This document shows positions 1 to 64,000 of a DNA stretch of 64,000 nucleotides, piece after piece. The notes under the pieces were generated by a model, which did not search any database, was not told the DNA's origin, and worked only from the letters and a program-made list of their open reading frames with translations. The DNA comes from an uncultured Geobacter sp. (GTDB lineage: Bacteria > Desulfobacterota > Desulfuromonadia > Geobacterales > Geobacteraceae): contig CAIWTU010000007.1 in NCBI GenBank assembly GCA_903915655.1, positions 1 to 64,000 of the forward strand, read 5' to 3'. The first letter of the stretch is position 1, and every line of letters starts with the position of its first letter. A program made the position numbers and the translations under genes.

Positions 1-381
1 CGTAGCAGCAATTTTGTTTAATGCTGCAATGTCTTTTTCCATTGGTCCCCAGATTTCCCCAAAACTAGATTTCCCCAAATTGTTTGTCCAGACATAATAA
101 TCTTCAAGCAACATCGCTTTGAAAATAGCCTGCTCCTTATCATCAAGAGTATAGCCATTAATTGTATAGTTCTTATTAATTGATTTTTGGGAACTGCTTA
201 GATCGGCTGAATATGAAAAGTTGGAGATCATTAAAATAGATACGACAGATATTGACATTATGAAAGACATAAGGAGGATCTTTGGCTTTATAAAGATAGT
301 CTGCTGTTTTTCATTTCTTGGAAGCATATTAGCACTAGCGCTATTATCTTTTCCACATCCATTTCTTTTTTTGAGAGCCAT
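1..381 (-). CDS. Hypothetical membrane-anchored protein, 3' end outside window
   Basis: An open frame of 127 codons starts at the ATG at 381 and runs off the left edge, so the C-terminus is missing. A Shine-Dalgarno AAGGAGAT lies 6-8 bases upstream of the ATG. Residues 1-31 are polar and basic. Residues about 32-56 (KPKILLMSFIMSISVVSIL) are hydrophobic and look like a signal anchor or long signal peptide, followed by a polar exported part. I do not recognise the family. The segment NYTINGYTLDDKEQAIF looks like ordinary folded protein. The base composition is AT-rich like the rest of the first 2 kb. Confidence 0.6.
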   Translation of the reverse strand, partial: MALKKRNGCGKDNSASANMLPRNEKQQTIFIKPKILLMSFIMSISVVSILMISNFSYSADLSSSQKSINKNYTINGYTLDDKEQAIFKAMLLEDYYVWTNNLGKSSFGEIWGPMEKDIAALNKIAAT

Positions 382-494
382 TATTATATCTCCTTAATTT
401 GTTATGATTTTTTTGAACAGAAGGCCATTCCGATACGCCTGCCGGAACTTCTTTGCAACATCATGATTCTGTGCAGTTGAGTGGATTTTTTTGG

Positions 495-1019
495 TTATCG
501 GATTTTCCAGTCCCAGTTAGAGTCATTGTAGTCCATGTGGATATGTTTAATTTCAGGGTCTGACGCATAATTGCGCTTGCAGACATCGGTCATTTTCCAG
601 TCATCGATTGCTCTTTTTTTTGTTCCTTTGTAGTGTGAGTCATAATGATCAAGGCTTAACAAATATAGATCAGCAGACCGTGTGGATTCTACATAGATAG
701 CAATCCAGGGATCGCAGGCAAAAGCCTCGCAAGCATCAAGAAGTTTTTGTTTGTCTGATTGGTCTTTTTGATATGAAAGGATATTTATAGAAGAGCCTTC
801 TTTGCCATTATCGCGGGTGCGGGACTTAACGGTAACCCCAAGGCGTTTTTTCGTTTCAGGATTGTAAGCAACAATATCGATTCCTGTGTGATCAACTATT
901 GTGACCTCGAATCCAGAACGGGAGAACCAGTTGCAAACTAGCGCTTCGCCATAATCTCCGATAATTTTCTGATGCCGTGTGCTCTTATTTATTTCCACGT
1001 CTCCAGTCTCCGATAACAA
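495..1019 (-). CDS. PD-(D/E)XK nuclease-like hypothetical protein
   Basis: The 174-residue product has the order of motifs seen in PD-(D/E)XK nuclease folds: GDYGEALV with Glu near residue 25, GIDIVAY with Asp near residue 48, then VTVKSR with Lys near residue 64. This is the pattern of Holliday-junction-resolvase-like and restriction-enzyme-like domains. The C-terminal half (DPWIAIYVES, DLYLLSLDHYD) resembles the strand-rich end of such domains. The family assignment is inferred from the motif spacing only. It stands alone in an AT-rich accessory stretch, 114 bases from the preceding hypothetical gene, and could belong to a defence or mobile-element function, but nothing next to it proves that. 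Confidence 0.6.
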   Translation of the reverse strand: MLSETGDVEINKSTRHQKIIGDYGEALVCNWFSRSGFEVTIVDHTGIDIVAYNPETKKRLGVTVKSRTRDNGKEGSSINILSYQKDQSDKQKLLDACEAFACDPWIAIYVESTRSADLYLLSLDHYDSHYKGTKKRAIDDWKMTDVCKRNYASDPEIKHIHMDYNDSNWDWKIR

Positions 1020-1176
1020 TTAATATACTTGGTTGGTATTTTCCTGTTTTCGTTGTAATCTTACCCTATTTGATTTAGAATAAAAAGAAGATATTGCATC
1101 ATAAAATCAATAAAATTAAATTATCACCAGTGGGTATTTTTGGGTAATAAAGACCAAAAGCGTGGTTGGGTAAAAT

Positions 1177-1364
1177 ATGGTAAATTTGTCCACCGTAAAG
1201 AAAACCGATATTCTTCCGGATGTTCAAAACTTTCTTTTAGAAAAGAAATTGGTGCCGGAAAAGAATGTATTTTTTATGCTTTGTGGGTCAGTAAATATTT
1301 TACTTATGCTCGTAGACAAAATAATTTGTTTGTCTATAATGCCGCGCACTCAGGCCGCCTGTAA
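1177..1364 (+). pseudogene. Tyrosine recombinase (integron-integrase-like) N-terminal relic, frameshifted
   Basis: From the ATG at 1177 one frame reads LPDVQNFLLEKKLVPEKNV. The frame then has to change within the T-run at about 1270-1275 to continue as FYALWVSKYFTYARRQNN up to a stop at 1364. The joined reading resembles the N-terminal SAM-like core-binding domain of phage or integron integrases. Only about 60 residues remain and the catalytic domain (R..HxxR..Y) is absent, so this is a dead fragment. Its end overlaps the end of the convergent tumA gene. The integrase assignment rests on motif recognition. Confidence 0.55.
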
Positions 1365-1691
1365 AAGAAAATCAACATGAATGGCGTCGAATGGAAATTC
1401 GATCTGGCCATCATCGGTTTTATGAAGTATTCCGGCCTTCAAAAGCACTGACATATCACCATGCACTGCCTTGATGTCTCTTCCCAAGCGGCGTGATGCT
1501 TCGCGTATCGATATAGCGCCGGCACCGGTCATCATCTTAAGCAATTCCCAGCGATGGCCGGAAATCACTTTGAAAAGAACGGCAGGTGAGTCAAAACTGA
1601 TAAACGAACCCTGCGACTTCCCTTTGCACGCTTCCAGGAATCTTTTGTTGACTTTTTCTCTGGATGCAATTCCTAGTGTCACTGTCTGCAT
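1350..1691 (-). CDS. tumA: Antitoxin, TumA-like DNA-binding protein (HVO_A0114 type)
   Basis: The 113-residue product starts at ATG 1691, one base after the stop of the upstream toxin gene. Longer readings in this frame run into the toxin gene and are rejected. The middle and C-terminal part (LKMMTGAGAISIREASRRLGR, then AVHGDMSVLLKAGILH) is a winged helix-turn-helix: a recognition helix in REASRRLGR and a wing ending DGQIEFPFDAI. This matches the MarR-like putative DNA-binding proteins that pair with TumE (DUF6516) toxins. The role is to neutralise the toxin and probably to repress the shared promoter. Its 3' end overlaps the integrase relic on the other strand. Confidence 0.7.
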   Translation of the reverse strand: MQTVTLGIASREKVNKRFLEACKGKSQGSFISFDSPAVLFKVISGHRWELLKMMTGAGAISIREASRRLGRDIKAVHGDMSVLLKAGILHKTDDGQIEFPFDAIHVDFLLQAA

Positions 1692-1692
1692 G

Positions 1693-1974
1693 TCAGAACC
1701 TCCATTTCTCCACGTCTTTCCAAAAATCGTCAAGCAGAGCTTTCGGTGAAATAAAAACATATGGGGCTTCATTATCGCCGATATGCTTGTGATCCCCCTT
1801 GCCTGACTCGTTGTCATACCGCACCACACAATTGCCAGCCACGATAAGCGCCAACCGGTATTTATAGCTGTGACGGCTTTTCGAAAGTGGTGCAAAAAGT
1901 AACCAGACCACCATTTCAACAAAAGCGTTTTCAGCTAGAATGTGGCGCTCATTGAGCATTAGCCTTGCAGGCAT
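1693..1974 (-). CDS. tumE: Toxin, TumE family (DUF6516)
   Basis: The 93-residue product has the family signature: SRHSYKYRLALIV, then VVRYDNESGKGDHKHIG with the conserved Asp-Asn and GDH-H residues, then YVFISPKALLDDFWKDVEKW. TumE proteins are toxins encoded ahead of an HVO_A0114-type antitoxin, which is the order here. The chosen ATG at 1974 lies only 6 bases beyond a good -10 box, so the mRNA may be leaderless. A second ATG at 1959 has a weak AAGG five bases upstream and is the alternative start. Confidence 0.75.
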   Translation of the reverse strand: MPARLMLNERHILAENAFVEMVVWLLFAPLSKSRHSYKYRLALIVAGNCVVRYDNESGKGDHKHIGDNEAPYVFISPKALLDDFWKDVEKWRF

Positions 1975-1980
1975 GGTAGA

Positions 1981-2009
1981 ATGATAGCAAAAGCCAAGAC
2001 TGTTGTCAA
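1981..2009 (-). promoter_or_regulatory. Sigma-70 promoter of tumE-tumA
   Basis: On the minus strand TTGACA (2009-2004) is followed after exactly 17 bases by TATCAT (1986-1981). The expected transcription start falls on or next to the A of the tumE ATG at 1974. Confidence 0.65.
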
Positions 2010-2060
2010 CAATTACAACACTAAAACTAAAAACAGATCATTATGATTCCCTTAAAAACA

Positions 2061-2545
2061 GGGTAGAGTAGGGAACAGGTTTCACCCAGCCCTCCCTCAT
2101 CAAACCTTACGTGCAGTTTTCCCGCATCCGGCTTTCCGATGTTCTTCACTGCAAAGCATGCACTTTCTTCCAACCCGCCGTTGTCGGCACTTTGTACAAT
2201 CCGTATTTATCATAGAGCTTCTGGCTGCAAAATTTAATGCCGCCAGTTCCCCTATCCTTGATTTTATGGCGTTTACGCTGATGTGTCTCTAGCCGTTCTT
2301 CTATCTGCCCTTTTACATGGGTGAGCACCTGGCTACAGTTCTTGAAATGGAAGTAGCCGACCCAACCCCTCACGGTGGCGTTGACCTCGGTCATTATCTT
2401 TTCAAACGGCTTTACCGTCATCTTACGTAGCGTAACAACGGTGATACGATCCTTGATCGCCTGCAAGGCTTTCTTCGACGGCTGAACATGGGAATATAGA
2501 TTCCCACTTTTTCTGCTTTCCGCTATCCAGATTGAGAATCCGAGT
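2061..2545 (-). mobile_element. 3' remnant of a group II intron
   Basis: Reading the minus strand, the maturase C-terminus is followed 15-50 bases downstream by a domain V-like hairpin, AGCCGGATGCGGGAAAAC then TGCACGT, and then a domain VI-like region ending near CTACTCTACCC at about 2061. The AGC triad of domain V is present. The distal stem looks damaged: the strand that should restore pairing to CCGG reads AAGG. The 5' ribozyme domains and most of the reverse transcriptase are gone. The right edge, near 2545, is where the sequence changes to a transposase fragment on the other strand. The element is judged immobile. Confidence 0.65.
2146..2545 (-). pseudogene. ltrA: Group II intron maturase, C-terminal fragment
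   Basis: From about 2545 down to the stop at 2146 the frame encodes the end of an intron reverse transcriptase/maturase. LGFSIW corresponds to the end of the RT thumb, followed by the maturase X domain (PSKKALQAIKDRI, then VNATVRGWVGYFHF), then KLYDKYGLYKVPTTAGW. The upstream fingers and palm, including the YADD motif, are missing. An upstream ATG exists at 2613, but the 20 or so residues it adds come from the opposite-strand transposase relic and are not maturase-like. The fragment is not expected to be functional. Confidence 0.7.
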
Positions 2546-2786
2546 CGCCAGAGTATGCGAGCGTTACGGAATAGCAGCAGACTCATTGCGTGAGCAGAGC
2601 CGCAGAGCGACAATTACAGTAGCCCGGAGCGTGATCTGCTATCTGGCGGTACGTCGTGCCTGGTACAGTGGCCCCCTGGTAGGCCGGTTGGTGAATCTGC
2701 AACGAGCCGGAGTTAGTGTTGCTGCTGGGCGGAGGGAGAAGTTGGTGCAGGGTGATCCCGTTCTTTTGGGCATAAGCAACAAATAA
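2532..2786 (+). pseudogene. REP-associated/IS200-like transposase, C-terminal DnaA-type HTH fragment
   Basis: The readable protein is ERYGIAADSLREQSRRAT followed by VARSVICYLAVRRAWYSG and RAGVSVAAGRREKLVQGD, ending at a stop at 2786. This matches the C-terminal helix-turn-helix extension, related to the DnaA DNA-binding domain, that follows the Y1 catalytic domain in transposases common in Geobacter-type genomes. The catalytic HUH domain is missing and the 5' side joins the group II intron remnant at about 2545. The TTG at 2532 that opens the frame is not a credible start. Confidence 0.6.
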
Positions 2787-2843
2787 ACAACGTCCCCGAA
2801 GCCCCTTTGACGTACCACTTGGCCTGACCCCAGGCGCTGACGG

Positions 2844-2880
2844 AAAATGTAAGCAGCATCAGAGACGCTGCTTACATTTT
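2844..2880. repeat. Perfect 14-bp inverted repeat
   Basis: AAAATGTAAGCAGC (2844-2857) is exactly mirrored by GCTGCTTACATTTT (2867-2880) around a 9-base loop. It sits 57 bases beyond the transposase relic. It ends in TTTT on the plus strand and AAAA precedes it, so it could act as a terminator in either direction or be a leftover palindromic target of the transposase. Confidence 0.7.
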
Positions 2881-2920
2881 TCTGAGGGGGTGGTGGGAGA
2901 CAATCTGTTGCAGAAGCGAA

Positions 2921-2955
2921 AAAGAGAGGCGGCCCCGTAAGGTTCCGCCTCTTTA
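2921..2955 (-). terminator. Intrinsic terminator of the glutamate synthase operon
   Basis: On the minus strand, downstream of the stop at 3010, AGAGGCGG (2952-2945) pairs with CCGCCTCT (2932-2925). The stem is followed by CTTTTTC. Position and U-run fit a rho-independent terminator for the operon read leftward. Confidence 0.65.
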
Positions 2956-3009
2956 AGTGAAAGGTGGGAGAGGCGCACAATGCGCATTGCAACTGTTAAT
3001 AATGATCAA

Positions 3010-5325
3010 TTACAGTATGGCGCTTTCCATAGCCCATACGCCGCACGGACAGATTCCGGCGCAGATGCCACAGCCGATGCAATATTTTTCTTCCGAAAGG
3101 TACTCTACAGAGCCGTCCGCCATCTCCGTCCGTACTATTGCCCCTTCGGGACAGCTCTCCAGACACATGGAGCAGTCGCGGCAGGTGCCGCAGGAGATAC
3201 AGCGATGAGCTTCGTTCTTGGCGTCATGGACCCGGAAGCGGCCACGGTTCTGCACCATGAACAACTCCTTGCTGAGCATCGCCTGTGGAATCATGACCGG
3301 TTTTTTCGGCGCTGCCAGCTGTTTACCGGCCAGGTAGTCGTCGATGAACCGGGCAACTTCCCGGCCACTGGCAATGGCATGGGTCAGGAGTCCCGGCTTG
3401 ATGGTATCGCCAATGGCGAAAACAGCTGGAGCACGGGAGACCTGCCAGCAGTCGTCGGCATCAACCATGCCACGGTCGGTTAGCCACTCACGCGGTACGT
3501 ATGAAAGGTCGGGTCGCTCGCCGATTGCAATGATCACCGTGTCGGCCTCGATCAGCCGGCCATCCTTGGTGTAGAGCCCGTCTCCGTCGATCCGCTCGGT
3601 AAAGACCGGCCACTGAATCTGGCCGCCAAGTGCGGTGAAATGATCAATTTCCTTCTGGTAGGCAGCAGGGCGCTGAACGTCGATGGAGGTAACCTGCTCC
3701 GCACCCATGGCATACGCGCCGAGGGCAACATCCATACCAGCATTTCCTGCGCCGATTACGACAACCCTCCGGCCAACCCGGGGATTTTCACCGTTATTGA
3801 TCTGCTTCAGGAATTCCAACCCCTTGACCAGTCGCTCATGGCCGGGGAAGGGTATTACCACGGGGTTATGGGCGCCGCTGGCAATGACCAGCGCATCGTA
3901 GTTCCCCTGCATGGCATCAAAGGCAGCCTTGTCTATCTTCTGTCCAGTGAGTATCTCTACCCCCATCCCCTTGATGCGTTCAACTTCACTGTCCAGAATT
4001 TGCCTTGGCAGGCGTTCCATCGGTATCGCCTGGCGCAGCTTTCCCCCGACTTCCTTGTCACCTTCGAAGAGGGTAACTCCATGGCCGAGCAGGCTGAGCT
4101 GCCAGGCTGCCGAAAGACCGGCCGGACCACCGCCGATTACCGCAATTTTCTTACCGGTGTCCGGCTTTTTTGCAGGTGCAGACGCGTCCTGGGAAAGCCT
4201 GCCAAGTTCCTGCATCGCCACCGGGTGGTCGAGAAACTGACGGCTGCAGGCATCCTTGCAGAGGTTTGGACAGACCTGACCGCAGACGCTGGCAGGAAAA
4301 GGTGAGTAGTTCAGGACCAGCTCCAATGCGTCCTTGATCTTCCCCTGACGGAGCAGGTTGATGCGGTCCTGGGTCGGGATACCGGTCGGACAGGCGGTCT
4401 GACAGGGTGCACCGTACGCCTTGTTTTGCCAGTGAGGAATTTTCAGCCGGTCTTCGCCGGCGTTGACAAAGTTTGCGACCCGATCGTAATCGTCGGTAAC
4501 TACATCGCCGAAGATGCCCCCCTCAACCCATTTACCGGTGCGGAATTCCTTGAGGGAGATCCGTTCCTGGCGCTGACGCTCCTCATAGGTCATGGCCAGA
4601 ATCTTCTTCCACCGGGAGAGATCGGTAAGCTCTGCAAGAAGTTGCGGGCGATCTATTTTATCCAGGAAAACCGGCATATTGGCAAGGAGGAACTCCCGGT
4701 CGGCCTCGTCGAGATCGAGCATCCAGACAGCCTTGGAGAGCCCCTTGACCGGACCTCGCACATAAATGGTCCCGCCTACCATGCCGACGCAGCCCCGGTC
4801 ACCGAGGACCGACTCGAATTGCGCCGAGTCGTAACCGCAGACGACAGCGATCCCCCCCCCCATGAATTCAAAGGAGAATGAGCCGGTGTTCTTCAGTATC
4901 CACATTTCCGGGGGCTCGTAGGAGGGGTCGTGCTTCATCAGGGAACCTGTGCGGGTACCGGTCCGGCCTCCGACGTAGATTTTGCCGCTTGCCGCGCAAT
5001 GGCCTGTAGTGTCGCCACCATCACCCTTGAGGGTCAGTATGGCGCCGGCATTCAGCCAGCCAACATCGGCTGGCGCCGGGCCCTCCACGATAATTTCAGT
5101 GCCGACCATACCGAAGGATCCGACACGCTGGCCGGGGTTTCTGACCGTGAATTTGAGTGGAGAGCCGTCTTTGGTCCAGAGCGGTCCACCTATGTCATGA
5201 TGACCGGAGGCCTGGACCTCAAATACGGTTTCCCCCTCCTCCATGGCGGTATATATTTTATGCAGCAGCTGCTGCGTCGAGATCCGCTTGTTCTGTTCGT
5301 CAAACCCGTTGATAAATGTTGACAT
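3010..5325 (-). CDS. Glutamate synthase large fusion: GXGXG domain, GltD-like oxidoreductase, ferredoxin
   Basis: The 771-residue product joins three parts. Residues about 1-240 form the GXGXG beta-helix domain of glutamate synthase alpha (GGIAVVCGYDSAQF, GMVGGTIYVRGP). About 300-680 is GltD-like: Cys clusters (CQTACPTGIPTQDR, CGQVCPNLCKDAC), an FAD fold (IAVIGGGPAGLSAA), a pyridine-nucleotide fold (RRVVVIGAGNAGMD) and AIGDTIKPGLLTHAI. The last 80 residues carry two 4Fe-4S sets (CISCGTCRDCSMCLESCP and CIGCGICAGICPCG). The role is to pass electrons from NAD(P)H or ferredoxin to the FMN subunit. It lies 13 bases after the FMN subunit gene. This split, ferredoxin-rich layout differs from enterobacterial GltBD. 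Confidence 0.85.
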   Translation of the reverse strand: MSTFINGFDEQNKRISTQQLLHKIYTAMEEGETVFEVQASGHHDIGGPLWTKDGSPLKFTVRNPGQRVGSFGMVGTEIIVEGPAPADVGWLNAGAILTLKGDGGDTTGHCAASGKIYVGGRTGTRTGSLMKHDPSYEPPEMWILKNTGSFSFEFMGGGIAVVCGYDSAQFESVLGDRGCVGMVGGTIYVRGPVKGLSKAVWMLDLDEADREFLLANMPVFLDKIDRPQLLAELTDLSRWKKILAMTYEERQRQERISLKEFRTGKWVEGGIFGDVVTDDYDRVANFVNAGEDRLKIPHWQNKAYGAPCQTACPTGIPTQDRINLLRQGKIKDALELVLNYSPFPASVCGQVCPNLCKDACSRQFLDHPVAMQELGRLSQDASAPAKKPDTGKKIAVIGGGPAGLSAAWQLSLLGHGVTLFEGDKEVGGKLRQAIPMERLPRQILDSEVERIKGMGVEILTGQKIDKAAFDAMQGNYDALVIASGAHNPVVIPFPGHERLVKGLEFLKQINNGENPRVGRRVVVIGAGNAGMDVALGAYAMGAEQVTSIDVQRPAAYQKEIDHFTALGGQIQWPVFTERIDGDGLYTKDGRLIEADTVIIAIGERPDLSYVPREWLTDRGMVDADDCWQVSRAPAVFAIGDTIKPGLLTHAIASGREVARFIDDYLAGKQLAAPKKPVMIPQAMLSKELFMVQNRGRFRVHDAKNEAHRCISCGTCRDCSMCLESCPEGAIVRTEMADGSVEYLSEEKYCIGCGICAGICPCGVWAMESAIL

Positions 5326-5338
5326 CTATATTTCCTCC

Positions 5339-6982
5339 TTAGCAGACATACTGGACCTGCAGACGGTCCGCTACGGATTTTTCTGTAGCAACCAGGCAGT
5401 CGGATCGGCCGACCGGCAGGGAAGAGTTACCTATTGGGGCCATGAGCTTGCGCAGTTCCTGGTCCATCCCCAGGAAATAGTTTACGATGTTTTCCGCTAC
5501 GCGGTCGGGATTTAGCCGCCTTACCAGCAGCGGCTCCTGGGTGGTTATGCCGGCAGGACAGAGGCCGGTGTTGCAGGCGTTGCAACGACCATGGTCATTG
5601 CCGAGGCACCCTGCAAGTTGCAGGATAAGTTTACCGGTAAAGACCCCATTGGCGCCGAGGCAGAACATTTTGAAGGCATCGGCAGCCAGGTTTCCGGTCT
5701 TGCCCAGACCGCCGGCCGCCCATAACGGGATCTGGCCCTGACGACCCTGTGCAACCGCAGCCTGGTAACAGTCGCGGAGCTTGCTGACCACCGGATGGCC
5801 GGTGTGGTCGAGGGATATGTCGTGCGCCGCCCCGGTGCCACCATCGATCCCGTCAAGGAAGAATCCGCCGACAATATTGTACGGGTCACGCACAAGGTTG
5901 TTGAATACCGATACCGAGGTGGCGCTCGCTGCAACCTTGATCGCCACAGGCACCCGGAATTTGAAGGCGGCATTGAAGGAGAGAAACATCTTCTGTACGC
6001 TCTCTTCAATGGAATAGAGGCCCTGGTGGTTGGGGGGGGAGAGGAGGTCGGTCTTCGGCACACCGCGGATCGCCTGGATATGCGGGGCAACCTTGGCAGC
6101 CATAAGGAGGCCGCCATCACCAGGCTTGGCGCCCTGACCGATCTTGATCAGTACCCCGGCGGGGTCTTCTATCATATCCGGCATGGTCTTTATGATACGG
6201 TTCCAGCCGAAGTGTCCCGAAGCAATCTGCAGGATCATGTACTTAAGGTAACGGCTCTTGAGCAGCCGTATCGGCATGCCCCCCTCACCGGAACACATCC
6301 GGACCGGCAACCCGCATTCCTCATTGAGATAAGCAACCGCCATCGCTACTGCTTCCCACATCCTCCAGGAAAGCGCGCCGATAGACATGTCGCCAATGAT
6401 GACCGGGTAGATCCAGCGAACCGGGGGGGTATGACCATTCTTTACCAGCTTCCCGTCCTGGCCGACGGTGAACGGAAGCTTGGCAGCAGGGAGAATCCGA
6501 CCCAGGGGCGCCAGACAGTCGAAGGTGTGGCGTTGGGCATCAAGGCTCGGGTCGGTCATCTGGGAAATGCGGCCGACACGCAGCGTATCGAGAGTGCGAT
6601 AATGCGGATCAAGATTATTGCGACCGCCACGCTTCGGCCCTGAACCGGTACTTGCCTGGTAAACGACGTGAAATCGGGAATCCGGATTGCGCTCCGAGCG
6701 GATAGCTTTGTTCGGGCATACTCTCTCACAGACACCGCAGCCACGGCAGAAATTTTTCAGGACATTCTGCTGGGCAATGACAGGGGTCGCACTGAACTTG
6801 ATCTTCGGTTCCGGAGTTTCGGTGTCCGAGAACGATTTGCGGCGACGCTCGACTTTCGGAGAAATGGCGCCGAAGGTACAGGCTGACACACAGGAACCGC
6901 AGAGGGTGCAGCGCTCTGTATCATAGATTACCTTCCAGGGAAGATCGTTGCAGGCCAGATCGTTTATCTTTACTGTTTCCAT
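5339..6982 (-). CDS. Glutamate synthase FMN/iron-sulfur subunit (central GltB domain)
   Basis: The 547-residue product begins with two 4Fe-4S motifs (CTLCGSCVSACTFGAI, CRGCGVCERVCPNKAI), which standard GltB lacks. The FMN-dependent synthase barrel follows (YPVIIGDMSIGALSW, KIGQGAKPGDGG, FLDGIDGGTGAAHD). The cluster-binding CLGNDHGRCNACNTGLCP matches the glutamate synthase Fe-S loop. It reduces 2-iminoglutarate, formed from ammonia and 2-oxoglutarate, to glutamate. Its ATG at 6982 overlaps the end of the upstream amidotransferase gene by 13 bases, so the two are probably translated together. The extra ferredoxin domain suggests reduced ferredoxin as an electron donor (inference). Confidence 0.85.
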   Translation of the reverse strand: METVKINDLACNDLPWKVIYDTERCTLCGSCVSACTFGAISPKVERRRKSFSDTETPEPKIKFSATPVIAQQNVLKNFCRGCGVCERVCPNKAIRSERNPDSRFHVVYQASTGSGPKRGGRNNLDPHYRTLDTLRVGRISQMTDPSLDAQRHTFDCLAPLGRILPAAKLPFTVGQDGKLVKNGHTPPVRWIYPVIIGDMSIGALSWRMWEAVAMAVAYLNEECGLPVRMCSGEGGMPIRLLKSRYLKYMILQIASGHFGWNRIIKTMPDMIEDPAGVLIKIGQGAKPGDGGLLMAAKVAPHIQAIRGVPKTDLLSPPNHQGLYSIEESVQKMFLSFNAAFKFRVPVAIKVAASATSVSVFNNLVRDPYNIVGGFFLDGIDGGTGAAHDISLDHTGHPVVSKLRDCYQAAVAQGRQGQIPLWAAGGLGKTGNLAADAFKMFCLGANGVFTGKLILQLAGCLGNDHGRCNACNTGLCPAGITTQEPLLVRRLNPDRVAENIVNYFLGMDQELRKLMAPIGNSSLPVGRSDCLVATEKSVADRLQVQYVC

Positions 6983-8076
6983 CGCTGGACCTCCAGATTC
7001 TTGTCGATGACGACAATTTCACGCTCGTTCGGGTAGATATCCGTTTCCCAATCCCGCTCCGGGAGGATTTCGTTGATGCCGCAGACCTCGGAGGAGAATA
7101 CCACCGTATCCGCAGTATGCCCCACCACTATAGGACGAAGCTTCTTGGCATCACAGACGACAAACAGGGTGTTGTCCGGGAGAGCGCCGATGATGGTATT
7201 TGGACCGTTGATCTCCAGATGGGCCAGAGACTGGCGGATGGCGAACAGCTGCTCCGCATCTTCACGCTTTACTGCTTCGTCGAAGGGAAGAGGCGTAATG
7301 ATGTGCTTGTAATAGGACAATGGCCAGCGCAGTTGCCGGTGCATATAGTGCAGGGTGTAAAGGAAGCACTGAGAATCGGATTCGAAACCGACGTAGCCAC
7401 GGTGCAGTGTACTCTGGAAATCCTTGTTCTTCTGGTAAAAGGTGTTCTCGCCATTGGCAAGCGCTGTGTAACCCTGCAGGAAGAACGGATGGGCGGCGTA
7501 GCGGACAATGGCATAGTTGGTGTTCTGTCGGCACTGGGCGGTAATCAGCTTGGCAGTAAAGGAGTCGTCAGGCTCCAGTAGATTAAAGAAGGCGCCGATA
7601 TCCCGAGGGTCGCCGATTTCCTTGAGGGTAATGACATCGGGCCAGAAGGAATAAACGAAGCCGGTGGCATCTTTTTCCATAGTGGCGCGCAATTGAAGGC
7701 GGGTATCGGTCAACAGATCCTCTTTTTCCTCCTTCGTCGCCCCGGCGAACTGGCTCGGGTAGTCGAAGGTACGGAATACGTAGTTGGGCATGGCCTGGAT
7801 GTCCATCCCCGGTTTTCTGTTTGTTTCCGGAATCCACTGATAAACCTGCTTAAATCCTTTGTCCTGTAGCAGAGTTTCTGCTATCTTCAACCCTTCATCG
7901 GTACAGGCAAGGGAGAGGGTAGGTAGGTCCTTGTATTCTGCAAAAATGCCCCCCAAATCCTGCATGACCATGGCGAACCCGGAATTGTCGTGCCCTTTTT
8001 GCTGCGACTGCATCAAGTGCAGGGCCTTGCTCGGGTGCAGATAGTTCAGACTTTTGATGGCTCCAATACGACACAT
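6970..8076 (-). CDS. Class II glutamine amidotransferase subunit of glutamate synthase
   Basis: The 368-residue protein starts MCRIGAIKS. Removing Met exposes Cys2, the nucleophile of Ntn-type (class II) glutaminases. GHDNSGFAMVMQDLGG fits the amidotransferase core, and RGYVGFESDSQCFLY and NGPNTIIGALPDN fit the rest of the domain. It should release ammonia from glutamine for the FMN subunit encoded next. It is the first gene of the operon. The ATG at 8076 is preceded by GGAGG about seven bases upstream, and a sigma-54 promoter lies about 80 bases upstream. Confidence 0.85.
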   Translation of the reverse strand: MCRIGAIKSLNYLHPSKALHLMQSQQKGHDNSGFAMVMQDLGGIFAEYKDLPTLSLACTDEGLKIAETLLQDKGFKQVYQWIPETNRKPGMDIQAMPNYVFRTFDYPSQFAGATKEEKEDLLTDTRLQLRATMEKDATGFVYSFWPDVITLKEIGDPRDIGAFFNLLEPDDSFTAKLITAQCRQNTNYAIVRYAAHPFFLQGYTALANGENTFYQKNKDFQSTLHRGYVGFESDSQCFLYTLHYMHRQLRWPLSYYKHIITPLPFDEAVKREDAEQLFAIRQSLAHLEINGPNTIIGALPDNTLFVVCDAKKLRPIVVGHTADTVVFSSEVCGINEILPERDWETDIYPNEREIVVIDKNLEVQRWKQ

Positions 8077-8152
8077 GAGCGATTACCTCCAATAGGCGAT
8101 AGGTGAAGGGTGATAAGTTTCGTTGCGTTCAATAGATGTGACCCAAAGTGAC

Positions 8153-8169
8153 AGCAAGCAAAGTGCCAA
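8153..8169 (-). promoter_or_regulatory. Sigma-54 (RpoN) promoter of the glutamate synthase operon
   Basis: On the minus strand TTGGCAC (8169-8163), five bases, then TTGCT (8157-8153) give TGGCAC-N5-TTGCT, which meets the -24/-12 consensus in full. Transcription would start near 8141, about 65 bases upstream of the ATG at 8076. This implies an enhancer-binding activator such as NtrC (inference). The rest of the 372-base gap, 8170-8448, shows nothing I can name. Confidence 0.75.
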
Positions 8170-8448
8170 TTATAGTATTTTTTTGATCATGTTCGAATAA
8201 ACATAAAAAAAGAGTTGCAAAACGGTGACATACGAAAAATGTTTTATTTTTTTAATCCGGCTTTGGTAGGGAGGAAGTGTGCGGTGAGCGAAGCAATGAA
8301 TAAATTAACTACACTAGGCAGTGTAACTTGAACACATAGTTTGCCCGAAGGCAAAAATACGCAGAGTAGAAGCGCATTTTACCGGCTATCGCGGAAGTTA
8401 CCATCTGAAAAAGGCGGGTCGACAAAGCGGAGCGAGAGACCAATCGGG

Positions 8449-9027
8449 TCATTTTTTTACGGACGGCTTTTTCGGAGCGTCCGGGATCGATAAACTCATT
8501 TTTTTGGCGAGCCCCAGCAAAACCCTTTTGGGTGTCAAACCTGCCCCTTCCTGGGTATCCGAAGCGGTTGCTCCCCAGACTATTTCCCCCGTATTGATAT
8601 CAACCATCTGTGCTGTCAGGCTGACATTGCAGACGTTCTTCCTGCCGATATTCAGGGCCGTCGGAGGCAGGTCGGTATTTGAGCAGCTATATTCGCTGAT
8701 TTTCCCCAGGACTACTGCCTCGATACCGGACTGCTTCAGCTTTGCCTTGATTTCAGGAGTCATTCCGGCAGTGTAGAACTCGCTTTGCTCGATCAACGCC
8801 ATCAGCTGGCTGCTGCCGACGACGGTAAACGCTTTATCGGCGAATTCCAGCGCCACGATATCGGCGGCCTCCTGTCCCGCTGGGGCATCTTTCGGGTTGG
8901 AAAAGCTGATGACGGCTATTTTCCTGTATAGTAAAAATTTATGCTCGGGTCTGGCATATGAACTCTCCACGGCACAACCCACAAAAGCGACGGCAGAAAG
9001 CAGTAGCAGAATTTTAGCGGTTTTCAT
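8449..9027 (-). CDS. Putative lipoprotein, CsgG/LpoB-like
   Basis: The 192-residue product begins MKTAKILLLLSAVAFVGC, a lipoprotein signal peptide with the lipidated Cys at position 18. The mature part (IAVISFSNPKDAPAGQEAADIVALEF, shown here only by its key features: a strand, a loop and a helix) followed by VVGSSQLMALIEQ and IEAVVLGKISEY resembles the alpha/beta fold of CsgG and LpoB-type periplasmic proteins. DINTGEIVWGATAS is the typical 'component of the envelope written into variable types' strand of that group. It probably sits in the inner leaflet of the outer membrane. The exact partner is unknown. The gene is monocistronic between the glt promoter region and hemB. Confidence 0.6.
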   Translation of the reverse strand: MKTAKILLLLSAVAFVGCAVESSYARPEHKFLLYRKIAVISFSNPKDAPAGQEAADIVALEFADKAFTVVGSSQLMALIEQSEFYTAGMTPEIKAKLKQSGIEAVVLGKISEYSCSNTDLPPTALNIGRKNVCNVSLTAQMVDINTGEIVWGATASDTQEGAGLTPKRVLLGLAKKMSLSIPDAPKKPSVKK

Positions 9028-9147
9028 GTTGGGCTGTCTCCTCCATAATTATTAGGCTACAGGTTCCCCTGGATTCTATCGTTGATAATTTTATAGTCAA
9101 GATGTTATTTAGTTTCATCCTGTAGAGTAAGCGGGCACGAAACCGTG

Positions 9148-10137
9148 TTACCCCCTTTTCAGCAGCTTTGCCACATCCTTGGCGTGATACGTCAGAATCA
9201 GGTCGGCGCCGGCCCGCTTGAAGGAAAACATCGTCTCCAAGACGACCCGCTCCTCATCGATCCAGCCGTTCCGGGCTGCCGCCTTGACCATGCTGTACTC
9301 TCCGGAAACATTGTATACCGCGAGCGGCAGATTGAATTCATTCCTGACCTCCCGGACGATGTCCAGGTACGGGAGTCCCGGCTTGACCATGATAATGTCC
9401 GCCCCCTCTTCCAGATCCATGGCTGCCTCACGGATTGCCTCCAGACGGTTGGCCGGATCCATCTGATAGGAGCGGCGGTCGCCGAACTGCGGAGCCGATT
9501 CGGCCGCCTCTCGAAAGGGGCCGTAATAGCCGGAAGCGTATTTCACCGCGTAGCTCATGATAGGGATGTTGTCGAAACCATTTGCGTCCAGGGTCATTCG
9601 GATAGCCTGGATCCGCCCGTCCATCATGTCCGACGGGGCAACCATGTCCACCCCTGCCAGGGCATGGGAGAGCGCCTCCCTGCAGAGCAGTTCGAGGGTA
9701 GAGTCGTTGTCCACGTCCCCATCCTTTATCACCCCGCAATGGCCGTGGTCGGTGTATTCGCACAGGCAGACATCGGTAATGACCGCCAGGCCCGGCACCT
9801 GTTTCTTCAATTCCCTGACGGTCTCCTGGATAATGCCGTGCTCGGCGTAGGCATCGCTTCCCACCGCATCCTTCATTTCCGGGATACCGAACAGGATAAC
9901 CGCCGGGATTCCTAGTTCGAAAGCTTCCTGGGCCTCGGCAACAAGATGCTCGATCGATTGCTGGTAGATACCTGGCATCGAGGAAACCTCCTTCCTGATT
10001 CCCGAGCCAAAGGCGGAGAACATGGGATAGATAAGGTCATTGACGGAAAGGGAGGTTTCGCGGACCATCCGGCGGAACACCTCCTTGCCCCTGATTCTGC
10101 GGGCCCGGTATTGGGGGAAGAACATGGACGACTCCAT
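9148..10137 (-). CDS. hemB: Porphobilinogen synthase (delta-aminolevulinate dehydratase)
   Basis: HemB joins two 5-aminolevulinate molecules to porphobilinogen in haem and corrin synthesis. The 329-residue length is normal. The Schiff-base lysines are in [18 protein letters not shown] and [14 protein letters not shown]. The Cys-rich loop [12 protein letters not shown] indicates a zinc-type active site. [13 protein letters not shown] is the family signature. The ATG at 10137 is used because the preceding frame has no homology. Upstream lie a copy of a 70-bp repeat and a 20-bp inverted repeat which may supply its promoter region. Confidence 0.95.
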
Positions 10138-10190
10138 TCTGGTAAGCTATTTTCTCCACCTTTGCGGCGATGAAGGCAGGCAGAGGTGGG

Positions 10191-10260
10191 ATATTTAATG
10201 TATTGACCAAGTATACTTATCTTGCTTCGGATATAAAGGTATTTTTTTCATAGGCGGGGA
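10191..10260. repeat. Direct repeat, copy A (upstream of hemB)
   Basis: About 70 bases that share a core, GTATACTTATCTTGC, then CGGATATAAA and a T-rich end followed by CATAG, with 11161-11230 in the same orientation. Similarity by eye is about 80 percent. The two copies bracket the zeta-like toxin module. Confidence 0.7.
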
Positions 10261-10333
10261 TTTGTACTTGTACAGATGAGGGGGTAGTTACCAGCCAATC
10301 AGACGTGAAGCATATGTCTGCGATCATTTTTTA

Positions 10334-10380
10334 TAACCCATTAATTCCACTATCGTGTCAATAGTGGAATTAATGGGTTA
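10334..10380. repeat. Perfect 20-bp inverted repeat with 7-base spacer
   Basis: TAACCCATTAATTCCACTAT (10334-10353) is exactly mirrored at 10361-10380. The right arm contains the stop codon of the small gene at 10378. Neither side is followed by a U-run in the reading direction, so it is not an ordinary terminator. On the minus strand the spacer and arm read TTGACA, 18 bases, GTTATA, so a promoter overlapping an operator is possible. Confidence 0.7.
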
Positions 10381-10569
10381 CCTCCTGGCAGATTTGTCAT
10401 CCCCGGATGCTTTCGGTCGTTCGGCAATATTCACGATCTTGCCGTCTTTGACCACATAACAGGGAGTATCGGTTTTTCGGGCCAGCTTCAGGGCGCTTGC
10501 AGCGGACCGTTTCATTGCCTGGACAGACCCCAGCAGGTCTGGATCTTTCGGCAGATTCTCTTTCTTCAT
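10378..10569 (-). CDS. Small antitoxin-like protein of the zeta-like module
   Basis: The 63-residue product has a helical N-terminal half (LLGSVQAMKRSAASALKLAR) and a short strand pair (TPCYVVKDGKIVNIAE), then a charged tail. Its ATG overlaps the stop of the upstream zeta-like gene by one base (TAATG), which implies translational coupling. Similar small proteins accompany zeta-type ATPases. The antitoxin role is inferred from size, coupling and context. Its stop codon lies in the inverted repeat. Confidence 0.6.
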   Translation of the reverse strand: MKKENLPKDPDLLGSVQAMKRSAASALKLARKTDTPCYVVKDGKIVNIAERPKASGDDKSARR

Positions 10570-11099
10570 TATTTTTCTCCCCAGGCAAGTATCTTTGGCT
10601 TGCTTTCCGAATTGTCGTAGAGCATCCAGGCATCAACTTGCGGTTTATAAAGCGTATCAAAATTCTTCAAGCCGGCATTAAATCTGCGGCGGATGATTTC
10701 TTCGGGCACGTTATGCCCCCCTTGCGCAACACGAGCCGCCACCCTTGCAACTGCCACATCAGCATTCGGCAAACTCAAAAACAATAACTTAACGTTATAA
10801 TCAAGCTCCCGCCATTGCCGGATTTTGTGCAGGTATGCACGACCGCTCAAGGTTGTCTCGAATGCAAAGCTCCGACGGTTGCGTACCCGATCCTCGATTT
10901 CTTCCAGCATCAAGCGGCCGGCACGAATAGCCACCGATTCCGGGCTAAACGGTGAAAGACCCGCAGCAATAAGATCGGCATTTATGAATACAGGGCAATT
11001 GGCCTCGTTGGGGAGGAATTCGCGGGCAAAGGTAGTCTTTCCTGCGCCGTTCGGACCGGCAATTATAACGATTTTAAGTTCATTGGAGGAATTAGTCAT
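10569..11099 (-). CDS. Zeta-toxin-like P-loop kinase
   Basis: The 176-residue protein has a Walker A motif AGPNGAGKTTFA at residues 15-26, the FINADLIAAGLSP segment that carries the zeta-family Asp, and RSFAFETTLSGRAYL followed by a helix-rich lid with RRRFNAGLKNF. Zeta toxins phosphorylate UDP-amino sugars and block wall synthesis. The true substrate here is unknown. The ATG at 11099 has GAGGAGAA upstream. The frame is open to 11309, but that extension has no protein-like character and crosses a direct repeat, so it is rejected. The gene pairs with the small downstream gene. Confidence 0.75.
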   Translation of the reverse strand: MTNSSNELKIVIIAGPNGAGKTTFAREFLPNEANCPVFINADLIAAGLSPFSPESVAIRAGRLMLEEIEDRVRNRRSFAFETTLSGRAYLHKIRQWRELDYNVKLLFLSLPNADVAVARVAARVAQGGHNVPEEIIRRRFNAGLKNFDTLYKPQVDAWMLYDNSESKPKILAWGEK

Positions 11100-11160
11100 C
11101 GCCGTTCTCCTCACCTGTTCCTGAGCCCTTCCTATATTTGATGTCGTAATTGATGATGAA

Positions 11161-11230
11161 ATATTTATGTATTGATTGAGTATACTTATCTTGCTCCGGA
11201 TATAAAAATATTTTTCCCATAGCGATGGGA
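11161..11230. repeat. Direct repeat, copy B (upstream of the zeta-like gene)
   Basis: This copy shares GTATACTTATCTTGC and CGGATATAAA with 10191-10260 and lies about 60-130 bases upstream of the zeta-like start. No gene was found in the surrounding 11100-11400 gap. Confidence 0.7.
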
Positions 11231-11400
11231 GTTTATTTATTCCATCTTGTCCGTTGTGCTCCTTGGAGCCTGTCGGACTTGGGATAAATCTACTGCGAGA
11301 ATGGCGCATCGGTTGCTATTTCTTTGCTGGAAAAGCTGAAAATGTTATAGGGGTAGACCTGATGCCATTGTGCTTCTTCTGAATATTGGAGTCGCGACCC

Positions 11401-11943
11401 TTATATGTTCCTAGAGGAACCTCTGCCCGCCTCATCAGCTGCGCAAACCCGTTCAAGCAGAGGAAACAACGGGTGTTCAGTAAAACGCTTCTGACGTCTG
11501 GTCAGTTTCTCCCCTTCCCTGATTTGCCAGGACAGATGGTATTGATGGTTTTTCACCAGCCAGGCCACATCAACCACAAGTTCAGGCAAACCCAAACGGT
11601 CCATAACGGGGGGAACACTATCCGCGCTTGCCTGGGCATGACCGTGAGCCCTCCACCTGCCATCGCTAAAAAACGTCGTCCGAGCCTTGCCGATATCGTG
11701 CAGAAGAACAGCCCAGAAAACCCTCTGATCTTCCCCATCGCCTACCGCCTCAACCGCCAGCATGGTGTGGATGAACGCATCTCCCTCCGGATGAAACTCT
11801 TCGGGCTGTGGCACCCCTCGCAGAGCCGTTACCTCCGGCAGCAGGCGGTCAATATCGCCACTCACAAACCAGGTACGTAATATTTGTTTACAATCCCCTG
11901 CGTTCAAAGCCACTCCTACTCCAGGGCCATCTGCGTGAAGCAT
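11401..11943 (-). CDS. HD-domain phosphohydrolase-like protein
   Basis: The 180-residue product carries an HD domain: HTMLAVEAV with the first His, HDIGKARTTFF with the His-Asp pair, HGHAQASADSV, and a late Asp in VCAADEAG. The leading ILRTWFVSGDIDRLLPEVTALRGVPQ resembles the head region before the HD domain of CCA-adding tRNA nucleotidyltransferases, but there is no nucleotidyltransferase domain. It probably hydrolyses a phosphoester. The substrate cannot be told. Its first 28 bases overlap the next gene in another frame, so the start may be internal. Confidence 0.65.
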   Translation of the reverse strand: MLHADGPGVGVALNAGDCKQILRTWFVSGDIDRLLPEVTALRGVPQPEEFHPEGDAFIHTMLAVEAVGDGEDQRVFWAVLLHDIGKARTTFFSDGRWRAHGHAQASADSVPPVMDRLGLPELVVDVAWLVKNHQYHLSWQIREGEKLTRRQKRFTEHPLFPLLERVCAADEAGRGSSRNI

Positions 11944-12146
11944 GGCGGTTGAAACGGGAAAGTTGTATCTTCCCCCCTACCAGTCGTTAGCACACGCATG
12001 CAGAAAGCCTTAATGTGGTCACGCTCCTCAAAAAATGCAATCAACTCCTTTAATAAGCGGAGCAATGCACGTTGTCCATTGTTTGTGCAAAGAAACCCAC
12101 CCTTAGCATCCCCTAGTCCAGAATAATACTGTGCACCTTTTTCCAC
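11916..12146 (-). CDS. Small hypothetical protein, possibly a C-terminal fragment
   Basis: An open frame of 76 codons with the protein-like stretch GDAKGGFLCTNNGQRALLRL then KELIAFFEERDHI. The last 25 residues look like noise. I do not recognise the family. The upstream bases in other frames do not extend it, and no Shine-Dalgarno is clear, so it may be the remnant of a larger gene broken next to the DUF1016 nuclease gene. Confidence 0.35.
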   Translation of the reverse strand: MEKGAQYYSGLGDAKGGFLCTNNGQRALLRLLKELIAFFEERDHIKAFCMRVLTTGRGEDTTFPFQPPCFTQMALE

Positions 12147-12197
12147 GAAGCTATTTTTGCATTATCTAGCTTTATGAAAGTATCTCTTAGTTGACAG

Positions 12198-13331
12198 TCA
12201 GATAGCTCCATCCTTTTCCAGCTCCGCTTCAATCTCCTCAATACTCGGCAGGCTCCCCTTAAGTTCATCCGGCAGTGAACGGGTAAGCTGTGTTTCCCAT
12301 TCGGCCACGCTGATAGGTTTTGTCGTACCTGCCAGAGCATATTCAACCAGCACCCTGTTTTTCTCTTTTACCAGCAAAAGCCCGATGGTAGGTATGTCAT
12401 CGGGATGGCACAGCAGCCGGTCAACAGCCGTCATGTACATCCCCAGCTTTGCACCGTCGCCAGGCTCGAATTTTCTCGCCTTCAGCTCAATCACCACATA
12501 GCAGCGCAGTTTCAGATGATAAAAGAGCAGATCAAGATAGAAATCTTCATTGCCAAGTTCCAGGTGAACCTGTCGCCCGACAAATGCGAACCCCTGTCCA
12601 AGCTCAAGCAAAAATTTCTGAATATGCTCCATCAGGCCTTGCTCAAGCTCAGCTTCGCGACGAGAAGCATCGGTTCCAAGAAAGTCAAACAGATAGGGAT
12701 CTTTAAAGATTTGCACCGCCATATCTGAATCCGGTGGAGGCAGAGTTGCCGGGAAGTTGTTCTGCGCCTTGCCAAACCTCTGATTTGCGCGGCTTTCTAT
12801 CTGGATGGCAAGAATATTGCGCGACCAACCATGTTCGAGGCTCTTTGCAGCATACCAAAGACGTTCATCGGCTGTTTTAAGTTTTTCCAACAAGGCTATG
12901 TTATGATACCAGGTCAATTGTGCAAGCGCCGCTTGCACAATTTCACGATCCGGCCAGGCAGCGGCAAACGCACGCATGTACTTGATATTACGCGGAGAAA
13001 AACCTTTCATCTCCGGAAACGCCTCGCGCAAGTCAGTTGCCAGCCGACCAATGATCTTTGCTCCCCAACCCTGTAGAGTCTGTTTTTCCAGAACACGCTG
13101 CCCGATTTCCCAATAAAGCAGCACCATTGCTGCATTGCTTGCCAGCACCACACGCAGCCTTTCGGAGTGTATTCTTTTTTTCAATCCGCCAAGCCACTCG
13201 GCATAATCAGGCGGGAGTTCGTTGGCCGGCGGCGCAACAGGAAACATGACAGTTCTGTCTACCCTTCCGCGCTGCTTGCGTTCCGGCTTGTCAGTTGACT
13301 GGCTGACAGATGGATACTTTTTATCGGCCAT
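12198..13331 (-). CDS. DUF1016-type PD-(D/E)XK nuclease (YhcG-like)
   Basis: The 377-residue protein has the N-terminal DUF1016 helical domain at about 40-190 (LLYWEIGQRVLEKQ, GFSPRNIKYMRAFAAAWP, LTWYHNIALLEKL) and a C-terminal nuclease domain (LGNEDFYLDLLFYH with Asp, then YVVIELKARKFEPGDGAKL with Glu-x-Lys). This is the YhcG family, often found in defence islands and near restriction systems. All core motif residues are visible, so it is probably active. The neighbours (a DUF559 nuclease, an HD protein and fragments) fit an accessory island. The target is unknown. Confidence 0.85.
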   Translation of the reverse strand: MADKKYPSVSQSTDKPERKQRGRVDRTVMFPVAPPANELPPDYAEWLGGLKKRIHSERLRVVLASNAAMVLLYWEIGQRVLEKQTLQGWGAKIIGRLATDLREAFPEMKGFSPRNIKYMRAFAAAWPDREIVQAALAQLTWYHNIALLEKLKTADERLWYAAKSLEHGWSRNILAIQIESRANQRFGKAQNNFPATLPPPDSDMAVQIFKDPYLFDFLGTDASRREAELEQGLMEHIQKFLLELGQGFAFVGRQVHLELGNEDFYLDLLFYHLKLRCYVVIELKARKFEPGDGAKLGMYMTAVDRLLCHPDDIPTIGLLLVKEKNRVLVEYALAGTTKPISVAEWETQLTRSLPDELKGSLPSIEEIEAELEKDGAI

Positions 13332-13460
13332 TTCCCAGGCTCCTTAAGATTTTAGTTCCTGAAAAGTTCTATTCAAGATGCTGATATTCTCTCAACACAC
13401 TCACAAACTGAAAAGCCGACTGTTTACAGAAAGGGGAATATCCCCTTTTTCTCCCACTCT

Positions 13461-13979
13461 TCATAGGTAAATCCCGAGCCTGCGGCTCAAATCGTCATAC
13501 ACTCCCTGGATATTTCGCAACAGCTCTTCATTTGTGAATCTGACCACCGTCAACCCCAATGCTTCCAGTACCCTTGTCCTAACCATATCGTATTCAGTGG
13601 CCTCGGCATGGCTATCCCCATCAATCTCAATAACCAGTTGTAGCTCAGAACAGTAGAAGTCTGCGATATAGTTGTCTATCGGCTTTTGACGGAGGAATTT
13701 AAAGTTGGCGAATCGCCGCATGCACAGGACTTCGTTCCAGATTTTGCTTTCGGCCTTGGTAGGATTCCTACGGTTTTCACGGGCGCGGACGTCGAGTTTT
13801 TTGTTGTAGGGGAGAAAGGCAAAATCAACTGCAAACCCCTCCCCGACCCTCCCCTTGTCAGGGGAGGGAGCAAGGTCTGCTCCTGTTTTCCCACCTGACA
13901 AGTGGAGGCCAGGGAGTGATCTTGTTTCCCCCCTTGATAAGGGGGGGCTAGGGGGGGTTGGTTTTTGCTTGCCACTCAC
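13461..13979 (-). CDS. DUF559 endonuclease-like protein with repeat-derived N-terminus
   Basis: The conserved DUF559 part begins near AFLPYNKKLDVRARENRRN and continues with FKFLRQKPIDNYIADFYC, LQLVIEIDGDSH and LTVVRFTNEELLRN, the Vsr/PD-(D/E)XK-like core with Asp and Glu-x-Asp residues. The first roughly 48 residues (PPLSRGE, PSPDKGRVGEGF) are translations of GC-rich palindromic repeats at 13838-13960. No ATG, GTG or TTG was found in frame at the domain boundary, so either the repeat is translated from ATG 13979 or a non-standard start is used. Function is inferred as a DNA endonuclease. Confidence 0.7.
   Translation of the reverse strand: MSGKQKPTPPSPPLSRGETRSLPGLHLSGGKTGADLAPSPDKGRVGEGFAVDFAFLPYNKKLDVRARENRRNPTKAESKIWNEVLCMRRFANFKFLRQKPIDNYIADFYCSELQLVIEIDGDSHAEATEYDMVRTRVLEALGLTVVRFTNEELLRNIQGVYDDLSRRLGIYL
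13838..13960. repeat. Array of three related palindromic repeats
   Basis: Three palindromes share the plan C-run, CTTG/CTGA core, G-run: CCCCTTGTCAGGGG near 13851-13864, CCACCTGACAAGTGG near 13890-13904 and CCCCCCTTGATAAGGGGGG near 13926-13944. Such units are widespread as dispersed palindromes. Here they sit within the 5' part of the DUF559 gene, in an open frame. Confidence 0.65.
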
Positions 13980-14187
13980 TATTCAAGACCTCTCTCAACA
14001 TCTCGACAGGCATTCTGTGGTCAAGCAGCGCCTGGCGACTTTGGGAATCCGCACCAATAAAGTCCGTACACCCTGGCAGCATCAATTACAGTTTTTATCA
14101 TGAGGTTTCGTTAAAGGCAATTTATTTCGGAGCCGCAACAATGCCCTGTGCATGACAAACAGAATTTGCAAATCCACATATTTAATA

Positions 14188-14229
14188 TTGCCACTTTAAC
14201 CATCTTATTGTATTGTTCATGGAATGAAC
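14188..14229 (+). promoter_or_regulatory. Promoter and possible operator of the polysaccharide operon
   Basis: TTGCCA (14188-14193), 17 bases, TATTGT (14211-14216) form a sigma-70-like promoter. The inverted repeat GTTCATGGAATGAAC (14215-14229) covers the end of the -10 box, the expected start point and the ATG at 14224. It would suit autoregulation by the winged-helix protein. Confidence 0.45.
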
Positions 14230-14862
14230 GAGCACGAAGAAAAGAGGGTGGATGCCTACCGATCCTTTCTCCTGATAAACGAGATTGACAAGGAGGAACC
14301 CCTCACCCAGCGGGAGCTCTCCCGACGCCTTGGCATAGCCCTGGGACTGGTCAATTCCTACATCAAGAACCTGGTTGCCAAAGGGTATGTACGGATCAGC
14401 GAATTTCCCCGGAACCGGTACAGCTACCTCCTGACCACCCGGGGAATTGCCGAAAAAAGCCGGCTGGCCTTCCAGCACCTCAGCTATTTCACTAATTTGT
14501 ACAAGATTACCCGTAAGGACTACCTGGAACTGTTCCGGTCGTTGCAGGCGGCAGGCGTTGCCAGCGTCACCTTCTGCGGTCTGGACGAGGTTGCGGAAAT
14601 AGCCTATCTCTCGCTCAGGGAGACGGGCATAAAGCTCGCAGCTGTAATGGACAACGAACATGGCGCTAAAAAATTTTTCGACAATGAGGTAGCCCCGCTC
14701 CCTTCTGGATTTGAGGGTGGAGACGGTATCATAGTCATTACCTCCCTGAAACGGGGAGGACAACTTATTGATGAACTTGTACGGCGAGGTGTCGGCAGAG
14801 AGAGGATTTTCTGCGCCGGCACAAAACCAATTATTCCAGAAGAGAGCAGGGAGGGATCATGA
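14224..14862 (+). CDS. Winged-helix regulator heading the polysaccharide operon
   Basis: The 212-residue protein has an N-terminal winged helix at about 10-75 ([20 protein letters not shown], then [13 protein letters not shown] and [14 protein letters not shown]). The C-terminal half is a Rossmann-like domain ([43 protein letters not shown]) that could sense a nucleotide or sugar. It probably controls the following genes. The stop overlaps the gmd ATG (ATGA). No Shine-Dalgarno precedes its own ATG and the promoter sits so close that the mRNA may be leaderless. Confidence 0.7.
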
Positions 14863-15908
14863 AAAAGGCTTTGATAACAGGAATCACCGGGCAGGACGGC
14901 TCTTATCTGGCGGAACTGCTATTGCAGAAGGGGTACGAGGTACACGGCATCATCCGCCGGTCATCCTCGTTCAATACCGGCAGGATCAACCATATCTACC
15001 AGGATCCGCACGAGTCCGGAGTACGGATGTTTCTCCATTATGGTGACCTGAACGATGCCAGCTCGCTCAACAAGGTGCTCCGCGATGTGCGTCCCGACGA
15101 GATTTATAACCTCGGCGCCCAGAGCCATGTCAAGGTCTCCTTCGATGTCCCGGAATATACCGGCGAAGTGGACGCCCTGGGGACGGTGAGAATTCTGGAA
15201 GGAATCCGTGAGACAGGGCTTAACACCAGGTTTTACCAAGCCTCCTCTTCCGAGCTCTACGGTAAGGTGGTAGAGACCCCCCAGAAAGAAACCACCCCTT
15301 TCTACCCCCGCTCCCCCTATGCCTGCGCCAAGGCGTACGCCTACTACATCACCGTCAACTACCGTGAAAGTTATAACATGTTCGCCTGCAACGGCATCCT
15401 CTTCAACCACGAGTCTCCCCGACGTGGAGAAACCTTCGTTACCAGAAAGATCACCCGCGCAGCCGCCCGCATCAAGCTGGGACTCCAGTCCTGCCTCTAT
15501 CTTGGCAATCTTGACGCAAAACGGGACTGGGGATTTGCCGGCGACTATATCGAGGCCATGTGGCTGATGCTTCAGCAGACGGAGCCGGACGATTATGTCG
15601 TTGCAACCGGAGAGACTCACCCGGTACGGGAGTTTGCGGAGAAGGTCTTTGCCAGACACAATATGCCTCTGGAGTGGCAGGGAACGGGGCTGCATGAGAA
15701 GGGAATCGACAGCAGTTCCGGAAGGATAGTGGTCGAGGTCGACCCGAAGTATTTCCGTCCCGCCGAGGTAGACCTGTTGCTGGGAGATCCAACCAAAGCC
15801 ATGACCCGGATGGGCTGGCGGCCAAAGGTCGATTTCGACGAGCTGGTCAACATGATGGTCGATTCAGATATGGAACTGGCAGAAAGGGAGAAGCGGGCGG
15901 ATGGATAA
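14859..15908 (+). CDS. gmd: GDP-mannose 4,6-dehydratase
   Basis: This extended short-chain dehydrogenase converts GDP-mannose to GDP-4-keto-6-deoxymannose. The NAD(P)-binding [16 protein letters not shown] lies at residues 7-22. The catalytic region is [12 protein letters not shown] and the [12 protein letters not shown] Tyr-x3-Lys pair. [17 protein letters not shown] is the GMD signature. The 349-residue length is typical. Its product feeds Fcl, whose gene overlaps the end by 8 bases. Confidence 0.95.
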
Positions 15909-16887
15909 GAAGGCAGGAATATACGTCGCAGGGCATCGGGGACTGGTTGGTTCAGCGATTGTCAGAAAACTGAGGGCGGAAGGGTACTCGAACCTGCTGC
16001 TTCGCACCAGCAGGGAACTTGATCTGAGGAACCAGACCGCCGTCGCTGAATTCTTTCGGGACGAAAAGCCGGACTATCTTTTTCTGGCCGCGGCAAAGGT
16101 CGGAGGGATCGTTGCCAACAGCTCCTATCCGGCCGATTTTATTTATGACAACCTGATGATCCAGAATAATGTAATCCATAATGCCTACCTAACAGGTGTC
16201 AGGAGACTCCTCTTCCTCGGCAGCAGCTGCATCTACCCGAAACTTGCCCCGCAACCTTTGAAGGAAGAATCACTCCTCACCGGACCGCTGGAGCCGAGCA
16301 ATGATGCCTACGCCATAGCCAAGATAGCCGGCATCTCCCTCTGCCGGTCGTACAACCGCCAGTACGGCACCAGATTTCTGGCGGCTATGCCGACCAACCT
16401 GTACGGTCCCAACGACAACTTCGACCTGGAAAAATCGCATGTCCTTCCAGCACTTATCAGAAAATGTCACGAAGCGAAGTCTGCTGGAGCGGAATCTTTA
16501 CCTGTATGGGGAAGTGGTACACCATATCGTGAATTCCTCCATGTAGATGACCTGGCAGACGCCTGCCTCTTCCTGATGAATCTGTCCGAGGAGATTTTTT
16601 CCTCACTCCTCACGCTGACCACCTCACCGGCCCTGATCAACATCGGCACCGGCGAGGAGGTTACCATCAGGGAGCTGGCGCTTCTCGTGAAAAAGGAGGT
16701 AGGTTTTTCGGGAGAGCTGGCGTTCGATACCAGCAAGCCGGACGGCACTCCGCGCAAGCTTTGCGATGTTTCACGCCTTCATTCGCTTGGCTGGAGTCAT
16801 AAGATCGGGCTGCAGGAGGGATTGCGAGGGGTCTATAAATGGTTCCTGGACAATATGGATACCGGAGCGGACAAGGGGATCTCATGA
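15901..16887 (+). CDS. fcl: GDP-L-fucose synthase
   Basis: The 328-residue epimerase-reductase turns GDP-4-keto-6-deoxymannose into GDP-L-fucose. [15 protein letters not shown] is the NADP-binding loop. The Ser and Tyr-x3-Lys catalytic set lies in [16 protein letters not shown] and [33 protein letters not shown] is the family signature region. It overlaps gmd by 8 bases and wecB by 4, so translation is coupled. With gmd it provides fucose for the surface polymer. Confidence 0.95.
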
Positions 16888-18029
16888 TAAAAGTTCTCTC
16901 TGTTTTCGGCACACGTCCCGAGGCTATCAAAATGGCCCCCCTGATAAAACAACTGGAGAAATATCCGGATCAGTTTGCAAGCAGGATCTGTGTTACCGCC
17001 CAGCATAGGGAGATGCTGGACCAGGTCTTGAACCTTTTTGCCATCAGACCCGACCACGATCTCGATATAATGAGACCAGGTCAGGATCTGTTCGACATTA
17101 CCAGCAATGTGCTGCAAGGGGTGAAAGGTGTGCTGGAGAGGGAGAATCCCGATGTAGTTCTGGTGCATGGCGACACCACTACGACAATGGCCACCTCCTT
17201 AGCCTCCTTCTACTGCAGTACAAAGGTCGGGCATGTAGAGGCGGGTCTGCGCACCCATAACAAAAATGCCCCGTTCCCCGAGGAGATAAACCGCCGGGTA
17301 ACCGGCGCCATTGCCGACCTCCATTTCGCCCCGACACCGGCGGCACGGGAAAATCTGTTAAAGGAAGGTATTGAAGATTCTGCGATATTTGTTACTGGGA
17401 ACACAGTGGTTGATGCGCTCCTCTCCGTAACGGAGATGATAAATAGTGATGCGTCCCTGCAGAACCGGTTCAACAGCGATTTTTCCTTCCTCGACCAGGG
17501 CAAAAAACTGATTTTGGTTACCGGGCACCGCCGGGAGAATTTTGGCAAAGGGTTTGAAGATATCTGCTCCGCCCTTGCCGATATTGCGCAAACTTATCCT
17601 GATCTGGAGATCCTCTATCCCGTGCATCTGAACCCGAACGTGCAGGAGCCGGTAAAACGGATACTTGGTGGCGGCAGATGCCCCAACATCCACCTGATAG
17701 AACCGGTAGACTACCTCCCCTTTGTTTATCTCATGAACCGCTCCCATCTCATCATTACCGATTCCGGTGGCGTACAGGAAGAGGCCCCGTCACTTGGCAA
17801 GCCGGTACTGGTAATGCGTGAGACGACCGAGCGCCCTGAAGCAGTGACGGCAGGCACAGTGAGACTTGTCGGTACCGACCGGGAAAAGATCGTCGCAGAG
17901 GCGACTCTCCTTTTGGAAAACAGGGGAGAATACGATGGCATGAGCATGGCCCATAACCCCTATGGTGACGGCAGGGCGGCGGAGCGGATCGTTATGGCCC
18001 TGCTCTCCAGCTGCTCCGGCAAGCTATAA
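16884..18029 (+). CDS. wecB: UDP-N-acetylglucosamine 2-epimerase (non-hydrolysing)
   Basis: WecB interconverts UDP-GlcNAc and UDP-ManNAc. The start at ATG 16884 overlaps the fcl stop and gives [20 protein letters not shown], the usual N-terminus. The conserved [35 protein letters not shown] and [19 protein letters not shown] motifs are all present. The 381-residue length is normal. The product supplies ManNAc-type sugars for the polymer made by this operon. Confidence 0.95.
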
Positions 18030-18057
18030 GGTTTCCCCGGCTGCCCCGGAGGCTTCA

Positions 18058-19404
18058 GTGAGTCTGGAAAACTGTTTCTACCGATACCTCCCCCCTTTTA
18101 TGAGGAGACTATGGGATCGAATAAAAGCTTCATCCTTTGGCTATCGTCTCGCCCATGGAACCTTCTGGTCCATGATGGGGGCCGGCGCATCGCAATCGCT
18201 GATGCTGCTTACTTCGATTATTTCGGCGAGAATTCTTGGTAAGCAGCAGTTCGGCGAATTCGGCATCATAAACAATACCATCGGCATGTTCGGTGTCTTT
18301 GCCGGCTTCGCCCTCGGGATGACGGCAACCAAGTATGTTGCCGAATTCCGCAGAAAAGACCCTGCCAAGGCAGGAAGGATTGTGGCCCTCTCCAGTCTGG
18401 TGGCCATGGGGACAGGAGCCGCAGTAGCGCTGGTTTTACTGGTTATTGCACCCTGGCTTGCCTCAGAAACACTGGCGGCCCCTCAGCTGACCACTCTTTT
18501 GCGGATCAGTGCGGGATTTTTGTTTTTCGGAGCGCTGAGCGGCGCCCAGACTGGCGCCCTTGCCGGTTTTGAGGCATTCAGAACCATTGCCAAAGTCAAC
18601 ATCATGACAGGCCTGGTATCGTTTCCCCTGATCATCGGGGGGGTCTACTTCTTCGGATTGCGGGGCGGGGTGTCCGGACTGGTCGTTTCCTCGGCGGCAA
18701 ACTGTCTTATGAATACCATCGCCCTCAGAGCCGAAGCGCTTCGCGCAAAAGTCCCTATCGGTTATGCAGGCTGTGGCAGTGAGAGGCATGTTCTCCTGGG
18801 GTTCAGCATGCCTGCGGTTCTGGCAGGGATAATGTTTAACCCGGTCAACTGGGCCTGTGCGGCGATGCTTGTCAACCAGCCTGGCGGCTATGCGAATATG
18901 GGGGTATTCAGCGCTGCCAATGCCTGGCAGAAAGCCATCCTCTTTCTCCCTGGATGTCTTAACGCAATTGCATTGCCAATCCTTTCCGACTTCTATGGCT
19001 CCGGCCAGCGTAGCGACTATAAGAAAGCCCTCTGGTACAACATCGCCCTCAACGGAGGAAGCGCCTTCGTAGTTGCTTTGGCGATAACCCTTATTTCCGG
19101 CTTTATCATGCGGAGCTATGGTTCCGGGTTCGTCGAGGGTAGAAACGTACTGATAATCCTGTCATTTTCCGCCATTCTAATCTCCATAAATTCCGTTGCC
19201 GGATCAGCTATTGCGAGCGCTGGCCGGACCTGGTCCGGATTCCTGTTCAATCTTCTATGGGGAGTGGCACTCATTTGCTCTGCATATTTCCTGATTCCAC
19301 TCTATGGCGCGACCGGGCTCGCCCTTGCAACACTTTTTTCGTATATGCTTCACTCAATCTGGCAGCTTCTTTATGTCGGAAGACTTTCCAGGATCAAGGG
19401 ATGA
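18058..19404 (+). CDS. wzx: Oligosaccharide flippase, Wzx-like
   Basis: The 448-residue protein has about 12-14 hydrophobic segments (for example SMMGAGASQSLMLLTSII and ALVLLVIAPWLASETL) and the polysaccharide transporter pattern GKQQFGEFGIIN near the N-terminus. It probably moves lipid-linked repeat units across the inner membrane. GTG 18058 is chosen because GGAGG lies 6 bases upstream. ATG 18100 has no ribosome binding site, and the upstream ATG at 17962 lies inside wecB. It lies between sugar-nucleotide and glycosyltransferase genes, which supports the role. Confidence 0.85.
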   Translation: MSLENCFYRYLPPFMRRLWDRIKASSFGYRLAHGTFWSMMGAGASQSLMLLTSIISARILGKQQFGEFGIINNTIGMFGVFAGFALGMTATKYVAEFRRKDPAKAGRIVALSSLVAMGTGAAVALVLLVIAPWLASETLAAPQLTTLLRISAGFLFFGALSGAQTGALAGFEAFRTIAKVNIMTGLVSFPLIIGGVYFFGLRGGVSGLVVSSAANCLMNTIALRAEALRAKVPIGYAGCGSERHVLLGFSMPAVLAGIMFNPVNWACAAMLVNQPGGYANMGVFSAANAWQKAILFLPGCLNAIALPILSDFYGSGQRSDYKKALWYNIALNGGSAFVVALAITLISGFIMRSYGSGFVEGRNVLIILSFSAILISINSVAGSAIASAGRTWSGFLFNLLWGVALICSAYFLIPLYGATGLALATLFSYMLHSIWQLLYVGRLSRIKG

Positions 19405-19450
19405 GATAACCGTCAGGGCCAACCGATTCGGCTTTTTTATTAGAGGAATT

Positions 19451-20620
19451 ATGACTGAACAAACCAGGAAGCATTCAATATCAATCGTTACCTACGGGGG
19501 GTGGTTCAATACCTTTCAAAGGCCGCATCACTTTGCAAGATATCTGACCAACCGCTTTAACACGAATGTGGTCAACAATATCGTCGGGTTACCGTTTCGT
19601 GGCTACGGCTACATGGCGGAACAGAAACAGCTTGTAGATAAAATTTCCAATATATATATTCTGAAAGAGGGGGACCGCTTCCCGCTTGTAAAATCCGTCA
19701 ACAACATCCTTATCAAGCTGCAAAGCCATTTCAAATACCGGATGCCTGAATTCAGGGAGTCGGAAATTATCTACACCTGGCATATCGAAGATATAAATTA
19801 CCTGAGGCATTGCAGAGAGAAGTTCCTGATCTATGACGCAATGGATGACTGGGCCGCGTTTTCCGAGAAAATTGACCAACGGCTTATCGACAATGAAAAC
19901 GAGCTTGTCGCCAGAGCCGACATTGTATTGGCTGTCAGCCGGAAACTGTACGAGAAGCACCGGCTGCTGAACAAGAACACCTACCTGGTCCCTAACGGGG
20001 TGGATACGAATTTCTTCGCTGGGGCGCTGACCTTCCAGAAAGGGGAAGGGGACCCTCTTTATCGATACAAGGACCGACCGATCGCGGGTTACGTCGGAGG
20101 GATACACGACTGGGTCGATGTAGAGCTGATCGTTGAAACGGCGAAGCTGCGAAAAGAGACCCTCTTCGTTTTGATAGGACCGGCGCTGCGAACCCTTAAA
20201 CCGAAGTTCGAGGGGGTTGAGAATATTCTCTATCTGGGTCCGAAGCCTTATTCTGAGCTGCTCCGGTATGTCTCCTATTTTGACGTCGGCATTATTCCGT
20301 TCAAGCTGAACCTCCTCAACGAAAGCACCAATCCGATAAAGCTTTATGAATACCTTGGCGCCGGGCTGCCGGTTGTTTCGACCGGAATGCGGGAGGTTAG
20401 ACAGTACGCAGCGGATGGCATTGTCACCATTGCCGATGACCCCGTGACATTTTCCGCTAAAATTGCCGAGGCTATTGCCCTGGCCGATAATCCGCTGCTG
20501 ATAAAAGAGAGACTGAAGATTGCGGAACAAAATTCCTGGAAGTCACGGGCGGAGATGCTCCTCGGCTTGATAGAAACAAAATTCGGCTCAGGATTTGCGG
20601 CTGGTGGCCGCGGCGACTGA
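19451..20620 (+). CDS. Glycosyltransferase, GT-B fold
   Basis: The 389-residue protein starts MTEQTRKHSISIVTYGGWF, with GAGGAATT just before the ATG at 19451. The GT-B C-terminal half is visible: PIAGYVGGIHDWVD, FVLIGPAL, NILYLGPKPYSELLRY, and the donor-binding STNPIKLYEYLGAGLPVV. It probably adds a sugar to the growing lipid-linked glycan on the cytoplasmic side. RPHHFARYL near the N-terminus is typical of a bacterial subgroup. Donor and acceptor cannot be told. Confidence 0.8.
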   Translation: MTEQTRKHSISIVTYGGWFNTFQRPHHFARYLTNRFNTNVVNNIVGLPFRGYGYMAEQKQLVDKISNIYILKEGDRFPLVKSVNNILIKLQSHFKYRMPEFRESEIIYTWHIEDINYLRHCREKFLIYDAMDDWAAFSEKIDQRLIDNENELVARADIVLAVSRKLYEKHRLLNKNTYLVPNGVDTNFFAGALTFQKGEGDPLYRYKDRPIAGYVGGIHDWVDVELIVETAKLRKETLFVLIGPALRTLKPKFEGVENILYLGPKPYSELLRYVSYFDVGIIPFKLNLLNESTNPIKLYEYLGAGLPVVSTGMREVRQYAADGIVTIADDPVTFSAKIAEAIALADNPLLIKERLKIAEQNSWKSRAEMLLGLIETKFGSGFAAGGRGD

Positions 20621-20694
20621 TTGTCGATCTTTTCCCGCCGGAAGCAATGAATTTTGATCTGTAAAAGGGATAAGAAGGGGTTCCCGGAATTCTC

Positions 20695-21744
20695 ATGATA
20701 CTGTTTGTTGCCAATTATCCGGATAAAACCGGCGAAAAAGACGGAATGGCTCAACGCGTGGTTGCCATTGACAGCTACTTTGCTAAACGGGAAAGGATCT
20801 ATCTGGGCATACGGTTTTTCGGGAATCTGCGGCTCAGGTCGTCTCATCCGGCAGATAATCTGAGGGTTTACAAAGTCAATTTTTTCCTCCATTTTCTATT
20901 CATTCTTTACCTTGGATGCAGGGCCAGGGGGATTTACGTCCACTCCATCCATAACGGGTTTCGTGCGCTCCCTTTTTATCTCCTAATGTTCAAAAACATC
21001 TTTACCGATATGCATGGGGTTTTCCCTGAAGAACTCGGTTATTGCGGCAAAAAAAGAGCGGCATGGCTTTATGGGATCATCGAAAGGATAACGGCCGGCA
21101 GCAGCAGGGCCCTCATACTTGTTACCGATGCAATGGGGGAACATTTCCGCGAAAAATACGTTGATCACCGTTGCAAAATCTATATAGTCCCCATTTTTGA
21201 CGATTTCACGATGGATGAGGGTGAAGCAAGGCGCGAGCAGGAAAAGCCCGCCATGATTTATTCCGGCGGAACACAGAAATGGCAGAAGCTGGAACTGATG
21301 CTGGAGTCGATGAAAAAGGCCCAAGGCCATTGTTCGATTACCATTCTGACCCCCGATATGGAAACCTTCAGGCAGAAGATTGAGGAGTGCGGATTGGCGG
21401 GCGTGGTGCGGCTCCTTTCTCTCCCCAAAGATGAAGTGTACGATTATTATTGCCGCTCCGACCTGGGATACATACTCAGGGACAATTCCATCGTCAACCG
21501 GGCGGCCTGCCCGACCAAGCTCGTGGAGTACCTAGTCTGCGGGGTTATCCCCATAGTCCTGCAGCCGGAAATAGGTGATTTTGCAGGGAAAGGCTACTCC
21601 TTTATTACCCTTGACCGTCTTGCCAGCGGCAACTTCCCATCAGGAGAGGAGCTGGCTTCCATGCGTAAAAACAACTACCGGGTTGTGGGGGAGATCATAA
21701 ATTCTGCCGGCTCGGCAATGCAGCAGCTGCTGGCCGATTTTTAA
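20695..21744 (+). CDS. Glycosyltransferase, GT4-like
   Basis: The 349-residue product begins MILFVANYPDKTGEKDGMAQ. Its second half has the GT-B pattern: PAMIYSGGTQKWQKLELMLE, VRLLSLPKDEVYDYYCRSD, then NRAACPTKLVEYLVCGVIP, the donor-site segment. The first half lacks obvious membrane anchors apart from one hydrophobic stretch near FLHFLFILYLG. It is a cytoplasmic or membrane-associated transferase of the same pathway, seven bases ahead of the next gene. The sugar is unknown. Confidence 0.75.
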   Translation: MILFVANYPDKTGEKDGMAQRVVAIDSYFAKRERIYLGIRFFGNLRLRSSHPADNLRVYKVNFFLHFLFILYLGCRARGIYVHSIHNGFRALPFYLLMFKNIFTDMHGVFPEELGYCGKKRAAWLYGIIERITAGSSRALILVTDAMGEHFREKYVDHRCKIYIVPIFDDFTMDEGEARREQEKPAMIYSGGTQKWQKLELMLESMKKAQGHCSITILTPDMETFRQKIEECGLAGVVRLLSLPKDEVYDYYCRSDLGYILRDNSIVNRAACPTKLVEYLVCGVIPIVLQPEIGDFAGKGYSFITLDRLASGNFPSGEELASMRKNNYRVVGEIINSAGSAMQQLLADF

Positions 21745-21751
21745 GGCAAAC

Positions 21752-22675
21752 ATGACGAAAAATTCTCTTTTCAAAGATAAACCGGCCAACCCGGACCGGA
21801 AACTGTCCATAGCCGGGGTGGTCGTTCTGTACCATCCCACGGATGAAGTCCTGGAAAATATCAGCTCCTATCTGGAGCAGGTGGAGATTCTCTTCGCGGT
21901 AGATAATTCGGAGACCGTAAACCAACGGTTTGCAGACCGATTGACCGACGCCGGCAAGGTCATATACGTTGCCAATCGGCAGAATATGGGTGTGGCCCGA
22001 GGGCTGAATATTGGCGCGCAGCTGGCTCTGGAGCATGGCTGCGACTTTCTCCTTACCATGGATCAGGACAGCCGCGCAACACCTGGCCTTGTCGGAATGA
22101 TGCTCGATTGTCTCGGAAGAATCGATATCCAATCCGTCGGCATCATTTCACCCTTCCATGCAACCAGGCCGGGTGAGCAACCTGAGGGGAAAGAACTGTA
22201 TCAGGATCTCCTGACGGTTATGACCTCGGGAAATCTGTTACAGCTGAAGGCATACAAAACTGTGGGACCTTTCATGGACGAACTCTTTATTGATTTCATC
22301 GACATCGAATATTGTCTCAGGCTTCAGAAAGCCGGTTTCCGGGTCATCCTCGCTAACCGGGCGATTCTTCGGCACCAGGTCGGCACCAAGATGAAATTCA
22401 GTTTTTTTTCCAGAGCCCTCTACCTCACCAGCCATGATCCCCTGCGAAAATACTATAAGACCAGGAACAGATTTTTTGTAAGGGAGAGATATAAAACTGC
22501 TTATCCCCGGTTTTGCCGGGCGGACCGGATCAGATTTCTGCTCGAGTTGCTGCGGCTTCTTCTCTTTGAACGGGAAAAAATAAAAAAAATATCGATGATC
22601 TTTAAAGGCTACAGAGATTATCGTCGCGGCAAGCTTGGAAAGTTCAAGGCCGATAACGGAGTCGAACCACGGTGA
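21752..22675 (+). CDS. Glycosyltransferase family 2, rhamnosyltransferase-like
   Basis: The 307-residue GT-A protein has IAGVVVLYHPTDEVLENIS at the start, VIYVANRQNMGVARGLNIGAQ in the nucleotide-binding part, and the metal-binding LLTMDQDSRATPG in place of DxD. FIDFIDIEYCLRLQKAGFRV matches the ED-x-D-like catalytic region. This pattern is typical of rhamnosyltransferases, but the sugar is an inference. Its stop overlaps the next gene's GTG start. Confidence 0.85.
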   Translation: MTKNSLFKDKPANPDRKLSIAGVVVLYHPTDEVLENISSYLEQVEILFAVDNSETVNQRFADRLTDAGKVIYVANRQNMGVARGLNIGAQLALEHGCDFLLTMDQDSRATPGLVGMMLDCLGRIDIQSVGIISPFHATRPGEQPEGKELYQDLLTVMTSGNLLQLKAYKTVGPFMDELFIDFIDIEYCLRLQKAGFRVILANRAILRHQVGTKMKFSFFSRALYLTSHDPLRKYYKTRNRFFVRERYKTAYPRFCRADRIRFLLELLRLLLFEREKIKKISMIFKGYRDYRRGKLGKFKADNGVEPR

Positions 22676-23871
22676 AGATTGTATTCATAGCCCCATTCGG
22701 TATCCGCCCCAAGGGAACGCTCTTCGCCCGGATGCTCCCGCTTGCTGCCGGGCTGCAGACTTTGGGGCATACGGTGACCATTGTCGCCCCACCGTACACA
22801 AACCCGGAAGATTCCGGAAAAGTGGAGATGGTCAGGGGGGTCCTGATAAAAAATGTACGGCTTGGACCATCGAATAAAATCGCTTCTGCGGCGCTTCTGG
22901 CCTATCGGCTCTTCCGGACGGCCCGACTTGAAAAGCCAGACCTGGTACACCTTTTCAAGCCCAAAGGCTATGGCGGAGTGGCGGCTTTCGCACATATTCT
23001 GCTCAAACAGCTGGGAAAGCGGCTCCCCCCTCTCTTTATCGATTCCGATGATTGGGAGGGACCCGGCGGCATGAACGATTTGCACCCCTATTCACGGGCA
23101 GAGAGAATCGTCTTCCGGCTTCAGGAGAGCTGGTTGCCGCCGCGCGCGACTGGCGTAACGGCAGCCAGCCTTACCCTGCAGTCCCGTCTCCTCGGCATGG
23201 GAATCCCTGCGGAGAAAATCCATTACCTCCCTAACTGTGTAGATGCCGGACCGGCGGGGAACCGCACGGCAGCCCGGAGAAAACTCGGCATTCTGGAAGG
23301 GGCCCCCGTCCTCCTCCTCTACACCCGGTTTTTTGAATTCAGCCAGGATAAACTCCACTACCTTTTTGCGGAGATCTGCAAAAAGGTCCCGTCGGTCCGT
23401 TTTCTTGTCATCGGGAGCGGGAGGAACAACGAGGAACAGCTCCTCATCAGGGCGGGAGAGGAGGCCGGTTTTTCTCCGGCCCTTATCCTGGCCGGATGGG
23501 TGGAAACGGATGAGATTGCCGATTATCTGGCTGCAGGCGATGTTGCCATCTATCCCTTTGCCGACAACCTTCTCAACCGTTCCAAATGCCCTGCTAAACT
23601 GACCGAATTGCTGCTGGCAGAGATTCCTGTTGTTGCAGACAGGGTGGGGCAGATTACGGAGTATATAAGACCGGGGCTCTCCGGAGTCTTGTGCAATCCC
23701 GACGATTGGCAGGAAATGGCTGACAGGACCGTTGATCTTCTCTTGGACGGGACAAAAGGTCGGGCAGTTGGAAAATCCGGCCGCAGCTTTCTCCTGGAGA
23801 GATTCAGCTGGAAAGATGCCGCGGCGGAGCTGGAAAAATTTTACCTCCACCAGCAGTTGCTTGCACCATAA
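22672..23871 (+). CDS. Glycosyltransferase, GT4
   Basis: The 399-residue protein starts at GTG 22672, overlapping the previous stop (GTGA). N-terminal KIVFIAPFGIRPKGTLFARM and VHLFKPKGYGGVAAF form the acceptor domain. APVLLLYTRFFEFSQ, VRFLVIGSGRNNEEQLL, LILAGWVETDEIADYLAAGDV and NRSKCPAKLTELLLAEIPV form the GT-B donor domain. It probably adds one sugar of the repeat unit. Substrate not determinable. Confidence 0.85.
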   Translation: MKIVFIAPFGIRPKGTLFARMLPLAAGLQTLGHTVTIVAPPYTNPEDSGKVEMVRGVLIKNVRLGPSNKIASAALLAYRLFRTARLEKPDLVHLFKPKGYGGVAAFAHILLKQLGKRLPPLFIDSDDWEGPGGMNDLHPYSRAERIVFRLQESWLPPRATGVTAASLTLQSRLLGMGIPAEKIHYLPNCVDAGPAGNRTAARRKLGILEGAPVLLLYTRFFEFSQDKLHYLFAEICKKVPSVRFLVIGSGRNNEEQLLIRAGEEAGFSPALILAGWVETDEIADYLAAGDVAIYPFADNLLNRSKCPAKLTELLLAEIPVVADRVGQITEYIRPGLSGVLCNPDDWQEMADRTVDLLLDGTKGRAVGKSGRSFLLERFSWKDAAAELEKFYLHQQLLAP

Positions 23872-23883
23872 AGGGGTTTATAG

Positions 23884-26313
23884 ATGACCGAACGAAAAAA
23901 AGAACTGCTTTTTCTTGCGGCTCTTCTGGCCTTGCTGATACTTATCTTTTCCAAGATCCTCTTCACCGGCAGGATCATCCGTGCGCCTGACATTACCAAC
24001 GAGTTTTACTGGACGGTCAAGGGGTTTAAGGAGTTCGGCTTTCTGGAACTGTTCCGGATCAGCCTGCAACCAACCTGGGATCTCTTCATCAATGGAGGCA
24101 CCAGCGAGGGGGGGGGGACCCTGTCGATGCAGTTCCTCCTGTACCGAAACCTGATCTTTTGGCTTTTCCCGGCTCCGGCCAATGTGGCGTGGTTCATGGT
24201 TCTTCAGCTGTTTTTCGGGGCGGCCGGAACCTTTCTCTACTGCCGGGCAATTGGCGCCAGCCGCCTTGCTTCCTTCCTCGGAGGGTTGATCTTTGCCATA
24301 GCACCGGAGAACGCATCGCTTATTAATGCCGGGCATGTCCAGAAGATCGCTACCATATCCTTTGCGCCATGGGCCTTCTATTTTATGGAAAAAGGGTTCC
24401 AGACCAGGCGAACGATCTTTTTCCTGACAACCGGTTTTGTTCTGGCGTTCCAATTCTTCAACATGCACTGGCAGATTGCCTACTATACCTGCCTGGGAAT
24501 CGGGGTCTACGGAATCCTCCGCTCTCTCGGCATCCTCTGTGACGGGCGAAAGGGAACCGGTAAGGAATTCGCCAGACTCTTCGGCCTGAACATGATAACA
24601 ATGTTCTTCTTTTTGTCGACCGTTGCCATCTCCCTCCTCCCCCTGGCCGACTGGTCGAAAGATACTACACGCGGGATACAGAACGGTGCAAATCAGGGGA
24701 AGGGGGGCCTTAATGTGGATGAGGCGATGTCCTGGTCGCTCCCCCCGGAGGAGGTGGCTACCTTCGTTATCCCCGGGTTTTTCGGCTTTTCCCGCCAGGA
24801 GGGGGCTTATGATACCGGAAAGATAAAGTCCTACTACTGGGGACGGATGGTCTTTACCCAGACCTCCGACTATATGGGGCTCCTCCCCTGGCTTCTCCTC
24901 CCCCTCCCCTTGCTGTTCCGACGCGACGCCTTCACCTGGCTCTCCCTCACGGCGGTTGCAGGAGGGATACTCTTTTCCATGGGCAAATTCACCCCCTTTT
25001 ACTGGTTCCTGTATGAACATTTCCCTGGGATCAACCATTTCCGGGTGCCGAAGATGATTATGTTCCTTCCGGTTCTGGGACTTGCCGTCCTGTCAGCCAG
25101 GGGGGTGGATACCCTTCTGGACGAAGAGGTGAGAAAAACCAAAATATTCAGGCGTTATCTCATCTTCCTCCTCTTATTACCCGCTCTCCTTTTTCTTCTG
25201 CTCACAGCGGAGATTTGGTGGAAAGATTTCTGGCTCTCCCGGTTTTATGAAACCATTATCCACCCTACCCGCTTCGAACGGGGGAGCTTACTGATAGCAC
25301 AACGATGGGAAAATCTGCAGTTCGAAACCGGGATGGCGATCCTGTTTTCTGCAGGATATACGGGGATCATTTTTGCCTTTACCAGAAAGTGGATTACTTG
25401 CACTATCCTTCCCCTGCTGCTGCTGGCGCTCTATTGCGCCGATACGGGACGTGTCAACGGAAAATTCATGCTGTTGCAGGAGTTACCAGAAAAAGTTAAA
25501 GGGGCAAAAAGTTCGGTAATGAAATTTCTGGAACATGATTCCAGACAGTACCGGGTCCTCCCCCTTAACGGCACAGATCCGATGCAGTACGCCTCAAACG
25601 GCATCCCGGTAATGTTCACCTCCAATCCGGTGCAGCAGCAACGCTGGCAGAACTTCCTCGACTCCTTTTCCTTCAGATCCCCCATGCCGGACATGCTGAA
25701 TGTGAAGTACCTCGTCTTCGATACGGCACAGTACGCACGGGACAAGGGGCAGCTGGGAGAAAAGTACCGGCAGGTATTTCAGTCGCCGGATGGTGCCGAA
25801 ATCGTGCTGGAGAACCGATCGGTCCTCCCCAAGGGATGGCTGGTTCCGGCGGTAGCCGTTGTTGACGATCCGGCCCGGCTACTTGCGATACTCCGCGACC
25901 CGGGCTTCGACCCGCGGCAACTGGCTCTGGTGGAGGAGCCGCCACCGATACCACTGGCGGATCCGAATATGCCGAGGGGAGGAGAAACAGGTTATCTCTC
26001 CGTAATCAGTTACGAAGGAAAGCAGATCAAGATGACGGTCCATGCCGGACAGAATGCGTTGCTGGTGTTGGGGGATAAATATTTCCGCGGCTGGAGGGCT
26101 ACGGTGGATGGGAGGGCAACGCAGATCTCCCCGGTAAACCACATCCTACGCGGGATATACCTGACGGCAGGGAAGCACAAGGTTGAATTCAACTTCGATC
26201 CGCTTCCGTTCAAGATCGGGAAGTGTCTGACGCTGGGGTCGTTTCTTTTCTTTGCGCTGATGCTCGTGCGGGAATGGGTAGTAAGGAGTAAGGGGGTAAA
26301 AAGTGCGGAGTGA
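23884..26313 (+). CDS. YfhO-like multi-pass membrane protein
   Basis: The 809-residue protein has an N-terminal anchor at 8-28 and about a dozen further transmembrane segments up to residue about 540 (for example FLGGLIFAIAPENA and LLPWLLLPLPLLF), then a soluble C-terminal domain and a last membrane helix near 790. This is the layout of the YfhO family (GT-C-like membrane glycosyltransferases). PGINHFRVPKMIMFLPVLGL and the C-terminal VLGDKYFRGWRATVDG are family features. It may transfer sugars on the outer face of the membrane (inference). It lies 12 bases after the last glycosyltransferase gene. Confidence 0.8.
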   Translation: MTERKKELLFLAALLALLILIFSKILFTGRIIRAPDITNEFYWTVKGFKEFGFLELFRISLQPTWDLFINGGTSEGGGTLSMQFLLYRNLIFWLFPAPANVAWFMVLQLFFGAAGTFLYCRAIGASRLASFLGGLIFAIAPENASLINAGHVQKIATISFAPWAFYFMEKGFQTRRTIFFLTTGFVLAFQFFNMHWQIAYYTCLGIGVYGILRSLGILCDGRKGTGKEFARLFGLNMITMFFFLSTVAISLLPLADWSKDTTRGIQNGANQGKGGLNVDEAMSWSLPPEEVATFVIPGFFGFSRQEGAYDTGKIKSYYWGRMVFTQTSDYMGLLPWLLLPLPLLFRRDAFTWLSLTAVAGGILFSMGKFTPFYWFLYEHFPGINHFRVPKMIMFLPVLGLAVLSARGVDTLLDEEVRKTKIFRRYLIFLLLLPALLFLLLTAEIWWKDFWLSRFYETIIHPTRFERGSLLIAQRWENLQFETGMAILFSAGYTGIIFAFTRKWITCTILPLLLLALYCADTGRVNGKFMLLQELPEKVKGAKSSVMKFLEHDSRQYRVLPLNGTDPMQYASNGIPVMFTSNPVQQQRWQNFLDSFSFRSPMPDMLNVKYLVFDTAQYARDKGQLGEKYRQVFQSPDGAEIVLENRSVLPKGWLVPAVAVVDDPARLLAILRDPGFDPRQLALVEEPPPIPLADPNMPRGGETGYLSVISYEGKQIKMTVHAGQNALLVLGDKYFRGWRATVDGRATQISPVNHILRGIYLTAGKHKVEFNFDPLPFKIGKCLTLGSFLFFALMLVREWVVRSKGVKSAE

Positions 26314-27034
26314 GGAGACAATAGACGAACTTCGCGCGTATGGCCTGAAGGTCATCCAGCAGCGCCATGGCTACCGCTTTTCCCTGGACCCCCTGCTCCT
26401 CTGCGATTTTGCCGGGATAGGCGAGGGGGAGAGGGTAATTGACCTCGGCACAGGATGCGGCGTCATCCCCCTTATCCTTGCCGTAAAAGTCCGGGAGATG
26501 CAGGGCGTAGGAGTGGAGATGCAGGAGGAGATGGCCGAGATCTCCGTCCGCAATGTCGCACTAAACGACCTCTCCGACAGGATTGAGATCCTCTGCAGGG
26601 ACATAAAGACCCTGAAGGGACATTTCCCCGCATCATCCTTTGACCTCGTTCTTTCCAATCCCCCATACCGGAAAAGAGGGAGTGGCAGGATAAGTCCGAA
26701 ACCGGGGAGGGATAATGCCCGGCACGAATCTACCGCAGAACTCGGAGATTTTCTGGCAGCGGCGAAGAATCTTGTCAAACCGGCCGGGAGGATCTGCTTT
26801 ATTTATCACCCCTCGCGGTTACCGGAATTTTTCTCTGCAGCGGCAGAGTTAGGGCTTTCCCCTATCCGGTTGCGCATGGTACACGGTAGTAATTCAGCTG
26901 AAGCAAGGATGTTTCTGATCGAGACAGTAAAGGGGCGAAAAGGGGAATTGAAGATTCTGCCGCCGCTGTTTGTCTATGATGAAAATGGCGGGTATACCGC
27001 AGAGATGGAAGGGATAGTTGGACCCGGAAAGTAG
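26303..27034 (+). CDS. tRNA1(Val) adenine-N6-methyltransferase-like (TrmN6)
   Basis: The 243-residue SAM-dependent methyltransferase has motif I VIDLGTGCGVIPLIL and the catalytic SNPPYRK of N6-adenine enzymes. The start is GTG 26303, with AAGGGGG upstream. It overlaps the YfhO-like gene by 11 bases, so it may be carried in the polysaccharide transcript without sharing its function. GYRFSLDPLLLCDFA is typical of the TrmN6/YfiC group. It could alternatively be an RNA methyltransferase of related substrate. Confidence 0.8.
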   Translation: MRSEETIDELRAYGLKVIQQRHGYRFSLDPLLLCDFAGIGEGERVIDLGTGCGVIPLILAVKVREMQGVGVEMQEEMAEISVRNVALNDLSDRIEILCRDIKTLKGHFPASSFDLVLSNPPYRKRGSGRISPKPGRDNARHESTAELGDFLAAAKNLVKPAGRICFIYHPSRLPEFFSAAAELGLSPIRLRMVHGSNSAEARMFLIETVKGRKGELKILPPLFVYDENGGYTAEMEGIVGPGK

Positions 27035-27139
27035 CTTTCTCCCGCGAACTGCAGCGAAATGAGCTGAGAAGAGCAGAAAGAGGTCGTCAGGGAGTGAACG
27101 GGGTATCCCTTGAACTGCCGAATCCAGGATGACTGTTTT

Positions 27140-27625
27140 TCAGGAGTTATCGGTACTGTTTGCAAGATGGGTTTTCAGGAGATGGGCCAGGGCCTCGCGC
27201 AGCTCCGGATCATCAATTGCTGCTGTTTCCCTTTCTATGCTCTCTTTTTCCAGCTCTGTCAGAGGCCGGAGGATTCTCTTCCGCGGCAGGGGTTCCAGTT
27301 CGGGGGGTTCCGGACGGCCCGCCTTCAGGAATATCTCCTTTACCAATTCCTCGCCGAGCGTTACGTTGATTTTTTCGACTATTCCCTTTTTCATGAAGTT
27401 CAGCTGCTGCATCCATGGCGCACTACTGACGACAACCGTCAGGATACCTTCGCGAAAGTTTACCGGTCGGGCCTGGAGGGCAATCTGCGTCCCAACCACG
27501 GCGTCCCATATCTGCCAGATCTTCCCTTCATGGAGCCGTTTTTCCAGCGGCTTCCCCCGGAAAAGTTCACCCAGCAGGCGGGATACGGATATCGGGGAAA
27601 ACATCCTTTTTCTTTTTTTAGTCAT
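27140..27625 (-). CDS. DUF721 (DciA-like) protein
   Basis: The 161-residue protein starts MTKKRKRMFSPISVSRLL at ATG 27625, where AAGGAG lies ahead. A longer frame to 27673 overlaps the upstream gene more and is rejected. WQIWDAVVGTQIALQARPVNFREG and LTVVVSSAPWMQQLNFMKK are the DUF721/DciA core, a KH-like fold. DciA helps load the DnaB helicase in many bacteria, and a similar role here is possible. The C-terminal tail is charged. It overlaps the small membrane gene by 8 bases. Confidence 0.75.
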   Translation of the reverse strand: MTKKRKRMFSPISVSRLLGELFRGKPLEKRLHEGKIWQIWDAVVGTQIALQARPVNFREGILTVVVSSAPWMQQLNFMKKGIVEKINVTLGEELVKEIFLKAGRPEPPELEPLPRKRILRPLTELEKESIERETAAIDDPELREALAHLLKTHLANSTDNS

Positions 27626-27875
27626 TCCTGCTCCTTCTGCCGTAGAGTGAGCTCCCCAGCAGCTGACCGGCAATAGCGCCCGCCAGGGTCAGCGGGATGA
27701 ATTCCCAGCTCAGCCCTGATTTCATCCTTAGATAAACTATGGCAGGTATCGAAATATGCAGGTAGAAATACCAGCCGACTGTAAATTTCTCATAATTACG
27801 GCGTAGAGATCCCAACGGAATGTTTATCAGTAAAGCAAAGATGATAAGGGCCAGCAGGGGCGCAACGCTACTCAT
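27618..27875 (-). CDS. Small membrane protein, 85 residues
   Basis: From ATG 27875 the product has three hydrophobic segments: APLLALIIFALLINIP, YFYLHISIPAIVYLR and FIPLTLAGAIAGQLLGS. A basic loop (SLRRNYEK) and a basic tail (YGRRSRND) suggest orientation with those parts inside. I do not recognise the family. Its 3' end overlaps the DUF721 gene start by 8 bases, so the two are probably co-translated. An open frame reaches 28103, but that part overlaps a divergent gene and is rejected. Confidence 0.6.
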   Translation of the reverse strand: MSSVAPLLALIIFALLINIPLGSLRRNYEKFTVGWYFYLHISIPAIVYLRMKSGLSWEFIPLTLAGAIAGQLLGSSLYGRRSRND

Positions 27876-28011
27876 GGTGCCATAATATGGCTTGACTGCG
27901 ACTTTGTCAATGCGCCAGTTTTCATCCGGAACAAGCATATTCCTTGAAAAGAATGCTGCAATGTGCGTAAAATGGCCAAGTATTTTGCAAAGATGAGAGA
28001 AAGGATGCGCA

Positions 28012-28275
28012 ATGGTAAAAGATGGAGATTTTGTCGCTGTATTCAACAATATCCACCGCGTTATGAAAGCGGAGAAAATTCTCAAGGAGAAGCGTCTGAA
28101 CATGCTTCTTATCCCTGCCCCGCGGAGCTTGAAATCTGATTGCGGTCTCGCTATCAGGTATGACGAAGCCGATAGAAATGCAATAGAGGGGCAATTACGA
28201 GAAGCCGACCTGGAGCCGGAAGAGATATACAGAAAAGATGGTGAGGAATTTACACGAATTGATGCTCAACGTTAA
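28012..28275 (+). CDS. DUF3343 protein, putative Se/S carrier-like
   Basis: The 87-residue protein is FNNIHRVMKAEKILKEKRL, LIPAPRSLKSDCGLAIRYDE with the conserved Cys in SDCG, then an acidic tail. This is the DUF3343 pattern that regularly accompanies YedF and has been suggested to carry sulfur or selenium. It lies 20 bases before the yedF-like gene on the same strand, which supports a shared role. The carrier function is inference. Confidence 0.8.
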   Translation: MVKDGDFVAVFNNIHRVMKAEKILKEKRLNMLLIPAPRSLKSDCGLAIRYDEADRNAIEGQLREADLEPEEIYRKDGEEFTRIDAQR

Positions 28276-28295
28276 TTGATAAAAGGGAGAGTATT

Positions 28296-28877
28296 ATGAA
28301 AACTATCGATTGCAGAAAGATGGACTGCCCCTTGCCGGTGGTAACGGTCAAGCGGGCGCTGGAAGAAGCGCCGGGTGAGGATCTCAAGGTACTGCTGGAT
28401 GATGGCCCCCCCCGGGAAAACGTGACCCGTTTTGCCGTCAACCGCGGATTCATTGTTGACGAAACCCGGATGGAGGGAGGTTACGCCATCCTCATCTCCG
28501 GGGCAGCAGGGGAGACCCTATCGATAAACAGGGAGAAGAACGGGGATACCGTCATGCTGATTGATTCAGACAGACTTGGCGACGGCCCCGAGGAACTTGG
28601 CAGGCTGCTGATGAAGAACTTTATCAATACCCTGGTGGAAGTATCCGAAACACCCGACCGGATGCTGTTCATCAATACCGGTGTGCTCCTGGCAACCGAG
28701 GGGTCGGAGGTGCTTGAGGCACTGGATAAGCTCGGCAACCGCGGGGTTGAAATTGCTTCGTGCGGTGTCTGTCTTGATTTTTTCGATCAAAAGAAAAATT
28801 TGCGGGCAGGCACGGTAACAAACATGTTTAGCGTAGCCGAAAGTCTGCTCAAGGCAGGGTCGGTGATACGGCTTTAG
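28296..28877 (+). CDS. yedF: YedF-like protein of selenium metabolism
   Basis: The 193-residue protein has an N-terminal TusA/SirA-like domain (IDCRKMDCPLPVVTVKRALE, with Cys in the CPxP motif) and a DsrE-like C-terminal domain ending SCGVCLDFFDQKKNLRAGTV with a CxxC pair. This two-domain architecture is the family named selenium metabolism protein YedF. It should handle a persulfide or perselenide on Cys. It is preceded by GGGAGAG and coupled to DUF3343. Confidence 0.85.
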   Translation: MKTIDCRKMDCPLPVVTVKRALEEAPGEDLKVLLDDGPPRENVTRFAVNRGFIVDETRMEGGYAILISGAAGETLSINREKNGDTVMLIDSDRLGDGPEELGRLLMKNFINTLVEVSETPDRMLFINTGVLLATEGSEVLEALDKLGNRGVEIASCGVCLDFFDQKKNLRAGTVTNMFSVAESLLKAGSVIRL

Positions 28878-28922
28878 ATCCCGGAATAGCCCTCTTCATC
28901 CGTCATTGGGCGGAGAGGCGCC

Positions 28923-30281
28923 TCACTGCAGGCACTGAAACAGCCCCATGCACCAGAAACAATCCCCGCACGGCACGGTATTTGTGTAGCAGTCCTGCTC
29001 AAATTCCTCGGTGTAGATATATTCGCAGGGGATCAGGTTGCAGTTGGAGCAGAAGGGATATTCGTGGAGCATGACCTCATCCCGGAATGACCGAAAGCCC
29101 TGATCGTTCCATATTTCCCTGATTCCCCGGTCAGACAGGTTGCCGTATACCTTTGGAATGATGAATTTTTTCCTTCCGGAGAAATAGCAGGCGAACTTGT
29201 GCCAGAGGAAATAGCACGGATGGACGCTTCCGTCCCAGGAAATGAAAGCTCCACCCCCTTCCACAAAATCGCAGCGTCGGTCGCTCTGGGGCGCCACTGC
29301 GGGAAGCTTCAGCTCTATACCCGTTTCCAGCGCCACATTACGCGCCTCGGCAAAAACCCTGTTTACCTCTTCAGCAAGGGAGAGGTCTCTTTTGAGCAGG
29401 TTCTGCACATGGAGAAAGATATCACGCGAACGGGCCTCGGCCATCATCTCATGGACGAAATCGACCATACGCTGCTCCTCCTCCGTCCGCACATATTTGC
29501 AGAAGTAGACGTAGAAGTAGTCGCTCATGTCGATTCCTTCGGTTTCGGCCCGATTTTTCCAGGACTCGAAGAGAACTATCGATTCGTCCGAATTACTATC
29601 GTAAGCCACCTGGGAGACATGGTTTTGAGCGTAGGGAAGCAGGTGCGAGACGATGGCAAAACTCGCACCCCTTGAGGCTGCCCAGCGGATGACAGTAGGG
29701 AGTTGGTAGAGATTGTCACGCATGACTACGAACTCGACACCAATCTTAAGGGGTGAATCACCGTTTTCGGCTCTGGCCGTTTTCAGTGCTGAAAACGCCT
29801 GTTCCAGGTCATCAACTTCTCCCCCTTCGCGTATTTTCCGGAAGGTATCGGGGCAGATGGCATCAAGCGACAGGCAAATCCTGTCGAGACCGGCCTCAAC
29901 GAGCGATAGCGCGCGTTCCTCATCCAGAAGCAGTCCATTGGACTGGAATCCGACCCAACCGTTAGCCGGCATCAATTCCTTGGCCCGGCGGATGAACTCT
30001 TCGAGCTGAGGATGCATGAGCGGCTCACCGATGCCATTCAGTATCAACGCTTCTGCTTGCCCCAACGCTGGTTCCAGCGCCTTAAAGGTCTCCATGGTCA
30101 GGTCGCCTTCCGGTATGTCACTGTCGCCGCTATGTTTTACACACATCTGGCACTTGAGATTGCAGCGTGTCGTTGTTTCAACAAAAAGTTTCGAAGGATA
30201 TTTCCGCCGTGGTGCAGAGATAAGATGGTCCGGGGTATCGATGCACGATGGATGTTCAGCTGCAAGGTTTTCGTTCTGCAT
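28923..30281 (-). CDS. Radical SAM/SPASM protein, putative metalloenzyme maturase
   Basis: The 452-residue enzyme has the radical SAM motif TTRCNLKCQMC with Cx3Cx2C near residue 42, GIGEPLMHPQLEEF, and a SPASM-type C-terminus rich in Cys (YPFCSNCNLIPCEYI, CGDCFWCMGLFQC). This Cys-rich tail and layout suggest the putative metalloenzyme radical SAM/SPASM maturases known from Geobacter. ATG 30281 is chosen for the GGAG five bases upstream. A start at 30308 is less likely. It ends 45 bases from the convergent yedF gene. The substrate is unknown. Confidence 0.75.
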   Translation of the reverse strand: MQNENLAAEHPSCIDTPDHLISAPRRKYPSKLFVETTTRCNLKCQMCVKHSGDSDIPEGDLTMETFKALEPALGQAEALILNGIGEPLMHPQLEEFIRRAKELMPANGWVGFQSNGLLLDEERALSLVEAGLDRICLSLDAICPDTFRKIREGGEVDDLEQAFSALKTARAENGDSPLKIGVEFVVMRDNLYQLPTVIRWAASRGASFAIVSHLLPYAQNHVSQVAYDSNSDESIVLFESWKNRAETEGIDMSDYFYVYFCKYVRTEEEQRMVDFVHEMMAEARSRDIFLHVQNLLKRDLSLAEEVNRVFAEARNVALETGIELKLPAVAPQSDRRCDFVEGGGAFISWDGSVHPCYFLWHKFACYFSGRKKFIIPKVYGNLSDRGIREIWNDQGFRSFRDEVMLHEYPFCSNCNLIPCEYIYTEEFEQDCYTNTVPCGDCFWCMGLFQCLQ

Positions 30282-30433
30282 ATTCACTCCGCACAAGCTA
30301 ATTTTCAAGACAACTATTTTTCAAATGGTGGCAAATGTCAATAAAAAAATATACTAATTGATATAGCTGGGGGATAATACCAGCAGGTGGACCAAGCGGC
30401 TCATCAGGGTCATCTGGGGGAGATTGAATCGAA

Positions 30434-30604
30434 CTACAGTTGATCCCTGAATCTGATAAGGATATAAATAGATGCGATACCGGCAACCGCCATAATAAGA
30501 TCTCTTCCCCAGGGTATCGGCTGGTCAATCCCTGAATAGAATAGCGGCTCCAGAAAGGCGGTTGTCAACAGGCTTATCGCTGCGAAGGTAAGGAGCTTTT
30601 TCAT
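30434..30604 (-). CDS. Small membrane protein, 56 residues
   Basis: The ATG at 30604 opens a 56-residue frame with an N-terminal helix MKKLLTFAAISLLTTAF, a polar loop GIDQPIPWGRD and a second helix LIMAVAGIASIYILI. It lies 40 bases downstream of pabBC on the same strand, so it may be the last gene of that operon. No family recognised. Confidence 0.5.
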   Translation of the reverse strand: MKKLLTFAAISLLTTAFLEPLFYSGIDQPIPWGRDLIMAVAGIASIYILIRFRDQL

Positions 30605-30644
30605 CGGCCACCCAGATCAATAGACCACAAAACAGATTTTTTGC

Positions 30645-32408
30645 TCATATCAGTCTGACTTTACGCCACCTCCGAACCGAATTGATCAGATAGATTTCTT
30701 CGGCCTGATCCAGATCCCTCCCGGTTATGGTTTGTTCCCTGATTTCTCCGACAGCCAGGAGCTCTTCCCGGAAGGTTCCGGGGAGCAGCCCGGATTCAAG
30801 CCTCGGCGTGACCAACTCCCCGTTGACTCTCAGGACAATGTTGTGCACTGCTCCTTCCGTAACCTCATCACGTTCATTGAGAAAAACCAGATCCGCGCAA
30901 CCCGGTTTTTTCGCCTGTTCGCTGCTGTATAAAGCGCGATTGTCCGTCTTGTGGTAGAGGAATGGGTTTGAGGAATCGACCCGAGCCTCCGCATATGTTA
31001 TGGTCGGCAACCCTTCTCCCATTTCACCGCTTATCGGCTCAGACTCAATGCTGAAGGCGCCGGTACGGGAGAGCAGGAGTCTGACCTTGTGCGGGCCCTG
31101 CAGGGCAACTGCCCGCTTTTCAAGAATTTCCCCGATATTTTCCCGGACCGGCGAAAAACCGAAATAGGCGGCCGAACGAGAAAGCCGATGCAGGTGACGC
31201 TCGAGAAGAAAATAGCCGCTCCCCTCCTCAAAAAGAATCGACTCAAGCAGCTTGAATTCCGGTACGGGTGAGCGGAGAAAACGCCCCTTTGCCAGACATT
31301 CCTCATATTCACTGTCAGCCACTGAATCCCAGGTTATGCCGCTGCCGAGTCCCAGTTCACCCCTGCCAGTCTCTCTATCAATAACCGCGGTCCTGATGGC
31401 AACATTGAACACCGCCTCCTGATTGGGTGACAGGTAGCCGATACAGCCGGTATAAAGACCACGCGGCGAGTCTTCCAGTTCAGCAATGATTTCCATGGTT
31501 CGCTTTTTGGGCGCACCGGTGACCGAGCCACAGGGGAAAAGCGCCCGGAACAGCTCGACAATAGTTGTGCCAGGCCTCAATTGCGAGGTAATGGTAGAGG
31601 TCATCTGATGCAGGGTTTCAAGCCGCTCAACATCAAACAGCGAGGCAACCTGCACGGAGCCGGTCTCAGAAACCCTCCCCATATCGTTGCGCAGGAGGTC
31701 CACGATCATAAGGTTCTCCGCCCGTTCCTTTGCATTCTCCTTGAATTCCGCCACTATCTTCGCATCCTCATCTCCCCACCTCCCCCGTTTTGCCGTCCCT
31801 TTCATCGGGCGGGTAGTAAGGCGACCCCCCTTTAGCTTGAAGAAAAGCTCTGGCGAGGTCGACAGGACGCTATATCTGCCCAGATCGAGGAAAGCGCAGT
31901 AGGGTGCTCGCTGGGAGCGGCACAACTCCCGATAAAAGGACTTTTCACTGCCGGAGAAGCCAAAGCGCTGCCGCATTGTAAAGTTGACCTGATAGGTATC
32001 GCCCGCAGCTATGTATCCCTTGATACGCTCGATTGCCGTGTCATAATCCCCGCAGGAAAGAGAAGATTCCCAACAGGAAAGGGTGTGGTTCGAATCCTCC
32101 GTAGCGCTCTTCTCCTTGACCGGTACAGCAGTAACCGTCCGGCGATCAGCGAAGAGACCAAACCAGAGGAGGGGGAACTCGCCGTGCGGCCGGGTAACGA
32201 GGTCGCTATCAAAGGCAGCTGCAGCTTCGTAGGAGATAAATCCGGCAGCATGGCGCCCCTGCTCGACGCAAGACTCCAGCTTCTGCAGGGCAGGAATAAC
32301 TTCGGCCACCGTTTTTGCTGAAATTTTTTCCAGAAGGCCACTGAACCGGTATGAACAGTTATCCCCAACTGCGTATGAATCGAGAAATACCACCGTTTTT
32401 TCGTTCAT
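30645..32408 (-). CDS. pabBC: Aminodeoxychorismate synthase/lyase fusion (PabB-PabC)
   Basis: The 587-residue protein fuses two folate-pathway enzymes. Residues about 1-360 are PabB: GDTYQVNFTMRQRFGF, STSPELFFKLKGGRLTTRP, MKGTAKRGRW, NLMIVDLLRNDMGRVS and FPCGSVTGAPKKRTMEII. Residues about 370-587 are a class IV aminotransferase-type lyase, with LYHKTDNRALY carrying the PLP Lys. Together they give 4-aminobenzoate from chorismate with ammonia from a glutamine amidotransferase encoded elsewhere. ATG 32408 overlaps the upstream stop (ATGA). The frame open to 32717 lies over the previous gene and is rejected. Confidence 0.9.
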   Translation of the reverse strand: MNEKTVVFLDSYAVGDNCSYRFSGLLEKISAKTVAEVIPALQKLESCVEQGRHAAGFISYEAAAAFDSDLVTRPHGEFPLLWFGLFADRRTVTAVPVKEKSATEDSNHTLSCWESSLSCGDYDTAIERIKGYIAAGDTYQVNFTMRQRFGFSGSEKSFYRELCRSQRAPYCAFLDLGRYSVLSTSPELFFKLKGGRLTTRPMKGTAKRGRWGDEDAKIVAEFKENAKERAENLMIVDLLRNDMGRVSETGSVQVASLFDVERLETLHQMTSTITSQLRPGTTIVELFRALFPCGSVTGAPKKRTMEIIAELEDSPRGLYTGCIGYLSPNQEAVFNVAIRTAVIDRETGRGELGLGSGITWDSVADSEYEECLAKGRFLRSPVPEFKLLESILFEEGSGYFLLERHLHRLSRSAAYFGFSPVRENIGEILEKRAVALQGPHKVRLLLSRTGAFSIESEPISGEMGEGLPTITYAEARVDSSNPFLYHKTDNRALYSSEQAKKPGCADLVFLNERDEVTEGAVHNIVLRVNGELVTPRLESGLLPGTFREELLAVGEIREQTITGRDLDQAEEIYLINSVRRWRKVRLI

Positions 32409-33271
32409 CCCCGGTATCCTCCGCAAGCTTCGGCAATGGCGCACTTCAGGCATGCCGTACTGTCGTTTCCGTCGCACCCCTCGGATATCCCGAGGTGACA
32501 GAGGGAAAAATCGTATTTTGCCGGGTCTTCCGGATCGAATTCCCTGAGTGCCGCGGTGATTTCCCTGGCCATGCGCCAGTCGGCCTGCTTTCGGGCAGTA
32601 AAGCCGAGGAAACGGGAAATTCTCTGGATATGGGCGTCCACCGGGATTACCAGTTTTGCCGGCGGGATCTCCTGCCATAAGCCGAGGTCTATGCCGTCGG
32701 CGGGCCGAATCATCCAACGCAGGAACATGCAGAGCCGTTTACAGGCACTCCCCGAGGCGGGCGAAGGGAAAAAGAACGGAAAACTGGAATTGGAGGGGAT
32801 CTCCCTACTGCCGAAAAGAGCCGAAAAATCCATATCAAGGACGGCTGCGGTGAATTTCACGAGGGAAGGAGTTATGTCGTCTGCTGCCGGCGCATAACAG
32901 GCGAGAAAATATTCGCCGATGCTCCCCGCTTCTTCGATCATGGTGCGTGCCGCCAGCAGCAGCGCGCAGAGGTCCTCTCCGCTGTTGAAACGATGTCTGA
33001 ATCCGGTAAAAAGCTGCCTCCCCTTTTCAGGGTCGAACGTCTCGACAAACCTGCGTGGAGATAATCCCATTGGTTCGAAAACGGTCTGCAGGTTTTTCAG
33101 GATAATCTTGACATTACCGTAAGCAAAGGACGAAGCGATAAGGCCGGCTATTTCGCGATCCTCCGGAGTGCTGTAGCGATAGCAGAAGGAGAGAGGGTCG
33201 TTCTGAAGGTGAAGCTGGGAGCGGGATGCGTAGAGATTATCGAGAAGGTCTTTCAGATTACCGTTTCTCAA
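32405..33271 (-). CDS. TIGR02757 (DUF2400) family protein
   Basis: The 288-residue protein is conserved in many bacteria but without an assigned function. Its start [41 protein letters not shown]-like region (key residues only) and the end [24 protein letters not shown], with four Cys, fit TIGR02757. The central [17 protein letters not shown] is reminiscent of helix-hairpin-helix glycosylases of the Nth type, including a Cys-rich end that might hold an Fe-S cluster (inference). It overlaps dtd and pabBC by 4 bases each. Confidence 0.8.
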
Positions 33272-33729
33272 TGTTCGCTACCTGCTTTTTTAGGGCTTTC
33301 CAGGATAAAGGTAACCGGTCCATTGTTGGTAAGCGTGACCTGCATCTCCGCCTGGAAGATACCGGCCCCCACGGGAACTCCGGATTCCCTGACCCTGGCC
33401 AGAAAATATTCATACAGCGCTGAAGCCTCTTCGGGTGGCGCAGCAGTATCAAAAGAGGGTCTCCTCCCTTTGCCGCAGTTGCCAGCCAGGGTGAACTGGG
33501 AAACCGCAAGGATCGCTCCCTGCACCTCCTGCACGGAGAGGTTCATCTTCCCCGCTTCATCCTCGAACAACCTGAGGTTGAGGGTCTTTTCCGCCAGCCA
33601 GTCCGCATCCCTTAAACCGTCACCTTTCTCTACACCGAGCAGAACAAGGATGCCGGGGCCTATTGCTCCGGCGATTTTACCTTCGACCTCGACGCTGGCG
33701 CGGGTCACCCTCTGGAGGACAGCCTTCAT
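33268..33729 (-). CDS. dtd: D-aminoacyl-tRNA deacylase
   Basis: The 153-residue enzyme clears D-amino acids from t[18 protein letters not shown] is the usual start and ATG 33729 is chosen for it, while the frame to 33810 adds non-conserved residues. [15 protein letters not shown] holds the catalytic SQFTL segment and [12 protein letters not shown] the Gly-cisPro motif. It is the first gene of the dtd-TIGR02757-pabBC operon. The 309-base gap on its upstream side (33730-34038) shows nothing I can name. Confidence 0.9.
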
Positions 33730-34038
33730 GAAATATTCTCCCCTGTTCAAGGGATAGGAATTTGCTTTTTGGGAAGATTGAAAAATACACCCGCGGCAGG
33801 GTAGTGTCAACGCAATTTAGGAGAATATGCCGATATTTCAGGGAGGAGAGAGAACCATCCCTGGAATTTTGACCTGCCGACTCCCTAATCTGCATCATTA
33901 CCCGCAACCGACCCCGTCTGCCCCAGAAAAAACCATATTTTCGACAGTTTCAACACAAACCATTCCTGCTGTAACGCCGCATGTTCTCAGGCTTCACAGC
34001 TGTTCCGAAATACTTGTCGCGCTATGCAACGGGTGATA

Positions 34039-34973
34039 TCAGTCGGCGTTCTTCGCTTTGGTCCGGGCGATCCGGAAAGACTCCAGTTCGGCAGTTATGT
34101 GCGGGATGAAAGTAACATTAAGATAGAGGTTGAAATCGTCGTTTGTGCCGTTGGGATCGTAATCCATGTAATTTGCATAAATGGCCAGGGACTGGAGTTG
34201 GTAATTCAAGAGCTTGCTGAAGGTATTCTCCAGAATTTTGTATACTGCGGACGGATCTTGGGGGGTCGGGTTCTTAACAAGCAGGTACTTGCAAAAGCCA
34301 TAAGATACGGTTGCAAATCAGTTGCGTCAGGATTGATCATGTTGTAGATGTCATCAATTGTGATATCTATCGGGTCGTCTGTGAGGTGGTCATAAAACTT
34401 TTTTAAGTTTGAACAGGCGGTGCTGTTTGGATTGTCACAGAGGGGAGGCCTAAAGGTGCCTTGCTGCACTTGGTACGTAAAATAGTAGAGACTGTATGGG
34501 AAACCGATAAAATACTGCGGGTTCCCCCTGTTGTCTGACCATTCGCCAAAATCGTCCTGAATGTCGGTCAGATAGCCCTGTAATTGTTGCTGCATCATTT
34601 GATTGTTAAGATCCGTGAAATCAATATTCAAATGATTGGCAAGCGCGTTAATGTTTTGGTTGAGGGTGTAGACTTCACTCTGAATCTGATCGAGGCTGCT
34701 TTTGATGCTGTCTATTTCCTGCGGGATCGTAACCGTGTGGTAAATGTCGAAACCGAGACCTGCCAGTTCCAGTAAAAGGGACGCGATTTCCAGCCCCCCC
34801 GTAACGTTCTTCCCGGTTGATTTGACCGTTGAATGTGCGGAGGCAGTTGTCCTTTGGACTATGCCCTTCATCATACGCGCCAGGAATGGCGCCGGCAATT
34901 CCTTCTGCCCGCCGGCAAGGGACAAAGGTGAATGGTTCTTTACCGGCCATTTCCACCACCCCCTCCGCAGCAC
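34039..34973 (-). pseudogene. Hypothetical protein gene broken by a frameshift
   Basis: From about 34973 one frame reads LEIASLLLELAGLGFDIYH, IDSIKSSLDQIQSEVYTLNQ (coiled-coil-like) and QGYLTDIQDDFGEW. Near 34290-34318 coding character moves to another frame, which continues as GFCKYLLVKNPTPQDPSAVY, SKLLNYQLQSLAIYANYMDY and FNLYLNVTFIPHITAELESF to a stop at 34039. The two parts look like one protein of about 310 residues. It may be a true frameshift mutation or a sequencing error. The start is unclear and I do not recognise the family. Confidence 0.6.
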
Positions 34974-35174
34974 CAGTACTGCAACGTCAAAAATTAGAAC
35001 AGCACAATCCGAGCGACAATGCGATGCACGGTCTTCGCCTGGAACCTCCTTGAATGCTTGGTTCAGACAATTGCTACTTCCCTGTAGAGAAGAGTGTCCT
35101 CATCCGGGACAATTAATGCGCAAAACTCGATCCGAAATTTGAAAAAGCTCTGGCGGAAGAAGGATTAGCTGAGC

Positions 35175-35693
35175 TTACCCGAATACCTTCTTGAAGGTTT
35201 CCAGGTAAATTTTCTGAGCACCCTCACCAAACTGGACGAAGATAATCTTTTCGATGCCGGGAAACTTATCGAGCGCCGACTTGGCCTCGGTCATGGCGGT
35301 TTCACAGGCCTTGTCCATCGGGTAACCGTAAATCCCGGCGCTTATGGCAGGAAAGGCAATGCTCTTTATCCCATTTCTATCGGCCACCTCAAAACAGCTG
35401 CGATAGGCGCTCCGCAAAAGCTCCGGCTCGCCCTTCGTACCGCCATGCCAGACCGGGCCGACGGTGTGGATGACATGCCTGGCCGGTAACCGGTACCCCC
35501 TGGTTATTTTCGCTTCGCCCGTATGACACCCTCCCAGGGTGGCGCATTCCGCCAGAAGCTGCAGCCCGGCAGCCCGATGGATGGCGCCATCCACACCGCC
35601 GCCACCCAGCAGGGTCTTGTTTGCCGCATTGACAATGGCATCCACCGCAAGTTTTGTTATATCGCCCTGTACAATTTCGATTTTCTCCTTCAT
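35175..35693 (-). CDS. Macro-domain protein, O-acetyl-ADP-ribose deacetylase-like
   Basis: The 172-residue protein is a macro domain: VQGDITKLAVDAIVNAANKT, GGGGVDGAIHRAAG, HVIHTVGPVWHGG and FPAISAGIYGYPMDKA. These are the ADP-ribose binding loops of the MacroD/YmdB type that hydrolyse O-acetyl-ADP-ribose. ATG 35693 is preceded by GGAGGTCGG. A start at 35756 would overlap nfo and is rejected. It lies 46 bases downstream of nfo, so a link to DNA-damage ADP-ribosylation is possible but unproven. Confidence 0.9.
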   Translation of the reverse strand: MKEKIEIVQGDITKLAVDAIVNAANKTLLGGGGVDGAIHRAAGLQLLAECATLGGCHTGEAKITRGYRLPARHVIHTVGPVWHGGTKGEPELLRSAYRSCFEVADRNGIKSIAFPAISAGIYGYPMDKACETAMTEAKSALDKFPGIEKIIFVQFGEGAQKIYLETFKKVFG

Positions 35694-35739
35694 GGCCGAC
35701 CTCCTTGACCGCACCCCTGCTGGCTGCATTGAACCGGCA

Positions 35740-36588
35740 TCATTCGACCAGGTCACGCAATATCTTCAGGTTTATGGTATCCATTTCTTCGCTGTCGCCT
35801 TTGGGGGTTTCGAGTATCTTCGGGATCTGGTCAAACCGCCTGTCGTTCATAAGGAATTTAAACCCGCTAAGCCCCAGGCAACCCTTACCGATATGTTCAT
35901 GCCGGTCGACATGGCTATTCAGCCCCTTTTTCGAATCGTTGAGATGAAAAGCCTGCAGCCTTTCCAGACCTACTATCCTGTCAAATTCCGAAAAAACCTG
36001 TTGATATCCCGTTTCCGTGGTTATGTCATAACCTGCCGCGAAGATGTGGCAGGTGTCAAGGCAGACACCAAAACGGTCAGGGTATGCCGAACGGTCGATA
36101 ATCTCCCGGAGATGCTCGAAGCGAAAGCCCAGGTTTGTCCCCTGGCCAGCCGTGGTTTCCAGCAGTATTTTTCCGGTAAAGAGCTCGACCCGCGAAAACA
36201 ACAGATCGAAAGCCGCTGCAACCCGCCTGAGCCCCTCCTCCTCCCCATCGCCCACATGGGCGCCCGGATGCATGATGACTCTCTTTATCCCGAGTCGCTC
36301 ACAGCGCTCCATCTCAGCCTGGAAGGCGGCAAGACTTTTGTCCCTGGTTTCACCGTCAGGCGCCGCCAGGTTGACAAGGTAGATATCGTGGGAGATGACC
36401 TCATGCAGGCCTGAACCGTGACATTTTTCCCTGAAGAGCGCAGCTTCGGCATCGGAAACCGGTTTTCCCTTCCACTGGTTGGCATTCTGGGTAAAGATCT
36501 GGATCACGCCACACCCTGCCTTGATCCCACGGTCAATGGCGTTATGCAAACCTCCTGCTATGGAGATGTGGGCTCCGAGCCAATCCAT
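35740..36588 (-). CDS. nfo: Endonuclease IV (AP endonuclease)
   Basis: The 282-residue TIM-barrel enzyme cuts 5' to abasic sites. It starts MDWLGAHISIAGGLHNAI. Metal-ligand motifs are visible: HDIYLVNLA, IMHPGAHVG, ILLETTAGQGTNLG (Glu), VCLDTCHIFAAGYD, FHLNDSKKGL and DRHEHIGKGC. Length is normal. It follows the HIT gene by 37 bases in the same operon. Confidence 0.95.
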   Translation of the reverse strand: MDWLGAHISIAGGLHNAIDRGIKAGCGVIQIFTQNANQWKGKPVSDAEAALFREKCHGSGLHEVISHDIYLVNLAAPDGETRDKSLAAFQAEMERCERLGIKRVIMHPGAHVGDGEEEGLRRVAAAFDLLFSRVELFTGKILLETTAGQGTNLGFRFEHLREIIDRSAYPDRFGVCLDTCHIFAAGYDITTETGYQQVFSEFDRIVGLERLQAFHLNDSKKGLNSHVDRHEHIGKGCLGLSGFKFLMNDRRFDQIPKILETPKGDSEEMDTINLKILRDLVE

Positions 36589-36625
36589 TCAGTTTCTCCT
36601 TAAAGATTAGAGCATCAATCTTCCG

Positions 36626-37057
36626 CTAAGGGTTTAACGGTCCCCTCTCCATGAGCTCCCTGATCAACCCTATTCGTTGCGCGTATTCATCTGTTGTCAG
36701 GAATTGCTCCGAATGAGGTTCGCTCCAGATCGGCCGAGGCCAGAGACTCTCCGTTCTGAAGCGCGGAATCAGGTGCCAGTGCATGTGAGGAACCATATTC
36801 CCCAAAAGTTCATAATTAATTTTATCCGGCTGGAACAATCTGTAAAGGGAAGCAGCCACTCTGCTGACTTCCTCCATGAGCGTCTCCCTGGCGACCCTGT
36901 CCAGATGAAAAAGCTCGGTAACATGCTGCTTGGTAACGACAAAGGTATAACCTTGGAAGAATTGGTCACGGTTGAGTATAACATAACAGAAATCAAGTTC
37001 GGCAATCCGGAACTCGGGCTCGTCGGTCCATTTCATGCACATAGGGCAAGATTCCAT
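36626..37057 (-). CDS. HIT family nucleotide hydrolase/transferase
   Basis: The 143-residue protein has the histidine triad VPHMHWHLIPRF (HxHxH) near residues 92-103, and an N-terminal CPMC pair that may bind zinc. The middle QGYTFVVTKQHVTELFHL fits the HIT fold. It resembles Ap4A- or adenylyl-hydrolysing members. The substrate is unknown. It lies 11 bases downstream of dapF. Confidence 0.85.
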   Translation of the reverse strand: MESCPMCMKWTDEPEFRIAELDFCYVILNRDQFFQGYTFVVTKQHVTELFHLDRVARETLMEEVSRVAASLYRLFQPDKINYELLGNMVPHMHWHLIPRFRTESLWPRPIWSEPHSEQFLTTDEYAQRIGLIRELMERGPLNP

Positions 37058-37068
37058 CTAATGACCTC

Positions 37069-37905
37069 TTATAAATCGATTTCCCCTACGAATACCTCCA
37101 CCGCCGGACCGGTCATGTAAATGGAACCGTCCTCTGCCCATTCCATCTCCAGATCGCCGCCGGAAAGGTGGTTGATGATTTTCTTTTCCGTCAGGCCGTT
37201 GAGGACAGCCGCCGCTGTCACGGCGCTGGCGCCGGTGCCGCAGGCAAGCGTCTCTCCTGCTCCCCGCTCCCAGGTTCGCTGCCTGACTTCGGTACGGGAG
37301 AGTATCTGTACAAACTCGACATTGGTGCGGCGAGGAAAGAGCTCATGATTTTCGATGAGTGGGCCGTACTTTTCCACTTGGAAATTCTCCACGTCATCCA
37401 CAAAGATAACGCAGTGTGGATTGCCCATGGAGGCACAGGTAATTTGAAAGGTGGCATGGAGGATATTGAGCGGTTCGTTGATCACTTTGGTCCCACCGTT
37501 CCCAATCATCGGGATCTCCTCCCGGTTAAGCCGCGGCGCCCCCATATTTACCTGTACCTTTTCGACCTTTCCCCCCTCATTCGTAAAGAGTCTCAGGGTC
37601 AGGATTCCGGCCCCGGTTTCTGCGGTGATTTCCCTTTTTGCTACGATACCGTGGTCGTATGCGTATTTGGCCACGCAACGGATTCCATTGCCGCACATCT
37701 CCGATTCGGAACCATCAGAATTAAACATCCGCATTCTGACATCTGCCACTTCCGAAGGGAGAATAAGAATGAGTCCATCGGAACCGATGCCGAAATTACG
37801 ATTGGAAACCTTTATTGCGACCGCCGCAGGGTCTGTTATCTTTTCCTCTAAACAGTTCACATAGACATAGTCATTACCGGCGCCCTGCATTTTGGTAAAT
37901 TTCAT
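37069..37905 (-). CDS. dapF: Diaminopimelate epimerase
   Basis: The 278-residue enzyme converts LL- to meso-diaminopimelate for lysine and peptidoglycan. MKFTKMQGAGNDYVYV is the typical N-terminus. The two catalytic cysteines lie in SESEMCGNGIRCVAKYA and ETLACGTGASAV. The start ATG overlaps by ATGA with a short frameshifted reading frame upstream, which suggests it was once translationally coupled to it. Confidence 0.95.
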   Translation of the reverse strand: MKFTKMQGAGNDYVYVNCLEEKITDPAAVAIKVSNRNFGIGSDGLILILPSEVADVRMRMFNSDGSESEMCGNGIRCVAKYAYDHGIVAKREITAETGAGILTLRLFTNEGGKVEKVQVNMGAPRLNREEIPMIGNGGTKVINEPLNILHATFQITCASMGNPHCVIFVDDVENFQVEKYGPLIENHELFPRRTNVEFVQILSRTEVRQRTWERGAGETLACGTGASAVTAAAVLNGLTEKKIINHLSGGDLEMEWAEDGSIYMTGPAVEVFVGEIDL

Positions 37906-38039
37906 TTTTCCAGAACTCCTTTATATTTTTCGTAGCAGCGGTATTTTTTTGCCAGCTCAGATCTGGTGGTGGGCGATTGAGCCTCAACGAGCAGCCGGTC
38001 ATTCTCCAGTAAAGAGTCCGCTCTCTTCGTCCCTCATTT
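37902..38039 (-). pseudogene. Short frameshifted reading frame between flavin reductase and dapF
   Basis: ATG 38039, with AGGGGAAG ahead, opens a frame of only 12 codons (MRDEESGLFTGE). A one-base shift at about 38003 gives a protein-like continuation ENDRLLVEAQSP, TTRSELAKKYRCYEKYKGVLEK that ends exactly at the dapF ATG (ATGA). The second frame is the same as that of the flavin reductase after its stop. The most economical reading is a small gene of about 45 residues with an indel. No family recognised. Confidence 0.4.
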
Positions 38040-38600
38040 CTTCCCCTTGGTAAAACCATAAGTCCCGATCGGTTCCTTCAGGCTCCAGTACTCGGATGCC
38101 TGCGGGCAGTATGCGATCGGCTTCAGCCTGGAAATGTCTATTCCCCCTTTATCGTTCATAACCTCTTCATCCAGGTGGACCGCCACCACTTCACCAAGAA
38201 ACATATCATGGGTCCCCAGTTTCCTGATGTCGATCACCTTGCACTCCAGGTTTACCGGGCATTCCTTTATAAGGGGAGCTGAAACCTTGCTGCCTTGAAC
38301 GGCTGTAAGGCCAAGCTCCTTGAACTTATCGACATTCCGACCACTCGCCACGCCGCAGAAATCGAGCGCCGCCAACTGGTTCTCGGTAGGGATATTAACG
38401 ACAAATTCCCCCGTTTCACTGATCTGGGAATACGAATGCCGACCTGGGCGAATGGAGACACTAAGGATGGTCGGTTCAGAGCAGACGACTCCTATCCACG
38501 CAATGGTAATAATGTTCGGACCAGTATTGACTCCGGCGCAAGAGATCATGGCTGTTGGTGTCGGAAAAAGATAGGTCCCGGTTTTAACGAGTTTTTTCAT
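38034..38600 (-). CDS. Flavin reductase-like protein (flavoredoxin)
   Basis: The 188-residue FMN-binding split-barrel protein has LFPTPTAMISCAGVNTGPNI, WIGVVCSEPTILSVSIRPGR with the FMN loop, FVVNIPTENQLAALDFCGV, and C-terminal FLGEVVAVHLDEEV. It should reduce flavin or bind FMN as an electron carrier, as in flavoredoxins of anaerobes. It is the first gene of the operon with dapF, HIT, nfo and the macro-domain gene. The physiological partner is unknown. Confidence 0.8.
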   Translation of the reverse strand: MKKLVKTGTYLFPTPTAMISCAGVNTGPNIITIAWIGVVCSEPTILSVSIRPGRHSYSQISETGEFVVNIPTENQLAALDFCGVASGRNVDKFKELGLTAVQGSKVSAPLIKECPVNLECKVIDIRKLGTHDMFLGEVVAVHLDEEVMNDKGGIDISRLKPIAYCPQASEYWSLKEPIGTYGFTKGKK

Positions 38601-38770
38601 TGTATTCCCGCCTGTATGGATTGATTTATGTCAAGAGCCCCTGTAAGTCAGAGAGGCGCCCTGGCGCCCGGATCGATGACATTGTAACTTTAACAGAGAA
38701 AACATTTTACGGCAATGGCATAAATCTTCAGTATTACAATGGACAATAAGGGGAAATCATTTAATTGTTC

Positions 38771-38798
38771 TTGACAGTTTCAATGCCATTATTATACA
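38771..38798 (+). promoter_or_regulatory. Sigma-70 promoter of the Rrf2 gene
   Basis: TTGACA (38771-38776), 16 bases, TATACA (38793-38798), with the gene's ATG at 38827 and GGAGT just before it. Confidence 0.6.
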
Positions 38799-38826
38799 TT
38801 CAGACAACACTTATAGGAGTAAAATC

Positions 38827-39294
38827 ATGAGACTTTCGACCAAAAGCCGTTACGGACTTAGGGCCCTTTTCGATATGGCATATAATGCAGGGACCCTTCC
38901 CGTCCAGATCAAGGACATCTCCCGCCGACAGGAAATATCCCCGCGTTACCTCGAACAAATATTTCAGAGCCTGAAGAAGGCAGGGATTTTGAAAAGCAAG
39001 AGAGGGCCCCAGGGGGGTTACTATCTTGCCAGGAGACCGGATCAGATAACAGTAAAGGAAATAATAGATGCAGCTGAAGGGGATACGTTACTGGTTGACT
39101 GCCTGCACGAAAAAAAGGGCAAAAAAACTACCTGTCAGTTCGAGGCAAACTGCGTGACTCAAACTGTCTGGCAGGAGGCAACGGAAAGGCTGAATGACTA
39201 TTTTTCCCAGACGACCCTTAAATCCCTTTGTGAAAGGGGTCAGGCGATGGGGGTCAAAAAGGAGCAGGACCACCGGTTTACCTATTATATCTGA
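38827..39294 (+). CDS. Rrf2 family transcriptional regulator (CymR/IscR-like)
   Basis: The 155-residue winged-helix protein starts MRLSTKSRYGLRALFDMAY, with SPRYLEQIFQSLKKAGIL and SKRGPQGGYYLAR as recognition helix and wing. Cys at 92, 103 and 109 lie where IscR-type Rrf2 proteins bind an Fe-S cluster, though spacing differs from C-x5-C-x5-C. Location directly upstream of cysK suggests a CymR-like role in cysteine or Fe-S control (inference). Confidence 0.85.
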   Translation: MRLSTKSRYGLRALFDMAYNAGTLPVQIKDISRRQEISPRYLEQIFQSLKKAGILKSKRGPQGGYYLARRPDQITVKEIIDAAEGDTLLVDCLHEKKGKKTTCQFEANCVTQTVWQEATERLNDYFSQTTLKSLCERGQAMGVKKEQDHRFTYYI

Positions 39295-39471
39295 GTTCTC
39301 TCCTGACAAGGGGCTTCTGATTCAGCCCGGGAGAGCTCACCCTTCTGGCGACCTCCCCTCTGGAATCCGGCGTTGCCGGGTAGTTCACGCTGCCGGGAAT
39401 AAACGAACGGATTGCTTTACTCATGCCGGAGCGCATCTGATGTATGCTACTGTTTGCCAAAGGAGGCGAAT

Positions 39472-40395
39472 ATGCCCGTTAAAAAAAGTGAAAAAATAGT
39501 TGATCAGATAGGAAATGTTCCTCTGGTAAGGATGCAAAAGCTGGAAACAAAAAATTCCGCTGCCATCTACGCCAAAGTCGAGGCATTCAACCCGGGAGGG
39601 AGCGTAAAAGACCGCATCTGCCTTGCCATGATCGAGAAGGCCGAAGAGGACGGATCTCTTCAACCTGGCCGTATAGTTATCGAACCGACGAGCGGCAATA
39701 CTGGCATAGGTCTTTCAATGGTCTGTGCTGTAAGAGGTTACAGGCTGATCCTCACTATGCCGGACACCATGACAATCGAGCGTCGTCGCCTGTTGTCCGC
39801 CTATGGCGCCGAGCTGATACTCACTCCCGGCACCCAGGGGATGCGGGGTGCTGTTCTCAAGGCCGAACAACTCGCAACCGAGCATGGCTATTTTTTGCCC
39901 CAGCAGTTCACTAATCCGGCAAATCCGGATATCCATCGCAAGACTACCGGACCGGAGATAATTGAAGCAATGGGAGGACTTTCCATCGATGGCTTTGTTG
40001 CCGGGGTGGGGACAGGAGGGACCATCACAGGGACCGGTGAAGTTCTCAAAAAACATAACCCGGCCATTCACATTGCGGCCGTAGAACCTGCCGATTCACC
40101 GGTTCTGTCGGGAGGATCACCAGGCCCCCACAAGATCCAGGGGATCGGCGCCGGGTTCATACCGGCGGTGCTGAACACTAAGATCTACGACGAAATTATC
40201 ACGGTCGGCAACGATCAGGCTTATGACTTCACCAGCCGGTTGGCCAAAGAAGAAGGTCTGCTTGCCGGTATCTCCTCCGGCGCCGCACTGTATGCTGCAC
40301 TACAGGTGGCAAAAAAACTGGGCCCCGGGAAAAATGTCGTTGTAATTCTGCCCGATACGGGAGAGCGCTATCTGTCGACAGGTGTCTTCGATTAA
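39472..40395 (+). CDS. cysK: Cysteine synthase A (O-acetylserine sulfhydrylase)
   Basis: The 307-residue PLP enzyme makes cysteine from O-acetylserine and sulfide. [14 protein letters not shown] holds the PLP Lys, [13 protein letters not shown] the substrate loop, and [15 protein letters not shown] the phosphate loop. [11 protein letters not shown] is conserved near the end. ATG 39472 has AAAGGAGGCG upstream. The longer frame to 39412 is rejected. It lies 178 bases from the Rrf2 gene. Confidence 0.95.
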
Positions 40396-40436
40396 TACCG
40401 GTAATTACGGGTCCTGATTGGTGCCAATCAGATTAC

Positions 40437-40460
40437 AGGGGCGATTCATGAATCGCCCCT
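40437..40460. terminator. Perfect 24-base palindrome between cysK and larE
   Basis: AGGGGCGATTCATGAATCGCCCCT is fully self-complementary apart from the loop that must open at its centre, and is followed by CTCTTTTC. It may terminate cysK mRNA. It lies within 20 bases of the larE start at 40479, so it could instead affect larE expression. Confidence 0.5.
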
Positions 40461-40478
40461 CTCTTTTCAGGAGAACAA

Positions 40479-41306
40479 ATGGAACCAATCCAGCTAAAAT
40501 ATGAAAAATTAAGAACCATCCTTAAAGAGATGGGCTCGCTCCTCATCGCTTTCTCTGGAGGAGTTGATTCTACCTTTCTCCTCAAGGTGGCGCATGATGT
40601 TCTGCAGGAGAAGGTCCATGCAATTACTGCCACATCCCCCACTTACCCGGAGTCAGAGCTCAGGGAGGCGGGAGAGCTTGCCCGGAGCATCGGAGTAGCG
40701 CAAACAGTTGTCCACTCGAACGAACTGGAGATTGACGGTTTTGCGGAAAACCATAAAGAACGCTGCTATTTCTGCAAAAAAATACTTTTCCAGATTTGCG
40801 CCGACAAAGCGGCAGGGTTGGGGTACGCATTTATCGCTGACGGAAGTACGGTAGACGATCTGGGTGATTACCGGCCGGGACGGAAGGCTGCCGCAGAACT
40901 GCAGGTTCGCTCTCCTCTCCTGGAAGCGGATCTCTGCAAGGAGGAAATTCGCACTTTGAGCCGGCTGTTGGGACTGCCGACCTGGAATAAACAACCCTAT
41001 GCCTGCCTTGCCAGCCGTTTCCCCTACGGTGTTTCGATAACGGAAGCTAAACTGCGCCAGGTCGAGGCATGTGAAGAGTTCCTGAAAGAGCTGGGATTCC
41101 AGACCTACCGGGTCAGGTACCACAATGAAACTGCGAGAATCGAGGTTGGTGAAGAGGAGATATGCAAACTCCAGAGACCGGAATCACGCGGAAGGATTTC
41201 GGCGTTTTTCAAATCCGCCGGGTTTACCTACGTTGCACTTGACTTGGATGGGTATCGAACCGGCAGCATGAACGAAGCCTTCAAGCCAGAAGCCCTTGTC
41301 GGCTAG
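40479..41306 (+). CDS. larE: LarE-like sulfur transferase
   Basis: The 275-residue PP-loop ATPase has LLIAFSGGVDSTFLLK at 21-36 and ends like LarE. In Lactobacillus LarE, Cys176 gives its sulfur to the nickel-pincer cofactor of lactate racemase. Here KQPYACLASRFPYG also places a Cys at 176. ERCYFCKKI adds Cys96 and Cys99, a pair expected in LarE proteins that use a 4Fe-4S cluster instead of self-sacrifice (inference). No larA, larB or larC is in the window. Confidence 0.85.
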   Translation: MEPIQLKYEKLRTILKEMGSLLIAFSGGVDSTFLLKVAHDVLQEKVHAITATSPTYPESELREAGELARSIGVAQTVVHSNELEIDGFAENHKERCYFCKKILFQICADKAAGLGYAFIADGSTVDDLGDYRPGRKAAAELQVRSPLLEADLCKEEIRTLSRLLGLPTWNKQPYACLASRFPYGVSITEAKLRQVEACEEFLKELGFQTYRVRYHNETARIEVGEEEICKLQRPESRGRISAFFKSAGFTYVALDLDGYRTGSMNEAFKPEALVG

Positions 41307-41320
41307 CGGCTGGCTCCCCC

Positions 41321-41764
41321 CTATTTCACTTCAACAGATATCTGTTTCGGCTTTGTTTCCCCTTTTTTGGGAAGAGTAATAGTCAGCACCCCCTTGTCGC
41401 AGACAGCCTTGACATTTTGCTGGTCAACTGCCGTCGGTAGGGAGAAACTGCGCTGAAACATTCCGTAGAAACGCTCGACCCGGTGAAAATTTTCTTTTTT
41501 TATTTCTTCATTATGTTTTCTTTCGCCACGCAATGTAAGAGTATTGTTCTCCATCTTTACTTCGATATCCTTCTGGTCCATACCCGGCAGTTCGGCCTTG
41601 ATTACCACCACTTCTTCGTTTTCATAGATATCGACCAGGGGTTGCCACACTCCCTCCCGCAACTCTTCCCCGGAATCACTGTTCCAGGCAAGATCAAGCA
41701 ACCGGTTCATCTGCTCCTGCATTGCCCTTAATTCCCTGAATGGGTTATACTTCACAATAGCCAT
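41321..41764 (-). CDS. Small heat shock protein, Hsp20/alpha-crystallin
   Basis: The 147-residue protein has the N-terminal MAIVKYNPFRELRAMQEQMN and the alpha-crystallin domain WQPLVDIYENEEVVVIKAELPG, LTLRGERKHNEE and GVLTITLPKKGETKPKQIS, with the IxI-like tail. It is an ATP-independent holdase chaperone. ATG 41764 has AAGGAGGAAC upstream. A frame to 41848 lacks such a site. It converges with larE, ending 15 bases from it. Confidence 0.9.
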   Translation of the reverse strand: MAIVKYNPFRELRAMQEQMNRLLDLAWNSDSGEELREGVWQPLVDIYENEEVVVIKAELPGMDQKDIEVKMENNTLTLRGERKHNEEIKKENFHRVERFYGMFQRSFSLPTAVDQQNVKAVCDKGVLTITLPKKGETKPKQISVEVK

Positions 41765-41927
41765 GGCAAGTTCCTCCTTTTTATAACCGTTATTCCGCAA
41801 TCCTTCCGCTTGATTCCGGTATCCGGTTTGGTAAAGATAATCATCCATTTATAATTTTCAAGGGGGAAGCAGGCCTCCTTGCCCCTCCCCCCAATCTGCC
41901 GCCACTCGGTATATCCCTCCGGATAAG

Positions 41928-42107
41928 CTATCTGACAAGCTTACCTTTAGGGAGGGCGTGCTTCAGCTTTTTTGAGCCATCGTAAAGACTATTTTTTGCA
42001 ACTCCACGCCTTTCTTTTAAATCCTTCTTTTCATAGTCTCCCTCCAACTCAACTTCCGCTTCTTCGGCCAAGCTATCTATCACAAGCTCTTCCTTTTCGG
42101 TAATCAT
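41928..42107 (-). CDS. Small acidic/basic hypothetical protein, 59 residues
   Basis: From ATG 42107, with AAGGGG six bases upstream, the product has an acidic first half (VIDSLAEEAEVELEGDYEKK) and a basic second half (SLYDGSKKLKHALPKGKLVR). No cysteines, no membrane segment, family unknown. Longer frames from ATG 42188 or 42389 have no ribosome binding site. It lies between hsp20 and the divergent gene before polA. Confidence 0.5.
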   Translation of the reverse strand: MITEKEELVIDSLAEEAEVELEGDYEKKDLKERRGVAKNSLYDGSKKLKHALPKGKLVR

Positions 42108-42308
42108 ATTAACCCCTTGGAAACTGTAATTGATGTATGCCGTACAGGTCTGGAGCAGATTTGCCTTATTCACCTCCTTTTCTTCCATATTTAAATTGTA
42201 GCAAATTTTCGCCCACCGGCAACCGGTCGAAAAAAACTGTTTCAGCGCCCCAAGCAGGAAATGATATCCCCCGCGCCTCAATGCAGTTATGCTGTCACGA
42301 TTCCATTC

Positions 42309-42337
42309 TTGAAGATCCCTTAAATATAGGCTACTAT
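42309..42337 (+). promoter_or_regulatory. Sigma-70 promoter of the polA operon
   Basis: TTGAAG (42309-42314), 17 bases, TACTAT (42332-42337). Transcription would start near 42344, about 65 bases before the small gene at 42410. Confidence 0.5.
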
Positions 42338-42409
42338 TCCTCATATCAATGCTCTGTTTCTGCAGCATATCCTGAATCGGAAATACCATTTTTTTTATCG
42401 AGGTGTACT

Positions 42410-42586
42410 ATGCTTCTCTATAAGGTAGTAGAGATAAGTACGGTAGCAGAAGATTTTTTGGAAGAAGTTCTGAACGAATGGACCCAACTCGGCTGGCGCT
42501 TTGACAGTCTGCAGTTCGCCATGCGTGAATCGAGCAGAAGACCTAGCATGGCTTTTGTCATATTCTGCCGGGAAGAGGAAATATAA
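42410..42586 (+). CDS. Small DUF4177-like protein coupled to polA
   Basis: The 58-residue product begins MLLYKVVEISTVAEDFLEEV and continues with LNEWTQLGWRFDSLQFAM and MAFVIFCREEEI, a strand-helix-strand-strand pattern close to DUF4177. GAGGTG stands ahead of the ATG. Its TAA overlaps the polA ATG by one base (TAATG). Function unknown. Coupling suggests the two are produced in a set ratio. Confidence 0.65.
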   Translation: MLLYKVVEISTVAEDFLEEVLNEWTQLGWRFDSLQFAMRESSRRPSMAFVIFCREEEI

Positions 42587-45255
42587 TGTCTGAAAGACCA
42601 ATGCTCTACCTTATTGACGGATCATCCTATATCTATCGCGCCTTCTATGCCATCCGTCACCTAACTTCTCCCAAGGGATTTCCGACCAATGCCCTGTATG
42701 GCTTCACCCAGATGCTCCTGAAGATCCTCAGAGAGAGAAAGCCGGATCACATTGCCGTGGTTTTCGATGTAGGAAGGGTAACATTCAGAACCGCTCTCTA
42801 CCCGCAATACAAGGCCAACCGCGCTCTGATGCCCGAAGAGCTGGTGCCGCAGATCGAACCTATCAAGGAGATGGTTCGGGCCTTTGAGATCCCGGTGCTT
42901 GAAATGGAAGGTTTCGAGGCCGATGATATTATCGGCACAATTGCCCGTGACTCTGAAAAAAATGGGATGGATGTTGTTGTTGTCACCGGAGACAAGGACC
43001 TGATGCAGATCGTGAGTAAGAGTGTCACGCTACTGGACACAATGAAGGATAAGGCCACAGGAGTGAAAGAAGTCCACGAGAAATTCGGCGTTGGCCCGGA
43101 AAGGGTGACTGACATTCTCGGGCTGGCCGGAGACAGCTCCGACAATATACCGGGCGTCCCGTCTGTCGGGGAAAAAACCGCCATAAAGATGATTCTGGAA
43201 TTCGGCTCCCTTGATGAACTATTGGCGAGGGGTGCTGAAGTAAAGGGGAAAACCGGCGAGAAACTGCGGGAATTTGCAGGACAGGCCCTCTTGTCCCGCC
43301 GGCTTGCCACCATAGATTGCGCAGTCCCGATAACGTACCGTTATGAGGACTTTGCCATCACTCCACCCGACAACAAACGGCTTGCCGAGTTGTTCCGGGA
43401 ATTCGGCTTTACCACCCTAATGAAAGAGCTTACCAGCGAGGCAACCCTCAGCAGGGAGAACTATACAACCGTATTAACCACAACTCACCTGATGTCACTG
43501 GTACAGGCCCTTGAGCAGGCCGCTTGCTTTGCAGTAGATCTTGAAACCACTTCCCTCAATCCGCTGAAGGCCGAGATCGTTGGCATCTCCATTTCTTTCC
43601 GGGAGCATGAGGCTTACTACATCCCGCTGGGGCACCTATACCCCGGTGCGCCCCCGCAACTCGGACTGCCAGACACCTTGGCACTATTGCGTCCCTTGCT
43701 TACAGATCCTTATAAACGCAAGATAGGGCAGAACATCAAGTACGACTACCAGGTGCTCCGCCGTTATGACATCGAAATGGAGGGGATCTGGTGTGACACC
43801 ATGCTTGCATCCTACCTTCTCAATCCGCTCCGTTCGAGCCATGGTCTCGATTCCCTTTCGGTGGAATTCCTGGACCACAAGATGATCTCATACAGCGATG
43901 TGGCAGGGAAAGGGAAGGAGCAGATAAACTTTGCCCAGGTTCCTGTAGAAGAGGCCACCATCTATTCGTGCGAGGATTCCGATGCCACCTTTCTGCTGCA
44001 CGGACTTTTTCTCCCAAGGCTGGGTGAGTTGGAGATGGAACGGCTCTTTTTTGAGCTGGAGATGCCATTGGTGAAGATCCTGGCAGAAATGGAGCTGTTC
44101 GGGGTGAAAGTAGACCAGAGCCTGTTGCAGGAATTGTCGGAGGGGTTTGCCGTCCAACTCGCCTCCCTGGAGCGGGAAATTTTCACTCAGGCAGGGTGCG
44201 AATTCAATATCAATTCTCCGAAACAGCTCGGGGAGCTGCTGTTCGACCGGTTGAAGCTCCCGGCAGGAAGGAAAACCAAGACCGGCTGGTCGACCGATAT
44301 GGATGTGCTTTCCAAGCTCGCCCTCGAGCACAATCTGCCGAAATCTATCCTTCAGTACCGGAGTCTGGGGAAACTGAAATCTACTTATACCGATGCTCTT
44401 CCCCGACAGATTGACAAATCGAGCGGAAGGATACACACCTCATACAACCAGTCGGTGACCAATACCGGTCGATTGTCATCGTCTGAACCGAACCTGCAAA
44501 ACATCCCGATCCGGAGCGAGGAGGGAAGAAATATCCGCCGGGCCTTTATCGCCGAAGAGGGGCATCTGCTCCTCTCTGCGGACTATTCGCAGATCGAACT
44601 GCGGGTACTGGCCCACCTCTCTGAAGACAGGGTATTCTGCGATGCCTTCGCCAGGGACGAGGATATCCATACCCGCACGGCCAGCGAAGTATTCGATATC
44701 ATGCCAGGTCTGGTCACAGGGGAGATGCGACGGCAGGCAAAGACCATCAATTTCGGGGTGATCTATGGTCAGGGGGCCTTCAGTCTGGCCAATGAACTGG
44801 GGGTTTCCACCAGGACAGCCAAGGAGTTTATCGAAAATTACTTTGCCCGCCACAGCGGGGCACGCACATTCCTCGATACCTGCATCAGGGATGCCGGGGA
44901 GAAAGGGTATGTTACCACGCTACTCGGCCGGCGGCTGCCGATTCCGGATATCAGCAGCGGCAACGGCAACATGCGCGCCTTCGCCCAGAGGAACGCCGTC
45001 AATTATCCAATCCAGGGCTCAGCTGCGGATATCATCAAGCAGGCCATGGTGAAGGTTGCCGGCAGGATGCGGATCGATGGTATGAAAAGCCGTCTTATCA
45101 TGCAGGTACACGATGAACTGGTCTTCGAGGTGCCGGAAGAGGAGAAGATTTCCATGGAGATTCTGGTGCGCCACGAGATGGAGCATGCTGTCACACTGCG
45201 GGTGCCCCTCAAGGTCGACATAAACTACGGCTTGAATTGGAGCGAAGCGCATTAA
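42586..45255 (+). CDS. polA: DNA polymerase I
   Basis: The 889-residue enzyme contains all three domains. The 5'-3' exonuclease is at about 1-290 (MLYLIDGSSYIYRAFYAI, GFEADDIIGTIA, GLAGDSSDNIPGVPSVGEKT). The 3'-5' exonuclease spans about 320-490 (CFAVDLETTSLNP with Asp-x-Glu), so proofreading is probably retained. The polymerase follows (LLSADYSQIELRVLAHLSED, RRQAKTINFGVIYGQGAF, and LIMQVHDELVFEVP with the catalytic His-Asp-Glu). It acts in Okazaki-fragment processing and repair. Confidence 0.95.
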   Translation: MSERPMLYLIDGSSYIYRAFYAIRHLTSPKGFPTNALYGFTQMLLKILRERKPDHIAVVFDVGRVTFRTALYPQYKANRALMPEELVPQIEPIKEMVRAFEIPVLEMEGFEADDIIGTIARDSEKNGMDVVVVTGDKDLMQIVSKSVTLLDTMKDKATGVKEVHEKFGVGPERVTDILGLAGDSSDNIPGVPSVGEKTAIKMILEFGSLDELLARGAEVKGKTGEKLREFAGQALLSRRLATIDCAVPITYRYEDFAITPPDNKRLAELFREFGFTTLMKELTSEATLSRENYTTVLTTTHLMSLVQALEQAACFAVDLETTSLNPLKAEIVGISISFREHEAYYIPLGHLYPGAPPQLGLPDTLALLRPLLTDPYKRKIGQNIKYDYQVLRRYDIEMEGIWCDTMLASYLLNPLRSSHGLDSLSVEFLDHKMISYSDVAGKGKEQINFAQVPVEEATIYSCEDSDATFLLHGLFLPRLGELEMERLFFELEMPLVKILAEMELFGVKVDQSLLQELSEGFAVQLASLEREIFTQAGCEFNINSPKQLGELLFDRLKLPAGRKTKTGWSTDMDVLSKLALEHNLPKSILQYRSLGKLKSTYTDALPRQIDKSSGRIHTSYNQSVTNTGRLSSSEPNLQNIPIRSEEGRNIRRAFIAEEGHLLLSADYSQIELRVLAHLSEDRVFCDAFARDEDIHTRTASEVFDIMPGLVTGEMRRQAKTINFGVIYGQGAFSLANELGVSTRTAKEFIENYFARHSGARTFLDTCIRDAGEKGYVTTLLGRRLPIPDISSGNGNMRAFAQRNAVNYPIQGSAADIIKQAMVKVAGRMRIDGMKSRLIMQVHDELVFEVPEEEKISMEILVRHEMEHAVTLRVPLKVDINYGLNWSEAH

Positions 45256-45352
45256 TCATCGCCGGATCTTTCCGGGCAGTCAGCAACAGGGAGCGCTGAT
45301 AAAACCGTGAGGGGGATTATGCAACGCGGCAAATGTTTTCAAAATTTTCTTC

Positions 45353-45382
45353 TTGACACAGTGTGCCGCCATCAGCCAATAT
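45353..45382 (+). promoter_or_regulatory. Candidate promoter of the aroF leader
   Basis: TTGACA (45353-45358), 18 bases, CAATAT (45377-45382). It would start RNA at or just before the leader-peptide ATG at 45390. The -10 is weak, so an additional start further upstream in the 45256-45350 stretch is possible. That stretch shows nothing else. Confidence 0.4.
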
Positions 45383-45389
45383 AGGCAAC

Positions 45390-45488
45390 ATGAGAATCAA
45401 CAGCTATTTCGACTTTACTACCTTTAACTTTTGGTGCGGCTTTAATTTTATGCCGTCTGCCCGGGGAAAAGGTCTGATTAACGGATAG
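45390..45488 (+). CDS. Phe-rich leader peptide of the aroF attenuator
   Basis: ATG 45390 opens a 32-codon frame ending in TAG at 45486. Residues 6-20 read YFDFTTFNFWCGFNF: seven Phe, one Tyr and one Trp in fifteen codons. Such density is the hallmark of attenuator leader peptides such as PheL, and it lies directly upstream of the DAHP synthase gene. Ribosome stalling at Phe codons 7-14 would decide the fold of the RNA downstream. The minus-strand frame over this region is treated as a shadow. Confidence 0.75.
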   Translation: MRINSYFDFTTFNFWCGFNFMPSARGKGLING

Positions 45489-45612
45489 CTGAATTAAATC
45501 CGGAGTATCGAAGCCGCGGGTGGACAGAAGATAACCTCCCCCCGGCTTTTGCAGTTTTGCAATCATAAGCAGTAGACGTAAAAGGCCGGGGGGGTATCCT
45601 CCGGCCTTTTAC
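45436..45612 (+). promoter_or_regulatory. Transcription attenuator of aroF
   Basis: Five segments can pair in a chain. Segment 0 GCGGCTT (45436-45442, in leader codons 16-18) pairs with AAGCCGC of segment 1 (45511-45517). Segment 1 AAGCCGCGGG (45511-45520) pairs with segment 2 CCCCCGGCTT (45539-45548) with one mismatch. Segment 2 CCCCCCGGCTTTT pairs with segment 3 AAAAGGCCGGGGGG (45580-45593) with one bulge. Segment 3 GTAAAAGGCCGG (45578-45589) pairs with segment 4 CCGGCCTTTTAC (45601-45612), a terminator stem with a TTTT. With plenty of Phe, 1:2 and 3:4 form and transcription stops. With stalling at early Phe codons, 0:1 and 2:3 form and it continues. Confidence 0.7.
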
Positions 45613-45640
45613 ATTTCGGGACAGGAAAGGAGAATGGGTA

Positions 45641-46660
45641 ATGATAATCGTAATGAAAGCGGGCGCCGCAAAAAAAGAGAGGGATGAGGTGCTGAAACGT
45701 ATCAAGGAACTTGGCTACAAGCCGCACGTGATCCATGGAACAACCAGGGACGTTATCGGAGCGATCGGCGATGAGCGTGGCAAGCTGGTCCTGCAATCTA
45801 TAGAATCGATGCACGGAGTGGAGAGCGTGCTACCAATTCTGCAGCCATACAAACTTGCCTCGAAAGAGATTAAAAAGAATCCGAGCATAATCCATGTCAC
45901 CGATACGGTCGCCATAGGGGGGAAGGAAATTATCGTCATGGCCGGCCCCTGTTCGGTGGAGAGCGAGCAGCAGATCATCGAGTCGGCTATCGCCGTAAAA
46001 CAGGCCGGCGCTCAGATGCTGCGCGGCGGCGCATTCAAACCACGCACTTCCCCCTATTCTTTCCAGGGTATGGAAGTAGAAGGGTTAAAACTCCTCTGCA
46101 AAGCCCGGGAGATGACCGGACTACCATTTGTCACCGAGGTGGTAAATCCGGAAACCGTCGATCTGGTGGCAGATTATGCCGATATACTGCAGATTGGAGC
46201 GCGGAACGCCCAGAACTTCGCCCTGCTGAAAAAGGTAGGTCAGCTCAAAAAACCGGTGCTCCTGAAACGCGGCATGTCCATGAGCATCCAGGAGTTCCTG
46301 ATGAGCGCAGAATATATCATGAGCGAGGGAAACCAGGCGGTGATCCTTTGCGAACGCGGTATTCGTACCTTCGAGACCGCGACTCGCAATACCCTGGACC
46401 TTTCCGCCATACCAGTATTGAGGGAGAAAACCCACCTGCCGGTCATCGCCGATCCTTCCCACGGAACCGGCAATCATCATTACGTTGCCGCCATGTCCTT
46501 CGCCGCCGTGGCTGCCGGCGCAGACGGACTGATGATCGAAGTACACCCCGACCCCGAGCATGCGACTTCCGACGGACCGCAATCGCTTAAGCCCGCTAAA
46601 TTTCTCCAGTTGATGGAAAAGTTGAAGATCTTCGCCGAGGCGGCGGGCAGAACAGTCTAG
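45641..46660 (+). CDS. aroF: DAHP synthase (3-deoxy-7-phosphoheptulonate synthase)
   Basis: The 339-residue enzyme condenses phosphoenolpyruvate and erythrose 4-phosphate at the entry of aromatic synthesis. The first 65 residues ([20 protein letters not shown] onward) form the ferredoxin-like domain used for Phe/Tyr feedback in the Thermotoga-type enzyme. The barrel follows: [70 protein letters not shown] and [16 protein letters not shown]. An attenuator precedes it. Allosteric and transcriptional control both point to Phe. Confidence 0.95.
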
Positions 46661-46803
46661 AAAAGCTCTTGCAGGGAAGGGAAAACCGCCCTTCATTTGC
46701 CATAAAATCCTTGCACCGTTTTTCCCTCTCCTGTATTGTTAGTGATATCTCATAAAATGCAGGTTAATCCGTTTTGCCCCAGGCGGATTATTACGGAGGG
46801 AAG

Positions 46804-47427
46804 ATGAAAAGGAGTGCGATTCTGGTAATAATTCTCATCGGCTGCGTCGTTATCCGTCCTGTTTTGGCAAAGCCGATTCACCATCAGCTACAGGAGACAG
46901 GGCCCGATCCCGGACGAGCTTTCGAGTTGATTCTGGATCTCTGGCGGGAAGGCAGATTCAGCGAACTGTACGACCGGATAATTCCATCGGGCAAGCAGTC
47001 GAGGGAATCTTTCATTTCGCGACTTTCCTCTTCTTACCGTAAACCCGCCTGTTGCTGGGAGAAACTCCAAGATCTCAAAATAACCGAGCTGGATGAACGG
47101 AAGGCAACTCTCCATGCCAGGGTTGGGCTGGAAGGAAAAGACGGTTCGACCGAATTCATTTCCCGCCAGTTCAAGCTGCATAAGTCAGCCGGAGTATGGA
47201 AGGTATCCATCTCCGAGATCACCTCTCTTTCAGGAAAAACAAGGAAGGGCGCTCACAAGCGCAATTACACCCTCAAGAAGAAGGTAGTCCAATCTTTCTA
47301 TCGAGTGAGACAGACCTCTAGGCACTTTTTTCCGGGCGGAATGAGGCAGACTGAATATGCTTTTAATTTCTTAAATCGGGGGGCAGTCAGAAAAGATGAT
47401 CATTTCTATCATTGCGGCAATGGCTGA
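46804..47427 (+). CDS. Secreted hypothetical protein
   Basis: The 207-residue product starts MKRSAILVIILIGCVVIRPVLA, a signal peptide with a cleavage-like ALA-K boundary. ATG 46804 has GGAGGG upstream. The mature part has ILDLWREGRFSELYDRIIPS, RESFISRLSSSYRKPACCWE and KLHKSAGVWKVSISEITSLS, a pattern of exported alpha/beta domains similar to DUF4878-like NTF2 folds (inference). The last ten residues are encoded over the folA start, overlapping by 32 bases. Confidence 0.6.
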   Translation: MKRSAILVIILIGCVVIRPVLAKPIHHQLQETGPDPGRAFELILDLWREGRFSELYDRIIPSGKQSRESFISRLSSSYRKPACCWEKLQDLKITELDERKATLHARVGLEGKDGSTEFISRQFKLHKSAGVWKVSISEITSLSGKTRKGAHKRNYTLKKKVVQSFYRVRQTSRHFFPGGMRQTEYAFNFLNRGAVRKDDHFYHCGNG

Positions 47428-47908
47428 AAACCGGGTAATCGGCCGTGACAACAGCATACCGTGGAATCTGCCTGCCGATCTTGAACGGTTCAAGACAATC
47501 ACAACCGGTCACCCCGTGATCATGGGACGAAAAACGTTTGAAGGCATTGGCAGACCGCTGCCGGGGAGAAAAACCGTCATTATTACAAGAAACCCGGATT
47601 TCACTGCCGAAGGGTGCGTGGTCGCGCACAACCTGCAGGAGGCACTGGCTGAGTGCAAAGGTGCGGATGAGGTATTCATCTGCGGCGGCAGCGAGGTCTA
47701 CCGTGAAGCGCTGACGCTTGCCTCGAGGATTTACTTGACCCTGCTTGATGGGGAGGTTGAAGGGGATACCCTGTTTCCGGAAATACCTGAATACTTTATT
47801 GCGGTGGAACGGGAAGAGGTAAAGGAAAATTCGATTTCCGGCGCCTACATTCGCTATGAACATAAAGACCCGCAGGAGGACGATCCTGCGGGTCGCCCCC
47901 CCGTTTAG
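47396..47908 (+). CDS. folA: Dihydrofolate reductase
   Basis: The 170-residue enzyme reduces dihydrofolate with NADPH. MIISIIAAMAENRVIGRDNS, IPWNLPADLERFK, HPVIMGRKTFEGIG, PLPGRKTVIITRNP, VFICGGSEVYREAL and YLTLLDGEVEGDTLFPEIP are all standard. The C-terminal extension KDPQEDDPAGRPPV is encoded by a hairpin that also serves as terminator for the convergent gene. Confidence 0.95.
   Translation: MIISIIAAMAENRVIGRDNSIPWNLPADLERFKTITTGHPVIMGRKTFEGIGRPLPGRKTVIITRNPDFTAEGCVVAHNLQEALAECKGADEVFICGGSEVYREALTLASRIYLTLLDGEVEGDTLFPEIPEYFIAVEREEVKENSISGAYIRYEHKDPQEDDPAGRPPV
47867..47894 (-). terminator. Intrinsic terminator of the minus-strand operon, inside folA
   Basis: GACCCGCAGGA (47867-47877) and TCCTGCGGGTC (47884-47894) form an 11-bp stem with a 6-base loop. 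On the minus strand it is followed by TTTAT. It lies within the last codons of folA, downstream of the stop of the alcohol dehydrogenase gene at 47924. Confidence 0.6.
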
Positions 47909-47923
47909 TCCGGCTTTACTGAT

Positions 47924-49069
47924 TTAATACGCAGCCCTTAGTATCTGCAGGATATCTTCCTTGTTCGGGTCCCGCGGATTGAAGATGGCGCTGATTTCTT
48001 TAGCGGCATCCGCTGCCACGCACTCGAGGATATCCAGGGAGACACCGGCTTCCTTCAGGGTCGGTATTCCTGCCTGCCGGGAAAGGGTTTTTATAGTTTC
48101 TATCGTCAACTGCGCAGCTTCCCTGGCGGCAACTCCTTTGACCTCCAGTCCCATGGCCATTCCAATTTCACGGATTCTTTCCGGAACCGTTTCGACATTA
48201 TACTCCATGACGGAGGCAAGCAGAGCTGCAGTGGCAACGTCGTAGGGCAACCCGCAGTGTGCGTTCAATGGATTTGCTATTGCGTGAACCAGGCCTAGCA
48301 TTGCGGAGTTTAAGGCAAACCCGGCAAGCATGCTGCCAAGCAGCATATTGGTCCTGGCTTCAAGGTTTTTACCGATGCCATTCGCCACTGGGAGGTACCG
48401 GCAAATAAGTTCAACGGCTTTCAGGGCATTAATATCGGTTGGTATCGAGGCGGCCCGGGAGAGATAGGCCTCAATCGCATGGGTCAGCGCGTTGATCCCC
48501 GAAGCTGCGGCAAGGTCGGGCGGCATGTCTGCTGTAAGGTGCGGATCTATCAGGGCGTATCTGGCCCCGACATGCCGACCTCCTATGCTCATATTTTTCA
48601 GCTTCACCGTATCAGTGATCGTGGCAAAAGCGATCACTTCGCTTACCGTCCCGGCGGTCGTAGGAATGGCAATCAAAGGGGCCGAAGGAATCTTAACCAT
48701 GTTCATGCCATTATATTGGCTGATCGGAGATTCGTTGGTCAGCAGGATGGAGATTGCCTTTCCGGTATCCAGGACGTTCCCTCCCCCGACGGCAACTACC
48801 ACTTCCGACTGGGCCAGCCGGGCCAGCCGGGCACCTTCTTCCACAATTGCGTCGGTGGCATTGGCCCCAACACCTTCCCATTCCACAACTTCCACTCCTG
48901 CGGTTTGCAGGGAGTTAACTATCACGGCTGCGATACCGGCCTTTTTCACCCCGCTATCATATAGACAGAAAACCTTGCTGGATTCCAGACTCAACACAAT
49001 ATGGCCGACACTCAATGCTGCGCCCTGGCCAAAAGCAACGGAGCTTGGAAGACTGAATTGGAATTGCAC
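47924..49069 (-). CDS. Iron-containing alcohol dehydrogenase
   Basis: The 381-residue group III dehydrogenase has VVAVGGGNVLDTGKAISIL for NAD binding, IAIPTTAGTVSEVIAFATI, ASGINALTHAIEAYLSRAAS with metal-ligand His, and GLVHAIANPLNAHCGLPYD with the last His ligands. Such enzymes reduce or oxidise short alcohols and aldehydes. The substrate is not clear. It lies 22 bases downstream of the PAP2 gene. Confidence 0.9.
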   Translation of the reverse strand: MQFQFSLPSSVAFGQGAALSVGHIVLSLESSKVFCLYDSGVKKAGIAAVIVNSLQTAGVEVVEWEGVGANATDAIVEEGARLARLAQSEVVVAVGGGNVLDTGKAISILLTNESPISQYNGMNMVKIPSAPLIAIPTTAGTVSEVIAFATITDTVKLKNMSIGGRHVGARYALIDPHLTADMPPDLAAASGINALTHAIEAYLSRAASIPTDINALKAVELICRYLPVANGIGKNLEARTNMLLGSMLAGFALNSAMLGLVHAIANPLNAHCGLPYDVATAALLASVMEYNVETVPERIREIGMAMGLEVKGVAAREAAQLTIETIKTLSRQAGIPTLKEAGVSLDILECVAADAAKEISAIFNPRDPNKEDILQILRAAY

Positions 49070-49091
49070 GAAAATATCCTCCTAGGTTAAT

Positions 49092-49730
49092 TTAGATGAG
49101 GTCAGCCTCGAACCTGTTTTTATACCCATAGAGAGCCCGGCAGACAGAAAAATCTACAAGCAGTGCCAGATACGCTCCGGCAACCACGTCGCTGACAAAG
49201 TGGTACCCGGTGACCACCAAAGCGGCCGCTAGCAAAAAGATGGCAAAGAGTACGGCGGACCTAGAACGGGGGAAAAAACGTATCAGGGCAATAGCCAGCA
49301 CGGTACATATGACCATATGACCCGATGGAAAGCCGTTGTAATCTCCTCCGCCACGAAACCAGTGAAAACCGAACTCCCCCCCATCGGCCAGCCATACCCG
49401 CGCGTTAGTCATGCCGAAAAAATGCTTCAAAACGGTTTTCAGAAAAAACGAAAGGGGGACTGTCCAGCCGATCAGAAGAAAGAGGCGGATATACGGTGAG
49501 CGTATCTTCTTGCGCCGGAAGTAGTAATAGGCTATCCAGCTGAGAATTGTAATGGCACAGGCTATCGGGAAAAGGAGGTCGGGAATGTCAGAAGCATAAG
49601 TAACAAGCAGACGGTTTTTTTTTAACAGTATTTCGGTAAACTTTGCAATTTGCCTATCCATAAAATTATAACTAATTATGATAAAAATGACGACCGATGC
49701 CAGGCCGGCAACGCGGGAAAAATAGCGCAT
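49092..49730 (-). CDS. PAP2-family membrane phosphatase
   Basis: The 212-residue membrane protein has about five or six hydrophobic segments and the PAP2 motifs: KTVLKHFFGMTNARVW (C1-like), NGFPSGHMVICTVLA (C2, SGH) and VTGYHFVSDVVAGAYLALL (C3, SDxxxG with an upstream His). It should dephosphorylate a lipid phosphate such as undecaprenyl pyrophosphate or phosphatidate. It is 18 bases after the sensor gene. Confidence 0.85.
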   Translation of the reverse strand: MRYFSRVAGLASVVIFIIISYNFMDRQIAKFTEILLKKNRLLVTYASDIPDLLFPIACAITILSWIAYYYFRRKKIRSPYIRLFLLIGWTVPLSFFLKTVLKHFFGMTNARVWLADGGEFGFHWFRGGGDYNGFPSGHMVICTVLAIALIRFFPRSRSAVLFAIFLLAAALVVTGYHFVSDVVAGAYLALLVDFSVCRALYGYKNRFEADLI

Positions 49731-49748
49731 ATGATTCCTTTGTAACGA

Positions 49749-51284
49749 TTATTTTTGCTGAGGTACCAATATCGGTAGTAAAACGATAAAAGTGCTCCCC
49801 TCATCCAGAACACTTTCAGCCCAGATAAAACCGCCGTGAGCATCGGTAACCTTCCGACAGAAAGCGAGTCCAAGCCCGGTCCCCTTGTTTCCACCCCTAC
49901 GACGTCCAAGCCCCTGGCCAAATCTGTCGAATATGGTTCCCAACTCCTCAGCCGGAATTCCGCTACCGTTATCTTTGACCTTTATCATCAAAAAACGGTC
50001 CCCCGGCAGCAACTTTGTGTCAGGATAGAGTTCCTTCGAAACTCTCGTGGCAACAGCGGTTGAATCTACACTCTCCACCGTCAGTTCCAACGTCCCCCCA
50101 TCGGGGGTAAATTTGAACGAATTGGAAAGAAGGTTACTTACAAGCCGTAAAATTTTGTTGCGGTCCACAAAAATATCGGGGAGCCGATCCTGAAACGTTG
50201 CAGTCAGCTTTGTATTGGAGCGCTGGGCAATCATCCGAAAACCCGACATCGCCTTATTAATTATCATTTGTGGCTCTTCCCTGGTAAAAGTCAGGATCAT
50301 CTTACCTGCCTCAAATTTATATACATCCAGAAGAGTATCTATCATCTCCACCATCTCGGCGCAGCTTTCTATAGCCGATTCCAGATATTCTTTCTGTTCA
50401 TCGTTAATTTTGCCGAGACGCCCTTCCCTTACCAGATCTGTGGCGCCTACCACGGCAGTAAGCGGCGTCTTCAGGTCATGAGTCAACATGCTTACAAAAT
50501 CCTCTTTTTCCTGCTCCAAAACCTTTAGAACCGAAATGTCCCTGATAATTTCAACACTCCCCATCACGCTTCCCTTAGCATTCAGCAGTGGAGTCGCACT
50601 TGAAAGAACTGGAATACTCCCGTTCTTCAGCGCCAGTTGATAAGTCACATCAAGGCAGGGGGACAATGTTTGCAATACGATCTTGCACGGGAGTCGCTCC
50701 GGTGCAATATCGGTATACAAAAGGGACTCAACCGGCATTCCTGCGCAAGAATCAGAATTCACTCCAAGGAGCGTCTCAGCTTTTCGATTGAGGCCGCTTA
50801 CAAGCCCATTTTTATCGATAACAATCAGAAGGTCTGCCATACCCTGTAGAATGGCCCCCATCTTTTTCCGCTCTTCTTCCAGTTGCTGCTGAAGTCTCAC
50901 ATTTTCCAGCCGTGTCTTGTTCAGTTTCAAGGTTCGATGCACCTTTTTCAACAGGTCTTCGGCAGCAAAAGGTTTGGCGATATAATCCAGCGCCCCCTTC
51001 TTCATGGTTTCTACGGCAATGTCTTCGTTACCGTGAGCGGTCATCATTATAACCGCCACATCTGGATTTTCGCGATGGAGTTTTTCAAGAACCTGTATCC
51101 CATCCATACCCGGCATCTTTATGTCAAGAAGTACCAGAGAAAAATTCTCCCGACTGAGCAGATCGAGCGCCTCAATACCATCCCTTGCTCTCATCGTGGA
51201 ATACCCGTCGTCTTCCAGCTGCAATTTCAGAATGATGGCAATATCAGCCTCATCATCAACGATAAGTATCTTAGAATTTTTCAT
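49749..51284 (-). CDS. Hybrid response regulator-histidine kinase (REC-PAS-HisKA-HATPase)
   Basis: The 511-residue protein has an N-terminal receiver domain (ILIVDDEADIAIILKLQ, phosphoacceptor Asp54 in LVLLDIKMPGMDG, and Lys in DYIAKPFAAEDLL), then a coiled linker, a PAS-type domain near 150-255, HisKA (EKEDFVSMLTHDLKTPLTAV with the His) and a HATPase domain (LRLVSNLLSNSFKFTP, DNGSGIPAEELGTIF, GTGLGLAFCRKV). The receiver at the front suggests that it is the target of another kinase. No transmembrane segment is seen. Confidence 0.9.
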   Translation of the reverse strand: MKNSKILIVDDEADIAIILKLQLEDDGYSTMRARDGIEALDLLSRENFSLVLLDIKMPGMDGIQVLEKLHRENPDVAVIMMTAHGNEDIAVETMKKGALDYIAKPFAAEDLLKKVHRTLKLNKTRLENVRLQQQLEEERKKMGAILQGMADLLIVIDKNGLVSGLNRKAETLLGVNSDSCAGMPVESLLYTDIAPERLPCKIVLQTLSPCLDVTYQLALKNGSIPVLSSATPLLNAKGSVMGSVEIIRDISVLKVLEQEKEDFVSMLTHDLKTPLTAVVGATDLVREGRLGKINDEQKEYLESAIESCAEMVEMIDTLLDVYKFEAGKMILTFTREEPQMIINKAMSGFRMIAQRSNTKLTATFQDRLPDIFVDRNKILRLVSNLLSNSFKFTPDGGTLELTVESVDSTAVATRVSKELYPDTKLLPGDRFLMIKVKDNGSGIPAEELGTIFDRFGQGLGRRRGGNKGTGLGLAFCRKVTDAHGGFIWAESVLDEGSTFIVLLPILVPQQK

Positions 51285-51636
51285 TGTTCTACCTCAATAA
51301 TTAGTAGTAAAGGTAACAGAGTGCTGAAAAAGATCGCGGGGAAGGCCAAACGCAAAGAAGGCGGAGATAAAGGTCCCGAAAGAGATCCGCCAGGCAGACC
51401 AGGAAGCGGTCATAACCCAACGGTACAGACTGCTCTCCGCAGCAGTTTTCTATCGCCTGCCGGCACTCTGTTCGTGAATATGGATAGGCAGGATAGGGGG
51501 AGTTATGGTAAACGGGACGGAAATGGGCTTTACACCGGTGCGAATCATCATCGCACTCCCCCTTTTAACGCATGCTGTCCCTCCATGAAAAAATGTACAG
51601 CTGGTTTATCACTATGGACTGATTGTCACTCGAGCA
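51285..51636. other. Intergenic stretch with no recognised feature
   Basis: This 352-base gap between the hybrid kinase start and the gpsA stop was read in all frames. One frame stays open across it, but it reads as low-complexity sequence without a ribosome binding site and has no family-like motif. No terminator with a clear stem and U-run was seen. Confidence 0.5.
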
Positions 51637-52641
51637 TCACATTTCTTCCGACTTCAGATCTCTGGCCATAAGCTCCATTACCGACTTCCGGGGAGACTTG
51701 TCTTCATAGAGGATCTGATAAACCTTCTCGGTAATAGGCATGTCTACATTGAGCCGTTTTGCCAGCTCATAGGCGGATTTTGTGGTCTTTACTCCCTCAG
51801 CAACCATACACATCTCGGCCAGTATTTCCTTCAGCCGTATCCCTTCTCCCAGCTTCATTCCGACAGTACGGTTACGCGACAGGTCACCGGTACAGGTCAG
51901 GACCAGATCCCCCATGCCGGCCAGCCCGGCGAATGTAGCAGGTTGCGCCCCCATAGCCATGCCCAGCCTCGCAATTTCGGCAAGCCCACGGGTAATCAGC
52001 GCTGCCCGCGTATTGTAGCCCAGGCCCAGACCATCGCATATACCAGCTGCAATGGAAATCACATTTTTGATCGACCCTCCCAACTCTACTCCGATTATGT
52101 CACTGTTGGTATAGACTCGGAAATATTGGGTAGAGAACGTTTCCTGAATTTGCCGGGATGTCTCATCTTCTGCAGCAGCCGCTACTATGGCAGTAGGCAT
52201 TTCCTGTGCGACTTCCTTCGCGAAAGTCGGACCCGAAATAACACAGTAATTTTTGAAAAGGTGCGGCGGCAGGGTTTCCTTGAAGATCTGGGAAATTGTC
52301 TGCAAAGTATCGAGTTCTATCCCTTTTGAAGCATTTATTATGAATGTGTCCGAAGCAATGTGGGGGAGAGCCTTCAGGATGACTCCACGCATTACCTGGG
52401 AAGGAGTAACAAAAAGGATGAACTCCTTGCCGGAAACGGCTTCTTCGAGCGATCCGGTAAATTGCAGGCGAGAGGAGAGCCTGATATCAGGGAGATACAG
52501 ACTGTTTATCCGGGTCTGCCTGATCTCTTCCACTCTATCCTTTTCATGCATCCAGAGCATTACTTCATGGTCTTTTTTTGAAAGAAGATCCGCCAGGGTC
52601 GTTCCCCAGCTGCCAGCGCCTATTACGGCAATTTTGCCCAA
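51637..52641 (-). CDS. gpsA: Glycerol-3-phosphate dehydrogenase [NAD(P)+]
   Basis: The 334-residue enzyme makes glycerol 3-phosphate for phospholipids. The start is TTG at 52641 (GGAG six bases upstream), giving MGKIAVIGAGSWGTTLADLL. KGIELDTLQTISQIF, VISGPTFAKEVAQEMPTAIV and GGSIKNVISIAAGICDGLGLG with catalytic Lys, plus LAGMGDLVLTCTGDLSRNR, complete the family picture. It lies 93 bases after the HEAT gene. Confidence 0.95.
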   Translation of the reverse strand: MGKIAVIGAGSWGTTLADLLSKKDHEVMLWMHEKDRVEEIRQTRINSLYLPDIRLSSRLQFTGSLEEAVSGKEFILFVTPSQVMRGVILKALPHIASDTFIINASKGIELDTLQTISQIFKETLPPHLFKNYCVISGPTFAKEVAQEMPTAIVAAAAEDETSRQIQETFSTQYFRVYTNSDIIGVELGGSIKNVISIAAGICDGLGLGYNTRAALITRGLAEIARLGMAMGAQPATFAGLAGMGDLVLTCTGDLSRNRTVGMKLGEGIRLKEILAEMCMVAEGVKTTKSAYELAKRLNVDMPITEKVYQILYEDKSPRKSVMELMARDLKSEEM

Positions 52642-52734
52642 TTTCAGCTCCGTTTTTCTACATTGTCAATGAAACAGCGGTTATTCAAAAAGTAAAAAGA
52701 GATCCAGACCGGGCGCGTAGAGCTAAACTGTCAG

Positions 52735-54318
52735 TTAATCCCACAACTCACCATCTTCACCCAGTTCATTCAGTTGCATCCTGAGATCGAAACCTTCAGC
52801 AAGCGCTTCACGTGTTATCTTCAAGCTCTCCAGGGCAAATTGCCGCAGAAAGGAATTATTACAGCTTGAAAATCCGGGTAGTAAAAGATTTATGGCCACA
52901 GCCAAGGTCTTTTCGACCAGCTCTTTTTCCCGTCCGGTTTTCTGCATTAGGTCGGCTATCATGAAAAGTCTTCCCGATATTTTCTCAAGATCGGGAAGAA
53001 TAAGCTCCTGGATAAATTTTTTGATGAAACGTTCGACTTCATCTGTCAAATTTTGGCCAGCAAGCTTTTTTTCCTGGGCTGCAAACTCTTCCGCAATATC
53101 AAACAAACGGCTATCGGCAGTAAACCAGCCATCAAAATATTCTTCCTCAAACAATGTGCCACCTTGAGCGATAAGTTCGGGCGCCCCCGACAGAGCGTCA
53201 AAATCATACCCCTCAAATTGAGGTTTATACTGATGAGGCAGAAGGGATTCGACGGGCAGTATTCCTCGCCAGACGTAAAACTCTGCCGGCAGGAGAGTGT
53301 TTTTTTTTCTGTTTAAAAAGAGGGCATTCCTGATAAGCGATACCGTATATTCCTCAGTAATCTCGAAGAGTGTCTCTTCATCGGATACTTCCTGCCAGCG
53401 CTTTTCATATTTTTCACGAGAAATATCCTGATAACAGAAGGCATCTAGAATCCCGTTTGTTTCATGGAGCTGTAATAAAAGGACCTCCAGTATGTCAGCA
53501 CCTCGCCTGCGGGAAAACCAGAGGGTCCTGTTTCCGGTTCCGTCTATGGAGCTGGCAGCAGAGATATATAAAGATTTTTCCTCAACAATTAGGCCAGATT
53601 TCTCTGGCTTTATCCCCAGGAAAGCAAGTCTGCGCAGACTCCGCTCGGCCAGTTCTTGAAGTTCTCTATCACCCTGGAAATTGAAAGAGCTTAAAAGGGA
53701 GGCCGCTCCTTTGTCGCGTATTTTCCCGAGCCCGATAATAGTCTCCAAAACGACTTTCCGTTCATCAAACCCTATCAGAATTTCAAGGAGTAACAAAACC
53801 CGCTTATCCGGGACCGCTGCGACACAGCGCACTATTGCCGGTCGAACCTCTTCCGGGTAATAGAGAAAATCCTCCATGAAGCTGATTAACCCGGTATCTC
53901 CTTTGTCGAGAAGTCTTTTAAGAGTTTGATCGAGAGGCCCGTTTATTTCTGCAAGGAGTTTTGCAAAAGGGGGCAGGCTGATATCAATACCGTAGTCTTC
54001 GAGGATGGCAAGCAGGGCAGCTTTCCCATCCTCATGCAAATCAGTCCGCTTCAGGGCCATCCGGATTAGCGGCTCCAGCCAGAACTCTTCTTCAAAAAAG
54101 TCAAGAAGGTATATATAACGGTTTATAATATCAGCGTTTTCTTCTAGCCAGAGCTTCCTCATCAAAGGTGAGAGGGCGCGGTTACCGGCTTTTTGCAGCT
54201 GGGTGCCGATCCTTTCCATCTCATCCAGGGTAATATCTTCCTTTTTCAGTCCTTCCAGAAGAATTACCAGGTTATGTCTTTCGAAAAAGCTGGTATCTAT
54301 TCTCTTGCAGCATTCCAT
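52735..54318 (-). CDS. HEAT-repeat hypothetical protein
   Basis: The 527-residue protein is helical, with repeats such as VRPAIVRCVAAVPDKRVLLL and GLGKIRDKGAASLLSSFNFQ, a strand-rich middle (LVEEKSLYISAASSIDGTGN) and a C-terminal alpha region. Acidic residues are common. It has the same position relative to gyrA and gpsA as in Geobacter genomes. The function is unknown. HEAT repeats usually bind proteins. Confidence 0.7.
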   Translation of the reverse strand: MECCKRIDTSFFERHNLVILLEGLKKEDITLDEMERIGTQLQKAGNRALSPLMRKLWLEENADIINRYIYLLDFFEEEFWLEPLIRMALKRTDLHEDGKAALLAILEDYGIDISLPPFAKLLAEINGPLDQTLKRLLDKGDTGLISFMEDFLYYPEEVRPAIVRCVAAVPDKRVLLLLEILIGFDERKVVLETIIGLGKIRDKGAASLLSSFNFQGDRELQELAERSLRRLAFLGIKPEKSGLIVEEKSLYISAASSIDGTGNRTLWFSRRRGADILEVLLLQLHETNGILDAFCYQDISREKYEKRWQEVSDEETLFEITEEYTVSLIRNALFLNRKKNTLLPAEFYVWRGILPVESLLPHQYKPQFEGYDFDALSGAPELIAQGGTLFEEEYFDGWFTADSRLFDIAEEFAAQEKKLAGQNLTDEVERFIKKFIQELILPDLEKISGRLFMIADLMQKTGREKELVEKTLAVAINLLLPGFSSCNNSFLRQFALESLKITREALAEGFDLRMQLNELGEDGELWD

Positions 54319-54404
54319 CGATATATCTCTTTTAACGGGAACCGCCCGCTACGTAGAAACAAAAAACCATTATGGCGGCAATATGACGTTCATGCAAGCT
54401 GCGA

Positions 54405-56951
54405 CTATTCTTCTTCAACAGGCATTTCATCGGTTTCATCAGTTAATTCATCTAGCAATGCCTCCGCCTCATCGGTTTCTTCTTTTTCGGCAAGCTTCGC
54501 CACCGCAACAATCCTTTCGTTCTCTTCTTTCACCATCAGCCGGACCCCCTGGGTATTGCGGCCGATAACGGAAAACCCTGCAATAGGTATCCGGAGAATC
54601 TTCCCTTCGTCGGTAATAAGCATCAGGTCGTTCTCGTCGTTTACCTGCTTTATATCAACCACGCAACCATTTCTTTCCGTAGTTTTTATCGTAATGACAC
54701 CCTTGCCCCCCCGCATCTGCAATCTATATTCGACGAGGTCGGTCCTTTTGCCGAAGCCGTTTTCGGTCACCGTAAAGAGGGTCGAACCGAAGAAATTCTC
54801 GTTTACGATCACCATGCCGATTACCAGATCATCATCCTCAAGGCTCATACCTCGGACACCTCTGGTAACGCGGCCCATTGTCCTTGCGTCCGCTTCCCGG
54901 AAGCGGATCGATTTGCCGTTTTTGCTGGCCAGCAGAACATCCTGATTCCCGTCCGTCAGGGCTACGGCGATCAATTTATCCCCGTCATCAAGATTGAGAG
55001 CGATAATACCTCCAACCCGAGGATTGGAGTACTCACGCAGTCCGGTCTTTTTGACTACGCCATTCGAGGTTGCCATCATGATAAATTTATCATCGGTAAA
55101 CTCTTTGACCGGCAGAATAGCTGAAATATTTTCATTTGGGGAAAGGTTCAACAGGTTGACAATCGCCTTTCCCCGCGTAGCACGCCCCCCTTCGGGAAGC
55201 TCGTAAACCTTCAACCAGTACACTTTTCCCGCATCGGTGAAAAACAGCATGAAATCCTTGGAGGAGGCTATAAAGAGGTGTTCGACAAAATCCTCTTCCT
55301 TGGTTTTCATACCGGTCTTCCCTTTTCCTCCGCGACGCTGCGCCCTGTAGAGGGTTACTGCATTACGCTTGATATATCCGCTGTGGCTTACTGTTACCAC
55401 CATATCTTCTTCCACTATGGTGTCTTCCAGGGAAATTTCCGCTGTCTGGCCTACTATTTCCGTACGTCTTGCATCGGCAAATTTTTCCTTCAATTCGGTC
55501 AGCTCGGCGACGATAATTTTCAGTATCTCCGATTCGGACCCCAGTATCTCCTTCAGGCGGGCAATTATTTTCTGAATTTCCAGGTATTCAGCTATGATCT
55601 TATCCCGCTCCAGTCCGGTCAGGCGTTGCAGACGCATTTCAAGAATTGCCTGGGCCTGGATTTCGGATAAACGGAGGGCCGGATTTTCAGCAAGCTCTGA
55701 CTGAGACGCAAACCGGCCTTGCATCAAGCCCTCTTTTGCCTCAGCCGGATTTTTGGCATTGCGGATAAGTTCTATGACTGCATCGAGATGATCAAGGGCT
55801 ATCTTGAGTCCTTCAAGAATATGAGACCTTGCCTCCGCCTTTTTCAACTCGAATATGGTGCGTCGGGTAACTATTTCGCGTCTGTGCCCTATGAAGTAGT
55901 TTATGGCATCACGTAACGATAAAACCTTCGGCCTGTTATTTACAATGGCGAGCATGTTGATACCGAAGGAATTCTGCATCTGGGTATGCTTGTATAACTG
56001 ATTTAGAATGATCTGCGGGTTTTCATCTTTCTTCAATTCGATTACGATCCGCATCCCCTCTCTGTCTGACTCGTCACGCAGATCGGAGATACCTACTATT
56101 TTCTTTTCCCGCACCAGTTCGGCAATCTTCTCTATAAGACGGGCCTTGTTGACCTGATAGGGAATTTCCGTAACTATTATCGATTCACGGTCGGTCCTTT
56201 TCTGCTTTTCAACCTTGGCGCGGGCCCGCATCTGAATAATGCCCCGTCCGGTTTTATAGGCGGATACAATCCCTTCCCTGCCGTAGATAAAACCGCTGGT
56301 GGGGAAATCAGGGCCCGGAATCTTATCGATCAGTTCTTCAAAGCTCAGGTCAGGATTGTCGATAACCGCGACTATCCCGTCAATTACTTCGCCCAGGTTG
56401 TGCGGGGGAATATTTGTTGCCATCCCCACAGCAATCCCGGAAGATCCATTAACCAGAAGATTGGGAAATTTGGCCGGCATAACGAGTGGCTCATGGAGTG
56501 ACTCATCATAGTTGGTACCCATGTCAACAGTTTCCTTGTCAATATCTACAAGGAGTTCATGGGCAAGCTGCGACATCCGTACCTCGGTATAGCGCATGGC
56601 AGCCGGCGAATCACCATCCACGGAACCGAAATTACCTTGACCGTCCACCAGCGGATAGCGGAGGGAAAAATCCTGGGCCATTCGGACAATGGTGTCGTAG
56701 ACCGCCGTATCGCCGTGCGGATGGTACTTACCTATGACATCACCGACCACACGGGCAGACTTCTTATACGGTTTGTTGTAGTCGTTACCCATGTCGTACA
56801 TGGCAAACAGACAGCGCCGGTGAACAGGCTTCAGTCCATCCCGTACATCCGGAAGTGCGCGGCCGATTATGACCGACATGGCATAATCCATATAAGAACG
56901 CTTCATTTCATCTTCTATATTAACTGAAATCTTGTTGGTCTGATCTAGCAT
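54405..56951 (-). CDS. gyrA: DNA gyrase subunit A
   Basis: The 848-residue subunit cuts and rejoins [40 protein letters not shown] and the active-site Tyr in [10 protein letters not shown] are clear. The C-terminal half contains the beta-pinwheel blades, with a GyrA-box-like [15 protein letters not shown]. Position 82 (equal to E. coli Ser83) is Thr. The gene is followed on the 3' side by an acidic tail ([19 protein letters not shown]). Confidence 0.97.
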
Positions 56952-57075
56952 TACAACCTCGGTTTCCTGTATTATTCTCTTTCGCTCTGCTTACTGGTTC
57001 GTGTCAAGTATCGATTTGACTTCATGCGGAGAGTAAAGTCAGTGACTCTAATTAACCTGAACCTTGGGCACCAGA

Positions 57076-59457
<2,382 letters not shown>

Positions 59458-59468
59458 CTAGTAGTACC

Positions 59469-60572
59469 TCATTGAAGTATAGTGCCCCCCCGAACGGGAA
59501 AGACCTTATAATTTTGTATTCCTGAAAGAGTTATATTATCCAGGCTTGTAGTGGTAATGAAAACCTGCATATCTTTGATTTTGAGAAATTCCATGAAGTT
59601 GTTATTCCTGTCCATGTCGAGTTCGGAAGTCATGTCATCAAGCAGGAGTATAGGAGGGTTTCCATTAAGTTTTTTAATATATTCAATTTCCGCCATTTTA
59701 AGGGCTAAAATAAAGCTGCGTTGTTCTCCCTGCGAACCATGAAACTTCAATGATTTTCCATTGATAGAAAAATTGATATCATCCCTGTGTGGACCGGTGA
59801 GGGTAAGTCCCCTGCGGTTCTCATCACTGGCATTTTTGTGTAACAGCTCCAGCATGCTCAATCTAACCTCTTCGGCAGAGCCTGCTGTTCCATCTTTTTT
59901 CATAACTTCAGACCGATAGATCACCTCTGCTTGTTCATGATGACCGGATATAATAGCATAAAAATCGGTTAACAGTTTCGTTATTTTCTGGATATAGGAA
60001 ACTCTTTTTACCACAAGTCTCGCTCCGGTTTCGGCAAGCCTTTCTGTCCAGGTATCCAGACCGTTCCTATCTTCCCTTTTTAAGAGGTTATTTCTGTTTT
60101 TCAGTATCCGGTGAAATTCCTGATGTAGAGAAAGATAGCTTATATCGCTGCTGAATATTGCTCTATCAAGGTATTTCCTGCGCAAATCAGGCAAACCCCT
60201 CACCATTGCTAAATCTTCAGGTGAAAAGACGACCATGCTGAGACAACCGAAAAAATCGGCAATTTGTGTAACCGGTTTTCCGTTAATTCTCACCTTCTTG
60301 CCGGCATTTTCTATAGAGAGTGAAATTTCCTGCAATACCTCTTCATTATCAACTAGTCCTCTTACTATGGCAAAGGGATTTCCATATTTTATCAATTCCG
60401 GGTTTCTGGCCAGTCTGAACGATTTCATAGTTCCAAGAAGATAGATGGATTCAAGAAAGTTCGTCTTTCCCTGTGCATTATTTCCGACAATCAGGTTGAA
60501 TTTATCATCCGGATATATTTCAGCTTTTTCTATATTACGAAAAGAGCAGATGTATATTTTTTTTAATTTCAT
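59469..60572 (-). CDS. recF: DNA repair protein RecF
   Basis: The 367-residue SMC-like ATPase has Walker A LIVGNNAQGKTNFLESIYLL at about 27-46, an ABC signature-like LKFHGSQGEQRSFILALK and Walker B PPILLLDDMTSELDMDRN. RecF helps load RecA at gaps. It follows dnaN with a terminator-like hairpin between them, so it may also have its own start signals. Confidence 0.95.
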   Translation of the reverse strand: MKLKKIYICSFRNIEKAEIYPDDKFNLIVGNNAQGKTNFLESIYLLGTMKSFRLARNPELIKYGNPFAIVRGLVDNEEVLQEISLSIENAGKKVRINGKPVTQIADFFGCLSMVVFSPEDLAMVRGLPDLRRKYLDRAIFSSDISYLSLHQEFHRILKNRNNLLKREDRNGLDTWTERLAETGARLVVKRVSYIQKITKLLTDFYAIISGHHEQAEVIYRSEVMKKDGTAGSAEEVRLSMLELLHKNASDENRRGLTLTGPHRDDINFSINGKSLKFHGSQGEQRSFILALKMAEIEYIKKLNGNPPILLLDDMTSELDMDRNNNFMEFLKIKDMQVFITTTSLDNITLSGIQNYKVFPVRGGTILQ

Positions 60573-60594
60573 CGCTTTTTTGCACTTGTATAAT

Positions 60595-60627
60595 AAAAAG
60601 GCCTCTCTTTGGTGAGGGGCCTTTTTA
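60595..60627 (-). terminator. Hairpin between dnaN and recF
   Basis: On the minus strand, 30 bases after the dnaN stop, a stem GGCCCCTC paired with GAGAGGCC around CACCAAA-like loop is followed by TTTTTATT. It fits a rho-independent terminator or a partial attenuator that lowers recF-gyrB-gyrA transcription relative to dnaN. Confidence 0.6.
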
Positions 60628-60656
60628 CAGGCAATATTCCATTTTGGACAGTATAA

Positions 60657-61775
60657 TCAGAGGTGCATCGGCATTATAACCGATAAAAATTCATTCGAGT
60701 TCAAAGGTTTTAAAATTGCCGGCGAAAGTTCATCTTTCAAGTTAAGTTCAACATCACTTTCTTCTATGACGGAAAGTACATCAATAAAATATTTGGCGTT
60801 AAATCGCATGGCTATGTTTTCACCTTCATATTTTACTTCCATACTTTCACGAGCCTCGCCAAGCTCTGGATTGTTTGCAGATATCTCCATATTGCCATTC
60901 TGCAGCTCTAGACGTATTCCCTTAAATTTATCACTTGAAAGAATAGAGATCCTTTTCAGGGTATGGAGAAAATTGCTGCAATTGATGATTGCTGTTTTAG
61001 TGTTACTTACGGGTAAAACCCTGGTGTAATCAGGGAAGTCTCCGTCAACAAGCCTCATGACCATGGTAGTGTTACCTTTTCTTATTATGGAGCTGTTATC
61101 CATAAAAGACAATAGTACTTCTCCGGGATCGTCATCTGTTATTCTTTTAATTTCGTAAATACCCTTTTTAGGGAAAATTACCCCTTTTTGAAGTTCTTTG
61201 GTTAAGATTCCGTCAAACTCCCTTTCCGTTATTGCGAGACGATGACCATCGGTAGCCACCATTTTTAATACAATTTTCCCATCTTTTTCAGCGGCCTTGA
61301 TAAATACACCGTTGAGGCTGTATTTTGTCTCGTCGTGACAAATGGCATAAGCGGTTTTTTCAACCATACTGTTGAGAATCGAACTGTCCAGTTTTATAAA
61401 AGTACAATCATCTGTTTTTGGAAAATAGGGAAACTCGTCCGGTGAGAGTCCGACAATGTTGAACTGTGCCTTGCCGCAACGGAGATCGATCCAGTCATTT
61501 TCTCTGGTGGAAAAATAGATTTCCGAATCAGGTAATTCTTTTAGAATTTCGTAGATTTTTTTTGCGGATATCGTTACCTTGCCCGGTTTTGTTACAGTTG
61601 CCGCATAGGAACTCTTCATACCGACTTCAAGGTCAGTGGCAGTTACATCTATTCCATCCGCATGTGCTTCGATGAATACATTGGATAAAATAGGCATGGT
61701 TTTTCTTGTTTCGATTATTCCCTGAACCTTATGCAAAGCTTTTAGAAAAGTTTCTTTTTTGATCTTGAATTCCAT
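60657..61775 (-). CDS. dnaN: DNA polymerase III sliding clamp (beta subunit)
   Basis: The 372-residue clamp consists of three repeated domains. MEFKIKKETFLKALHKVQGI begins domain 1, MVEKTAYAICHDETKYSLNG domain 2, and LHTLKRISILSSDKFKGIRL domain 3. It ends in LSVIMPMHL, near the usual PMRL-type ending. It tethers DNA polymerase III. It lies 222 bases after dnaA, with DnaA boxes in the gap. Confidence 0.97.
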   Translation of the reverse strand: MEFKIKKETFLKALHKVQGIIETRKTMPILSNVFIEAHADGIDVTATDLEVGMKSSYAATVTKPGKVTISAKKIYEILKELPDSEIYFSTRENDWIDLRCGKAQFNIVGLSPDEFPYFPKTDDCTFIKLDSSILNSMVEKTAYAICHDETKYSLNGVFIKAAEKDGKIVLKMVATDGHRLAITEREFDGILTKELQKGVIFPKKGIYEIKRITDDDPGEVLLSFMDNSSIIRKGNTTMVMRLVDGDFPDYTRVLPVSNTKTAIINCSNFLHTLKRISILSSDKFKGIRLELQNGNMEISANNPELGEARESMEVKYEGENIAMRFNAKYFIDVLSVIEESDVELNLKDELSPAILKPLNSNEFLSVIMPMHL

Positions 61776-61997
61776 GCCTCCCCCGGATATTGACAGCTAC
61801 TGTTTCTATGTTTTTATAAAAGATTTTATAGTATAAAACAGATTGCTGTTGATTTGTAGCAAAACTCTTTTTTATGCTGCAAATACGATGTTTTTGTTGT
61901 TGATAAAGATGTGAGCATATTGGCCGGGTTTTGCTGGTTATGCACAGGTCAAAACTTTATCCACTTTTGGCGGATAGTTATGAACAGTTTTCTCTCC
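61776..61997. other. dnaA-dnaN spacer with DnaA boxes
   Basis: The gap contains TGTTGATAA (61898-61906, a TTATCAACA box on the minus strand), TTATGCACA (61938-61946), TTATCCACT (61957-61965, one mismatch to TTATCCACA) and TTATGAACA (61978-61986), and AT-rich stretches at 61795-61900. It is one half of a possible bipartite origin. Confidence 0.6.
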
Positions 61998-63344
61998 CTA
62001 GTCCAACAGACCCCTTCTAATAGTTTCTATGTTGTTTCTCAACTCAAAATCGATGGAGATATGATTGGTTATCTTCTTTACAGAGTGAATGATTGTCGAG
62101 TGGTCCTTTCCACCAAACTTCTCGCCTATCTCCGGGTAGGAGGCCTTGGTAAGTTCGCGACAGAAGTAAATCGCAATCTGACGCGGGATAACCAGATTTT
62201 TATGTCTTTTTTCAGATTTAAGATCGGATGTTTTCATGTTAAAGAAATCTGCAACAAATTTCTGAATAATTTCTATGGTAATGTCCTTATTTTTTTCAAC
62301 AATTATGTCTTTGAGGACTTCCCGGGCCATACAGAGGGATATTTCGTTACCGGTGAGACTGGCGTATGCACCTAACCTTATCAACAGTCCTTCAAGCTCT
62401 CTGATGTTGCTTGTTGCACTGGAAGCCAGAAAAAGGGCAACGTCATCCGGGAGATTTATCTGGTCAAGCCCTGATTTTTTCTTTAAAATGGCCATTTTGG
62501 TTTCCAGATCGGGTGGCTGTATATCCGCAATCAGTCCCCATTCAAAACGGGAGCGGAGTCTCTGTTCCAGACCTGGCATATCTTTGGGAAACTTGTCAGA
62601 AGTTACAACTATCTGCTTATGTGACTCATGGAGTGAATTAAAGGTGTGGAAAAATTCCTCCTGGGTTCTCTCCTTCCCGGCTATAAACTGGACATCGTCT
62701 ATCAGGAGCACGTCCATGCTTCTGAATTTATTACGGAATGAATCCATTTTGCTGTAACGGAGACAATTTATCAATTCGTTCATAAATTTTTCCGAGCTGT
62801 AATAACACATGCGGGCATTTTTGTTGTTCTGGTATACGTGGTTACCTATGGCGGTCAGCAGATGAGTTTTGCCAAGGCCGACTCCACCGTAGATAAAAAG
62901 AGGATTATAGGTGGCAGCAGGATTGTTTGCAACGGCCTGAGCGGCTGCATGGGCAAACTGGTTGCTTGCTCCGCAGACAAAGGTGTCAAAGGTGTATTTT
63001 GGATTCAGATTTGGGTTGTAAGCAGAATCTTTTACGGCTTCCTTTTGGATTTGGGGTTCATTTAAACCTGGTATTATTTCAGATTCGGATGGTTTTTCCG
63101 CTGTAACGCGGCAAACCTGCAGCTGTACATCGAGTCTGGACTTACAAACAACCGATACGGCCTCTTTTATCATTGCAATATAGTTTTCATTGATCATTTC
63201 CTTGAAAAAGTCGTTGGGGACTTCCAGGAAAATGGAATCATTTTTTACTTCAAGAAATCGTAACGGTAGTATCCAGGTATTTAAGGTATGCTGGGTAAGA
63301 ACTTTTTGCAGATTGGAGAGCGCTTCAAGCCAGACCTTTTCCAT
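61998..63344 (-). CDS. dnaA: Chromosomal replication initiator DnaA
   Basis: The 448-residue initiator has domain I at the N-terminus, the AAA+ domain with NPLFIYGGVGLGKTHLLTA (Walker A) and VLLIDDVQFIAGKERTQEEF (Walker B), and the DNA-binding domain IV with ASYPEIGEKFGGKDHSTIIH. It melts the origin. The length is typical. It is divergent from rpmH. Confidence 0.97.
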   Translation of the reverse strand: MEKVWLEALSNLQKVLTQHTLNTWILPLRFLEVKNDSIFLEVPNDFFKEMINENYIAMIKEAVSVVCKSRLDVQLQVCRVTAEKPSESEIIPGLNEPQIQKEAVKDSAYNPNLNPKYTFDTFVCGASNQFAHAAAQAVANNPAATYNPLFIYGGVGLGKTHLLTAIGNHVYQNNKNARMCYYSSEKFMNELINCLRYSKMDSFRNKFRSMDVLLIDDVQFIAGKERTQEEFFHTFNSLHESHKQIVVTSDKFPKDMPGLEQRLRSRFEWGLIADIQPPDLETKMAILKKKSGLDQINLPDDVALFLASSATSNIRELEGLLIRLGAYASLTGNEISLCMAREVLKDIIVEKNKDITIEIIQKFVADFFNMKTSDLKSEKRHKNLVIPRQIAIYFCRELTKASYPEIGEKFGGKDHSTIIHSVKKITNHISIDFELRNNIETIRRGLLD

Positions 63345-63628
63345 ACTTAAACCTTCTTATGTTTTAACAATTTATGCACAGTTTTATCAACAACTGTTGA
63401 TAAGCTATATATCTGTATCATTACAGATAGTTATATGTAAAAATGGATAGGTTTATTTTGGCTGTTTATAGTTATTGCCGAACTAGGAGACTAGCAGACA
63501 CGTTACTAATTAGCAAGGCTATTTTTTCCACCGGTTTTAAATTATAGATTGACAAAATAGCTGTTATATGAGTAAAAGGGGTACTTACGTATAATAATTA
63601 TTATCCACAATTATGAGGAGTTTGCAGA
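63345..63628. other. Candidate oriC between dnaA and rpmH
   Basis: The spacer holds a perfect DnaA box TTATCCACA (63601-63609), TTATGCACA (63372-63380), and an inverted pair TTATCAACA (63384-63392) and TGTTGATAA (63395-63403) just before dnaA. It is AT-rich, with TATAAT at 63590-63595 as a possible rpmH -10. Its position between dnaA and rpmH is where many bacterial origins lie. Confidence 0.6.
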
Positions 63629-63778
63629 ATGAAAAGGACATATCAACCAAGCAATGTTTCGAGAAAAAGAACCCACGGTTTTCTAGTTCGTATGTCAACT
63701 AAAAATGGAAGACTGGTCATCAAGAGAAGAAGAGCTAAAGGCAGGAAAAGGTTGGCTGTACAGATTGCTGCCAAGTAG
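63629..63778 (+). CDS. rpmH: 50S ribosomal protein L34
   Basis: The 49-residue basic protein [20 protein letters not shown] continues as [20 protein letters not shown] and ends QIAAK. It is a standard L34. GAGGAG lies 11-16 bases ahead of the ATG. It is followed after 5 bases by rnpA. Confidence 0.97.
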
Positions 63779-63783
63779 CAGGG

Positions 63784-64000
63784 GTGGCTCAATCATTCTC
63801 GAAGGAAGAGCGCTTGCTGAAAAGGCCAGAATTTTTGCGACTGGCTGCATCGGGCAATAAATTACATACGGCACATTTTATAATTGTATGGGATGCAACA
63901 GATGGCGCTTCTTTAAGGTTGGGTATAACTGTAAGTCGCAAAGTTGGAAATGCTGTTGTACGAAATAGCATAAAAAGGAAGGTGCGCGAAAATTTCAGGC
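63784..64000 (+). CDS. rnpA: Ribonuclease P protein component, 5' part
   Basis: The frame starts at GTG 63784 and is cut by the window edge after 72 codons. ERLLKRPEFLRLAASGNK is the RnpA start and GITVSRKVGNAVVRNSIKRK the RNR-type RNA-binding motif. It processes tRNA 5' ends with the RNase P RNA. The gene order rpmH-rnpA is typical. Confidence 0.93.
   Translation, partial: MAQSFSKEERLLKRPEFLRLAASGNKLHTAHFIIVWDATDGASLRLGITVSRKVGNAVVRNSIKRKVRENFR

Follow-up and report, generated by a model that had tools for sequence, protein, structure and literature searches.

Phenylalanine-rich leaders precede pheA (pheL) and pheST in E. coli, where an antiterminator and a terminator exclude each other within a simpler set of RNA segments than the one described here. 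The leader upstream of aroF, which is the subject of this work, has in common with these attenuators the Phe-rich leader and the opposition of antiterminator and terminator (see also PMC11802643), but the target genes are others and no Rfam match links the E. coli leaders to it. With the Salmonella his attenuator (PMC4046918) it shares the alternation between the pairings A:B plus E:F and B:C plus D:E, the codon block in the leader, the E:F terminator and A:B as default when there is no translation. In distinction to the his system the aroF leader has aromatic codons, the leader ORF encloses segments A and B, and the C:D hairpin, followed by a conserved U tract, itself resembles a terminator; the sequences of the two were not seen to be related.

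Attenuation of a DAHP synthase gene has been described for aroR-aroF of C. glutamicum, as PMC11802643 and PMC4046766 describe it after Neshat 2014. The system is likewise ribosome mediated and works through Phe/Tyr codons, but it belongs to another phylum, has the core Phe-Tyr-Phe and responds to Phe and not to Tyr, while the aroF leader here has about 9-12 aromatic codons including an invariant Trp. In Acholeplasma the uORFC-13-1 motif ahead of aroF is a proposed attenuator (PMC8632094), with a candidate uORF that carries Phe codons and precedes an aroF terminator; it is limited to this genus and unassigned environmental sequences, is described with a ribosome binding site and was not reported to form a six-segment relay. 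Known examples of leaderless transcripts for leader peptides come from S. meliloti (PMC7298713), Streptomyces and Corynebacterium. The trpL attenuator RNA of S. meliloti starts at the leader ATG, as is predicted for the aroF leader, but it has Trp codons and trpE as target, and both the trpL RNA and its peptide have additional functions in trans (PMC7298713). Attenuation of DAHP synthase is therefore already known elsewhere (Corynebacterium and, as a candidate, Acholeplasma) and the element described here is a variant of it. In the accessible open-access literature, including the main text of Naville and Gautheret 2010, no attenuator of the Geobacter group was found, and none of the Rfam leader families (Phe, His, Trp leaders and others) matched at the gathering cut-off. 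A lax Rfam search gave only hairpin matches below threshold, among them one of positions 45507-45615 (+) to the alphaproteobacterial sRNA ar35 (36.4 bits, threshold 45), which is probably a resemblance common to double hairpins.

In the window, i.e. the whole 64 kb stretch of uncultured Geobacter sp. DNA that was analysed, the elements upstream of aroF listed in Table 1 lie between this gene and one at 42586-45255 which by its own sequence resembles DNA polymerase I. Judging from sequence and folding models, we hold it to be very probable that they constitute a ribosome-mediated transcription attenuator of aroF, composed of six RNA segments in the design of the his operon. The aroF product matches NF006421 with an E value of 1.4e-153, is over the cut-off for TIGR01361 and matches the T. 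maritima DAHP synthase (1rzm/3pg9) across residues 1-336. Orthologs, about 78-88% identical, are present in nearly all of the 141 genomes of the order. Three more members of the protein family are encoded in the same genome, probably two DAHP synthases (L001 and L003) and KdsA (L004), and upstream of these three an aroF-type leader is absent. A gene which from its sequence is dihydrofolate reductase-like (47396-47908, +) is located shortly 3' of aroF.

Table 1. Features of the aroF upstream region in the window.
Feature	Position	Strand	Sequence and remarks
-35 element	45353-45358	+	TTGACA; predicted transcription start at or within ~3 nt of leader ATG (45390)
Leader peptide ORF, 32 codons	45390-45488	+	ATG start, TAG stop; MRINSYFDFTTFNFWCGFNFMPSARGKGLING; 7 Phe, 1 Tyr, 1 Trp
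Segment A	45429-45443	+	UUUUGGUGCGGCUUU; partner B
Segment B	45450-45466	+	AUGCCGUCUGCCCGGGG; core GUCUGCCC at 45455-45462
Segment C	45510-45527	+	GAAGCCGCGGGUGGACAG; partner B (antiterminator) or D (terminator)
Segment D	45535-45552	+	CCUCCCCCCGGCUUUUGC; 3' arm of terminator T1, or partner of E
Segment E	45578-45593	+	GUAAAAGGCCGGGGGG
Segment F	45598-45612	+	CCUCCGGCCUUUUAC
Terminator T1	45510-45560	+	C:D hairpin and U-rich tail; window tail CUUUUGCAGUUUUG, U tract interrupted
Terminator T2	45578-45619	+	E:F hairpin and interrupted U tail; CCUUUUACAUUUC; -26.7 kcal/mol; the terminator of the initial annotation
Shine-Dalgarno of aroF	45628-45632	+	AGGAG; from sequence
aroF	45641-46660	+	DAHP synthase, Thermotoga/Bacillus type (class I-beta); NCBIfam NF006421, TIGR01361

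The initial annotation had described a 32-codon leader containing YFDFTTFNFWCGFNF, which is indeed present at 45390-45488 (+) and is matched by the leader profile with E = 2.3e-15. The ORF contains a run of codons for the amino acids of the pathway, and it is predicted to be translated. With 8 aromatics in 15 codons, no other short ORF of the window is as rich in aromatic codons. As 8 aromatics were also attained in 3/20 shuffled windows, the composition alone is only mildly unusual by this window-based estimate, and the weight of the case rests on position and conservation.

Comparison of aroF upstream regions among relatives, which the initial annotation had proposed as a check, showed the leader frame to be kept in 109/110 genomes of the order whose upstream regions were read and at 38/38 loci that could be tested in other orders of the class, with both B:C and C:D covarying. 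The last count leaves out L244 and L249, cut by contig ends. A lack of conserved frame and stems, which the initial annotation had named as refuting, is thereby clearly contradicted. Leaders of the order are about 28 codons long, follow the pattern FxFWYGFYFRPSARV and were found at 79/80 named loci, the records including Geomonas, Citrifermentans, Oryzomonas, Trichlorobacter, Pelotalea and Geomobilimonas. With a cut-off of E <= 1, a profile built from 25 leaders detected the leader in 221/277 genomes of the class. Outside the order, twenty strong matches were fetched, nineteen of which lie upstream of aroF, and twenty weak-match genomes were examined, nineteen of which have the leader; in each set the one left over is truncated by the end of its contig. 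A search of 395 genomes of the phylum gave convincing matches only within the class, and just three marginal ones outside (E 0.005-0.009). The sole exception in the order (L024, genome G068) has lost the whole promoter-leader-terminator segment; it represents a natural deletion of the attenuator, with aroF ~40 nt after a response-regulator-like gene. The 99% complete genome G135 has neither an aroF ortholog nor a leader. By these sequence comparisons the putative attenuator is conserved throughout the class that includes Geobacter.

Within the order TTGAC begins 35-38 nt upstream of the leader ATG in 106/109 leaders and an SD-like motif is found in only 5/109, and from this spacing and the rarity of the motif transcription should begin at or beside the leader ATG. 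Outside the order an SD-like motif is present in 18/19 leaders and the -35-like element is located farther upstream. The leader promoter is missing from the output of an automated promoter scan; its hexamer spacing and its fit to the -10 element fall outside what that scan accepts.

The predicted folding energy of the leader RNA is -85.2 kcal/mol (z = -4.1 versus dinucleotide shuffles), and the RNA can adopt two mutually exclusive sets of pairings, A:B, C:D and E:F on one side and B:C and D:E on the other. All five are stable in the window and in the medians of 68 nonredundant leaders, which are -10.2 (A:B), -19.8 (B:C), -21.2 (C:D), -19.9 (D:E) and -23.1 kcal/mol (E:F). Three pairings of the initial annotation, there numbered 1:2, 2:3 and 3:4, exist as C:D, D:E and E:F (-17.8, -26.7 and -26.7 kcal/mol in the window). 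Its 0:1 is probably B:C (-21.0 kcal/mol), segment 0 being ambiguous since A:C pairs too in the window, and the A:B arm, which completes the his-type design, was missing from its account. We rejected A:C as conserved antiterminator: at least 7 uninterrupted pairs are found in 81% of leaders of the order but in 5% outside it, while B:C is found in 99-100% of leaders. In the region of segment A the third position of the codon after Trp is nearly fixed and its second position varies.

Covariation was scored in alignment cells, which count sequences and not events, so that related rows inflate the cell numbers given here. In the order, 98.7% of B:C cells are paired, both sides are changed at 5/8 pairs and 22 cells are doubly changed; 0/500 shuffles were as good and slid controls were 39-52% paired. 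Class-wide, 90.9% are paired, with both sides changed at 6/8 pairs and 17 doubly changed cells. The helix is maintained through the changes GUCUGCCC/GGGCAGAC to GUCCACCC/GGGUGGAC and to CUCCGCCC/GGGUGGAG, and doubly changed pairs occur in at least three unrelated clades. For C:D 91.4% of cells are paired class-wide and 59 are doubly changed (0/500 shuffles), and the helix switches from AAGCCG/CGGCUU to AACCAU/AUGGUU between orders. From the alignment of the order RNAalifold selected B:C, and from that of the class it selected C:D. As the two helices share C, exclude each other and both have compensatory changes, both must be under selection; a segment held by two partners simultaneously is, at the level of sequence, the expected signature of a switch. 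In L111/L189 (Desulfuromonadales bacterium Emb289P4bin35) the end of the peptide is changed from RPSA to RVAT, yet B:C is preserved by compensatory changes, so that it is the RNA and not the peptide which is conserved there. D:E is more stable in the order than when shuffled (-20.8 versus -11.6 overall) and weak outside it; a partner-swapping test for coevolution of D:E gave no signal, real partners being no better than swapped ones.

The effect of ribosome position was modelled by folding 68 leaders with a ribosome-sized mask, the transcript ending at C and codons numbered relative to Trp. B:C formed in nearly all leaders with the ribosome on codons -7 to +3, in 74% at +4 and in none at +6 to +15; aromatic codons extend to +5. 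Once the ribosome has reached the stop codon, either it covers B or A:B pairs again, and a B:C of at least 5 pairs was seen in 19% of leaders. When no ribosome was placed, 41% of leaders, the window not among them, favoured B:C in the short transcript. In these models the position of the stall thus matches the choice of helix, a ribosome in the aromatic block permitting B:C and one past the block abolishing it, and the stalling logic put forward in the initial annotation works in silico. Equilibrium folds with D present favoured C:D except for stalls at codons about -2 to +2, and in the window B:C reached ~50% only with the ribosome on codons -1 to +2. As B:C only partly beats C:D at equilibrium, the mechanism requires that B:C form before D is transcribed.

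The initial annotation had taken E:F as the sole terminator, with C:D merely blocking D:E and the early Phe codons as sensors. In this exact form we regard the model as improbable. The E:F hairpin just before the DAHP synthase gene is real and stable, although a simple terminator scan of the window did not call it (45578-45612), and it is the one that remains in the Geomonas clade, where T1 is decayed. However, it is the second terminator and a dispensable one: T2 is present in most relatives but decayed or absent in L111, L228, L232 and L235, where C:D stays. At least 5 U in the 9 nt past the last GC pair follow C:D in 75/86 leaders and, as C:D also survives the loss of E:F, the putative core terminator, and the class-wide one, is C:D (45510-45552). 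Early stalls do favour B:C, as claimed, but so do stalls up to codon +4. In Geomonas and relatives (L032, L049, L053, L061 and L089) T1 has no U run, and T2 and D:E remain; the relay must there work on T2 alone.

The six-segment attenuator which we prefer would operate as follows. Transcription would begin at or beside the leader ATG, with translation of the ORF proceeding at the same time. Scarcity of charged Phe-tRNA, and probably of Tyr- or Trp-tRNA too, would stall the ribosome in the aromatic block, leaving B free as C emerges, so that the antiterminator B:C could form. D would then be free for E, neither terminator would form and aroF would be transcribed. A ribosome which has moved past the block would cover B, or A:B would re-form near the stop codon, allowing C:D and termination at T1; a polymerase escaping T1 would meet E:F (T2).

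Concerning the amino acids sensed, Phe codons predominate and Trp is present in 95/95 and Tyr in 93/95 nonredundant leaders; the in-order set was anchored on Trp, and no in-order leader was discarded for want of it. The first base of the Trp codon is invariant though it is outside the A:B pairing as drawn, and in L246 the Trp codon is elsewhere within the block. The phenylalanine-type label of the initial annotation is correct as to the dominant codon and too narrow as to the others. The codon content suggests that Phe, Tyr and Trp may all be sensed, which fits an enzyme of the common pathway. The invariant Trp and a peptide motif conserved across the order would also be expected if a small molecule made the nascent peptide FWYGFYFRPSAR arrest the ribosome, with the RNA helices reading out the stall, but we judge this very unlikely, as Phe and Tyr interchange freely at most aromatic positions, the RPSA codons overlap segment B, so that pairing explains their conservation, and L111 and family f6 alter the peptide yet retain a B:C pairing. 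A constitutive leader, whose terminators only lower aroF expression and sense nothing, is hardly credible: terminator-like hairpins are common between genes, but here two exclusive helices sharing C are both under compensatory selection and an aromatic codon block precedes the common aromatic gene across the class.

Taking the attenuator as the preferred reading, it is possible, and we propose it only tentatively, that it is pan-aromatic, i.e. one six-segment relay with two serial terminators throughout the class, in which Geobacterales switched from SD-led to leaderless initiation with the same regulatory peptide in both translation modes. Leaders with and without Shine-Dalgarno, together with those lacking T1 (Geomonas) or T2 (L111, L228, L232, L235) and the genome lacking the whole element (G068), offer natural variants for attenuator theory, and the aroF leader is a ready covarying RNA family absent from Rfam. 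If true, the attenuator, apparently unreported in the literature searched, would place entry into aromatic synthesis under class-wide RNA control in Desulfuromonadia, which include the electrode- and metal-respiring Geobacter group.
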